NCBI GenBank assembly: GCA_028386065.3
Contig: JAKUCV010007782.1
Location: 199,154 to 263,153 of the forward strand
Direction: 5' to 3'
DNA: 64,000 nt
Source: Turnera subulata
Lineage: Eukaryota; Streptophyta; Magnoliopsida; Malpighiales; Passifloraceae
Shown: positions 1-64,000 of the stretch, in pieces
Position numbering within the stretch: the stretch's first letter is position 1
Layout: every line of letters begins with the position of its first letter
Made by a program: the position numbers and the translations under genes
The notes under the pieces: generated by a model
Told to the model about the DNA's origin: nothing
Database searches by the model: none
Seen by the model: the letters and a program-made list of their open reading frames with translations, nothing else

Positions 1-512
1 TTTATGGGAAAAAAGTTGATTCTTTACATTTGGGACTCGTGTCTTTGATGAAAATATTTGATGTGGTATTATGTGAATCTATGAAGAAACCCGTGTAGGA
101 AAAAAAAACAGTGGGTAATTGGTAACGTTTTGTGTTGCATTGTAGATTTTGGTTCTAATTTCTGCCAATCATGAAACTCACTACGTGTTTATAAAAGAAA
201 TGCAGAAATAGAGCTCTTTTAAAGAGTGTGGTTTTGTAGGTAAATGGCTTTTGTATGCTGAAGGGATGAATAAGAGTCCCCTCCACATTAGTTACAGGGA
301 TGGGTTAGCCGTTTATGAGTCGTCCTCTTTTTCCTATTGAGATGCTGCTTCTTTTCCCCACAAACCAAAGAACTTATTTTTTACGTTCTTATTTGGTATG
401 CCTGCTTGGACATTATGTGGTTTTGTTCACTAGTTCTTCTTGTTCATTCAAAGAACCTTAACTATTGCTTTGAATCTTTGTTGACGTCTTGATTACTTCT
501 GACACTTTTTAG

Positions 513-1425
<913 letters not shown>

Positions 1426-2655
1426 ATATTGAAAACGGGACTGTGTCTGCATATTCTTTTGGTTGTGAGCTAGACTTCTGAACAACTATCAGGTGGAGGT
1501 ATACATTGTTCCTCCATTTTGTTTTTGGAGGGGCAAGTAGCAGAAAACCTGTGACTTGTAACTGTGACTAGAAACTATACCAAGTTTGTTGCTCCGTGCA
1601 ACCTGCAATGCACTGCACCCTCGTTGTAGGATGAACCATTCGTATGGCATGTTAGCAAAATTTTATTTCATGTTCAAATATTTAAATTTCCGTGGCTGCA
1701 AAGTGAGTTTGTCTGTTGTTTATTATGTGACTTACTAGCTCAGGGCATGACTATTTATTAAGACTCCATCATCCCTGGCAACCCGTAGAAGCAGATTTAT
1801 TCTCTGTATTGCCGGTCGTTATCCAATAAAGACAGAAAATGCCAGCCACTAAAGTTTTTTTTTTTTTTTTGAGTAAAACCACTAAAGAAACTTTAAGAAA
1901 ACAATACTTTGGTTGTTATCTTTTCACTAGGAAAAAAAAGATTTAACAACCAAAAACAAAAACAGTAGCAGGTGGATATGGCTCATCTCTAATACACATC
2001 AATTAGCATTCTGAAGATGCCATGACTAAGAACTGCAGGAATTAATCTTTCTACGAGATAAACAAAGCTCGAGTAACACCAGCATATGAGAAACAAAATA
2101 AGCTTTGTCACTCCAAGCATTTGTTAACTTCTGGACTCTGAATCTGTTATATAATTCAACAGACATCATGAAGAAGAGTTACTTCAATGATAGATTAGCT
2201 TACTCATTGATCCGAGCAACAAAGTAACTTATTCATTGATGTAATCAATAAGACATAGGCTTAAATAAAAGAATAAAAATTCTTATGCTATTATTTTTGC
2301 GCATGTACAAATGAATTACAATGACGACTACTAACCAATTTAGGAGCTGATGGTGATCTGCTGTATAGCATACATGATTTAACTTAAGGGAGAAAGTATA
2401 AGACATCTACAGCTATCTATCAAAGAAAATCTCTAATGAGACAGTTTTAGTCATCGTGGCGCAAGGGGCCAATCAAGGGCATAGGCTAGCCTAGCCTTAA
2501 CTTCAGAATAAATAAAGATATCTGTGCGTCAAGAATCCTTGCTCTTCTAAATCCTTGAAAGTGAGGTTAAAGAATCCTTGCTCTTCTGGCCATCCATCAG
2601 ACATCAGCAATAGGTTTTGCAAGAATAGTTTACAAACTCATGGAATATGTTTGCA
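1426..2655. other. Intergenic: 3' flanks of HINT2-like and ARAD1-like genes
   Basis: This AT-rich stretch lies between two convergent genes. It holds the 3' UTR of the HIT gene (AATAAA-like signals near 1827) and the 3' UTR of the glycosyltransferase gene. A poly(T) run lies near 1855-1870. I see no coding or repeat structure beyond this. Confidence 0.6.
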
Positions 2656-4666
2656 TTATAAGAAGGTAAGAAACCCAGTTTGGTTTGTACACACGCAAGA
2701 GCAGTCTGGTTCAGCGAGGTCTCTCTTGACAAGACGTTTGTCACGATTTATCATCAATTGTATAAGAGGTAGCTTCTGTGCAACTTCACGCCATATTTCA
2801 TTCACTGTCCCAATTGAGCTGCCATATTCAAAGTAACGCTTCACCTGAAAAGCAAACATTTAGGTTTAAACCCGATCAGAGAAGCGTGGCATACATTCAA
2901 TGAACCTGATAACCATTATAACCATGAAATGAATAAGCAAGTTAAACTAAAGCACACATAACCTAGTAGTGATGTTTAGCCCCAGAGCCAAACAATCTAA
3001 CCGCACGAGAGTCAGATACATGCACTAGAATTTGCACTAGATTGGCTTTATCAACAATGATTTTCCACTTGGAAAATGCACTCATTTGAGTCATTCCAGA
3101 GCATTTTATAGAACACATCATAGATCAAGTCAAATGAGAAGTTGACAACCAAACCAATGCTCATGTCAAACCAGAACACCAACCCAAATCGAAGTTTTTA
3201 GTTTCGCACTGCCAGCATAACCAAAATTCTTCAACTTCTTCCAAGCATTAGTGCATAACAGATTTGAAACAGAGTAAGAAAAAACAAAAGATATGCAGAC
3301 AAGGTATCACCTACCTCTCTCAGCTCCTTCTGATATTCCAGAATCCTCTCATCGGTCACCGATCTCAGCAAATTAACCAAATGTCCTGGCCGTAAAGACT
3401 CTTTTGTGTCCACAAAAACTGCAATCTTCTTATAGTCTATAACATCTTCAAAAGGCAACTCAATACTATCACTAACTATCACTGGAATACACAAGCTGAC
3501 AATAGCATCAAATAATCTACAAGCTGATGGTGTATCACCAGCAGGATTCAAACAAAATTTCGAACTATGCATCCCCTTTGTAGCCGCACGCCTGTTCTCC
3601 CTAGACTGCGTCCCGTGCTTTATTATCACATCCTCTTCACTCTCAAGCATTTGAAATAACAAATCACGGATTTTACCTCCCTAGATAAAACAGAATCATA
3701 AGAGTCAAAGTCCACACAATTCAATATCAAAACCATAATAACACAATTCCGTGACTAAAAAACACAAAAGCTTACATCTTTCCGGTACCGATTACCCATG
3801 AAGAACAAGAGAGTGTTGCGGTTCTCCACACTGATTTCTCCATTGTAAGTGTTGATCCTGTGGGAGTAAGGCACGATCACATCCTTAACTAAGGAGCCCT
3901 GGTCGGGTCTGACCCGGCCGAAATCTGACAGGAGAAGTACCGCATTCCTGACCCGGTCCAGGACCCGGTAAAGAGCATTTGGATCCCCGGCCATGATCAC
4001 GTGGTCCCTGCCTTTATTCCTCTTCCAATACTCCTGCTTCTCCAGCCACTCCACCAGCTCCTCCTGCATCTTCTCGTCGCTATACTCCGGCACCGACCCG
4101 GACGCAGCTCCGCCGGGCCGGGAAGGATTGACTATCAAGCTGAGGGAGGAGAAAACCGGGACGTAAAACAGGTCGGCTTCTTCGGGATCGTTGACTTTCA
4201 CGACGGGTGAGCCGAGCCGCTCCTCCTGGGGCCGGTTTAGATCAGCGAACATGTACCACTCGCCCATGTGCTGGTGGCCGGGGTAGGTGGCCTTGGACGG
4301 ATCGGATGAGCCACGCGCCAGCGCGTGGTGCTCGATGATGCCGGAGGTGAATCGCTTCGGGAGATCGTACATGAAGACCTTGGCCTTCGGCGTTTCGCCG
4401 GCGTTGTTGTTCGCCGTTATTTTCCCGGCGGCGGCGGCGAATGCCTGGGCGTCTTCCAGGTACACCTTCTGCTCCGTGGCGAAGGAAGGGGAGGCGGTGG
4501 CATCGGGGCTGAGGAAGGTGTTGAAGACGGCGTAGATTAGGACGAGGATGAAGCAGGCGCAGAAGAACAGGGTTTGCTGCAAGAAGGTGGATTTTCGCGC
4601 CATATTGGTGTCGGCTTGGGATTTATTAGGGTTTTTGGACTTGGAGAGGGGAAGTCGTTGGCTCAT
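2656..4666 (-). CDS. ARAD1: Exostosin-family (GT47) glycosyltransferase, probable arabinosyltransferase ARAD1-like
   Basis: Type II Golgi membrane glycosyltransferase. The family member ARAD1 is implicated in arabinan side chains of pectin (rhamnogalacturonan I). Three exons on the minus strand: 4666-3776, 3680-3315 and 2844-2656, giving 481 codons plus stop. A short basic cytosolic tail (residues 1-29) is followed by one hydrophobic anchor (about 30-52, [19 protein letters not shown]). The exostosin domain starts near residue 93 ([11 protein letters not shown]). Conserved blocks include [55 protein letters not shown] and [19 protein letters not shown]. Introns are phase 0 with GT-AG borders. 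The C-terminus (KRYFEYG...INRDKR) matches the ARAD type. Length and motifs are intact. The ATG at 4666 precedes a second possible start before the anchor; the upstream one gives the usual basic tail. Confidence 0.92.
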
Positions 4667-5984
4667 TGTGATCTGCCGCCGGTGTTGGACATTGAAGAGT
4701 GGCGCTTGGTTTTAACGTGCGCGGTCGGTGAAAAGCACCCACTTCTTGCTTATGTCTTAATTGGAAACCAGACGGATTTTTTTTTTTTTCCCCCCTATCA
4801 AATAGAGTACAAGTTACGTGACTACTACCAGTTTGTAATGTCGTTTACTCTATTTATAAGCAGATACAAATTTGTTACAATTGTTGTACTAGTAAATTAG
4901 TAGAGTAGTACTGGCATGGTTGGTTCACTTTTATTTGTGGTAGATTTAGCTTGTAAGCTCTTCTTCATTAAATGCAGTTCTTATTCCGATGTTGAATGAG
5001 ATTTGGACATTAACACAAAAACAAACGTTGATGTTCATACTACTGAACTGCCAATTTCTGTCTTTGTCACTGAAAAGAACTGATGCAATAACATAGATTT
5101 GGCACAACTGCAACATTTCTTGATCGATGCATAATCTCTTTTTTATAAATCATTTGCTTGATAAATATTATGTATGTATAGAAGCAATCGACTAACTTTT
5201 CTTGAGGAAGCCTACAAATAACCTGAAATATCACGCTAACGCTACGAATAGGTAATCGTCGTCGTTGTGTATTTCCTAACGCATTTGTTAATTTGTACCT
5301 TAAATTCACCAAAAAATAACAACCCTGCATTTCACCATTCACATAAAATTAATATTTCTAGTGCCTTTTTTTTTTCGTCTACAACTCTCTAGTACTAGTA
5401 GTACACCAATCAACTGGGAATATGATGAAGACACACTTCTACACAGAGTTTCAGATCATGAATTCTGAACCTTGCGTCCCTGTCTATCCCCTTCACACGA
5501 CGGATCCGTGCTTTAGTGACTCTAACCCTTGAAAATGGCATGACCCCGTTAATTTTTTTTTTAACCAAACTGAACTTTCATGACCCCAGTAGTTAATAAG
5601 CAATATTTTTGTCTTCTTTTTTATCCTACTTACTTTTGTCTTCCTAAAAATCAAGTAAAGAATCAATTACCCTTTATGAAATGCTGGAAAAGCATATAGG
5701 ATTTCTTAGGGTCATTTGTCTTCTGTTATGATGTTTGTAAACTGAGGGTGTCAGGGTGCATTTTTGCCTGGCTAACTTTTCCCAGAGTAGATGAATGCTA
5801 GCAATTGCCAGGTAACTTGAATGTCAAGTCGTTTCTCGTTTCCATCTAACTGTTATGTTCATCCCTACTCGGATATTATAAAATGACAAGAACAAAGTCA
5901 GTCAAATTAGTCCTGGAAATAGTAGAAGTAATCAATTTTTGCTGTGGAATTTGCTGAACACAATGCTTTTTTTAACTGTGATGA
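4667..5984. other. Intergenic: promoter side of ARAD1-like gene and 3' flank of ankyrin gene
   Basis: AT-rich intergenic DNA between the ATG of the glycosyltransferase gene and the stop of the ankyrin gene. Short poly(T) runs occur near 4770-4790 and 5368-5377. No ORF here resembles a protein family I know, and I saw no terminal repeats. Confidence 0.55.
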
Positions 5985-8900
5985 CTAATAAAGCATCTCT
6001 GAATTCTTTCGGGCAAAAATGCCAACACCAAGCAGTGAATGGATCATGTCAGCGAAAAGTGGAAACTGTAAGAATGCAAATAAGGTAATAGGGACAGAGG
6101 AACCTAAAGAAATAGGGACAACAATCCAAGCCAATTTTTGGCCAAGTACAATGCAAAAGGTTGCTGCAAATGCAACAAGCATAGATGCAATAGAGCAAAA
6201 GAGGGTAGCAAGACCTACTACCAATCTTTTGGGAAGTGACTGGAGGAAGTCTTCTTCTGCATAACGTGAAGTAAGTATGGATAGGAACATTAGTATGGAA
6301 GTTACTGAAGAGAATAGAGCAAGCGCATCAGCTAGAGCAAAGACTATGAAAGATTTGGATTCTAGGAAAATAGGAGTGCCTTTATTGTTATCATTGCCTC
6401 CTGGTACTGTAAAAATTGCAGCAAACATCACCGTGGTGATAAGTGTAGCCACAAGCATGCACGATGAAGCAGTATTCTTCATCCATTTCTCTCCTTCTTT
6501 TACTAATCCTCTGTGTTCCTCGGTGAATAACATCCTTGGTGTTCTTCCACATTTGTCCCTCATCTCCTTTAGTGAAGGTTGTACATTCTTTTCAACTTCC
6601 TGTGATGTATTACACAGAGAACAAAAATTAGTAGTTATAAGTTAGTTTTCAAGGAAAAATATCAGTTAGCTGAGCTAAAGTTGATATCAGACTGAACCTT
6701 AAACCACAGTAGTTCCCGTTGCATCTGGAGAGCTGCGCCTGAGATGATATTGAGTTGATCTAGTGGGGCAACCATTCCAGCCAAATGTAATATGTTGGCA
6801 TTACTATCATCTCTGTATGAAGTAATCATGTCCTTGTGGGCTCCAATGTCATGCATGAGGTTAAAGATCTTCTCTTGACGATGCATAACTGCTATGTGGA
6901 AAATACTTCTGCTTTGATCATTAACTTTCCATATGAGATCAGGGTAGGAGCGTATAAGCTCAGCGATGAACTCCAGAATTCCAAATTCTGCTGCAATGAA
7001 TAGTGGTGAAGGGCTTCCAAGGAAGCCTGAAATTTCTGAATCATTCAATAGCAGAACTTGTTCCCAGAGTAACTTCAGGAGCTCCAGAGCTTGCACATGC
7101 ATCACCTTTGTCTCATAAACTACGTGAATTCCAGGAACTGCCCATCAGAATAACTAAAATAAGTGCAGTTATCTTTTGAATACCATGAATATTGTTCTCT
7201 TTTTAACATAACATTTTATTACCTAGCATTTGGAATGTATGGAGTAGGCGCAGCACCAAGCTGCCAGAAGCTGCCAATGTTAAAAAATGAAATTGGTGAG
7301 CAACAATGGAGCAATATCAAGTACTTATCAGATACTTAGAAAGTTAAAATCAATCAAGATACAAAGCCATAGCAATTTCTATAAAAACTCCAAGATAGTA
7401 AAATGAAATCAGATATGTTGCAACAGTTAATCTGCATATTGGGGCTTATGCCTGTCTTGGATGAAAAAGACACATGTGCGTGAAGCAGAACAAAACACAA
7501 ATAGCTATCCGTCTGCATTGTTCAAAACTCACAAACACACAAAAACAAATGCAGAGGAGGAAGAGAGAGACCTCTATTCATCTGGTGCTGACGGGTTTCA
7601 AACACGCTAGATGGGCAGCTGCGTTTTTCTTCTGATTCCACGAAAATCCCTGCAGAATTCCATGTAGCAGGGACTTCTTCAGTTGACAATATATAGCAAA
7701 GAAAAACCAAAGCTGTAACCAACAAATTACAACTATAGAAATGATTCATTCACAGAAATCTTCTACAAAACCGCATACTATGTGCAACTAGAAACTCTTG
7801 ATTGGTAATTGAACAACGCGTATATAGTCAGCAACTTATGTGCAGCAAAATTGCAAGTCAAATTATGCAATCCTATTAAGAATTGATAGTAGTGAGTGAG
7901 CAATGTCATGCAAAGTATTCCTTGTATGCATATGTTTGGGCAAAGAAACTGCGAATACTCACATGAGTACATAAATCTATGCCACATTCCTAGTCCACTC
8001 TTGCTAGCAAATGCTGCAGGCTTGCGGGCTAAAACATGAAGTGCAGTCTCCCCATTCACATCCTTATGTATGGCTAGTTCCGGTCGGTGTTGAATGATGC
8101 TTAATGCCACATCTGTATATACGCAGAGGAAGATCGGTCAGATACCTTCAATTTTCAAAAGCAATCAATAAAATGCTTTCTGATAATCCATGAAAGCTTC
8201 TACTCCTGCCATACCAAACAAATCAGTGCTGATAGCAGCAATGAGTAGGCCACTGTAATCCTCTTGTGTCAAATCTGCATCTGAAGTAACAGAGAACAGA
8301 TACCACACCATGTCCCTATGTCCAAACAAAGCCGCTATATAAAGAGGGGTGACCCCCTTGTTGTTCCTTATCATCGGTAGGTTTCTATTCCTGTTCACCA
8401 TTAGTTCTGCTATTTTAGTGACTCCTGAAGCAGCAGCATAACAAAGAGCCGTGTTGTTGTACTTGTTTCTTAAAGCTAAATCAGGAACAGCCATTAACTT
8501 GATCACTTCCTCCACAAATTTAGTATGTTTTGCACCCGCAGCAATATGGAGAATTGTGTCCATCTCTTTTGTGATCCTAATATTTATAGCACCTGGATGT
8601 GATTTTAAGAAGTCGTCAGCTTTCTCCCAGTCACCCTTCATTGCAGCTTGGTAGAGAGGTGCATAAGTAAGCCGTGTACTCCTTTTATTTCCTGTCAAAA
8701 AACAAATAAAACACATTAGTGGTCTTGTATCTCTACCTCAAACCTTTGTAGATGTATATGCCAACATTTATGCTCACTCCTTAATGACTTACATTAGGTT
8801 TCCTTCAGATAATCAGATATCAAGAAAGCAGTAATTTAAAGATTTGGCACACTGAAGCCAACTGACCTTTAAGAGAACTTGGTAAAGATGGTAGAGGAGT

Positions 8901-9440
8901 AGGAATAGGTCCAGAATGAGTGCTGCTAGCAGGTTTGTCATGATGATGTGAGCCAATTGGTGCAGAATATGAACTTCTCTGGTCAATCAGATCAACTGAT
9001 GGAATATTCCAAGAAGTCACGTCTGATGATTGAGGAGTTGACTTGTATTGTACTTTAGGCAATGAAGGAAAGTGCTGGAGAGACCTAGGATCAAATCTTT
9101 TCTGATGCTGAACAGCTTCTGGTGCTGAAACAGAACTTGCGTGATCAGTTAAGTCGATGGCTATGGTCTGTGACGATGATGTTGGAGTTGCAAGTGGAGG
9201 TACCACGTTGGTGGGTAGTTGGGATGATACCTGCCTGTCGTCCGCTACAGGATACTTATCAACCGAACTTTGAGGAGGAATTGGACGAGGAAGTTGATGC
9301 ATAGGATGAGAAGAGATAGACCATTTCTGCTGACTAATTTCGACTATTGGACTCGGACCAGAAAATCTCTCAGGGAAGCAAGAAGATATTGAAGGGAACC
9401 TCTGCAGTTTTGTTGGGTCCATGATGCCTTGTTCTTGCAC
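5985..9440 (-). CDS. Ankyrin-repeat membrane protein with PGG domain (ACD6/ITN1-like)
   Basis: Plant ankyrin/PGG protein, a plasma-membrane family linked to defence and salt or ROS signalling. Six exons on the minus strand: 9440-8867, 8691-8215, 8112-7963, 7270-7223, 7137-6698 and 6599-5985. They sum to 768 codons with GT-AG borders. Residues 1-191 are a Ser/Pro-rich, probably disordered leader. Ankyrin repeats follow (TPLYIAALFGHRDMVWYL, GETALHVLARKPAAF, SPLFIAAEFGILEFIAELI, SIFHIAVMHRQEKIFNLMHD). The C-terminal exon has the PGG motif (FTVPGGNDNNKG) and four hydrophobic segments. Exon 4 is only 48 bases but is needed for frame. Starts at 9440 and 9422 are both in frame. The first exon and upstream DNA are duplicated in tandem at 11.6-13.5 kb. 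The N-terminal leader is long for the family and of unknown role. Confidence 0.85.
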
Positions 9441-10425
9441 TTCTTGAAAACTGCAATGATTCTGCTCAAAAGTAGAAGGACCATAATATATCTAAAATTT
9501 GTGTCTCTATATAGTTTGCCTTGTTCCTGGAATGGTAGTAGAGACCTTCCTAGCAGATGATGCGTGGCTGAAGTGACCCACAATATGGCTTCTAGATCAG
9601 CTCAGTTGACCTTTTCAGCTTCTCTAAATAAATTCCTGAGGGTTAATTTCACAGAAATTACGCCAAAAGCAGGACTGCAGGAGTCCAACCAGTTGACTAT
9701 CACACGATGGATCCTTTCCACATCAATTTTTTTCTTTCCAAAAGTGAAGATGCCTTTCTTTCTTGTGCACTTTGCAAGTATTTAGTCATTAAGCATGATT
9801 GGTTTCCAAATGATTTGAAAGATGACTAAGTAATCCTATTTTTATCCAAACTCATCAATCTCACAAAAATGTTAAACAATTACAGATGATTTCATAGAAA
9901 TACAAATAGTCCTCTCAAATCCCAAACCACAAATGAACCTAACTTTGGAGCTCACAAAAAACCTCTCTCAAAAAATTAAAGAAGCAACACTTAAAAATTG
10001 GATGTATTTTTGCTGTGTATGTTATGCTTACACAGAGTGGCCTTTTATAAGCAAGCCTGGTCTGGAAACACGTGTGAACAAACCATACATATACAGTAAC
10101 CACACCTACAAACTAAGAGCAATTTGTCCATTTCATAATGTTTTTAATTATTCATGAGCCATGCTCACTCTGTTCATCAGTCATGCTCAAAAAGATGCAT
10201 TCAAAAAAAATATAAGATTGCATTGCACACCATTGTTGATTTTATTTGCTTCATTAATTAAAAGACACAATTTATTTACCCTCTTGAATATATGATATAT
10301 CGGCTCATCCGTTTCAAGTAACCATCGTTGGATATAATGCATCTTTAAATAAGAATCGTAAGCTGGGATGGTAAAGAAGAACTAGCTTGAGGTGAGATTG
10401 TGATTGAATCAATGGAGCACAAAAG
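9441..10425. promoter_or_regulatory. Upstream region of the ankyrin/PGG gene
   Basis: AT-rich DNA upstream of the ankyrin start codon, read on the minus strand. The same sequence is present with minor changes upstream of the truncated paralogue at 12012-12900, so both copies carry an equivalent 5' region. I could not define a TATA box or transcription start with confidence. Confidence 0.4.
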
Positions 10426-10480
10426 GTGTTGAAATTTCAAGTGGAGAGGAAAACGACCAAAGAACGAAACAAGTCAACAT

Positions 10481-11122
10481 ACTGGCAGGAATTTGTGACT
10501 GCTAACTCTAGGAGGGATCATTCAGCAATTTCCACACCAAGCCATCAGACCTTCCCCCGACAATGGATTCCGCCGCCGTGGGGATTTTATAAGCTCAACG
10601 TCGATGGTGCCATATTCAAAGAATCTGACAGTGCTGGTTTTGGTGTTGTTTTGAGGAAGTGGGATAAAACTTTTCACGCATGCTACTCACACAAAGCTTG
10701 CCTTATTTCTGACCCCCTCACCTTTGACACTCTTGCTTTGAGATACGGCCTCCAATTTGCTTACTGGCTTAGACTGCCCAAGCTAATTGTCGAGACCGAC
10801 TGCCTTTCTCTATATAATATTTTGACCACCAACGAGGACCCAGGCCTAGCTCCTCATGCTCTTTTGATACAGGATATTAAGTTTCTAATATCCTCTTTTG
10901 ATGTTGTACTTTGCTCTTTTGTTCAGAGATCTGGAAACTCTGTAGCCCACACTCTAGCTAGGCAAGCTGGCTGTTTTGGATAGCCAACCCTCCTAATTGT
11001 ATTATGGAGGGGCTGATACGTGATTGTAATTAGCAGTCCATACCTGCTTTCGGAAGCTTGTAACTCTATTATCATCTATCAATGAAATCAATCATCTTTT
11101 CACGATCAAAAAAAAAAAAAAG
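10481..11122 (+). mobile_element. 5'-truncated LINE carrying the RNase H domain
   Basis: Non-LTR retrotransposon tail inserted into duplication unit A. The ORF reads into the insert from host DNA and ends at 10983. It contains the plant LINE RNase H signature: LNVDGAIFKESDSAGFGVVL, then IVETDCLSLYNIL, then RSGNSVAHTLARQAG. After the stop come a short 3' UTR and an A-run (11107-11121). AACAT flanks both ends (10476-10480 and 11123-11127), and unit B has the uninterrupted site with a single AACAT. The first ~19 residues of the apparent ORF are host sequence. The 5-bp target duplication is short for a LINE, but the empty paralogous site makes the borders secure. Confidence 0.85.
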
Positions 11123-11127
11123 AACAT

Positions 11128-11591
11128 CAGCCACAGCCAGAGACGGAAGAAAAAGAACAGATTTGAAGGAAACTACAAAACCTTTTAGAAGGTGGGCCGT
11201 GGAGAAAGCCTTTGAGAGTGACCACTAAAGTTTGGGCCATCCATCATGTGGGCATTTTCTGTGTCCAAAACGCGTACACCTTCTGAGTTTTGTCTTTGGT
11301 TTTGTTGAAACTTGAAATGTTCAATTATTGACGAAAATAAAGAAATTTACCCACCACAAGAGAAGGTCAACTACAACACGAAAAGGAATATCTACTCCAT
11401 CACCTGCTCCACACGGTTAAAAAGAATGGAGATATAATGTTTAGCTAATATCAAAAAGTTATAGGAACAATTTCCTTTTTATTATACGATAAGAGTATTC
11501 TAGTCAGTTGTTAGACCTACTCTAGCTCCAATCCATGTGATATTCTTATGAGGTAGGATTATTACCAACATTACAATTTATAAAACAATTG
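11128..11591. other. Intergenic part of duplication unit A
   Basis: Non-coding DNA after the LINE insertion that matches 12970-13460 in unit B. No coding potential was recognised. Confidence 0.6.
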
Positions 11592-11596
11592 TCATT

Positions 11597-12011
11597 TACT
11601 GGAGAGACTTGTACTGTACTGTACTTTGGGCAATGAAGGAAAGTGCTGGAGAGACCTAGGATCAAATCTTTTTTGATGCTGAACAGCTTCTGGTGCTGAA
11701 ACAGAACTTGCATGATCAGTTAAGTCGATGGCTATGGTCTGTGACGATGATGTTGGAGTTGCACGTGGAGGTATCACGTTAGTGGGTAGTTGGGGTGATA
11801 CCTGCCTGCCGTCCGCTACAGGATACTTATCAACCGAACTTTGAGGAGGAATTGGACGAGGAAGTTGATGCATAGGATGAGAAGAGATAGACCACTTCTG
11901 CTGACTGATTTCAACTGTTGGACTCGGACCAGAAAATCTTTCAGGGAAGCAAGATGATATTGAAGGGAACCTCTGCAGTTGTTTTGGGTCCATGATGTCT
12001 TGTTCTTGCAC
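11597..12011 (-). pseudogene. Truncated duplicate of ankyrin gene exon 1
   Basis: This minus-strand ORF (about 139 codons, ATG at 12011) begins MQEQDIMDPKQLQRFPSISS. It follows the Ser/Pro-rich leader of the ankyrin/PGG protein almost residue for residue up to FPSLPKVQY. It then runs out of homology at the duplication junction and stops. No ankyrin repeats, splice donor or PGG domain follow, so it cannot make the parent protein. Its upstream DNA is the duplicated promoter, so a short transcript is possible. Few coding changes and no internal stop suggest the duplication is fairly recent. Confidence 0.8.
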
Positions 12012-13470
12012 TTCTTGAAAACTGCAATGATTTTGATCAAAAGTAGAAGCACCATAATATATCTAAAATTTGTGTCTCTATATAGTTTGCCTTGTTCCTG
12101 GAATGGTAGTAGAGACCTTCCTATAGCAGATGCTGTGTGGCTGAAGTGACCCACAATATGGTTTCTAGATCAGCTTAGCTGACCTTTTCAGCTTCTCTAA
12201 GTAAAATTCCTGAGGGTTAATTTCACAGAAATTGCGCCAAAAGCAGGACTGCAGGAGTCCGACCAGTTGACTATCACACGATGGATCCTTTCCTCATCAA
12301 TTTTTTTTTTCTTCCCTAAAGTGAAGATGCCTTTCTTGTGCACTTTGCAGGTATTTATTCATTGAACATGATTGGTTTCCAAATGATTTGAAAGATGACT
12401 AAATAATCCTATTTTTGTCCAAACTCATCAATCTGACAAAATGTTAACAAGTTCAGCTGATTTCATAGAAATATAAATGGCCTCTCAAATCCCAAACCCC
12501 AAATGTACCCAACTTTGGAGCTCCCACAAAACTCTCTAAAAAAAGTAAAGAAGCAACAGTTAAAGTTGGATGTATTTTTGCTGTGTATGTTATGCTTTAT
12601 AGGAGTGGCCTTTTATAAGCAACTTTGTCTGCGAACATGTGTGAACAAACCATACAACTAAGAGCCAATTTGTCCATTTCAGAATGTTTTTAATTATTCA
12701 TGAGCCATGCTCACTCCAATATCATCATTAAAAGCCACAATTTATTTACCCTCCTGAATATATAATATGTCAGCTCATCCATTTCAAGTAACCATCCTTA
12801 GATATAATGCATCTTTAAATAAGAATTGTAAGCTGGGATGGTAGAGAAGAACTAGCTTGAGGTGAGATTGTGATCGAATCAAATAGAAGGTGTTGAAATT
12901 TCAAGTGGAGAGGAAAATGACCAAAGAACGAAACAAGTCAACATCAGTCACAGCCTTTTAAGTCAACAGAGACGGAAGAAAAAGAACAGATTTGAAGGAA
13001 ACTACAAAACCTTTTAGAAGGTGGGCCGTGGAGAAAGCCTTTGAGAGTGACCATTAAAGTTTGGGCCATCCATCGTGTGGGCATTTTTCTGTGTCCAAAA
13101 CGCGTACACCTTCCGAGTTTTGTCTCGGTTTTGTTGAAACTTGAAACGTAGTGCTTATTTCTTTTTTTAAAAAATTGTCGGAACGTATGTTCAATTGACG
13201 AAAATAAAGAAATTTACCCACCACAAGAGGAGGTCAACTACAACACGAAAAGGAATATCTACTCCATGACCTGCTCCACACGGTTAAAAAAAGGATGGAG
13301 ATATAATATTTAGCTAATATGAAAAAGTTATAGAAACAATTTGCTTATTACAAGAAGAGTATTCCAGCCAGTTGTTAGACCTACTCTAGCTCCAATCCAT
13401 GTGATATTCTTATGAGGTAGGATTATTACCAACATTACAATTTATAAAACACTCTCAATTGTCATTTACA
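11601..13470. repeat. Tandem duplication unit B
   Basis: Second copy of the block described for 9031-11600, without the LINE insertion. Its right end extends a little further (CACTCTCAATTGTCATTTAC) than unit A, which helps to place the breakpoint. Confidence 0.78.
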
Positions 13471-14037
13471 AATGACGAAGTTGAACCCAAGTGCTTTGAT
13501 GATGGAAACAAAATGCAATCAAAAGTAGTTTGAGTTTATTATTATTTTCTAAGAATTCTCTTGCATAATTTGTTCCCTTTAAACTAGGACATACCTATTA
13601 CACAACTCTACCAAATTATACTCTGTTTAATTACATTCTCAAACCATCATACCTTGTTTTTAATTTTTTTTTTTTTTTGTATTCCAACCTGGTTTGCTTA
13701 GAACTTAAATGTTTTTGGTTTAAAATTAAAACTACAATAATTCATAAAAAATAAAAGAGCCCAAACTTTTGTATCACGCGTCTCGTTTCTCTTGGCCCAA
13801 AGACTATTTATGGCCACCATTTCCCATCATCTCACGCTGGGCCGTCACAATTACCCCAACAGAACCGGAACCCGACCCGATCCCATAAAAAGTTTTAAAT
13901 TTATTTTTTCCTCTGGCGGGAAAAGTGAAAACAATTCCCTTTCCCCAAATCAAAAACCTAATCCCCTTTCTTTTCAGTTTCTACTACCCAACTGAAGTAA
14001 ACCAAACAACACAAAGCAAAAAAATCACACCACAAAA
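12012..14037. other. Upstream DNA of truncated ankyrin copy and NUF2 5' flank
   Basis: 12012-13470 is the remainder of duplication unit B. 13471-14037 is AT-rich with a poly(T) run near 13660-13680, and includes the 5' UTR of the NUF2 gene (purine-rich just before the ATG). I see no further gene. Confidence 0.5.
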
Positions 14038-17000
14038 ATGTCAAAGTTCGAGTACCCAAAGCTCTCCCGAACGGAGCTAATGACGATCCTCGCCGAGTCT
14101 CAGATCATGGCCGTTATCGACTCCGACCTAAAAAACCCCACCCGAGACTTCGTCGCCGATCTCTACACTCGCCTCCTAATCAACCTCGACCTCCTCCCCG
14201 AGTAACTAACTTCTCCTTAACATCTCCTTTTCCTGTTTCTGCTACTATTATCTGTTTTTTTTTCTTTTTCGATAAATTTTTTTGTTGTGTGTGCGTTTTT
14301 GTTTTTTGTTTTTTGTGTGTAGAGAAGACGAAGGACAGATGGAATTCGGGGCGCTGGAGAAGCTGGAGAACCCGGAGCACCACATGGTATCGACTCGGGT
14401 GGTGAATCTGTACGTGAGGGTAAAGCAGGTGCTGATTGTGTTGGCCTGTCCCTGGAAATTTAGCATGAGAGATATTCTTCGACCACAAGGAGACCGCACC
14501 GAGTTATTCCTCAGTGTTCTTCTCAATTTCCTCCTCCACAGGTATCCCCGATCCGGTGCCGTTTTTGCTTTCTTAACCGTTTTTTGAGCCCCGGTTTCTG
14601 TTTATGAGTTGTTGATCTGTTGCATTTTTCGGTTTGTCAGGGACACGAAAATGAATTTCCTGAGGCCGATCTGGGAGGAACTCACTCAACTGGAGGAGAA
14701 GCGGTGCGAGTTGGAGGCGAAGATTTCGCAGGTAAAGAGAATTGGGAGTGGTTATTGTGATTTGTTAGTTTTTTTTTTTTTAAAAAGAATCTGAATTTGT
14801 TGTTTGTTTGTGCGTTTTGGCTAGTTGAATGAGGAGATAGCTGATCTGAAAGTGGCGAGAGAAAGTGAGTTACCGGTTGTTGAGGAGTTGGATGCGAAGG
14901 TTAAAGAACTGAGGCAGAAAATTGCGGGGCTCAACAGCCACCAGGTGTCGCTGAAAGCTTCCTACAAGAAACTGAAGGACAAGGCGGCAGCAATGGATGT
15001 GGAGGTAATGATGTTTGAATTTGGGATTTGGCATGAGTGGAGTGTGACAAAATCGTTTTGGGATTTGGCGTTAAGTGGGTTTGATGGTTTCTTTTTTTTT
15101 TTTTTTTATGTGTATAAATATGAGGGCAGGCAACTGGTGGTTCAGTGTGAGATTGAAGCTGTGCGGATGATGCATCTTTTTCTTTTTCTTTTTCTTTTTC
15201 TTTTTGGCAGAATCAGAATGCTGAGTTTGATCTGATACGAAGTGCCCAAGAGAATGCTAATTTACGCTCAAAAATTGTTCAGTCACCAGAGAAATTGCAG
15301 GTATTCTACTTGTCTAATTGATAATTAAATGGGTAAGTGATACACGAACGGAGTACATAGGGGAACTTGGTTCAGCCAAACATGAATTAATTGCTACAGA
15401 GTACTTTGGAGCCAGTTAAAACCGTGGACATAATAACAGTGATATATCCTATGATGCTTCGTGACGTGGGAGCCAATGTTTTTGTTTGACTTTCCTTGTC
15501 ACAGTTGATTGTTCAAGTCTCAAGTCCCCTGTGATTGATTTTTTTGAAATGGGTTTTTGAGAAAAGGTGTGGTTCTGTTGTTGTTTCTCAATGACTTTTG
15601 CTGCCTATGGTTCATGGTTTTTCCTTTCTGTTTTATTGTTGATAGGAAGATAGAATGTGTTATGCGCCAGTTTTATCATAGTTACGAAGTTGGCTAATTG
15701 CTTTATGTGCCCTTTACTTACTTGTTAATGTAGAGGGCTTTGGAGGAGAAGAAATCAGTTCGAGAAGAGGCAAAGAATGCCGAAAGGTCAGCAATGCAAA
15801 CCTTTCAAGAGAGAACATCTGTTCTTGACCTTTACACAAAGGTACAATTTGCATTTTGCACTAGCCCATGGAGTTCAAACTTTGATCATTTAATTGAAAG
15901 GTTTCTGCGAATGGAACCTAGCCTTCTTGCATATATGTTTATAAATGTTAGCATAGGAAAGGTTTTGTGGTTTCTTTGGTATTTTGTGAGAAATTTGAAG
16001 GTTTATGCTAATGCTTGATGTCGTCCTGGGAGCAATGACTCTATAAAATTTAAGATTTTTCTTCATTCAAGGTCCAGATATCGTTGATCTCTCTTTCAAA
16101 TTCCAAATAAAAGTATACTGTCTCTATTTTTAACTAATGAAGTTTCATGGTCAATGGGAGCAGTGGTTTTGGTATGGAGAAATAATGTGTATTCAAAATT
16201 AGATGCTTACTGAAGGCAAATGTTCCTTAAGATTTTGAAAGGGTTGAAGATATAGAATTTTCAGGGACCCAAATTCAGTTTAATGGATAGCTAGTTGATG
16301 GAATCTTTCTTTGCTGTATCTCAGGTTCACAAGAAACTGTCAAAGCATTATGCTCAGATGCAGGCCATTCAGGAACAGGTGAGCTGGTTTTTCCTGTGCT
16401 GTGGTTGACCGAATTTGCGTATGGATTCTTTGTGATCACTGCTAGGAAAAGTTGATCCACAACAAAATTAGATGGCGGCAACAAAACCTATTGGCTAACC
16501 CCATCTACTTTTCGTCATGGTATGCTCAAGTGAAGCTTCCATGAGGGAAGTCAGAATCTTGTTAATGGTCAAACAAAATCATAATTTTTGGAGATTGCTT
16601 TTGCTCCTTTTCTGCTTAAATATGTTCTTGAACGCTTTTCCAAGATCAATAAATTGGCGTGGTAAACCGTAAATTCCTTTTATCATCTTTTGCAGGTCGA
16701 TTCTGCAAAATCCATTGAAAGAGAACTGAAGTCCCTAAAAACTAAGCAACGTGAAGATGTAGTGGTGGATAGGTCACTTGATGCTAAACTGGTTGAATTG
16801 CAAGGGAAAGGTAGATTTGCTGGTATCTTTTTCATTTTCTTGTTCAATTTACGTGACCCTTCTTTGGAACTCATGACCATCTTTCCCTCCTCCCCAGCCC
16901 AAAGTTTGAACAACTTAAGAAAGGTGTTAGAGAAGGAAAGTGATCTGGAATGTGAAGCTGCTGCTAAGGAATATAATAGCGTTGCATCTGAGATGGAATC

Positions 17001-17446
17001 TAGGAGGCGTGATCTGGAAACGAGACAACGAAGGGTTGATGCTGTGCTAGCAGAGGTGACCTTTCTCTTTCCTGTATTGTATACTCAAGCAATCATGCGA
17101 GTTTTCTTTATCATTATTGCAGCTAACTTTCTAATCTTGAACGAGTAGGTAGATGCGATACATTCTGAGACTAACTCTGTGAAAGAATCTGCATCTGCCA
17201 AAGTGCAGGAGTTAGTCCATCGATGTGAAATTGTTGTGAAAGAGGTAATGCTACAATGGATCACCTGCAAATGTGTGCACATAAACAAATTCAAGTTTTG
17301 TACCTACCAAATCTATCATCTAACATAAGAATCAATTTTTATGGTTTGTTTTGCTGCAGTTTCGACAGTACAAGGATTCCGTGGCTATTCTTCTGCAGAA
17401 GTTTGAGGAGGAAAAACATCTTTTGCAAGGCGTAACTGTGCGTTGA
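14038..17446 (+). CDS. NUF2: Kinetochore protein NUF2 (NDC80 complex)
   Basis: Subunit of the NDC80 complex that couples kinetochores to microtubules in mitosis and meiosis. Eleven exons: 14038-14201, 14323-14541, 14641-14731, 14825-15004, 15211-15300, 15734-15841, 16325-16378, 16696-16810, 16898-17055, 17149-17244 and 17360-17446. They sum to 454 codons, so 453 residues, the usual plant size. The N-terminus (FEYPKLSRTELMTILAESQI, then LLPEEDEGQ and VKQVLIVLACPWKFSMRDIL) is the calponin-homology-like head. From about residue 150 the protein is almost entirely coiled coil (LTQLEEKRCELEAKIS, VVEELDAKVKELRQKIAGL). It ends LLQKFEEEKHLLQGVTVR. All introns are GT-AG and in phase; no break was seen. 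A CT-rich microsatellite (TTTTTC repeats near 15176-15206) forms the acceptor tract of exon 5. Confidence 0.92.
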
Positions 17447-18483
17447 GGCTTAGAGACGACCTACTGGGGCTGTCATCGTTTACATAATTATTCCTAATTT
17501 GGCTGTTAATGATGCTCTCACACTCTTTTTTTGTTAGCACCTGTATATAAATATATGCGTGTCTTTTGTATGTAACTAGGCAACCAAGGCAGGCCACTTG
17601 CGCTCGACTAAACTGATCTGAACTTTGAAGCTTATTGTGGCACAGTTCATTTAATATTGACTGTTTGACATATTGTAAACCCAATATCTTTTTTTCCTTC
17701 TATTCTATTATTCTGTTTCTACTTTCTGTGCTTATCAACATGCCCCCCTTTTGATGGGAAACCGCCAAACCTTCATCCATGGAGTTCTTGCATCGTAAGG
17801 TACTTATTTGCCTCATGCAGGCAGTCATGGATGCTCGAGAAGAGCAAAAAGAGAAATTGATAAAATCATATGCATAGTGCATCCGAACTTTCGCATTTTC
17901 ACCCTTGGTTTTTGGTTTCCAATGCTGCTATATCGTTCCTTCTTGTCACTAGAGTGAAAATCCAAATTTCAGCATTCCCATTTACCGCAGCAACTTTAGA
18001 AAATCATACAGTTGAGTTTGGACCTTGACGATGGAGGGCGGCGTCCTTTTTTAGTTTTTTTTCAGAGCTTGAAATTAATAGGATGCTGCTTAGGCGTGCA
18101 AGTTTTACGCCGTTCACCGAATGTGAGCATCGCCGTTCGCTGCATTTACTCCTTTTTTTCTTACTTCCTTTTTTGATGAGCTTTAGCAAGTTATAAGACC
18201 GGTGCGGTTGTAAATTTCGTACTCTTTGTGGCAAGCAAGATAGGAAGAGCTGTAATACTTGGACCAAATGGTAGGTGAGTTGGAGTTTGAAGTTTTGACT
18301 TGTCCATTATGATTGGTTGCCTGGTGGTAGTAGGTAAGAACCGTAAGAAATGAACATGGTACCTCTTTTTTTCTCCCCATTATTCTACACATGGTAGTGG
18401 TTAACACCCACAGGCCACAACTAATAAGAGCCCCAAAGAAGTAAAGATTAGAAAAGGAGGGAAAAAAAGAGAGGGAGAGAACG
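17447..18483. other. NUF2 3' flank and MAPR gene promoter
   Basis: AT-rich spacer between two co-oriented genes, ending in a purine-rich leader (18445-18483) directly before the next ATG. No recognisable gene or repeat. Confidence 0.5.
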
Positions 18484-19163
18484 ATGGGTCTGTACTCGAC
18501 GGCAATGGAAACCATCGAAGCATACACGGGTCTATCTCCGGCGGCGTTTTTCACTATTGCTGCACTTATGTTTGTTACTTACAGGATTGTGTGCAGTATG
18601 TTTGTTGACCCAGAAGAATTCAATGACAAGAAACCCATAGATGCTAACATCTCCTCCACCCAACCGATACCAATCCCGGCTCCAATTCAAGAACCAGTCC
18701 AGTTAGGTGATATGACCGAGGAGGAACTGAGAGCTTATAATGGTTCTGATCCTAGTAAGCCTCTCCTCATGGCCATCAAAGGCCAGATCTATGATGTCTC
18801 TCCCTCTAGGTAATATCTCTTTTTCTCTCTGATCCGATTAACATATCCCTATTGTGTCTAGTTCATCTGGGTTGCTGATTTTTTTCTTGTCTGAAAATCT
18901 TGTGCAGGATGTTTTATGGACCAGGAGGTCCATATGCGTTGTTTGCTGGGAGGGAAGCCAGTAGAGCTTTGGCCCTTATGTCTTTTGATCCACGAGACCT
19001 TACAGCGGATCTTGAAGGTCTAAGCGAGTCTGAGCTTGAAGTTTTACAGGACTGGGAATATAAGTTCATGGAAAAGTATGTCAAGGTTGGTCAGATTGTG
19101 ACGGAGAAAATAGCGGTCCTGCAAACGGATGATGGAGAGGCAAATGTAAAGAAAGAGGAATGA
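18484..19163 (+). CDS. Membrane steroid-binding / MAPR family protein (cytochrome b5-like fold)
   Basis: Membrane-associated progesterone-receptor-like protein. Plant relatives (MSBP/MAPR) bind steroids or heme and act at the ER or plasma membrane. Two exons, 18484-18809 and 18908-19163, give 193 residues. An N-terminal hydrophobic segment lies at about residues 19-38 (AAFFTIAALMFVTYRIVCSM), then a Pro/Ile-rich linker. The b5-like domain starts near residue 75 (DMTEEELRAYNGSDPSKPLL, AIKGQIYDVSPSR, FYGPGGPYALFAGREASRAL) and ends with LQDWEYKFMEKYVKVGQIV. The intron splits the Arg codon after SPS, with GT-AG borders. The short acidic C-terminus (DDGEANVKKEE) lacks the long acidic tail of MSBP1, so the size is closer to MAPR3-type members. 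Exact paralogue uncertain. Confidence 0.88.
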
Positions 19164-19998
19164 GAATTGAGACCAAATTTAGAGGGATGTCAAAGCATTT
19201 TTTCCCCTTTGGAAGGTGAAGTCTGCTGGAGTAGATGTTGGTACATATGCAACTTGTTTGGTAAAGGTGTGTATTTTGCAGATAGGAACGCCTTGAAATG
19301 CGAATTCAGTTGCATCTTACTCTGCTGTTCGTTTGATAGACATTGTTCCAAAGATTTCAATCTAACAAGTGCCTATACATAAATGGTGAATCCCCCCTTT
19401 CGCTGTATGCATCTGATAGTCTTTCTTTGCCTGCGTCAGCTGTTACCCCGCTGTTGTTTATAAGGAGTTCTAGTGAATACATAAGACTCATTATTTACAG
19501 CTAATTACATTCACGATAAATTTTGGAAGTGCGGTTACGAAAGAAACAAGAAAAAAGTACTTAGATCGTATCATCGTCTGCTATTTTCGACCCAAATCTT
19601 CTTTGTCCTCCAAGTCCGTATAAACCAAAATATGCGGCAAACAGAGTTTATTCGAGCGGTGTTTTACTCGGCCTATAATAAGCGAATGTCAAACAAGACG
19701 TAATTTCAGAAGTGACTTATACAATTCCCGAACTGATCATGTCGATTCAAAATATTATTATTATCTAAGACGATTCTGTAAGGTGTACATGACGACCAAA
19801 TTCTTAGGGTGTACAGAAACTACAAAAAGAATGGGCAAATTGCGGTAAATCTATTTGTGTAAAGAGAAAAGAAAGTAAATCGGATTCAACGACCAAATAA
19901 TCTCCAAAAATGAAATGTACTAATCAAATTTCTCCATACAGGACACACAGCAATCCAAGTATGCCATGACAATTCATTCCTCCGATGTGAATTGTGAC
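19164..19998. other. Convergent 3' flanks (MAPR and delta-COP genes)
   Basis: The 3' UTRs of two convergent genes. No coding or repeat structure was recognised. Confidence 0.55.
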
Positions 19999-22900
19999 TC
20001 AGACTACTTGGTAATGCTCTGTGATCAATTGTGTCCTCTGTGAAAATTTAGGAGGAGATCCTCCGTTCAGAGGTAAGATGTTGGCAACCTGCAAAAAAAA
20101 TATAAAACTCGAAGAGTTGAAGTAAATGAGACAAAGTATAAATAAACAAATTAGATTAGAAAATGCTACACCAAAAATTCCAATCAAATGAGCATCTCAA
20201 TATTTCCTACACCCGTGATGTGTCATTTAGTTGCATTTACCAGATGACCATTCTCTAGACGCCTTTTCTATTTGCCACATCCCACAAAAAAGGCTGACGA
20301 TTACCTTCTCCACAGTTGCATCAGGTAAACCAATGACTAACGCGTTGGCTAGCCAACTCCAACCCCAATTTGCTTGGGTATTTACCCCTAGTTAAGTACC
20401 TTTTGACAAAGCAAAACTTTTCACAGAAGCATGGCTCAATAAAATTCCAATATTTTAGATGAAAAGTATACCTTCAGCTCACTGTATGTACTGGTAGCCC
20501 CAAACCGGACAGAAATGGGGAAGAACGCTGATGAATCTGCTGGAGGCACAACGAACTCCATTGATCCACTGCCAAGAAAATTAATTAAATAATATATTGT
20601 CGGAAATGCTTAAGCCAAGAATGCATAAAGCATGAAACACTAAATAACTTTTAAAAGTGATAAACCCTCCGTTTGCTGACCTGCGATTTGAGTTATCGAT
20701 TAGAAGAATTGACCACTCCAGTACAGAATTTCTGGAGTCGTACCTGCAAGTTGGAAACATGGATAGATTGAAAGCCAAATGTAGCAGAGTCTAAGACAAC
20801 AAAAGATATAGCAAAGAACGACAAGGAAAAAGTGGTATCAACAAAATGCCATAAAAATTACTTTCTCTATCATTATTTTCAGAATTTCAATAGGTTTGTA
20901 AGCATCCAGCAGCCATCCTCTCATTTCTTTACAATATAGCTGAACAGTTCTACTGTAACTATTTACTAAAACTTAAAAATTAAATAGCTAATGGTACAAA
21001 AGACGACCTCTCTTTCAGTAAAAACTTTGCACTCATGTGTTTTCAGATTACTTTTAGTGGAAGAAGAAGAATAAGAGAGAAAAATTAAATTGCAAGCCCA
21101 GTGAAAAGAAACATACACTCAGGCTACATGCACTATAATAAACCACGCATACAACAACAAAGAGAAAATAGAATCTTGCCTCCATTCTCCATCTATCTGT
21201 CTAACACTGGGTGCCTCTCTAAGAGCTGGAAGAGGTACTACAATCAGAACATTTCGCAGATCAAACATGGATGAAGCCTCATATTCGATGCTGACATAAG
21301 TTTCATTTCCAGAAACGGAGGGCCAGCAGTTGACTGCAGCATTTAAAAATTTAAAAGATCATCAGGATGAGGATACAACAGAAACGGTAAATCATAATAT
21401 TAGTTGCCCAAAATCTGTACACACTTGACAGTGGCACCATTGACTCATCAGAAGTTTGCATTCTCCATTTCAAAAGACCAACACCGGCTGCATCTCCAGT
21501 ATGACCAGTGGGAAATGGTCTATTAGGGTCCTTCAAGCCCAAAATATTTTGGTTGGCAAATAACTCTTTGTTCATGTTAGGATGAGTCTTGAAAAGGACA
21601 CTTGGATTTCCGCCGGTTTCAATCTACAAATAAAGCAACTACATATCACACAACATGAACCACAAAATCTGTCATTGTTTTGTTATCAGTTCTTGAAAGT
21701 CCATTCCAATTTCACACAATTTTTGGCATATACAAAATTCTGTACAAATTAAATTCAGGAGGCAATATATTTTGCCATTCCATTCGAGCTAATATCATGC
21801 CTTGATCTATCCACAGTAAATAGAAAAGAGAAAGACTCTCAACTTTCCAGTGATGATTTCTCTATAAGTAAAGAAACATAACTTTGAAGAACATATGAGA
21901 TATGAAGACTTCCATTAAATCTTGACTGCTGAGAAACCAACTCTCAAAATTGTAGTAAGTTAGCCAACATTCTAATGAAAATGTAAAAAGGAAAGAAGCA
22001 CCGAGGGTATTGGCTCAGGTATCAAGTGAAGATGAGTAATCAATTAAACAAATGAAAATAATGGAAGGTTTTCACACACTTATTGATAGCCATGAAATGG
22101 AATCTGTAACTTTTTGCGAAAAAATTTCAAGGTCGTGGCAAACTGAGGAGCATGGAAGTACCTGAACTTGTATCAGCCCATCTTCCTGGTTAAGTATTTG
22201 AAGAGATAATTGTCCTTGGACATCAAAGTTACTCATTCCACCATCCCGTTTAAGAGTTACATTGAGTTTCTCTTCAACTGTCAAAGTGATTGGGTCAGTT
22301 GCTGGCACAGCAACTGATTTAGCATGGCCTGCCTTTGGTTGCACATCTTCAAGAATCACCTCACCCTCTGCTTTCAAGGATTCCAAAAACTGGTTTGTCC
22401 TTTGCGTTTTGCCAAGCTGCATGCCAAGACCCTTGGGAGGAGCAGTGGCAGAGGAAGGTTGACGACCTGCACCACAAATTAAAATAGCAAAGGATTTGAC
22501 TTAATCCACTTGAGCAAGAGCCCAAAAACTTCTGCCACTGAGGTTCACAAGACAACGTAACGACTGGTAGCACTTTGATACTGACTTGTACTGACTACTA
22601 TTTTAAATATAACACAAATAAAAAAAGAAACCATAATATGCCAAAAGCGTCGGAAACTATACCAATTGTGCCATTCAAAACTTAATAAATTAGTAATGGT
22701 TTGCATAGTTTTCCAGATAAAAGAGGGCAACCTTTAGGCTTGGTGGAAAAGGAGTCCATATCAGTGGTCCCCCCAAACCCAGAAGCGCTTCCAAAGCCAC
22801 TTCCATTGCTAGAAATGCTCATATCACTAAAGCTGCTTTCAATTCTTCCAGAACCCATTGACTGTAAGGACATAAATCCTCCTCTATCACCTCTACTCTT

Positions 22901-24129
22901 TTCAATCTACAAAAAAGAGAGGGGAACATAAAAAGGGCTTCAGCATAGGAAATGAATTCTCCTCGCCTACTCTCCTCCTCAAACAAACTTAGAAGAATTA
23001 CCTTGCTCTTATCAATCTCGCTGGCTTTACGCTTCATAATGTCCTTTGTTTCATTGATCTTGCTCTGAAGTACTAGCTTATGCAATTTCTCTTCATGACT
23101 CTCCATCTCACAGTACTGCTTAATTTGTGCCACAGTAATATTTTCCTTGTGCCCAAGGGAAATAACCTCATCAAAAGCAAAAAGCAACTCAAAAGCTGTC
23201 CTCTCGATACCATCTTCATCGAGAGAGTAAGCATATTCGGGTATCTAGAAACAAATTAAGGAATCCATATTCTTCTCTTCCCCACTAAAGAATAAATACC
23301 AGAAGACTGGAAACTCAAGCATCAAGCCCAGAATCCTTTACGAATAGCAAGGCATGGAGAAAGCAGAAAAAAGTTGAGGGAGATAAAAGCATGAGCAGGT
23401 ACAAGAAGCAAAATAAAAAAAGAACAATAACGTGAAACTGATACTACTGCCAAGCATCCACATGCAAGGACAAATCAACTTAAGAAGGTGATAGGTAACT
23501 AAAAAAATAATTAAAAGAAGGATACAACCTTGGAGAGCAGTCTCAAAGTCTCCAAATCCTCTAGGATGTTGCTCTGTTTGTTCGTCAGGAGCAGCAAGAA
23601 TAAAGACTCTAGAGGATGGTAAACATACCGCACATTCTCAGTCTCAATATATGTGTGTTGCTTTCCCGTACCAACCAACTTGGGAAATGCCGCGAGAAGA
23701 CCTTCAATCCTTATACGAGATATGTCAACAAAGTGCCTCGAAACAAGCACTGCATTATAACACAAACAATCAGAAAAATTAGCTGAAAGATGATTTACAT
23801 GAGTAATCTTTACAAATCAGCTCAGCAAATCAAACAAACTATTGAAGATATCATATGATTATTTTGAAAAAGGCACCTAAACCACAAAAAAGTAGGCATT
23901 CATTGGTGAGTATCAAATCTGAAACCGCGATGGTAAATACAAAATCTAAACAGAAAAAAAAAAGGCCAATATAAAGGATTCAGCCAACAGCTCACCTTTC
24001 CCGGTCTTGCTTACTATAGAAACGGCAAGCACAACCTGCACATGAATCACCGACAAAACGCAAATAAAAAAATATAAACATAAAACATAACCAGAAGAAC
24101 AATAAACGACCAACAGCAACGCTTACCAT
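19999..24129 (-). CDS. Coatomer subunit delta (delta-COP)
   Basis: COPI coat subunit for Golgi-to-ER retrograde transport. Eleven minus-strand exons: 24129-24127 (the ATG alone), 24035-23996, 23749-23529, 23244-23002, 22906-22732, 22466-22162, 21623-21425, 21333-21180, 20743-20681, 20568-20472 and 20088-19999. They sum to 530 codons, so 529 residues, the usual plant length. The N-terminal longin domain starts [20 protein letters not shown] and includes [20 protein letters not shown] and [21 protein letters not shown] Gly/Ser-rich linker follows. The C-terminal mu-homology domain contains [40 protein letters not shown] sequence, [20 protein letters not shown] and a final TEHYQVV. The intron between 21180 and 20743 has a GC donor (AG|GCAAGA); the others are GT-AG. 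A start-codon-only exon is unusual, but the alignment requires it. Confidence 0.93.
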
Positions 24130-25059
24130 CGCGATGGATTATAGAAGCGACAAAATGCAGCCGATACACCACACAAAGTTGAAATCACCACCTGGAACAT
24201 GAAAACCACGTCAAGTAACGATCAAAGTGTAGAAAAAAACAGTGGCATCGCTCAATTACGATTACATTCTGGTTAACTCCTATCGAAAAATGTTTTAGAA
24301 GCGAAACAAAGAGATCTACACGGTTGAATAACCGCGCATTTTGGATCTATGTAGCCAGCAAAAAAAAACGAAGCCTAAATCCGGTAACGGTTACCGAATC
24401 CTTTTGGTAGCTGAAAGAAACGAAAGCGAAATTGAAAATCCACAGCGACTCCAATCTCAGATCCGATCACGATCAGTTCAGTGAGGTATTCTGGAGATTT
24501 AGCATTTGAAGAGAAACAATGCAATGATAACGGAATGGGAGAGATCAAACGGTGGAGATCTAGCGAGGAAGTTACCTGGATCTGCTGGATTGTGACTTCG
24601 CTTGGAAGCAAGAATGATCAGCCAGTCTACTCTGTTGAAGAGAAATGGGAGAGACGCAGGGAGCGAAATCAAACGTAACGGTTTTTACGAGCTCTCCAGT
24701 CTCCCTCGGTCAGTTTATAAAATATAAGTTGATGTCGGTATTGGGCCTTCTTTTGCTGACTGGGTTTCTGTCATTGGCCCAGTGGGTCGATAATTGGGCT
24801 AATTACTGAAACCTTTTCGGCTTTCCTACCATGTTTGATTGATGATTTATTTAAATTAAATTCAACTGCCTGAAATTCTAATTACCGGATCCGCGCGATA
24901 CGGGCGATGCCTTAATTACTTCTGATAATTACTAGAAGTGACATCATCACCTCTTGATACATACTCTAAATCATCCATATTTTTAAATGCCTAAACTATT
25001 CCTATATCAAATTATATTTAATTACAAAAAAAACTAGGCATTAAGATTGGAACAATAAA
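24130..25059. other. 5' flank of delta-COP gene
   Basis: 5' UTR and promoter DNA of the delta-COP gene (minus strand), running to the left target-site duplication of the copia element. No other gene was recognised. Confidence 0.55.
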
Positions 25060-25064
25060 TGTCT

Positions 25065-25280
25065 TGTTATAAAACGTGTTATGAATGTCATTATCCTACC
25101 TAACAATACAGTACCCTCACCTCATTAGTTTTGCCTATTTATTGTACCATTTCTCTGGCTTGTGATGATGATGAATGAAAAAATGGACGATCTCTTGCTC
25201 ATCTTCCTCTTCTCTTTCTCCTGCCTTCCCTTTCTGTTTTCTTCATAAAACATAGCTCATTAATTACACAATTTATAACA
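25065..25280 (+). repeat. Copia element 5' LTR
   Basis: 216-bp repeat with TG...CA ends, preceded by TSD TGTCT. It differs from the 3' LTR at five sites, four of them transitions. Directly after it is CGTTATCAGCACGA, the position of the primer-binding site. Confidence 0.9.
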
Positions 25281-26293
25281 CGTTATCAGCACGAAGTTCT
25301 CTACCCGAGCAAACACCGTGCTTAGCCGATTTCCATGCAGAGCAGAGGATGAATAAAAATGAAGAAAAGCGAGGAAGGGATAAACAGTTGACCACCCCTA
25401 CGGTTACTGTTCACTCCGAAGCCTTCCGCGCCGCCGTGCACGACATCACCCTCCCCGGCGCCTTCCCCGTGCCGTCGCCGTCTCGCCGCCCCTTCAACGT
25501 CCTCTTCCGCTTCCTGACGCGCCGCCAGGAGGGGAAGACCCGCCGGCGACGCCCGTCAACCCGCATGGCTCGACGGGCCTACCTCACGCGACGAGCCGCC
25601 ACCCCCACTGCCCACCGTGACGTCGCCGTTCTGCTCCAGCCCGCGTCGTTGTCTCGCCCGTCGCCTCCACCTCTTCAGGCGTGCCCATGCTGCCGCCGTT
25701 TCTTCTCTTCCTCCCGCGAATGGCGACCCGACTGGGTCGGATCTATTTGTGCCGCCCCTCGCTGCAGCCGCTGCCGGCCACGTCTCCACCTCCCCGCCTT
25801 CTCGCGCCATGCCGCACCTCCTCTCCGTGTCGCTTGCTCGCCTCGCCGCCCCCCACAAGCCGCCGTTCGTCCGGGTTAGAGGGGAGTACCCGCTTGAGTG
25901 ACCGGGCCATGGTCACGGATCGGGTCGACCTACACGAATGGGTTGGGCCTGCTCCTGTGCGTGGGCCTGGGCTCCTAGGCCTTGGTCTGGGCTCATGCTG
26001 GGTTAGGGCTGGGCTTGGACTTGGCCCAGTCCGAAATTAAAAAAAAAACTGGAAAAATATATACTGAAAATTTTTTTTGGGAAAAATGAAATTAAAAGAA
26101 TATATATATATATATATATATACCGGAATAGTAACCGGATACTAGTATAATATATTATATATATTATTGCTGAAAGATTTATCGAGTAAGCATATTTTAC
26201 GTTTTTTTTTTATTTAAATTCCGATTGGGCTATTAAAAGGCCCATAGCATTTAATTTTCTTGCTTTTAATTTTATGTTTGGGCTCGTACAAGG
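25281..26293 (+). mobile_element. Copia internal region, GC-rich 5' leader
   Basis: Leader of the copia element. 25400-25900 is strongly GC-rich, with Pro/Arg/Ser-rich open frames in several phases and no recognisable domain; I treat these frames as composition artefacts. 25900-26040 has repeated GGGCTTGG/GGGCCT words and ends GGCCCAGTCCGAAATTAAA, a string also found in the neighbouring solo LTR near 27556-27576. A TA dinucleotide run lies at 26101-26122. The tail at 26220-26293 belongs to a GGGCT...AGGCCCAT repeat that is interrupted by the solo LTR. Confidence 0.6.
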
Positions 26294-26305
26294 TGTAACA
26301 GCCCG

Positions 26306-26328
26306 GGTAAAAATTTTGGATTTTTACC
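26306..26328 (+). other. Terminal hairpin of the gypsy-type LTR
   Basis: A perfect 9-bp stem, GGTAAAAAT / ATTTTTACC, with loop TTTGG, 12 bases into the LTR. It is identical at 63605-63627 in the second LTR although downstream sequence has diverged. Confidence 0.6.
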
Positions 26329-28530
26329 GGACTGTAAAGTCTTTCTACAACGATTTACCGAAAGAATTAATCTTGGGTAATTAATTCAAGGTAAATCGAG
26401 CGTCGTTTTTCGAAACCGAGGGTTTTCCCGCGCTCGCGATTTTTCCGTGGATTTTTCGGGCCTAAGTCGGTATTTTTCGGGTCCTGGAATTCTCGGAAAA
26501 ATCACACCGGAAAATAACTAAGGGGGTATCAGTTATTTTCTGGTCCGGTTTGGACACGGCCCTGCATAATGGAGCCGCCTCAATTATGCAAGGCGACGTC
26601 TTCTTTTTCTGTGTCACCCGTGTTTGTTTTCCTGTGTAACCCGTGAATCACCTCCACCTCCTTTTTCCTCTCCTTTCTCCTTCTTTCACCGAGACGCAAA
26701 ACACACACACAGACACACAGGCACCACCACCGAGACCCGCCACCCCCACTTTCTCCTTTTCTTCCTCTTGCAACCACCGACCGATACCGACCCACACACA
26801 CACCAACAACCACCCGCCACCACCGAGCCACCTCGCACTGCCGCCATAGCCGTCGGCTCCTCGCGTCGCGCCTCTTCCTCTATCACCTTTCTCTTTATTT
26901 ACTCTTCTCCTCCCTTCTCCGCTACAGCCGACCCCACACCCGAGCCACCACCGCGCCGACCACACCTACACCACAACACCGCCACGCACGCACCACCATC
27001 ACTTCCTCCTCACAGCCCGCGCGCCACCAGCAACCCCTTCTCCTCCACCTCTCCCTTCCCTTTCGCGCCGCCCTTTCTCCTCTCCTTCCCCTTTTCCTCT
27101 GCTCCTTGCCGACGACGCCCTCCTTCCTCACGCCGTCGCCCCTTCATGGGCAGCCGCCGGCCACGAGCAGGAGCCCACCACCGACGCCTTCCCTTCAGCT
27201 GCGTCACCGCCCGTGTGTTCTGCCGCCTCGTCGCCCGCCTCGACGCCGCCGCCCCGCCTCTTTCCGTTGCACCGTCCGCCGTTAGGCCCACAGAGGTGAG
27301 CAGTGGCAGGATGTTATAAGCACGCGGGTCGACCCGTTTGTGACGGGTTTGGCCCGAATTCTCTAGGTTTGTATGGGTTTGGGTTGAATTGATTTTGGGC
27401 TTGGATATTTAGTATATGGGCCGATGGGTTCATGGGTTAGTATGGTTATTTGAATGGGCTGTGGCTAACGGGCTTAGACTAGTGGGCTTGGGTTCTGTCA
27501 TGGATGCACTTGGGTTATATGGGGCTAAGCACTGGGCTGGGCTTGCACTGTTTGGCCCAGTCCGAAAATTAAAAAAATAATAATAAATAATAATAATAAA
27601 TATCCAAGAATAAATATATTCTGGGGGGAAATAAATAATATGGATTAAATATGGTTTTTGGAAACAAAATAATCAATGGTATATGGTTACATCTTGTGTA
27701 ATAAATGGAGTAATTACCCTAATATAACATTTTCAAGAGATTTAGATAATTATAACATGATACTTTAAAGATATAAATATTAAAAATGCTTTACCAGGAA
27801 AATATAAATACGGTATACCTAAGTAATATTTCTGAAAAAAGATTATTATGTTGATAATATCATTGTTTGGGAATATATTGTATCTTTAGAAATTAAATAT
27901 GCATACCTATATTTATTTTCAGAAAATATGTTAATAAGATTATATTTTCTGGAAAAAGAGTACATATAGTGTAAGCTTACGTTAATATATATATCTGTTA
28001 AATAATGATTTTCTGGATACATATATATATTTATATATATATATATATATTTATATTTAATTTATGTTGCTAGGAAAAAGGGGAATATGACATAATTCAC
28101 TATATGGAAGTATTTTTTGATAAATATATAATTTGTTAAGTATTTATTATGGTGATACTTTTATCTTATGGAAAAGAATATACGATATGGTAAGAAAATA
28201 ATAATTATTTTCAAGGAAATATTTTCGGAAAAAGGTTTAATTATGGTAAAAGATGATAATAAAAGGTATGTAACCGGGATGGGTTATTTCGCAGTTTGGG
28301 CATCATAACATACCGATTATGTGCATTTATGTGTATATATTATTTTGTTGTATAGGTTTGGATATCGGGCAGTTTCCCGAGGAGCCGGCTTGGTACCGGT
28401 CATTGTCTCCGGAGTTGAGTAATCGGCCAAGGTGAGGATGGATTTCCTTCAATATGTGCCTGTATTACTCGATTATTATGTTTTGTTGGTTATTGCATTG
28501 TTGGATGTTGCATTTGATGTGGTTTGGTTC

Positions 28531-28909
28531 GGGATGTTTATCCCATGGTCTTGATTGTTGTCGGGATGTTTATCCCATGTTGGTTTTTGGATATTTATCC
28601 TTGCATCTTTTTGGTTTAAAGTATAATGGAATTAATAATAAATTGTGATAAGGATGTCGATCCTTGATTTTGGATAAGGATGTCTATCCCGGTATTTTGG
28701 TTAGGGATGTTGATCCCTGTGATTTGATTTTGATGACGATAATATAATTTTCACGTGATAAGTAGTGGTACGACTCGATGGTTTAAGACTATTTTGTGGT
28801 GGCCATGACCTGGGTTACTTGTGATAAGCATGTCTATGCTTGGGATGTCTATCCCGTGATTATTTTTGGGATGTCTATCCCTGGGTTCGTATTTTTAGGA
28901 TGTCGATCC
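28531..28909 (+). repeat. Array of GGGAT-GTYN-ATCCC hairpins inside the solo LTR
   Basis: Ten short perfect inverted repeats at 28531-28544, 28563-28576, 28589-28600, 28650-28665, 28678-28689, 28703-28718, 28826-28841, 28842-28855, 28868-28881 and 28898-28909. The usual form is stem GGGAT/ATCCC with a four-base loop GTTT, GTCT, GTCG or GTTG; 28589 has loop ATTT. At 28826 the stem is AAGCAT/ATGCTT, a paired change that keeps base-pairing. Spacing is irregular, 14 to 123 bases between starts. Confidence 0.75.
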
Positions 28910-29506
28910 CTGGGTTCTCTGGATTTGGTCTGGCACCCGGAATATGTTGATAACCAGGTCTGACCCCTAGCTTATCCGTGACGGGGCCCGGAAAGATAAA
29001 ATTGGAAAATTGGATTTTTATTTGAGTCTTTTTGGTCTTGGACTGGTTTTGGGTCTTGTCTTTGTTTTGGTGTATTTGGCTGTTTAGCCTGTGTTCGACT
29101 TGAGTAATTTTAGGGTTGCATATTGATTGTCTTTCCTTCGTCGGTGAGCACTTCGGACTCACCCCTCACCTGCGGGCTTTCATCCCGTAGGATGAGTTAT
29201 TTTTGGTACAGGTTTGGTGCATTCCAGACAAGCTGCGTCGTTATCCCTTGGACATGACTTGGATCCATAGTTTGCATCTATGTCGCATACAGTGTTTTTG
29301 TGAGTTATTAAGTCTTCGCTGTGCATTCTTTTTACTATTATTGGGCCATTGGGCCGGCTGAGTTATTATTGATGTTTTTATTTTGGGCTGTTGAGCCCAA
29401 GTTTCTGTTGTATACACTATATGCTGGGCTTGTTTTGGTTGGATCGTCACAGTTCCGGCACGTGTTTACTGTGTACGGTAAATACGGGTCGGGGCGTTTC
29501 ACAAGG

Positions 29507-30770
29507 CCCATCAATTTTAATTTTCTATCATTTATTTTAATTGGAGTAATTAAGAAAAAGCCCCTGTTTATTTATTTTAATTCAGCATTTATTTATTTAG
29601 TTATGTTAATTGATTTGTGGCCCTCAAAATTTCCGGAAGAAATTTGATATGGGCATTAGATGCTGAAGTGCATTGAAATGCATAATAGTCTCGAAGACTA
29701 AATGAAAGAGTCCAGAAGACAAAATAAAAGAAAAATGCAGCAAAAGACCGGAAGACTATTGTATTTATTTTATTGTTTTTCATTTATATTAAGCTTGGGC
29801 TCATATTAGGCCCATTATATTTTAATATTCTGTTCTTTACATTTTTAATTGGGCTAATTTATGTAAGGCCCATTGCTTTTAATTTTTCGGTTATTTAATT
29901 CTTTATTGGGCTGATTAACTACAGGCCCATGTTTATTTCTTTCATTTAAGTTTTAAATTTTTGTTAAATTATGTTATTCGAGACCCTTATAATTTCCAGA
30001 AGAAATTCATTATGGGTATTAAATGCCGACATGAATTTACGTAATAATAGTCTGGAAGACTAAATATAAGAGTCCCGCAGACTCAATGAATGGAAGTCTT
30101 ACCGTCTTGAAGATCCTTTTTTTAAAGTAAATCGAAAATAAAAGCTATTACCACCAGAAGATGGAAATTATATAACTACCAGAAGGTGGATATTATACTT
30201 GCTTACCCTGAAGGAGCAATTCATTTTATATTCAATTTATTTTATGTACAGTTTAATTATTACGCATTGCAATTTATTTTATTTACTTTTCAGTCCTTTA
30301 TAATTGTTTCTAGCATAATGCCTCAAGCATTAGTCTCGAAGACGATGCAAAATTGACATCCACAAGGGGGAGAATTATATGTGTAGATGTCAATATAACA
30401 TATTATGACATCTCAAAATGAGAAAAAGATTAACACGCTCCAGAAGAACATAAATCTGAATATGTTCCTGAAGAACGCATGTTTTAAATATGATCTAGAA
30501 GATCGTATATTTTCGCTCTGGAAGAGCATATACTCTTGAAGAGTACAGACACCCCTAATAATAAAATGAATTATTATGGATCCCGATGAATTGACTCTGA
30601 TCTATTCTCTGAAGCGAATAAAACAGTATAATTATTTGTGCCTGTGGGCGTAAATGAGCTAATAAATGGAAAAGGCTCAAAGCAAACATGCATATTATTA
30701 TTGCATAAACGGATACATAAATAGAGAACATTCAAAGAAGAATGGTTCTCATACATATGTTTAAACAATA
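29507..30770 (+). repeat. Copia interior with sense-oriented hairpin array, first block
   Basis: Non-coding copia interior rich in perfect short inverted repeats with five-base loops ending in A and closed by C-G. Coordinates: 29627-29645, 29686-29700, 29991-30007, 30048-30062, 30070-30084, 30318-30330, 30464-30476, 30492-30504, 30515-30527 and 30531-30545. The stretch 29625-29720 is itself repeated at 29989-30085, with stems kept and loops changed. Units of GGGCT...AGGCCCAT recur at about 29795, 29850 and 29907. Confidence 0.75.
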
Positions 30771-30772
30771 CT

Positions 30773-31585
30773 CTATCTGTTGGGTTCAACATTAACCCTG
30801 AAACTCTGAGCCTCACCATTAATGTTGACCCTAACACTGTCGTTCCAAGAGAACCACATACCGCCCATGTTGTTTTCTCCATGTATCTCAAACCGATTCA
30901 TTGGAGGAAAACGAAGTGGAATCACACCATGATTCTCTCCTGCTTGCCACAAAGTCTCAGTAATCAGTACCATGTTAGGCTTGTACTGATTCTTCAAATC
31001 CCTTAAGGTACGCACAAAGTCTTGAGACCTTCTTGCTACACCCCTGCAATTCCACAGTAAAAGTCGTACCTTAGGCCATGTAGGTGGTAACCCAGTCACC
31101 CTTTGGACGCTCCGAGCCATCATGGAAACCTGATAATAACTGCTTTGATTTAAAATTTGACATGAAGGCTCTAGCTGAAAATCCTGCAGTCTATTAGATA
31201 TGAAAAACTTAATAGAATTAGCCGAGCCATAAAAGGAAGCCCTTAGATTGCTTTGGTCCTCTAGGAAGAATATTTCTTCCATAGGAGTTACAAAGAACCT
31301 AGATGAATATAGTTCATCAATAAACACTAAACGAGGAATTCTCGCCAGATCATTCGGTAATTCCTCTTGCTGCTCATTCACCATGCTATAAGCTAACCTA
31401 TTTCTTCTTCCCAGAGAGGCACACTCAACAAAGAAAACAGTAGCTGGGGAAGGCATTTTTCTTGTCTTGTTGATTTTTTCTGAGTTTTCTGCATCTTCCT
31501 GTCTCAACCGCCTCCCCTTCTTATAGTCTGAGATTAGACAGCTAGGTGTCAGTTTTTCAAATGTGGACCATTTTTCTATCTCCAA
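30773..31585 (-). mobile_element. LINE fragment with endonuclease domain (reverse orientation)
   Basis: Minus-strand ORF of 270 codons. Its C-terminal part reads VRLLLWNCRGVARRSQDFVR, then NMVLITETLW and MGGMWFSWNDSVRVNI. This is the start of a plant LINE apurinic-type endonuclease (N of WNCRG and E of LITET are the usual active-site residues). The N-terminal ~170 residues, with no domain I recognise, may be the LINE ORF2 leader or ORF1-derived sequence. It stops before the rest of the endonuclease and there is no reverse transcriptase, so it is a 5' fragment rather than the usual 3' remnant. I could not find target-site duplications. Confidence 0.65.
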
Positions 31586-31609
31586 AAAGATCCAAAAGAT
31601 TTTTCAGTA

Positions 31610-33941
31610 ATTAAAACTTTGCATTATTTGTCAGTAAACTCCAAAGCTTTTCAATCTTCGAGGTTTTTGCTTTTGGAAAAGTTTCCCACTACTTTAATTA
31701 TTTTCCAATAATTCTGATCTTTTCCGACATGAGTGGCAGGAATAAGCCTAATATTGACATATATATTGCAGCCTGAAGCTAGCAGTTGAGTAATTGAAAC
31801 TTAACATATCCAGCCAGAAGCTGGAATGCACTAGCCTGGAGCTAGCAATTTTAAGTGTTTAGATACACAGCTTGCGCAGCCTGAAGCTGGCACCAACTTG
31901 AAGTTGGTTTCATGGATTTATTGTTCGGCATGACCGGATGGGCCATCCCGGGTTAATAATGATGCACGAAATTTATTGGATCATTCATTGAAAAACCAGA
32001 AGTTTTACAATCAATGAATTTCTATGAGTTTGTTTGCTGCGAAAGTTATTATACAGCCTTCCTAAGATGAGAATGGCCTAGTATCACCAGCAAGTTTGAG
32101 AATAGTTCAGGGACATAAACGCGGACTGATAAATCCGCGGTGTTAACCATCTAGGTAATTTTTACGATGCATCGACTAGATGGTCTATTGTGTAACGCAA
32201 GTTGGCATTGTGCGCACTAATTTAATAATTAAGCCACTTGCAGGTATATGTCCCTACTTATGTTTCTAGACTATATGTCTAGATAATGCTGGTATATTTC
32301 TTCAATGGATAATGTATATCATTGGAAATAAACCCAAACAGATCTGGGGGAACATTGACAATTGATTGTAGGACTATTGATGAAATATTACTGTTTGAGA
32401 AAATGGTATTTTATATGCAACAATACTTGAGTGCATCAAGCCAACATGATGTTATAAGATCCCCCATTTAATTGATTAATGGTCACATACTTAGTATCTC
32501 CCATCTTCGGACCATCGGTTATTTAGTATATTATGCTCCACCGCAGGGTTGTGAAATGGTCTTTTAAAGAAGATTGGGAATCTACGTTGGGTATGAATCT
32601 CCATATGTTACAAGAGTAATTGAAACCTATGATAGGAGATTGGAGATTCATTTATTGTAAGATTAGCTTATTAATTTGATGTTTTACCCAACATCAGGGG
32701 GAGGTAATAAGCAGCTGGATCAAAAGATTATTGAAATGATTTATCAATATCTAGTTTTTGATCCTCGAATAAATTAGTATGAACCTGAAGTTCAAAAGAT
32801 GATTCATTTGCAGGAAAATTGATATGCAATTGCCAGACACATTTAAATTAAGTATGACCATATACCAGCTGCAAATGCTCCTGTTTAGATTGATGTTCCT
32901 GAAGAACAATGTAAGTATGCAAATGAATCTATAGATTATACTCGGTTCCAAAAAGAAAAGAAATTCTCGGTAAAGAAAAAGGAGCAAAGTGATAAGATGG
33001 CCCCAATAAGGAAATAAGGCCTCCAGTAGAGGTTTTTTGAACTAAAAGTCCTCATGTAGAGGAAAATCCTCCAGAAGAGGTTTTCTGACACAAATTGATA
33101 AAGTTCCAGAAGTAACTCAGGTACCTGAAATAAATGGGCATGATGAGATCTCGATCACAGTGTCAGAAATAAGATGGAACCGACGTGAAATAACCGTCGA
33201 CGGAATACAATTTTTATTTATTATATAGCGCTAAATAAAATGAGGATCATGCACCTACTAATGAAAGTAGGCGTTGTATGATTGGCCAAAATATATGAGA
33301 TATAATTAAAGGCTGTGTTGGACTCGCATGTGGAGCGAGTAATTTTTCGGACCTGTAATTCGTACACCAGATGGTGTAAAATTTAACTGGTCGGTAAATG
33401 GGTATTTGTGCGGAAAATATAAATGAGATATAAAGCACGGTTGCACAAGGTTTTACCCGAACGACCTTATTTTAATCATGAGGAGATACACTCCCCTGTG
33501 GTGGATGCAATTATTTTGATAAGTCTGGCATTATATGAAAAGAATTAGAAATGCATCTAATGAATGCTTTTACAGCCTACTATGAATCCATAAGTTGTGA
33601 AATATACATGAAGATCCCTGAAGGATCCACGTTGCCTGAAGCAACTAATTCCCGGGAAATTACAAAAATTGAACTGAATTTAAATCATTTTGAGTATGGA
33701 TAAACATATTTATGATTGGAACTCCCGAATAAGCTTCCAAATACCGTGCTATTAGATTGGTCCTGGAGTACCCTGTTGAAGTGCAATTTATATTGCTAGT
33801 AACATAAAGCCTGAAGCTTTTGCCATAAGCTTATTGGCAAGATATGATTTTACTTTTATCTTTGGGATATAATAAGATATGGCATTATATTAACCTTGTA
33901 AGCCCAAAGAAAATGTAGTTAGTTTTTGTAGATGCAGGTCC
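31610..33941 (+). mobile_element. Copia interior, second hairpin block and decayed pol
   Basis: Further hairpins of the same type lie at 31810-31824, 31831-31845, 31877-31889, 31892-31908, 33020-33032, 33050-33062, 33068-33080, 33613-33627, 33631-33645 and 33806-33820. From about 33430 the plus strand resembles the copia reverse transcriptase (a VAQGF-like GTTGCACAAGGTTTTACCC, HSPV, and YMKIPEG/LPEA near 33603-33641), with many stops and small deletions. It is not translatable. Confidence 0.65.
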
Positions 33942-34513
33942 TGTTAGTTTGGAAAGGCTAAGCTAGAGGGGGGGTGAATAGCTTTAGTCGAATAAAAATG
34001 AAATAAGCAGGAATTAAACGCGGAATTAAAAGAATGAAGGACTCAAGAAATTTATCCTAGTTCACACACACTCTACTAGTATGGCTAATCCAGCCCTTCA
34101 AGTCTCACTTGAAGATTTCACTATCTACGTTAAGCTTACGGGTGCTTAACAAACCGTTACAACCTAGGAATTCTAGTCACAAGAATCCTAAACCCTGAAA
34201 GTTCAAGTCACATGAACTTCAGCTCTCTTGCTTGAAGATACCTCACTTCAAGACTTTCCACACAAGAAGATATACCCCTCTTCTTATGAATCTAACCAAG
34301 GGAACTAACCTCCCTCAAGGTGTATAACAACACAATAATCACTCAAACAAGAGGTCTCTCTCAAAGAGCAGATGTGAGTGTACAAATGAAGCTCTAAAAG
34401 GCAACTCTCAAATCCTCAATAGGATATTGGCTCAATTAAGATTTGATGAATGTATGAATTGAATGCATGTAAGTAGAGAGTTGATTAGTTTTGAAACACA
34501 GCTAAAAATGCTC

Positions 34514-34521
34514 AATTTATA
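34514..34521 (-). promoter_or_regulatory. Putative LTR TATA box
   Basis: Minus-strand TATAAATT within GCTATAAATTGAGC, about 95 bp downstream of the palindrome array in the element's own orientation. The position suits a U3 promoter. Transcription start not determined. Confidence 0.45.
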
Positions 34522-34615
34522 GCTTTGAAAAGTTATAGAGCCGTTTTAAATCCACCCAAAAACAGTCTTAAACAAAACATAGTGGGTGCTGAAAAGTTGT
34601 CTGCTATAACGGCAA

Positions 34616-35252
34616 AACATCGATGTTTTCCCTTTAAACATCGATGTTTTAGCCAGCAATTTTAAATTATTGTTCCAACGGCTAGTAGAACATCGATGTT
34701 TGTCTGGGGAACATCGATGTTTTCATTTTCAACATCGATGTTCTCTAAACCAACATCGATGTTCTCTTGCTTCGCAAAAAGGTGATAAAAGGAGTTATGC
34801 AAGAACATCGATGTTTCAGTTTCAAACATCGATGTTTTATGGCTACTGCCAAAATTCAACTTGAAGACAATTATCACAACATCGATGTTTAAATTCCCAA
34901 CATCGATGTTTTGAGCAACGGTCACAAGAACATCGATGTTTTATAGTCCAACATCGATGTTTTAGAGCTACTGCAAAATTCATTTTGAAACCAAATATCA
35001 GAACATCGATGTTGCCATTGGAACATCGATGTTTTTCCGCTTCTGCCAACTTTTGTAAAACCTTGGAAAAACAGAACATCGATGTTTAAAATCACAACAT
35101 CGATGTTTTGATCGGGCAGACCATTTTTAAGTGCAACGGTCATGAGAACATCGATGTTTGGGATGCCAACATCGATGTTCAGACCTTACTGCCCGTTTTG
35201 GAAGAAGTTTTAAGGCAGCAACATCGATGTCTAAACTTACTACATCGATGTT
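34616..35252. repeat. Phased palindrome array, AACATCGATGTT x 20
   Basis: Start positions: 34616, 34637, 34689, 34710, 34731, 34752, 34804, 34825, 34878, 34899, 34929, 34950, 35002, 35022, 35075, 35096, 35147, 35168, 35220, 35241. Eighteen are exact; the last two have one changed base. Within pairs the spacing is 21 bp (once 20). Pair-to-pair distance is about 73 bp, with one run of four at 21-bp steps and one shorter step of 51. Spacers of nine bases differ in sequence. Another pair with 21-bp spacing is in the element's interior at 35934 and 35955. Confidence 0.92.
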
Positions 35253-35643
35253 CATTATTTGAAAACACATTTTGTGATTGAAATGATGCTATGAAATGCA
35301 TGAGTAAAACTTGTTTTATTTTGAGCCAATGCCTAAGAGAAGTTGAGTGTTTTACCTTGTACAAAGGGGTCCTAACTTCTCTTGCTCTTTTTGCACTTTA
35401 ACTCTTGACTTCAATTCTTGAGCAAGTTGTTCTTGACTTCACTTCTTTTTGCTTGACATTGCCCTTGTACATTTTGAGTTCCTAACTCATCTTTCTCTTC
35501 TTGCTTGTAGCTTCAAATTGATCACATTGTTTGAGCTCTTGATCTTTGCTTGATTTCTTTTTGCTTCAAGGATGTCATCAATTGAGCCAAGGTTTGTCAT
35601 TATCAAAACCCTGAAATGAAACAAGGAGGCATGAGTTCTAACA

Positions 35644-36184
35644 ATTTCCCCCTTTTTGATAATGACAAACAACTAGAAGTATATGCCAATTTTTATGAGT
35701 TTAACATAAGAATAATTCCCCCTATGTATTTCAAATTGTGATTCCCCCTAACTTGGTGCATATACTTCTTCTTATCTTCCCCCTTTTGTCATTAGCAAAA
35801 AGAAATAATGAGAAGAAGAGGTTGAGAAGTGCTTATGTGAGAAATAGGTGGAGTTTTGAACAAGTGCAACATATTATCTACACTTATATATTTCAATATG
35901 CGCCAAAATAAAGGATGTTAGAAAACTTAGCTGAACATCGATGTTGTGATACTCAACATCGATGTATTGAGGCTTCTGCTCAAATTTTGAAGTTCTTCAT
36001 CATCCCTTTGTTCCCCCTATCTTTTTGCCTAAATGAGGGGTACCTACAAAAAAACAGCACTCATCCTTGCATTTCTACAAGAATTGATTAAGAACTTGGA
36101 TGCTTCTTTGGTCATTTGCTTGGAGCATCCGCTATCAAGGTACCAAAGTACACTTGATGCCTTCAAGTATACCTGCAAAACAAA
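35644..36184 (-). mobile_element. Untranslated 3' interior of the gag-only element
   Basis: Region between the gag stop and the 3' LTR. It holds the polypurine tract beside the LTR (35644-35657 in minus orientation) and a 21-bp-spaced palindrome pair at 35934-35966. No pol sequence. Confidence 0.7.
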
Positions 36185-37486
36185 TCAAGGGGATTTTGGT
36201 ACCCAAATCTTTTTGGGTCCTTGAGGGTTAGGAACATAGTAGTGATGAGCTTCTTCTTGAGCCCAATGTCTATGCCTAGTAAAGCAAACAGGAGCAATGT
36301 GTCCTATTCTGTTACAATAGTGGCAAATGACATTTGGATTGTGCATTCTTCTAGGTTGATAGTAATTAACATTTTGATTATGTCTATACATTCTAGTAAA
36401 CTTGTTTTCCTTAGGTATAACCCTATTTTGCCTAGGTTGAGCTATGTGTGTCCTAGGTTTTGTGTAAGGAGATTTTTCATTCCTACCATTGTAGGCATAC
36501 ATTTTAGCATAGTGAGCTCTTCCACTACTTGCATTTGGTTTGGCATTTTGAGCATATGACCTTCTATGATGAGTACATGATCTTGTGTGATAAGTAGAAG
36601 ATGAAGCACCATGTTTATGTGTCTTAGCATTAAGCACAGTAGGTTTGACATCATTTGACACATTAGATGCACCTAATCCTTCTTTTTGTGTTGGACTTCT
36701 TTGTTGTCCTAGAAGAAGATTAAGACTATCTCTACCATTAGTAAATTTCTCTAATGTTTTCCTCAAATCATCAACTTGATGCTTAAGAGATTCATTCTCT
36801 TTTCCCAATTCAACACAAGAACATTTATTTGAGGATATCGTCTCATTGAGTTCATTGCAAGACATATTAAGAGCATGCTTTTCTTTTTCAAGCTTATCAA
36901 TTTTGCTTAATAACTCATCCTTATCATTTGATAATAATTCTACATTATTTTCTAGGGTTTTGTTCTGTTTCTTTAAGTTCTTATTAACATTTGAGACAGA
37001 AATGAATTTACTATACAATTCACTAAATGCATCTTGCAGCTCTTCAAATGTATAATCATCATTCGAATTGGAGGTATTTACCTCTTCTGGAGATTCTTCC
37101 TTTGCCATGAAACAAGGGTTGACAGTCTCATCTTGCTTGCTGTCTGTTTCCTCATAGATGATTCCCAGCATTTCCCACATCTCCTTGGCTGTTGCGCAGT
37201 GCGAGATCATTTGATAGTCATTCGGATTGACTGCACATTGGAGCATGTGTATTGCCTTGGAGTGGTTTTTGATTCTTTGGATGTCATCTTTGTTGTACCC
37301 TGCTTCCGTCCTTGTCGGAACTTGAGCACCGTTCTTTATCACCAGCCAAGCTGCGAAATTATTGGCTTGGATGAAAACTCTCATCCTTTCCTTCCAATAT
37401 GCATAATTTGTCCCGTCAAAGAATGGTACCTGGGTAATGGATTGTCCTTCAATGATTCCTGCATACAAAAAATTTGAACAAGCCAT
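36185..37486 (-). CDS. Retrotransposon Gag polyprotein (copia/UBN2 type)
   Basis: Intact 433-codon ORF, ATG at 37486. The N-terminal part (QVPFFDGTNYAYWKERMRVF) is the DUF4219-type Gag start. It is followed by the UBN2 helical region (IKNHSKAIHMLQCAVNPNDY, AKEMWEMLG). A long coiled-coil stretch spans about residues 165-255 (NNVELLSNDKDELLSKIDKL). A basic linker leads to one CCHC zinc knuckle, CHYCNRIGHIAPVC, near residue 390. It packages element RNA into virus-like particles in the cytoplasm. It is the only protein of the element; the open frame argues for recent activity or selection on Gag function. Confidence 0.88.
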   Translation of the reverse strand: MACSNFLYAGIIEGQSITQVPFFDGTNYAYWKERMRVFIQANNFAAWLVIKNGAQVPTRTEAGYNKDDIQRIKNHSKAIHMLQCAVNPNDYQMISHCATAKEMWEMLGIIYEETDSKQDETVNPCFMAKEESPEEVNTSNSNDDYTFEELQDAFSELYSKFISVSNVNKNLKKQNKTLENNVELLSNDKDELLSKIDKLEKEKHALNMSCNELNETISSNKCSCVELGKENESLKHQVDDLRKTLEKFTNGRDSLNLLLGQQRSPTQKEGLGASNVSNDVKPTVLNAKTHKHGASSSTYHTRSCTHHRRSYAQNAKPNASSGRAHYAKMYAYNGRNEKSPYTKPRTHIAQPRQNRVIPKENKFTRMYRHNQNVNYYQPRRMHNPNVICHYCNRIGHIAPVCFTRHRHWAQEEAHHYYVPNPQGPKKIWVPKSP

Positions 37487-37526
37487 GGAAAATTTCTCTC
37501 AAACTGTTAAGTCTTTCAGAGAGTTA

Positions 37527-37541
37527 GGCTCCGCTACCAAT
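37527..37541 (-). other. Primer-binding site of the gag-only element
   Basis: Minus-strand TTGGTAGCGGAGCC directly after the LTR end. It resembles the initiator-methionine tRNA primer site of plant copia elements (TGGTATCAGAGC), with changes in the middle. Confidence 0.5.
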
Positions 37542-38938
37542 TGTTAGTTCGGAAAGGCTAAGCTAGAGGGGGGGTGAATAGCTTTAGTCGAATAAAAACG
37601 AAATAAGCAGGAATTAAATGCGGAATTAAAAGAATGAAGGACTCAAGAAATTTATCCTGGTTCACACACACTCTACTAGTGTGGCTAATCCAGCCCTTCA
37701 AGTCTCACTTGAAGATTTCACTATCTACGTTAAGCTTATGGGTGCTTAACAAACCGTTACAACCTAGGAATTCTAGTCACAAGAATCCTAAACCCTGAAA
37801 GTTCAAGTCACATGAACTTCAGCTCTCTTGCTTGAAGATACCTCACTTCAAGACTNNNNNNNNNNNNNNNNNNNNNNNNNNNNNNNNNNNNNNNNNNNNN
37901 NNNNNNNNNNNNNNNNNNNNNNNNNNNNNNNNNNNNNNNNNNNNNNNNNNNNNNNNNNNNNNNNNNNNNNNNNNNNNNNNNNNNNNNNNNNNNNNNNNNN
38001 NNNNNNNNNNNNNNNNNNNNNNNNNNNNNNNNNNNNNNNNNNNNNNNNNNNNNNNNNNNNNNNNNNNNNNNNNNNNNNNNNNNNNNNNNNNNNNNNNNNN
38101 NNNNNNNNNNNNNNNNNNNNNNNNNNNNNNNNNNNNNNNNNNNNNNNNNNNNNNNNNNNNNNNNNNNNNNNNNNNNNNNNNNNNNNNNNNNNNNNNNNNN
38201 NNNNNNNNNNNNNNNNNNNNNNNNNNNNNNNNNNNNNNNNNNNNNNNNNNNNNNNNNNNNNNNNNNNNNNNNNNNNNNNNNNNNNNNNNNNNNNNNNNNN
38301 NNNNNNNNNNNNNNNNNNNNNNNNNNNNNNNNNNNNNNNNNNNNNNNNNNNNNNNNNNNNNNNNNNNNNNNNNNNNNNNNNNNNNNNNNNNNNNNNNNNN
38401 NNNNNNNNNNNNNNNNNNNNNNNNNNNNNNNNNNNNNNNNNNNNNNNNNNNNNNNNNNNNNNNNNNNNNNNNNNNNNNNNNNNNNNNNNNNNNNNNNNNN
38501 NNNNNNNNNNNNNNNNNNNNNNNNNNNNNNNNNNNNNNNNNNNNNNNNNNNNNNNNNNNNNNNNNNNNNNNNNNNNNNNNNNNNNNNNNNNNNNNNNNNN
38601 NNNNNNNNNNNNNNNNNNNNNNNNNNNNNNNNNNNNNNNNNNNNNNNNNNNNNNNNNNNNNNNNNNNNNNNNNNNNNNNNNNNNNNNNNNNNNNNNNNNN
38701 NNNNNNNNNNNNNNNNNNNNNNNNNNNNNNNNNNNNNNNNNTTTTGCTTGACATTGCCCTTGTACATTTTGAGTTCCTAACTCATCTTTCTCTTCTTGCT
38801 TGTAGCTTCAAATTGATCACATTGTTTGAGCTCTTGATCTTTGCTTGATTTCTTTTTGCTTCAAGGATGTCATCAATTGAGCCAAGGTTTGTCATTATCA
38901 AAACCCTGAAATGAAACAAGGAGGCATGAGTTCTAACA
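37542..38938 (-). repeat. 5' LTR of the gag-only element, broken by assembly gap
   Basis: Matches 33942-35643. It is known only at its ends (37542-37855 and 38742-38938). The missing part corresponds to about 34257-35446 of the other LTR, which contains the whole palindrome array. Confidence 0.85.
37856..38741. other. Assembly gap (886 N)
   Basis: Run of N. By comparison with the intact LTR about 1190 bp should be here, so the gap length is probably an estimate. Open frames reported across it are meaningless. Confidence 0.98.
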
Positions 38939-38943
38939 GGTCC

Positions 38944-39335
38944 TTTATTTGATCCACATAAAGCACAGACGGACATCTGCTACAACTTTACACATGAAAT
39001 TGCTATGTCATCGGGACTATAAAAACGAGATGGCAAGAAAGATGCTCCAACAACAAATAATGGAGATAGTGTTGCCCACATTGTCCAATTAAAGTAATGG
39101 TGTATCAAAAGTAATCAGACAAAGCACACGTCACCAGGAGTTGAGAAGGATGATTGGCATGCAACAACTTCAAGAAATCAAGAGAGGTCAAAATGAGGGG
39201 GAGTAGAATACGCACTGCACTCTTTTTTCCTTCACCAAGTTTTTATCCCACTGGGTTTTTCTTGGTAAGGTTTTTAACGAGGCAGTTCTCCCTAAAGCGT
39301 ATTTTATACAAAGTACAATGACATTCAAGGGGGAG
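38944..39335 (+). mobile_element. Copia RNase H remnant, 3' UTR and polypurine tract
   Basis: Continuation of the copia element after the nested insertion. It starts with DPHKAQTD-like sequence, part of the RNase H domain, with stops soon after. It ends in AAGGGGGAG (39327-39335) next to the 3' LTR, the normal position of a polypurine tract. Confidence 0.7.
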
Positions 39336-39551
39336 TGTTATAAAACATGTTATGAATGTCGTTATCCTACCTAACAATACAGTACCCTCATCTCATTAGT
39401 TTTGCCTATTTATTGTACCATTTCTCTGGCTTGTGATGATGATGAATGAAAAAATGGACGAGCTCTTGCTCATCTTCCTCTTCTCTTTCTCCTGCCTTCC
39501 CTTTCTGTTTTCTTTATAAAACATAGCTCATTAATTACACAATTTATAACA
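39336..39551 (+). repeat. Copia element 3' LTR
   Basis: 216-bp partner of 25065-25280, followed by TSD TGTCT at 39552-39556. Confidence 0.9.
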
Positions 39552-39556
39552 TGTCT

Positions 39557-41656
39557 ATTGTTATTGGAGATTGATATCTCCAGTCAAATTAACGAGCCCA
39601 AACGATATAAACCCTATAGGATGTCGAACCCATCAAGTGGAAACGAGCCAAACTCGTAAAAACCCATGAAGATGCACTCAGGCCCACTCTGTAGTCCAAC
39701 CCCCTGAATGGAAGGGTCCGGAACCTGGCCCATATGGATGACAATTGGGCGAGCAATTGGATAAAAAGGAACCTCTTCTCAACCGTTAGATTGGAACGGC
39801 ACGAAACAATCGACATTGTGGGAACGGTTCACATATAATCTACCCAAGGAGAAATAGAAAACATAATTTACTTAGGACAAACTTAGCCTCCCACTTTTCT
39901 CTTGTATTCTTTCCACCATATTGTAATTATTCCTTAAGTTTCAATAAAATTTCACATTTCTATTTCTAGTGTAAGATCAGATACATAAATTTAAACATTT
40001 GATTTGTTTCTTTCTTGTTAAATGTCATGCTATGAATGTCTTTTCTACAAAGGTAAATTGTTAAGTGTTTAATGTTAGATTAACACCATCCGGAAGGAGG
40101 AGATGAATGGAATCTATATGTTGCTTTTTTTCCTTCACATTTTTCTTTGGCAATGCATTTTTTTCCTCCCATTTTTAATTATTTTTTGGGAAAAATTGTT
40201 TATTGGCCAACAAAAAAATTAGCCAACATTTCTTAGCAAAAATGTTAACAAGCCTCCTGGTTGAAACACACATTCGAATATTTGCACAGCATCATCAAGT
40301 AATTGTGAGAAAGAAAGGTCAAGGTTAGGTTCTATTCCGTGGCATAATCATGCATGTTATGAGTAATTAAGGTCACGCGTTATTATGCGGTTATTGTCAG
40401 AGAACATATTTAGTCTTTTCCAAATTGGGTCTTCAATTTGATTCTTTCTATAGTAAAGACTAAAGAGTTGTCTTTTTTTTTTTCCGAAAAAAGTTGTCTT
40501 ATTGTTCCAGAGGTTCCAAAGTTTTTATATCTTTCCTGGGTTTGCAAAATTCATACACAGCCATATCTCGACATGCTGGTGCAGAGTAGTTAACAGTCAC
40601 AGCATATATGGGGTAAGCTTATGGTCCCTACTTCCATTAATTGGAGAACAAATGGAAGAATAATTAAACTTTGTTAGTAGTTTTATTTTGATCTTCTAGC
40701 TAGCTTTAGAACCCATTTTTTTTCTGTCTCATTAGCACATTACTGACACAACATTCTATATTTGAACAATGAGCAGATAACTGACACGAAAAATTTCAGT
40801 CTCTTGTTGACAGATATCATGTGCCCACTTACTCACTCAGAAAAAGAGGTCATCAGAGCAACTTGTATATGAATCATTACTGTCTAATAATACGCGTAAC
40901 TTGCTTTGGAAAAATTATAGTAACACCCAAGAATGACAAACTCGGATTCTCTACATGTGAAATCTCCAACACATGTCTGCGTCCTTCGAAATTAAACCAG
41001 AGAAGGCAAACAAACACACCCTTTTATCTTCCATCTTTTGGGGTAATAATTGAGCAAATGCAGGAGAGGCGTTTTAGTAAATTTGATGGGATAGGCAAGG
41101 AGCCAAGGACTTAACAACATGGCCTCATTACAAAAGTTAACCTGAATCAAAAACAATATTATATAATTAATAAATATAAGTTGATATAAACTCTGAAGAA
41201 GCTTCGTGCCATATTTCTTCTAGCTCAAGAAGTAAAGAAAAGACAAGACAAGAAGGTATTAAACTTTACCTCCGTATACTCTCTGTCTCTTTATAGGTCC
41301 TGCGGCTTTATATATTTTGAGAACAACAAATATCTTATATACAACCTCTAGAGGATTTGGAAACTAAATTTCCACTTCTGTGTTGGTTTCTTTGTGCATG
41401 GTACTCTTTATCTAATTCCATCTGGATTACATACTTCATCTATACCTAATCATTCTAATACATCTCTTTCCCCAGCTCTCCTATTAGTTTTAGCCTTTAG
41501 GGCATCAACTGGTTTTTAGAATTATCTTTTATGCAGTTTTTTTTCCTACTTTATTATATAACGACAGGAGAACTTCTTTTTCATTGCATGTTCTTTTCAG
41601 TTTATCCCAGAGAAGACAGAAAAAGCAGAAGAAAGGAACCTGGATTAATTGTTATG
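39557..41656. other. Intergenic / promoter region of the MADS-box gene
   Basis: AT-rich DNA with no coding sequence I can support. The last part is the 5' UTR and promoter of the MADS-box gene. No terminal repeats were found. Confidence 0.5.
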
Positions 41657-43612
41657 ATGGGGAGAGGAAAGACAAGGATCGCCAGGATTGAGAACCATAT
41701 AGCCAGGCAACTCACGTTCAACAAACGCCGAGTAGGGCTTTTCAAGAAGAGCCATGAGCTTTCTGTGCTTTGTGATGCTGAGATCGCGTGTATGGTTATC
41801 TCAAGCAATGATAACCTGTTTGAGTTTTGCAGTGAGTCATCCAGGTAACACTTTACAACAAGAGAGATGCCCCCTTTTTTTGATTGCTATGGCTGTTTGT
41901 GCCATCTTTATGGTGCGAATGGGTTCGTGCGCTGTATTATTTTTATGACATAAGCTTTTAAGAATACTAGTTTTTGTCTGCGGTTTCATGAAAGTGATTT
42001 GGGTTTGTGCATTTGTCTCTTAATCATATCTTCATGCCATCCTTCGTTATCAGATTTTTTCATTTTTTCCAGTAAGGCTTAATCAAACTACTATATATTC
42101 AACCAAACTGGTATTCTTCCCGGTGGTTTTTCTTAATTGATAGACTTTTTCCCCATTTAGCCCCATCAATGTACAAAGTTCAGAACTTTTTGACCAACGT
42201 TGGCTTGCTTTTCCAGAAAAACTCTTTACAGTAGCTAGGATTCCCCTGCCATGTTTATCAATTTCCGGCCCGAGGCTTCCATGACTACTGTTTCTGGCTA
42301 ACAACTCTTTGTTTCTCGTGACCAGAATCTTTTAGATTTTTATATTTGTTGATGGGTTATTTATGCCTTGGTCTTGACTTTTTTACTTTGTACATTTTCC
42401 TATACTATGAATTATTTCTCCCCCATGATGTGTTCAGCCTAGCACTGATCAATTTCGCTTATTTCGATGCAGCCTAAAGAACATCATTGACAAGTACTTG
42501 ATTTCAAATGGATTGCGAATGCCTCAACAGAATATGGAGAATTCGGTATAAGAATTAATCTGTCCCTTCTCTGTACCCGCATAATGAATTTAACAAAAAA
42601 CACAATGAGGTTATGATGCGTTATATATGTTGTTTTCTTCCAAATATTAGCCACAAACAGTGTACACAGAGTTGCAGAGGATGAGGGAGGAGATTGATGA
42701 TCTTGAGCTAAGCTTGCAGCGTTACACTGGCCAAGATCTGAGTAACTTGCATTATGAGGATTTGGTGGGTATTGAAAAGCAACTACAGAGCTCAGTCAAC
42801 AAGGTCCGAGCCCGGAAGGTATATATATAATTCTATGCTATAGAATGGTTTTGTATATGTTATAGCATCAGGCTTTATAGCAAGCTAAGAAAAATTTATA
42901 TGAATGTGTATACAGTTTGAGCTTTACCAAGGGCAGATAGACAATCTCAGAAAGAAGGTAATCAATAGCATTAATCCCCATACTCAGTTTGTATTGTTGT
43001 GAAATTTGTTGTTTAACAATTCACTGTCATTGATTATCCTGTGCTGCAAGTTTAGTATATTGGTATATCCTATTGTGTGTAGGTGACAATGTTGAACGAA
43101 GAAAATGAGCAGATACAGTACCATCTGGTGAGTTAATGGTCAAGGGAGCCAGTCTATAGCATAAAAAAAACGGGAGCGGGTCTATACCCTGAAAGCTTAT
43201 TTATACATCTTAATTCATGGAACCTCAAACTTGTCATAATTTTGCTATTCTTATACCCTAGGCCACGAAAGAGCACCAGGTTCAGGTTGCACTAATGGGG
43301 TATAATCATCAAACATCAGCTTTTTTCAAGTCAGAGGACCATCCACGACTAATTGATGAATTCCCATTTCTTTTGGAAGAGCCTTGCAAGCAGCTTCATC
43401 TTGCTCCACTGCCTTCACAATTTCAATCTTACCAGACAAACCAGCCTAATCTTCAGGATTTCAGTCTCCAGCTGACCAACTATGGTAATATATATGTTCA
43501 CATTTTAGTAGGATAAATTAAGCCACAATGCACCCGATTTACTCTTTTGATGATGTATAGATATATACGTTCTAATTTTATTCATTGTGTGATATCTCTT
43601 ATTGCAGAGTGA
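41657..43612 (+). CDS. B-sister-type MIKC MADS-box transcription factor (GORDITA/TT16-like)
   Basis: MIKC MADS-domain transcription factor. B-sister genes control ovule, seed-coat and fruit growth. Seven exons: 41657-41844, 42473-42545, 42651-42818, 42916-42957, 43083-43127, 43262-43484 and 43608-43612. They sum to 248 codons, so 247 residues. The MADS domain starts [18 protein letters not shown] and has [20 protein letters not shown]. The K domain (residues 85-165) is coiled coil with [20 protein letters not shown]. The short C-terminus ends SLQLTNYE. An extra ATG directly upstream (41654) gives MMGRG; the second is the family start. The MADS domain is diverged ([14 protein letters not shown] instead of the usual LIVFSSTGKL). 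B-sister assignment rests on the K-domain pattern and on synteny with HINT2 and the next gene, as for Arabidopsis GORDITA. Confidence 0.85.
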
Positions 43613-44669
43613 TTGATTAGAGAGTACTTGGGCGCAATATTTGTTTCAGACTCGCACTCAAAGAAGAGAGGATAGCCTAGGAAAAGCTTATGTTCTGTTA
43701 GATAGAAAATATATAGTTATATTATATTGACATTAATCCAGATGAACCAGCACAGAAAATATACAGACAGGAAACACAATATGCTTTTTTGGTGGTTTTA
43801 TGCCTTCTGGTCTATGTAATGAAGCTGATATTTTCGCATGAATAAGAAATGCTGGCTTCTAGTTCTAGTCACATAGTTTAATTTCTATACTACCAATTCC
43901 GAAGCAAATTCTAAAGCTATGGCAACTTCTGTAAAAGCCATGAGAAAATAATTGTTACGGTTTCTTCTAAGTTTTTTTACGGGAAAAGCTCTTAAAAATT
44001 TGATGTTGAGAAAGTAAAAGTCGCAAAATGTAAGCACCTTCATGAGGACACTCATATCCTTAGCCGAGAGCGAAGCTTGTATTGGTCTAAGCGATCTGGT
44101 TATACTTTAAACAGATACTGGATTTGAGTGTTTATGCAGGCAGAAAATCCTCATTAAATACTCACCTACCATGATACACAATCCTAGGATTAATTAGGAC
44201 AAAAGTTCGACATTTTCAACTGATCCTCTTGCTAAATACATTGAACAAAATAGAAAACGGGGTAGGTTGTTCGGTTTTTTGGGTGTTAAGTAGTTGCTAC
44301 CAAGTCCGAGGCCCAAATAGAGCAAAGAGAGTAGAGGCAATGAAGAGGCCCAGCTTGTTTTTTTTCAAAAGATAAAAGAAAAGAGGCCCAATTTCATGAA
44401 CGGTGAAGCAGAGATAGCTCCAGATCACACCACCACTAATCATCAGCACCAGCTTTCTTCTTCCATCTCCTTCTACTTTAAATAAAACCAACAGATTCCA
44501 AAGATAAAATTAACATCACCACACCACCAGACAACAACTCCACCCGTCCTCTTCTTTTCTTTTTTCCTTTGCACATTTTCCATATCCTTACAAAACCCTC
44601 TTGAAGAAGAAAAACAAATAAAAGAAAAACAGAGTCAATAAAAAAACAGAGTCATCATCTTCTACTGCC
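43613..44669. other. Intergenic between MADS and membrane-protein genes
   Basis: 3' UTR of the MADS gene followed by the promoter and 5' UTR of the next gene, which is A-rich near 44600-44650. No gene was recognised. Confidence 0.5.
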
Positions 44670-45635
44670 ATGGATCTAGAAGCAGAGGAGCTCCAATTTT
44701 TAAGCATACCCGATATTCTAAAAGAATCGATCTCCATCCCGAAGCAGTCACCCAAGACCTTCTACCTAATAACCCTAGCCTTGATCTTCCCTCTCTCTTT
44801 CGCCATATTAGCCCACTCCCTCTTCACCCACCCAATCTTGACCCAACTCGAAGACCACCCTTCCCCGGATCCGGACCAGACCCGCCACGAATGGACCCTC
44901 CTCCTGGTCTTCCAGTTCTGCTACCTCATCTTCCTCTTCGCCTTCTCCCTCCTCTCCACCGCCGCCGTCGTCTTCACCGTCGCCTCCCTCTACACCGGCA
45001 AGCCCGTCTCCTTCTCCTCCACCATGGCCGCCATCCCCAAGGTCTTCAAGCGCCTCTTCGTCACCTTCCTCTGGGTCTCCCTCCTCATGCTCGTCTACAA
45101 CTCCGTCTTCCTCGTCCTCCTCATCATCCTCATCATTGCCGTCGACACCCAGAGCACCCTCCTCGTCTTCCTCTGCCTCGTCCTGATTTTCGTCCTCTTC
45201 CTCTTCGTCCACGTCTACATAACCGCTCTCTGGCACTTGGCCAGTGTCGTGTCGGTGCTCGAGCCCGTCTACGGGTTCGCGGCCATGAGGAAGAGCTACG
45301 AGCTCCTCAAGGGGAAGACCCGCGTCGCGGCGGTGCTCGTCTTCGGGTACCTCTCGATTTGCGGCCTCATCGCTGTGGCCTTCGGGTCGGTGGTGGTCCA
45401 CGGCGGGGATAAGTACGGGGTCTTCACCAGGATTGTTGTCGGTGGGTTCTTGGTCGGGGTTCTGGTGATTGTGAATCTGGTGGGCTTGCTGGTGCAAAGT
45501 GTTTTCTACTACGTCTGCAAGAGCTACCACCATCAAGGGATTGATAAGACCGCTCTTCACGAGCAGCTGGGTGGGTATCTAGGGGAGTATGTGCCCTTGA
45601 AGAGCAGCATTCAAATGGAGAACCTGGATGTTTAA
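44670..45635 (+). CDS. Plant polytopic membrane protein of unknown function (At1g31130-like)
   Basis: Single-exon ORF of 321 residues. A hydrophilic N-terminus (LEAEELQFLSIPDILKESI) is followed by about six hydrophobic segments (FYLITLALIFPLSFAILAHS, LLVFQFCYLIFLFAFSLLST, LMLVYNSVFLVLLIILIIAV, LLVFLCLVLIFVLFLFVHVY, then two near residues 228 and 255). A conserved-looking loop reads LEPVYGFAAMRKSYELLKGK. It fits the plant family that includes Arabidopsis At1g31130 and At4g19950, with no assigned biochemical role that I know. Codons from about 44800 to 45440 are strongly C-ending, much richer in GC than the surroundings. This composition produces a long acidic antisense frame that I treat as an artefact. 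Confidence 0.87.
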   Translation: MDLEAEELQFLSIPDILKESISIPKQSPKTFYLITLALIFPLSFAILAHSLFTHPILTQLEDHPSPDPDQTRHEWTLLLVFQFCYLIFLFAFSLLSTAAVVFTVASLYTGKPVSFSSTMAAIPKVFKRLFVTFLWVSLLMLVYNSVFLVLLIILIIAVDTQSTLLVFLCLVLIFVLFLFVHVYITALWHLASVVSVLEPVYGFAAMRKSYELLKGKTRVAAVLVFGYLSICGLIAVAFGSVVVHGGDKYGVFTRIVVGGFLVGVLVIVNLVGLLVQSVFYYVCKSYHHQGIDKTALHEQLGGYLGEYVPLKSSIQMENLDV

Positions 45636-45989
45636 AAAAAGAAACAAAGAGAGAGAGAGGTGACATCAATTGTGTAAGTGTCTGTATGTAATGTCTTGAG
45701 ATGGTTTAATCTGGGAATTTTTTTTGCTATTGGTTAGTTTTTTACGAGATTTCCCTTGTAATAAAACACTGGAGAAAAAAAAAAAAACCACTTTGCTTGA
45801 GTTGTTCAAACTTTTGATCAGTTGTTTCTGTTGTGTTGATGGTGCCAATGTATATCTCATTGTCAATTCAACAGAGATCATATGTGTCTCTTAGGTCTGT
45901 GATTGATTCCTCAGTACTTAGTGCGGATTAATTATTACTTCTTCCATTCAACTTTTTAACATATCTGTCAATGATGAAGAAGATAACAT
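45636..45989. other. 3' flank of membrane-protein gene
   Basis: 3' UTR with an A-run near 45774-45786. Nothing else recognised. Confidence 0.5.
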
Positions 45990-45999
45990 GTTTGTTTTC

Positions 46000-46064
<65 letters not shown>

Positions 46065-48330
46065 TGACTGCTCATCTTTCTTTCATCGAATAACCTCTGC
46101 TGCATTAAGCTAGGTGCAGATGACTATGGACACTCTAATAAGCCTGGTTGCTCGAGTTTGTTGTTGCTTGCCATTACTTGTTGATGATTATTACCTAGGC
46201 AGATGTTAATCTTTGTTACTGGTGCATTGCTCTTGCCATTGAGGGTTTTGCAGTCTTGCAGACCGTGTTCCTCTAGCATGAATTCAGTTCTTACCTAATC
46301 CTTATACACGCAATTCAGTGATGTGATAAATATTGAATGTAGTTCTATTGGTGGTCTCCTCGATTCAGGGTTTTGTTCTGAGCCAATTACTTTGTAGAGT
46401 ACCGTTGTTTTTTAATATGGTAGTTGTTATTGGTGTTCTTAATTCAGACTTTGTGTGTTGTATATGGCAGTAAATTTTGTTGAAGAACATTTAACTATCA
46501 AACGCGTTTTTCTTTAACATTTCCTTGTTGGGAAATTAATGTAATCTTGAGAAGAATTATCAAGCAAGTTGATGTTGCACTACCTTGCTTTGATTGAAAG
46601 TTGTTCCTCATACAAATCCCAGTTTTGGAAATACTGCCATTCCATACTCTGTCAAAACTGCGGCTATGAGGAGGAACTATTTTCGGGAATTAGATTAAGA
46701 CATTTCGTGCTAATTGCTGGTCGAAGTGGGCCTCTTATCAAACTATTCTGAGTATGTTCATCGGATTTGGCTTGGTTTAATGGCCTAAGATGGATCTTAA
46801 AGGAGCAAGTTTGAAACTGCCAATGAACGCGTTGAGACTAGATAGGAAATGATACCATTTTGTACTTTATAGCCTGAAAAAAGGTTGCTTCCCTAATGAA
46901 AACTCTATTATTGGAAGTTCGAGTTGCCCGTGGTTGTGGTGTTTTCATAATAGAGGCGGGTTTCTTGAAAGTGTTCGACTCTGCCTTCCATTTTTATCTT
47001 CCGAAGCTTTCTTTGAATTCATTTCTTTACCTTTACGATTTATTGTTTCCTCCATTCTACTCTCTCTCTCTCTCTCACACACACTCACTCACTCTTTTTG
47101 TGTAAGAATCATCATTCGGGCTTTAAGGTTTCTATTTTAAACTTTATTAGGACATCATCTAACCTTCTAATAACGTGTTTAGACAAGGCTAATTTCTCTC
47201 CCAAATGGATTTGAACTAAATCCTGATGTATTCTTGACCAAAATCTAATATAATATTTCCAGTGCCGGGATTGTAGAATCTTCTTGGATGCTGGATCTCA
47301 CTCTTTGATTCATTTTTTATCTGGCCTAGTTGCACGTATAAAATGTTACTGCGATTTTACAATTCCTCTTATAGGAATTAGTGGGCTGCTCAAAGCCGTA
47401 AATTCAGATCTGTTCAAAAGTCTGTCTTCTTTTTGGGATATAGTCATAACTTATTGTTGTACCTGAAAGGCAACCACGGCCCGGAGAGCAGAAGCCAATC
47501 CTGGCCTTAATAGCAGCTTGAACCTTGAAGTTAAATGGAACCAATTCTTATCCCCAGCTACAAGCCTTAGCATTTTTTTTACACCCTCCTTTCTCATACA
47601 AAAGTAGTTCACTGTGCCACACTTTGTATAAATATATTCTCGAATTTTGATTGTTAGGGGATTTTCAAGGTGATTGCTGGTGGAAGCAACACCTATTGTC
47701 AAACATACTTGCGCTTGTTCATCATAAATGGCATAGTTTTTGTGATAGCTTAAAATGGATAATATTGTTAAAACCGCGTGAATGCATTGAAACTTGTTCG
47801 ATAATGATACCATTTTCTGCTTTGGATCTTTAATGAAAAAATTTCTATTTTGAACTTTAAAAAGAGGTGGCTTGCATTAATCTATGATCTGATACGTTTA
47901 TAATAAATGCTGGTGGTTTGAGGGTCTTCTTCCTCACGTTTGTCTTCAGAAACTTCCTTGGAACCATCCGAATGCAATTTTTATGCTTTTGCAGCAATAC
48001 CCTTAAACTCTTTGTATCTTGAACTGGGCAACATCTAAAATCTACTAGTCAACTGGTCCCGGAAGATTAATTGGGGCCCGTAGTAATCCCTGCCGACAAA
48101 TTTTAAGACATGTGGAGATGTAGCTAAATACACTATCTTTGAGGCAATTCACCGAAGTATTCCAATTTAACATTCCTGTTGCAGGGTCTCACAACTTGAT
48201 TCAGTTCTTTATATCTCTATGACTCTTTGCCTGATCGCACTTTTTCCATTAATATCTTTTTTTTTGGGTCATTTTCATTAATAGTTTAGGATTACTTTCT
48301 TAGTTGGTTGGACTAGCTTCAAGTTCAAAG
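45990..48330. repeat. Duplicated spacer, copy 1
   Basis: Matches 51431-53780 over most of its length with many indels. It lies downstream of reductase copy 1, and the partner lies downstream of copy 2. It contains an expanded TA run (46004-46061), a CT/CA microsatellite (47060-47097) and decayed minus-strand coding fragments (47451-47560). Confidence 0.75.
46004..46061. repeat. TA dinucleotide microsatellite
   Basis: About 58 bp of TA repeats. The paralogous site at 51439-51447 has only a few units, so the array expanded after duplication. Confidence 0.9.
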
Positions 48331-48563
48331 GGCATTGGAAGAGGACAGCCTAGAGCCGTAAAATCAGATCTGCCATTGATAATCAGGAAGTCAACATTCA
48401 TGATATTTGGTACCTGAAAGGAAAGGATGCTGTTGTGAACTTGCCAAGGAGGAAGAATTCCAATCTTGGCTTTTGCAGCCTGAAGGAAAATAGAACCAAT
48501 ACCTCTATCCATGGCAATGAAGCTAACATCATAGCCGTGTACCATAACACAACACTTCCTCAC
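48300..48563 (-). pseudogene. Unrecognised coding-like fragment downstream of reductase copy 1
   Basis: An 87-codon minus-strand frame with AKAKIGILPPWQVHNSILSF and LIINGRSDFTALGCPLPMPF. Related but broken sequence occurs at about 47380-47560 (ALRAVVAFQVQQ) and 52970-53160 (FDFLVPKQRSEFTALTSPLI). The recurring FQVQ...DFL...SEFTAL pattern suggests remnants of one exon copied several times. I do not recognise the family. Confidence 0.35.
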
Positions 48564-48637
48564 ATGACTCAGTTTTGATTCATATTAACCCAGAAAGAGA
48601 AACAACAAAAGCAGGTTTCATTTCACCAGGGAATTTC

Positions 48638-49098
48638 TTTTTTTTGGTAATTAAACGTGTTTAGTGGTTTGGCCAATTTGGTACCCCGACATTTTTTTTG
48701 GCCGGGCATATACCCCGAGATTGCATGGGCAGGCCAAACGTATACCCCTGGTCAGGCACCTGCTGACGTGGAGGCTGCCCGGGTTATTTGCGCGTGTTAC
48801 TGTAGCAAAACAACGCCATTTTAGAGGAATGGCTTTGATTGAAGTGGGCCCCACTAAGCCACCTGTGTCCGACGTGGCATGAAACGGTGTCGTTTTCTCA
48901 CTTAAAACGACGTCGTTTTGCTACAGTAACACGCGCTAATACCCGGGCAGCCTCCACGTCAGCAGGTGCCTGACCAGGGGTATACGTTTGGCCTGCCCAT
49001 GCAATCTCGGGTATATGCCCGGCCAAAAAAATGTCTGGGTACCAAATTGGCCAAACTACTAAACACGGGGGCCCAAAAAACCCAAAAACCCGTAAATA
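48638..49098 (-). mobile_element. Poly(A)-ended inverted-repeat element with 14-bp target duplication
   Basis: Two arms (about 48655-48815 and 48917-49072) are near-perfect inverted copies, separated by about 100 bp. The outer arm sequence is CGTGTTTAGT(G/A)GTTTGGCCAA. CACCAGGGAATTTC flanks both sides (48624-48637 and 49099-49112). Read on the minus strand the element ends AATTACC followed by eight A. The paralogous position near 53883-53905 lacks it. The combination of foldback body, A-tail and long target duplication points to LINE-type insertion of a foldback RNA rather than a DNA transposon. Confidence 0.7.
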
Positions 49099-49443
49099 CA
49101 CCAGGGAATTTCAGATAAAAGTAAAACTCAAATGTAACAGGAAGAGTCTAATAGCAATACAGAATATTGCTTCGTTGGTCATACTGCGCCTCTAGATGCT
49201 GTCAAGACTTGCCTCATTTTAAGCAACTTAAAAAGTTGAAAATTATTCCAGAAACACAGACTGACTACTGGTGAACTTTGTATCTGCCAATAGACTCATT
49301 TTATTACAACTTGCTCTTCGTTAAAGCATCTCAGATTCCAGTTTTTCTTCAACAGCCTCATAACCTGGAATTCATACAGTTTTTAATTGTAGAGAGATGG
49401 AAGCATAGCAGAAGTTGGCTGTTGTAGGAAGATGAGATACTAA

Positions 49444-51384
49444 CTAGAGCTTGCTCTTTGGAACGCCAACTGGTGCCTCCCTTGACCTCTTCTCTACGGC
49501 TCGAGACAACTGCCTCACTGTTTCCTTGGAGACATGCCGTGGATTGCTGAACCACATGCCTCCATCGACAACCAATGTTGTCCCATTGAGGAATTTTCCT
49601 GAAGTGTCAAGGATGACATACAACACAGGAAAACCGAGCACAAGAGCGAAACAAACATTAGACACTCATATCTTAAGAATGCGTATCTTCAAAATTTTAA
49701 CCTCTATAAATACTTCCACAGTATTTATTTCGCACTACAAAGTGGAAGTATAATATAGGGAGTCGATCAGATTTCTCCCATAGAACATTAGATCCGAGTA
49801 CAAGAGAGAGAACAGAGTAGAATGGAAGCAATCCTTGCACATTCACTAAGAATCAAGTGAAATAATCCGGGAATCAATCAGATACCGAAACATTGGGGAA
49901 AAGAAACAAAGAAATGTTCACCCTTGGAAGACACGGCAATGCAAGAATAATATAAGGTTTGACCTGATGAACGCTCTCTATTCCAGGACAACAAGGAAAA
50001 AGAGAGCCAGTACTAACGGTGTCACCTGAAGTTCCTTCTAAGTTCCAAGTTCCCAAGTTAGTTTTTTTTGGTTACATTGGGAATCCTAATCTAAATGCTA
50101 AACTAAAATGGGCCATTCTCTCTGGTCTACAAACTCCTCCTGATGTACAGAGAGTGCAGACAATCCATAATTTTCTGTTAAGATTTTTGATTTGAGAGGA
50201 AGATTAAAGGCAGTTTTAAAGCTTTTACAGGCAATAATACATCTGCCCGTACAAATGCAATGAACAAAGTGAAAAAGAAACAATCAACAGAAAATCTATG
50301 ATATGCATGCTAACCTGCATCGCATGCTAGATAGAGGGCAGCCATAGCTATATCCCATTTCTCCCCTAGTACAAACGGAGACATACTCTCAATTGTTTTT
50401 CTTATCTCGACAGGAGCAAGTTTTGATAAACCAGGAGTGTCCCCAATATACCCTGGTGCAATTCCATTGACCCGAATGTCATAATCGGTTCCCCACTCCA
50501 ATGCCAAGTTTCTTGTAAGACTATCAATTGCAGCCTGCAAGATCACAACGTTGAGAAGATGATCAGCAAGTTTGAAATCACAAATTTCAAAATTTTTAAA
50601 ACCAACGAACCGAACCTTGGCAGCAGATACATGGATTTGATACCACGTTGCAGTAAAATGCAGAGTAGCGCTGATGTTAAGAATCAATCCACCAGAAGAA
50701 GAAGGGTCCTTCCCTTGACCCCCTTTCTTGAGATACTTTAGAGCTTCATGACACATAGTAAAGGTGCCAACGGCATCTATATCCATTACTGCATAAAACA
50801 AACAAATAACGCCCCACTCTTCAAAGTCATATCTGCAGAAAAAGTCAATCGTTGCTATAAAAACTACCTGTCTTAAACCCGTTGGGGCTCAAATCCTCGG
50901 CTGACACAAGAAAATTGCCGGCTGCAGCATTCACAAGAATATCAAGCCTACCAAAATGTTTCACAGTAGCTTCCACGACTCTATTTGCATCTTCCTTCTT
51001 GCGAACATCTCCTTGTAGTCCTATAGTCCTATTGCCTACAATAAAAACCAACAAAACTGTATGACCAGACCAAAACTCTACATAAACGAAACTTGTAAGG
51101 GAATCCATGAATGACGCACCCCAATTTTTCTCCCATATCATGCACAAAATAAGCCTCTGGGAGGAGGTGTACAATGAAGTAACACAGAAACTTACAGGGA
51201 TGCCAAGGGATTGGAGCTCTGTAACAGCAGAGTCAAGCACATGTTTGCGGCGACCCATGACAGCAATGGATGCTCCATGTTTGCCTAGCTGAAGTGATAT
51301 CTCATACCCAATCCCTGAGCCTCCTCCGGTCAGTAAGGCCACCTTACCCCTCAATATATCCCCCTTGAACGGTGACTCTGCCAT
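49444..51384 (-). CDS. Peroxisomal 2,4-dienoyl-CoA reductase copy 1 (SDRB-like), chimeric and frame-broken
   Basis: Short-chain dehydrogenase of the DECR2/SDRB type, which reduces 2,4-dienoyl-CoA in beta-oxidation of unsaturated fatty acids. Exons: 51384-51196, 51035-50868, 50788-50616, 50534-50315 and 49598-49444. TGGGSGIG (residues 19-26) is the cofactor motif. NAAAGNF, LEWG and a C-terminal SKL peroxisome signal are present. An 8-bp tandem duplication at the start of exon 2 (near 51015-51031) shifts the frame after normal splicing. No nearby AG acceptor restores it, but retaining intron 1 (51036-51195) gives an open frame. Exons 1-4 resemble copy 3, exon 5 resembles copy 2. Only about 45 bp of family upstream sequence remain. 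Probably a pseudogene, unless the 8 bp are an assembly error. Confidence 0.7.
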
Positions 51385-51430
51385 TGACTTTTTCTGTTTC
51401 CAAATTGACTACTGCAAATGTCTGTGGTCG

Positions 51431-53780
51431 TTTGTTTTCTATATATATTGTGACTGCTTATCTTTCTTTCATCGAATACTCTCTGCTGCATTAAGCTCGG
51501 TGCAGATGACTATGGACACAATAATAAGCCTGGTTGGTCGAGTTTGTTGTTGCTTGCCATTACTTGTCGATGATTATTACCTAGACAGATGTTTGTCTTT
51601 GTTACTGGTGCATTGCTCTTGCCATTGAAAGTTTTGCAGTCTTGCAGACCATTTTCCTCTGGCATGGATTCAATTCTTACCTAATCATTATACACAATTG
51701 AGTGGTGTGATAAATATTGAGTCTAGTCCTCAATTCAAGATTTTGTCCTGAGCCAATTAGGTTGTACATTAGCAGTACTATTCTTCTTGAATATGGTAGT
51801 TGTTATTGGTGTTCTTAATTAATTCAGTCTTAGTGTGCTGTATACTGGCAGTAAATGTTGCTGAAGAACAGTATCAAACGCGTTTTTCTTTAACGTTTCC
51901 TTGTTCTATTTAAACTTTAACATTTCCTTGTTGGGAAATTAATGTAATCTTGAGGAGAATTATTAAGCAATTGTTGATGTTACACTACCTTTCTTTCATT
52001 GTAAGGTGTTCCTCATGCAAGCCCTAGTTTTGGAAATAGTACCATTCCATACTTATCAGCAAGGTTATCAAAACCGGACCGGTTCGACCGGTTATCCCGG
52101 TTCAACCGCCTTTCTAGCACATCTCCGATCTGCTGAAATTCCGGTTGAACCCCGGTTTTAACCCGGTTTAGTCCCGGTTATATTGATCTACTACCTTCGC
52201 CGGTTCGATGCCCGGTCCGGTTTTCAAAACCTTGCTTATCAGAGCTGTGGTTATGTGAAAGAACTATTCCGCGAATTAGCTTGAGTAAGACTTTTCGTGC
52301 TAAATGCTGGTGGAAGTGGGCCTCTTATCAAACTATTCTGAGTATGTTCATCGGATTTGGCTTGGTGTAATGGCCCAACTAAGATGGATATTAGCGGAAC
52401 AAGTTTGAAACTGCCAATGAACGCGTCGAGACTAGAGAGGAAATGATACCATTTTGTGCTTTTAGCCTGAAAAAAAGTTGCTTCCCTAATGAAAAATCTA
52501 TTATTGGAAGCTTGAGTTGCCAGTGGCTGTGATGTTTTTCATAATGAAGGCGGGTTTCTTGAAGGTGTCCTTCTTTCATTTTTATCTTCTGAAACTTCCT
52601 TTGGATTCATTTCTTTACCTTTACAATTTATTATTTGATTTATTTCCTTCATTTTACCGTCCTTTTTGTGTAACAATCATTACTTGGGTTTACGTTTGGT
52701 GGCAATCCTTAAGATTCTATTTTAACTTTATTAAGACATCATCTAACCATAAACCATCTAATAAGATGGTCAGACAAGGCTAATTTCTCTGCCAAAAGGA
52801 TTTGCGCCAAACCCTGATGTAATTTTGACCAAAATCCAGTATAATTCTTCCAGTGGCGGGAATGTAGAATCCAATTGGATGCTGGATCTCACGATTTGAT
52901 TCATTTTTTTTATCTGGCCTAGTTGCAAGTATAAAAATGTTAACTTTCTTTTTTGCTCATATAAAAATGTTACTGCGATTTTACGGTTCCTTGCTTAGGA
53001 ATTAGTGGGCTGGTCAAAGCCGTAAATTCAGATCTTTGCTTGGGTACCAGAAAGTCAAAAGCTATAATTTGTTGTTGTACCTGAAAGCCGTGGTAGCCAC
53101 GGCCCAGAAGCCAATCCTGGCCTTTTACAGCTTGAACCTGGAAGGTGAATGGAACCAATTCCTATCCTCGGCAACAAGCCTTAGCAATTTTGTTTACACC
53201 CTCCTCTTTTCATACAAAAGCTAGCTCTAGAAATCATACTGTGCCATACTTTGTTGACATTGTGGGTTGCAGCGAAAGTATATTCTCGAAATTCTTAGGG
53301 GATTTTCACTGTGATTGCTGGTGGAAGCAACACCTTTTGTCAACATACTTGCGGTTGTTCATCATAAATGGCTTAGTTATTGTGATAGCTAATAACTGGA
53401 CAATATTGTTAAAACCGCTTGAATGCATTGAAACTTGTTTGATAATGATGATACCATTTTGTAGCTTGAACCTTCACTGAAGAAATGGTGCGAGAAGACC
53501 AATTCAGTTGTCTCTGCCGAGGGGCCTGTAGTAACTCCTGCCGACAAATTTTAAGACATGTGGAGACTGTAAATACGTTACTCCTCTTTGAGACAATTCA
53601 CCAAAGAATTCTGCAGAATGAAGATTGCAGGGTCACACTACTTGTTTCATTTCTTATCTTTCTGCCTAATTGCACGTCTATCACAATTATTTTGGGGTTA
53701 CTTTCTTGGGTATAGGAGTTATAGGAACCGACGCCTACCCATGGGCATGGCAATGAACTTTTACATTTGATAGCAGTGTA
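51431..53780. repeat. Duplicated spacer, copy 2
   Basis: Partner of 45990-48330. It directly abuts the 5' end of reductase copy 1 and forms the 3' flank of copy 2. It carries the MITE at 52060-52234, which copy 1 lacks, and another decayed fragment at about 52970-53160 on the minus strand. Confidence 0.72.
52060..52234. mobile_element. hAT-type MITE
   Basis: 175-bp element with inverted ends CAAGGTTATCAAAACCGGAC and the complement of GTCCGGTTTTCAAAACCTTG, packed with CCGGTT words. CTTATCAG is duplicated on both sides (52052-52059 and 52235-52242). An 8-bp target duplication is typical of the hAT superfamily. The paralogous site near 46640-46650 is empty. Confidence 0.82.
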
Positions 53781-54253
53781 GCACAAAACTTCCTCACATG
53801 ACTCGATTTTGACTTGGATGAAGCCAACAAAACAAGAAAACAGCCCCAAGTTATAGACATAGAAGAAGAACAGCCGCAGGGTTTCATTTCGCCAGGGACT
53901 TTCAGACCCAGGTGTGACAGGAAGAGTGTAATAGCAGTACAGAATATAGTTCCACTGGTGATACTGCCTCCATAGACGCTGTCAAGACTTGCCTTCACTT
54001 TAAGTAACTTAAAAGTTGAAAATTAATCCACAAACACAAACTGACTACTGGTGAACTTTGTATCTGCCAATGGTCTCATTTTATTACAACTTGCTCTTCA
54101 TTAAAGCATCTCAGATTCCAGTTTTTCTTCAACAGCCTCATAGCCTGGAATTCGTACAGTTTTATTTGAAGAGAGACAGAAGCATAGCAGCTTCGGGTCG
54201 CCTGAGTCCTTAAGCCCCAAGATTTTGGCTGTTGTAGGAAGATGAGATACTAG

Positions 54254-56862
54254 TTAGAGCTTGCTCTTTGGAACGCCAACTGGTGCCTCTTTTGACCTCT
54301 TCTCTACCGCCCGAGACAATTGCCTCACTGCTTCCTTGGAGACATGCCTTGGTCTGCTCAGCCACATGCCTCCATCAACAACCAATGTTGTCCCATTGAG
54401 GAATTTTCCTGAAGTATCAAGGATGACATACAACACAGAAAATCCGAGCACAAGAGCGAAACAAACATTAGACGCTAATATCTTAAGAATGCATATCTTA
54501 AAAAATTTGACCTTGTTAACACTTCTCAAATATTTATTTCGCACAACAAAGTGGGAGTATAGTATAGGAAGTCTATCGCCTGTATACAACACAGTCCTTG
54601 CATTTCAAAAGCAAGGTATTAAAAACACTTTTTTGTTACGAAAATACTAAGAATGGACTCTGCTAGAAGCGCCAGACAGAGTTATAAGAGAATGTTAAAA
54701 ACTCTTGCCTTGTCAACAGAATTATTCTTAAACGTAGTTTCCTCTCAAGAAGAATGTTATATCTGCTGCAATAGAAGGAGATTTGAGGTCATCCTGAATA
54801 GGGGTCAATGTAGATAGTATACCAGAGAAAACAAATACCTCTGTTGACTGGTTAAAACAACAGTACTGAGACAAACAATGTATATTTTCCTGCAAACTGA
54901 TAATTTTTCAGGGATTAATGTTCCAAGACAATCGTTTTGCAGAATTAGCAAGCATGGTCACAGTAGAAGCCAACACTCAGAGGTTCTATTAAGAACTAAG
55001 ATTGCATACAAGCCACTATAGAAAAAAATATCAACATCCAAATTCACCACTATTCCATTATTATCAACTCATTTTTGGAATAATTGAAAAGATCATCCAA
55101 TCCATAATCTGAATATTCGAGTCAAAGTATCAAACTTTTCAATATCTAAAATAGATCGTATTATTTAAGAGAGGGCAACGCTATTCTTCCTCTGCTCTTC
55201 AAACCTACTGTAGCTTCTACTCTTGCAATGGACCTCATCAATAATTCCAAAATAAATCTCCTCGTCATGAATTAACAGCTGAAACACTAAAAGGGTTCGG
55301 ATTTTATTATTGTCCATACTTTCTAATTAGAGTTAGAAAATGGGCAGTTACTAATTGTTCTGAGAACCAGTTCTTCATGACACTAGCACCAATTCATCGT
55401 TAATGATTATACTTCGTATTAAATTTTCAAGACAAACTATATTACTCAGCAGAATGTCTGTACAAAGGGATACAATGAAAGTACTCCCATCAGATATGCG
55501 TCAATTACGTTTAGGCAAAAAGAAAAAGGAATTTTAGATAGTACCTGCATTAGATGAAAGATAGAGAACAGCCATAGCTATATCCCGCTTCTCCCCAAAT
55601 CTGTATAGAGGCTCTTCAGGTCTGTCCCTGGTTCCATTCGGTTCAAGTACACCAATACCAACAGTGTCTTCGACAAGCCCCGGAGCAACACCATTGACTC
55701 TAATGTCATAATCTGTCCCCCACTCCAATGCCAAGTTTCTGGTCATGCTATCAATCGCTGCCTATAAAATGATAACATTGCAAAGACAATTTGTCAGGTT
55801 AAAAGCTGCATATTTAAAAATACTCAAAAGACCCCATATCCACTGCACTAACCTTGGCAGCAGATGCATGGACTTGATACCATGTAGTTGTATAATGCAA
55901 ATTTGCACTTATATTTACTATCAGTCCACCAGAAGATGACTCCTTTCCAGGACTCCCTTTCTTGAGATACTTGAGAGCTTCATGACTCATCGTGAAAGTG
56001 CCAAGTGCATCTATGTCCATAACTGCAGACAAAAATAAAAAATCAACTCTCTACCTCCAATGACCCTTAATGAACTGAACATTCGTTTAACAAGGGATGT
56101 AACAGTTTGCAGGTCTGGGACTTTAGATCTCCATGGACTAAGTCCGAACAGACAGTTTTGCAAAAGGAATCCTAAACTTTGGTATCCATTATGGTCAATC
56201 ATTTGCAATTCATTTCAAAGCAAACTAAAAGAAACTATATGTCACCCTAAAGTAGAGATTATTTAGTTTTCAAGCACTTGAATTCACTAAAAACCATCTA
56301 ATCAGAAAATTCACGCTGGCCAAGAAACTACCTGTTCGAAAACCATTAGGGGATAAATCCTCAGCTGCCACAAGAAAATTGCCAGCAGCAGCATTCACTA
56401 GAATGTCAAGCTTCCCAAAGCGCTGAACCGTGGCTTCCACAACTCTAGCAGCATCCTCTTTTTTGCGAACATCCCCCTGAAGCCCTATTGCCTGCAAAAA
56501 ACAATTAACAAACAACAAAACAAAATCATAACAAAGAACCCAGATGAGAAACGTTGTAACCCAAAATCACAATCTGCAAATGACTAAATCCACAGAAGAA
56601 AGAAGCATAAGACATATTTTTTTCCCTATTCTTGCAAATATATATATATAGAGAGAGAGGGGGGGGACAATACAGGAATGCCAAGGGACTGGAGGGATGC
56701 AACAGCAGAGTCAATAACATGTTTCCGGCGACCCATGATCGCCACTGCCGCTCCATGTTTCCCAAGTTGAAGTGATATCTCGTACCCGATCCCTGATCCG
56801 CCTCCGGTCACCAAAGCCACCTTCCCCATCACTATATCCGCCTTGAACGGTGAGTCTTCCAT
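54254..56862 (-). CDS. Peroxisomal 2,4-dienoyl-CoA reductase copy 2 (SDRB-like)
   Basis: Intact gene with five exons: 56862-56674, 56491-56332, 56022-55853, 55761-55545 and 54408-54254, giving 296 residues. The Rossmann motif TGGGSGIG lies at 19-26, followed by GDVRKKEDAARVVEATV, LVNAAAGNFLVAAEDLSPNG, LGTFTMSHEALKYLKKG and NLALEWGTDYDIRVNGVAPG. The classical SDR active-site Tyr of YxxxK is absent (VSAAK instead), as in DECR-type enzymes. The C-terminus VGVPKSKL is a PTS1 peroxisome signal. It is the most diverged of the three copies in exons 1-4. Intron 4 is long (1.1 kb). A run of G and GA repeats sits just inside intron 1 near 56651-56666. Confidence 0.9.
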
Positions 56863-57604
56863 TGTTTTCCTTTTACGCTGTCCAAAACTGACAGAAACTG
56901 TAGATGCACAATAATCAGTTGGTGGGCTAATGCTTATATTTTAAATATCTTTCATTTAACACGAGAATCCTAAAAAATATTCATGAAATGCACAAAGAGA
57001 GAGTCACATCATGTGAGTCCTGACCACTGGCTGCAGTTGGCGGTTGATCGTGGCTTCTAGTTGTCAACTTCAGAGTTCTAGTCGTTGTTGTTTATCCGCA
57101 TGTGGGTCCATTCACCCACTCTTCTATTGTCTTTACTAGGAGTAATATCAGACTAGTCCAGTATTATATTGTAAAAGGCTCCATTTGGAAGAAAATATTT
57201 GATTAAACTAATCACTATATGCAGGGAGGAGGCAATTTCGTATACGTAACTGCTTATGCATGCCAGATTCTCTTTTTGATTTTGGGTTCTTAAATGAGGA
57301 GGGTTTCATATCTGCAATTTAGCACATTACTGCTCGTTAAGCACGGAACAGAGAAGAACAGACACTAAACAATCTCGTCCTTAAAAAACCAACTACTTAC
57401 GGACATGAATTTTTCTCTGTCTTATTGGTCTGAACAGAGACATCAATGTTCAGTCATGACATAAATGGTTTATTCAGTAAATAGCAACATTTGTATGTTA
57501 ATACAAGGAATAATACAGTAGTAGTTCTTCTGTCTCTGAAAATGCAAGTAAGTGACCAAAGTGGAACAAAGTTTAGCAGTATAGTAGTATTTGATGAGAG
57601 GCAA
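56863..57604. other. Promoter of reductase copy 2 and 3' flank of copy 3
   Basis: About 740 bp between two co-oriented reductase genes. No additional coding sequence or repeats were recognised. Confidence 0.55.
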
Positions 57605-59563
57605 TCATAGCTTGCTCTTTGGAACCCCAACCGTTGCATCTCTGGACCTCTTTTCCACCGCCCGGGACATTTGCCTTACCTCATCTTTTGCGTAAGTACG
57701 AGGTTTTGTTAGCCATTGCCCTCCATCCACAACCATTGTCAATCCATTGACGAATTTTCCTAGCCAACCAAAAGAGAATATTAGATCCAAGTACCAGAGA
57801 GAGAACAGAGTAGAATGGAAGCAATCCTTGCACATTCACTAAACAAGAATCAAGTGAAATAATCCGGCATCAATCAGACATCGAAACAATGGTGAAAAGA
57901 AACAAAGAAACGTTTTCCCTTGGAAGACAAGGGAATACAAGAATAATATAAGGTTCGTATTGGAGCCATTATCAGCTCCAGATTGGAAAGCGTTTGTGTA
58001 ATACTAAGTAATAAGGTGCTCTGCTGCGAAAACTACGAAAGGGTCTGCTTTGAAGTTTGAACCACTGACCTGATGAACACTCTCTATACCAGGATAACAA
58101 GGCACAAAGAGCCAGTACTAACAGTGTCACCTGAAGTTCCTTCTAAGTTCCAAGTTCCAAGTTCCCAAGTTAGTTTTTAAGCCATGACAGGGAGAAAAAA
58201 GTGGTAATATTTAGAATATTTACAATCTTAGTTATAGGATGAAACATATTGACGATGGGAAAGCTTGAAAAAAATGGGCCATTCTCTCTGGTCTACAAAC
58301 TCCTTCTGATGTACAGAGAGTGCAGACAATCCATAATTTTTTGTTAAGACTTTTGATTTGAGGGGAAGATTGAACGCAGTTTTAAAGCTTTTACGGGCAA
58401 TAATGCATCTGCGCGAGCAAATGCAATGAACAAAGAGAAAACAAGAAATAATCAACAGAAGATCTATGATATGCTAACCTGCATCACATGCTAGATAGAG
58501 GGCAGCCATAGCTATATCCCATTTCTCCCCTAGTATAAACAGAGGCATACTCTCTATTGTTCTTCTTATCTCGGCAGGAGCAAGTTTAGTAAAACCAGGA
58601 GTGTCCCCAATATAACCTGGTGCAATTCCATTGACCCGAATGTCATAATCGGTTCCCCACTCCAATGCCAAGTTTCTTGTAAGACTATCAATTGCAGCCT
58701 GCAAGATCACAACGTTGAGAAGATGTTCAGCAAGTTTGAAATCACAAATTTCCAAAAAATTTTAAAACCAACCGACCGACCTTGGCAGCAGATACATGGA
58801 TTTGATACCACGATGCAGTAAGATGCAGAGTAGCGCTGATGTTAAGAATCAATCCACCAGAAGAAGAAGGGTCCTTCCCTTGACCCCCTTTCTTGAGATA
58901 CTTTAGAGCTTCATGACACATAGTAAAGGTGCCAAGGACATCTATATCCATTACTGCATAAAACAAACAAATAAAGCCCCACCCTTCAAAGTCATATCAT
59001 ATCTGCAGAAAAAAGTCAATCTTTGCTATAAAAACTACCTGTCTTAAACCCGTTGGGGCTTAAATCCTCGGCTGCCACAAGAAAATTTCCGGCTGCAGCA
59101 TTCACAAGAATATCAAGCCTACCAAAATGTTTCACAGTAGCTTCCACAACTCTGTTTGCATCTTCCTTCTTGCGAACATCTCCTTGTAGTCCTATTGCCT
59201 ACAATAAAAACCAACAAAACGGTTTGACCACACCAAGACTGATCTCCATAAACGAAACTTGTCAAGGAATCCATGAATGATACACCCATTTTTATCCCAT
59301 ATCATGCACCTAACAAGCACAAAATAAGCCTCGATCGGGGAGGAGGAGTACAATGAAGTAACACAGAAACTTACAGGGATGCCAAGGGATTGGAGCTCTG
59401 CTACAGCAGAGTCCAGAACTTGTTTGCGGCGACCCATGACAGCAATGGATGCTCCATGTTTGCCCAGCTGAAGTGATATCTCATACCCGATCCCTGAGCC
59501 TCCTCCGGTCAGTAAGGCCACCTTTCCCCTCAAAATATCCGCCTTGAACGGTGACTCCGCCAT
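57605..59563 (-). CDS. Peroxisomal 2,4-dienoyl-CoA reductase copy 3 (SDRB-like)
   Basis: Intact gene with five exons: 59563-59375, 59198-59039, 58953-58781, 58698-58479 and 57759-57605, giving 298 residues, the usual size. The motifs are those of copy 2 (TGGGSGIG, NAAAGNF, VSAAK in place of YxxxK). Exons 1-4 and their introns are close to copy 1. Exon 5 differs from both others (FVNGLTMVVDGGQWLTKPRT, then AKDEVRQMSRAVEKRSRD) but ends VGVPKSKL, so peroxisomal targeting is kept. The 8-bp insertion of copy 1 is absent. It is the best candidate for the ancestral functional gene of this pair. A G-rich tract lies about 110 bp upstream of the ATG (59673-59688). Confidence 0.9.
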
Positions 59564-59905
59564 TGACTTTTTCTGTTTCCAAACTGACTACTACAAATGC
59601 CTGTGGTCAATGTCTTAATTTAAATAGCGAGGTGAAGTGTACATACAAGCAATGATATTGGCGGCGGATTTAGGGGGGAGGGGAGGGGTTCCCCTATATA
59701 TATATATATATAGCATTAACTGTGATGGCGTTAGTATCAAAAAAAAACTGTGATGGCATGGCATGCATCAAAGAAGTGTTTTGGGGGTTAAGTGGTGCTG
59801 GGACATTCTTTGGCAACTGAAGTTTGAGTCTCATCAATGTCAATTTTTGGTTTTTAGGACAGTATATAGCGTTTTTTTTTTTAAAAGGATACAGTACATA
59901 CCTTT
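59564..59905. other. Promoter region of reductase copy 3
   Basis: Upstream region with a G-rich tract of three G runs (59673-59688), then a short TA repeat (59695-59712). It ends at the left target duplication of the adjacent retroposon. Confidence 0.5.
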
Positions 59906-60554
59906 TTTTTTTTGACCAAGGGGAAAATCATTTTATAGATCATAAAAAGGAGGTGGAAACATATGCAGAACATGATATAGCAGATACAAGATTTTTCTTA
60001 AGAAAATAGAGAAAAAGGCTACAAAGAGAGAAGAGGGGCAGTGCCCCGTAATGAGGTTCTGTCCAGTGACAGAATACAGCTCTGAGACGAGCAACTCGTC
60101 TCCAACCTCCTCGAGCCTAGAAGTAAACGCCGACCCACATGTCCGGGACGACAACCCATTAGTAGAACCGGAAACTGAAAGAGAAAACAAAGGCGCATAG
60201 ACTCCAACCCACAGGTCCGGGTAGATGTCAGCGCAGAGATCGGGGAAGACGAAGCCGCTGTCGCCTGTACTACAGAAGCCGGCACCTCCACAGCTACTGC
60301 TCCTCTTCAAACCCATCTCAAAAAACTAGATCTGGACCAGATCTAAAAGAAAAAAGTCAGATCTATAACAGATCTGTAGATAATATGCAAAAACTAAGAA
60401 GACAAAGCCAAGACAACAAGGAAGAGGGCTTGCCGACCGACCCAGGAGGAGCCGGGCGGTAGCCCTCATCCTTGTTGAAGAAGAGGATGGTGTTTGTTTT
60501 TAGAGAGAGTTGAGAGGAAATGAGTTTTTAGAGAGAGAGAACTTGAGGGCCTGT
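59906..60554 (-). mobile_element. Poly(A)-tailed retroposon, about 650 bp
   Basis: CAGTACATACCTTT occurs at 59892-59905 and again at 60555-60568, a 14-bp target duplication. Read on the minus strand the insert ends CCCCTTGGTC followed by an A-run, like plant LINE/SINE 3' ends. The body holds Ser/Cys-rich minus-strand frames without a recognised domain, so it is probably a non-autonomous element. Confidence 0.7.
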
Positions 60555-60647
60555 CAGTACATACCTTTATTACTGGGTGTGTTCACTTTTTATATATACT
60601 TGATTTTGAAATTGTCCATTTCATATACTTCAAATCGTTGTCATCCT

Positions 60648-63589
60648 CAGGTCAATGGAAGTCCTGTAGTAGTGATATAGAGGCTGTGCTTATTGATTAC
60701 TTTCAGGATCTTTTTTCTTCAAGTGGAAGTACTGGGGCAGAGCGAGTGCTTTCTTGTTTGGAGAGTAGAGTCACTGAATTGATGAATGAGGACCTTACTC
60801 GGGAGTTCACCCGGGAGGAAATTGAAGTGGCTCTGAAACAAATGCACCCGACCAAGGCACCTGGTCCTGACGGTATGCCGACCCTCTTCTACCAGCAATT
60901 TTGGGACATTCTAGGTAACAATGTCAGTAGTTTAGTTTTATCTCTTTTACATAGTAATAGTAGTTTTGCTTCTTTTAATTATTGCCCGTATCCCTAAGGT
61001 GTCAAACCCCTCCTCTTGTTCTCAGTTTCGTCCGATCAGTCTATGCAATGTTTTCTATAAAATTATTGCTAAGGTCCTAGCTAATAGACTGAAAGTTGTC
61101 CTTCCCTCCATTGTGAGTCTAAACCAAAGTGCCTTTGTTCCTGGCCGTCTAATCACTGATAATGCACTTTTGGCTTTTGAAATTTTTCACTCCATGCGTC
61201 AAAGGAAACGTGGTAGGAGCGGAGTGTTAGGATTAAAAATGGACATGAGTAAAGCCTACGATAGAGTTGAGTGGTCCTTTCTTGAGAGTGTTATGCGGAA
61301 GTTGGGCTTTTGTGACTGTTGGGTGTCTTTGATTATGAATTGTGTTAGCTCTGTGTCTTACTCTATCTTAATTAATGGCACCCCTAGTGCAAGTTTCCAG
61401 CCTACTAGAGGACTCAGACAGGGGGATCCACTTTCGCCATATCTTTTTCTTCTCTGTGCTGAGGCTTTTTCTGCTCTGATTTACGATGCCGAGAGGCGAG
61501 GTTTGATTTATGGTGTACAGGTTGCTCGTGGAGCCCCATCTATTAGCCATCTATTCTTTGCCGATGATTGCCTACTGTTCACCAGATCCACAATTGCAGA
61601 AGTAGAGGCTATTGTCAGTATTATCAGGGAATATGAAGAAGCATTAGGCCAACGCACCAACTTTGAGAAATCAGAATTCTCCCTAAGCCGAAATGTGGAT
61701 GAACAGTTTGCAATTCAAGTCCAGTTGAGGACACGAATTAAGGCAGTGGACCGATTTCAGAAGTACCTGGGTCTTCCCACGACGGTGGATCGTTCTAAGA
61801 AGGCTATCTTCAGTTCCATTCAGGATAGAGTGTGCAAGAAGCTTAGTGGCTGGAAGGAAACCACGTTGTCACGTGCAGACAAGGAGGTCTTTATCAAGAC
61901 GGTGGTACAAAGCATCCCAACCTATATTATGAGCAGCTTCCTCTTACCCAAAGCACTTGTGATGGGATAGAACGAGCAATCCGTAAGTTTTTGTGGGGCC
62001 ATGATACTGGTAGGAAGGGTCTATGTTGGATAGCGTGGGATAAGTTGTGTATGTCTAAGAGGCTGGGTGGATTGGGTTTCCGTAAGCTGGCTAAATTCAA
62101 CCTAGCTATGCTTGCTAAACAAGCTTGGCGCTTGCAAACAATGCCTAACTCCCTATTAGCTCAAGTCTTAAAAGCAAGGTACTATCGTCGTGGTGATTTC
62201 ATGCATGCACAGCTGGGGTATAGGCCTAATTATACGTGGAGGAGTATTGTCAAGGCAAGGGAAGCAATATATGGTGGGCTTAAATGGATAATAGGAAATG
62301 GTGAGCTAGTTAATGTCTGGTCCAACAGGAGGTTTGGAGATGGGGTGCTTGTTCCTGTGCTCAGTCATGGCGAAGTGTTGGATGCAAAGGAAAAGGTGAG
62401 TGAGTTAATTGATGGTGACACACGCTTCTGGAGGACTGATAGAATTAAAAAGTTGGTGGATCCACAACAGGCGGCTAGCATCTGTCAACTCCCACTTAGT
62501 TATCGACTCCCAACCGATACCATCTCGTGGCAATATACTAAGGAAGGAGTATACACGGTCCATAGTGGCTACCATTTTCTTATGACTGCGCGTGATGCTG
62601 CTCCCCCTAATCCCCCTGATAGTTTAGCTAGCTAGTGGCGTTGGATATGGTCTTTGATGCTCCCCCATAAGGTTCGCCTCTTCCTCTGGCGGCTCAGTCA
62701 CGATGCCCAAGCTACCCGGGAGAATTTGATTCATCGGAACATACATATACCGGTTACTTGCCCGCTGTGCTCTACTACTGCAGAGACTAGTATCCATTTA
62801 TTCAAGGAGTGTCCATGGTCTTCTCAGGTATGGCAATCTTCGAATATCCTATTGCCTGCTTCTACTGCTACTAGTCCACGCACATGGTTATCTGATTTGA
62901 AACTCCAGCTATATGAGCCAACTTTTAGCTTAGCAGTGACGAACCTTTGGGCAATCTGGAAAGCAAGAAATAATGTCGTCTTCAATGCCACCTTGGATTC
63001 TGCTGAAGGTACTGTACAAAGTGCCACTATTTGCTTCCAAAACTACAGACGGGAGAACACGAGCACCCCTGCTCATCCACTGCCTTCTACACGCCATGCT
63101 CAACCACGATGGCATCCACCTCCCATAGGCATCCTTAAGTTGAACACTGACGCTGCTTGCAACCCTCAAGGCTTGGGTCTTGGTGCTGTGTTTCGAAATT
63201 CTGAGGGGTTGATAAAGCTTTGTGGTTTTGCGAATATACCTGGTATATTTGATCCTTTAGCTGGGGAGGCCATGACAGCATTGAGGCGACTCCAACAAGC
63301 TCGACAGCGTGGTTTCCGTTCTATTCTTTAGGAGACGGATTGTCTTGTGCTTGTCAATGCTATCCGCAATAACTCCTTCCCACAAAACCAAGCAGGGCTT
63401 ATAATTCAAGACTTTGTCTCTCTTTTTTAGTATTTTGATGTTATTTCTTTTAAGCTTGTTAGACGCTCTGCCAATAGAGCAGCTCATCTTTTAGCGCACG
63501 AAGGAGCTCGTTCACCCAACACTTGTGTCTGGGCGGAAGATTCTCTTAAGTGTATTGATCACATTGTAACCTCTGAGTTTGATAGATAA
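60648..63589 (+). mobile_element. Degenerate LINE ORF2 (reverse transcriptase to RNase H)
   Basis: 5'-truncated non-LTR element. Plus-strand domains in order: HPTKAPGPDGMPTLFYQQFW (RT start), SQFRPISLCNVFYKIIAKVL, KMDMSKAYDRVEW, TRGLRQGDPLSPYLFLL, the catalytic LFFADDCLLFTR (FADD box), a zinc-binding RT end (VRLFLWRLSHDA, CPLCSTTAETSIHLFKECPW) and the RNase H domain (LKLNTDAACNPQG, ETDCLVLVNAI, RRSANRAAHLLAHEG). It is broken by a frameshift near 60985, one near 61968, and in-frame stops at about 62633, 63329 and 63428. It ends EFDR-stop. The endonuclease half is missing. A gypsy-type LTR begins four bases after its stop, so the 3' UTR and A-tail were separated from it. Confidence 0.85.
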
Positions 63590-63592
63590 TGC

Positions 63593-64000
63593 TGTAACAG
63601 CCCGGGTAAAAATTTTGGATTTTTACCGGACTGTAAAAGTCTATTTACTGTGATTTACTGTTGAATTAATCTTGGGTAATTAATTCAAGGTAAATCGGGA
63701 GTCGTTTTTCGAATCCGAGTGTTTTCCCGCGCTCGTGATTTTCACGTGAATTTTTCGGAACTAAGTTGGTATTTTTCGGGTTTCGGAATTTCTCAGAAAA
63801 TCACACCGGAAAATAACTAAGGAGGTATATGTTATTTTCTGGTCCGGATCGGATTCGCCCGTAATACGGACGAATCGTATTATTGATACTCACATGATCA
63901 ATAGTATTTTTTTTTCAGTTTATAAGGAGAAGAGCCGGGTGAAGAGAGGAGAAGAAAAAAAAAAAGAGAGAAAAAGAAAGAAAAGGAGAGAAAAGAAAAA
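63593..64000 (+). mobile_element. Gypsy-type LTR, truncated by the window end
   Basis: Starts TGTAACAGCCCGGG like the solo LTR at 26294 and follows it for about 300 bp, with substitutions. It then diverges into a purine-only tract (63925-64000). Its right end, target duplication and any internal coding region lie outside the window, so solo or full-length status is unknown. Confidence 0.8.

Follow-up and report, generated by a model that had tools for sequence, protein, structure and literature searches.

The 64,000-nt window (the whole stretch of DNA that was analysed) contains on its minus strand a Ty1/copia-type LTR element, and the 3' LTR of this element carries an array of twenty palindromes (Table 1). 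Between the LTRs lies a 1.9-kb interior, too small for the remaining pol genes, in which gag was the only ORF of at least 150 aa. The gag ORF is open though shorter than its relatives. It aligns with them at both ends; by our reading of that alignment it lacks the first zinc knuckle and retains the region of the second. A protein search with gag returned ten relatives, the closest of them matching at 52% over part of the length. Judged by this coding content, the element is a non-autonomous derivative.

Table 1. Features of the element that carries the palindrome array; positions are those of the window, strand "." marks features listed on neither strand.
Feature	Positions	Strand	Basis
LTR element, Ty1/copia-type, gag-only	33942-38938	-	LTR comparison and ORFs
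Target site duplication GGACC, 5' LTR end	38939-38943	.	read by eye
5' LTR, its middle an 886-N assembly gap (37856-38741)	37542-38938	-	sequence comparison
Poly-C integrase-signal-like run, 5' LTR	37568-37574	-	
5' LTR/PBS junction, ATTGG TAGCGGAGC	37528-37541	-	
gag ORF, 433 aa, copia-type	36185-37486	-	Pfam Retrotran_gag_2, 4.6e-07
Protease start WYLDSGCSKQMT, no further pol	36110-36145	-	translated by eye
Four more PPT octamers AGGGGGAA (low ends 35716, 35742, 35777, 36011)	35716-36018	-	motif scan
Interior (linker-domain) pair of AACATCGATGTT, 21 bp apart	35934-35966	-	approximate-match scan
Terminal PPT octamer AGGGGGAA, then AT/TG of the 3' LTR	35646-35653	-	motif scan
Inverted repeat around the PPT/LTR junction, 18-bp arms, 1 mismatch	35591-35671	-	
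3' LTR, TGTTAG...CTAACA, 1702 bp, contains the array	33942-35643	-	sequence comparison
Palindrome array, 20 copies of AACATCGATGTT in 10 pairs	34616-35252	-	approximate-match scan
TATA box TATAAATT, 94 bp after the array	34514-34521	-	motif scan
Poly-C integrase-signal-like run, near the 3' LTR end	33968-33974	-	
Target site duplication GGACC, 3' LTR end	33937-33941	.	read by eye

The two LTRs differed at only 6 of 511 comparable positions, all of them transitions, which indicates that the element moved recently. The LTR substitution rate in common use is 1.3e-8 per site and year; at this rate the insertion would be about half a million years old or less. We observed that the assembly gap in the 5' LTR falls where the array would be expected in that copy. 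In maize Sirevirus exemplars, runs of N cover the same palindrome-rich region (PMC5311732).

In the neighbourhood of the element, two stretches of about 223 bp each (39336-39558 and 25065-25286) are 97% identical and have the look of pieces from a different LTR family. The first of them adjoins a AGGGGGAG octamer at 39328. The plus-strand AGGGGGAG octamers at 39196 and 39328 were considered as parts of the element and dropped, since they lie outside it. The window also contains a 321-aa ORF (44670-45635) that marks it as DNA of a flowering plant: the nearest named matches among the best 120 of 709 are from Jatropha, Hevea and Ricinus and share 84-85% identity with the ORF. All three genera belong to the Malpighiales.

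The hallmarks given for Sireviruses in PMC2829016 comprise multiple AGGGGGAG octamers ahead of the 3' LTR, an AT/TG junction, an inverted repeat at the terminal PPT, a CA/ATTGG junction followed by a short PBS, a poly-C run near the LTR end and a TATA box. Thirteen elements also have palindromic repeated motifs (RM), which precede the TATA box. In our element five identical AGGGGGAA octamers lie no more than about 375 bp from the 3' LTR, compared to 0.05 expected under a Markov model and a maximum of two in 2,000 simulations. The terminal octamer lies 10 bp before the LTR, as in Sireviruses, and its last base is A instead of G; A-ending octamers have been reported for Tnd-1 and ToRTL1 (PMC2829016). 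The AT/TG attachment site is present. The inverted repeat, complementary at 17 of 18 positions, has a left arm that borders the PPT and ends 10 bp before the LTR and a right arm that begins 36 bp inside it. At the 5' end the CA/ATTGG junction is exact, and the PBS TAGCGGAGC agrees by eye with the Sirevirus TATCAGAGC at seven of nine positions. Each LTR has a CCCCCCC run 26 bp before its end, the comparison covering the poly-C run of the 19-bp motif. Placed by these motifs, pol being absent, the element is best filed as Sirevirus-type, near Tnd-1.

A scan of the window with up to two mismatches produced 26 matches to AACATCGATGTT: twenty in the array, two in the interior pair, and four scattered ones, each with two mismatches. 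In 100 shuffled versions of the window the mean number of matches was 3.29 and the maximum was 8, so that none reached 26, while the number of exact copies expected in the whole window was 0.004 by a second-order Markov estimate. AT repeats aside, no other 10-bp palindrome occurred more than twice in the window. A sequence-only reading of this DNA had described twenty copies, two of them with one changed base, set in pairs whose starts are 21 bp apart (once 20). The scan agreed in full, with 18 exact copies and two carrying one mismatch, and with nine pairs at 21 bp and the tenth at 20 bp.

The start-to-start gaps, in array order, were 21, 52, 21, 21, 21, 52, 21, 53, 21, 30, 21, 52, 20, 53, 21, 51, 21, 52 and 21 bp. 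The value 21 accounts for ten of the 19 gaps (nine within pairs and one between two pairs), 20 for one, 51-53 for seven and 30 for one. From pair to pair the starts advanced by 73, 42, 73, 74, 51, 73, 73, 72 and 73 bp. The recurrence of about 73 bp, proposed earlier, therefore holds within 1 bp for seven of the nine steps and fails for two: the step of 42 bp, where four sites follow each other directly (34689-34763), and the step of 51 bp, where the linker is short.

The claim that the spacers vary while their length is kept stood up well. Among eleven 9-bp spacers (ten from the array and one from the interior pair, the single 8-bp spacer being left out), no two were identical; their mean pairwise identity was 0.35 compared to 0.28 expected from composition. 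The 10-bp core ACATCGATGT, on the other hand, was unchanged in all 22 copies of the array and the interior pair, and the three site substitutions in total all fell at position 1 or 12. The central CpG of the site was likewise retained in 22 of 22 copies, while the remainder of the array was poor in CpG, with 7 among 397 bases (observed/expected 0.45). For the array as a whole the observed/expected ratio was 1.22 at a GC content of 37%.

We also noted a TATA-like word, CTATAAAA, on the minus strand at 34946, which falls within the array, inside the spacer of one pair. AACGG words, which resemble MYB-type sites (compare the core of the M-phase MSA element), occur on the plus strand at 34608, 34677, 34917 and 35135, in linkers and beside the array. 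Since some of those linkers share descent, the count of these words is no independent evidence.

The history of the array was traced in the DNA between the sites. Five of the 28 pairs of array linkers aligned with z >3 (32 of 40 positions identical in the best case), as did three of the 17 comparisons in which a flank of the interior pair took part, and the stretches 34800-34912 and 34925-35035 are 82% identical. These linker matches indicate that at least part of the array arose by duplication, which appears to be old enough for the intervening DNA to have diverged. Of the eight array linkers, those that begin at 34764 and 35180 gave no z >3 against any other linker, and neither did the lower flank of the interior pair, so that the alignments do not demonstrate descent from one unit for the whole of the array. 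A simple recent tandem duplication with identical spacers, named in the sequence-only reading as the finding that would speak against it, was not found, and the growth by duplication that we did see was partial.

For the duplicated blocks 34804-34911 and 34929-35034, none of the 48 site positions had changed compared to 18 of the 58 others (P 7e-6). The alignment of the blocks was anchored on the sites and the 9-bp spacers could hardly be aligned, so that the figure for linker positions alone, 8 of 40 changed (P 0.0012 against the sites), is the safer one. By these counts the sites are shown to be conserved more strongly than the DNA between them.

The interior pair, exact at 35934 and with one change at 35955, had been offered as evidence that the arrangement is more than a tandem expansion within the LTR. 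We could not uphold this argument. Because the upper flank of the pair resembles array linkers (at best 28 of 37 aligned positions, z 4.9), the pair looks like a copy of an array unit and hence is not independent of the array.

The spacing was also said to lie near whole helical turns, and the measurement bears this out: the twenty sites nearly share one helical phase, with R of 0.944 at 10.40 bp (0.948 on a finer grid). The observed R was reached in none of 20,000 simulations with all gaps free and in none of 20,000 with the pair gaps kept and the longer gaps free. A null modelled on tandem duplication, in which only three lengths vary, gave P of 0.00155 in 20,000 simulations; the ranges of the simulated gaps (14-28, 42-62 and 22-37 bp) were our own choice. 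The latter P is the fair figure among the three nulls. Several units share descent, which leaves three lengths as the effective basis of the phase result. The lengths of 21, about 52 and 30 bp jointly match whole turns better than chance, and the individual gaps are not separate witnesses.

Similar arrangements elsewhere were sought by pattern, and a search for spaced palindromes returned one viral contig and 43 bacterial stretches. In the viral contig the match lies within a phage-like reading frame, and we rejected the contig as a relative; its likeness to an array linker was put down to chance in a coding context. In 23 of the 43 bacterial stretches all spacings are multiples of 21 bp, built on the ACATCGATGT palindrome. 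For 15 of these 23, those with at least three sites, one open frame spans all sites, and DIDV/NIDV-type 7-residue repeats appear in nine of the 15 frames as printed. We took the bacterial 21-bp repeats for unrelated and made no use of them. BLAST matched the element to eight of the 44 loci, seemingly on account of the palindromes themselves. A search with the PPT/LTR junction pattern gave three viral contigs, which were unrelated on inspection, and the gag protein of a relative had no match in the viral loci. A literature search with the letters of the palindrome returned, among the matches listed, no paper on a plant retrotransposon by title.

The array sits in U3, and the distance of about 95 bp earlier given between it and the TATA-like box proved to be 94 bp. 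We consider it somewhat probable that the array is a cis-regulatory upstream promoter region, in which RM boxes serve a dimeric host factor on one face of the DNA. The position, the symmetry, the copy number and the site-specific constraint are the reasons why we favour such a protein-binding promoter array over an RNA role or a neutral origin. Each 12-bp dyad would most likely be bound by a symmetric (dimeric) host DNA-binding protein. Pairs spaced by two turns, together with linkers of about five turns, would bring the sites to nearly the same face of the helix, where neighbouring dimers could bind cooperatively; cooperative binding would then drive or gate transcription of the element. For RM boxes a common binding factor was not found according to PMC2829016, and a literature search for plant transcription factors with ATCGAT gave no relevant match by title. 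Both spacing and constraint were read here from one copy of the family.

A narrower version of this proposal is offered tentatively, as something possible. It would have the ATCGAT palindromes, at steps of two and five turns, form a lattice on one face that is kept by selection on distance, not on the sequence in between, and occupied by cooperating plant dimers, and it would make the ATCGAT branch, Tnd-1 included, distinct from the CGG-CCG Sireviruses.

The palindromes might instead act in RNA, which we regard as rather unlikely. The U3 array at the transcript end would form tandem hairpins with a 12-bp stem and a 9-base loop, which would aid the RNA of the element or, to its disadvantage, feed host small-RNA silencing. 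The array did fold at -259 kcal/mol compared to -148 for shuffles (z -15, 20 shuffles), and each of the five pairs tested, of eleven, formed a hairpin with 12 to 14 bp and an energy between -14.4 and -16.0 kcal/mol. Any array of palindromes folds well, however, so that the folding energy adds nothing of its own to the case. For none of the three site substitutions had the partner site changed to compensate (pairing judged by eye), and hairpins leave unexplained both why the 51-53 bp steps are in phase and why each site is symmetric in itself. Still, palindrome-rich LTR regions of maize Sireviruses are hotspots of small RNA (PMC5311732 and PMC10760457, reporting Bousios 2016); because these hotspots cover the palindromes, host silencing would be a likely consequence of the array even if it is not the selected function.

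The regular phase near 10.4 bp across 637 bp would also suit a chromatin element that positions or excludes nucleosomes, or acts like an insulator; the nucleosome or a bound lattice, not transcriptional activation, would then dictate the spacing. The cluster of Su(Hw) sites in Drosophila gypsy is a precedent for an element that works in a like way. We consider this explanation unlikely, as a site shortly before the TATA box suits a promoter array equally and positioning alone should need no conserved 12-bp sequence. Quite improbable, in our estimate, is that the array has no function of its own and was left behind by tandem duplications in an LTR that changes fast. Such growth did contribute to the array, as the linker matches and the 82%-identical stretches described above suggest, but drift would not be expected to spare 12-bp islands, and neither the unchanged sites of the duplicated blocks nor the 9-bp spacers, all different, fit such an origin. 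Translation of the array, the 21-bp step being seven codons, is extremely improbable. The palindrome has no stop codon in any frame, and the longest open stretch across the array reaches 92 aa, but the steps of 20, 52, 53 and 73 bp break the frame, and the 92-codon frame (34665-34940) had no protein match among 720 candidates with E limited to 10.

If the promoter reading is right, the 10-bp core, kept in every copy and mostly repeated two turns apart, offers a clean bait for the protein that reads it and a simple, testable prediction on spacing. Apparently new are the two-turn pairing, the common helical phase and the site-specific constraint. Neither the matches listed by our literature searches nor the main text of PMC2829016, where the words 'helical' and 'spacing' stand once each in the reference list, showed a description of how RM boxes are spaced or phased on the helix; it may be given in the supplement of that paper or in the 2016 Genome Research paper, and thus may already be in print.

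Among known systems, TR-GAG elements are non-autonomous LTR elements that carry gag only. Our element resembles them in its two LTRs, its PBS-like and PPT regions and a gag gene without reverse transcriptase or integrase; it differs in that its gag is shortened. Tnt1 of tobacco, which had been cited as the precedent for the array, is not a Sirevirus, and its U3 boxes are fewer and of another sequence. Tnt1 does have a symmetric box of regulatory type close to its promoter, box I (PMC2829016), and in this the two are alike. We find Tnt1 a weaker fit than the RM boxes of Sireviruses, and above all those of Tnd-1, which are the closer precedent.

RM boxes are known from Osr10, Inga, HOPIE, OPIE-2 and others (Bousios et al. 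2010, PMC2829016). They are described there as palindromes in at least eight copies that begin 200-400 bp into the LTR, precede the TATA box and are similar within one element while their flanks diverge. The array has the same build, with its twenty copies starting 391 bp into the LTR and ending 94 bp before the TATA box, and in our reading it is a further case of this known type. It is larger than the published examples: the 3' LTR counts run from 3 to 14 (Table 3 of PMC2829016), all exceeded by the twenty copies here, and the arrays span 300-500 bp compared to 637 bp. Sirevirus RM boxes have a CGG-CCG core and form a CpG island (PMC2829016), whereas the core here is ATCGAT and the GC content of 37% does not make an island. 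Copies in the linker domain are said to accompany an envelope gene only (PMC2829016). The interior pair departs from this rule, no ORF of envelope size having been found; the element being deleted, an ancestral envelope gene may have existed. Pairing and helical phase, both seen here, are not mentioned for RM boxes in the main text of PMC2829016.

Tnd-1, a tobacco Sirevirus, is named as the sole exception to the CGG-CCG core (PMC2829016). Its RM, ACAATCGATTGT, has the ATCGAT core that is also found in AACATCGATGTT, flanked by ACA/TGT compared to AAC/GTT here. According to the same paper it has eight copies compared to twenty, no copies in the linker domain and no conserved TATA box, which our element does have. 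Both LTRs are long (1.59 kb in Tnd-1, PMC2829016, and 1.70 kb here). Judged by these motifs, the departures from the Sirevirus norm that the element has in common with Tnd-1 are three: the RM core, the A-ending PPT octamers and the absence of a CpG island.
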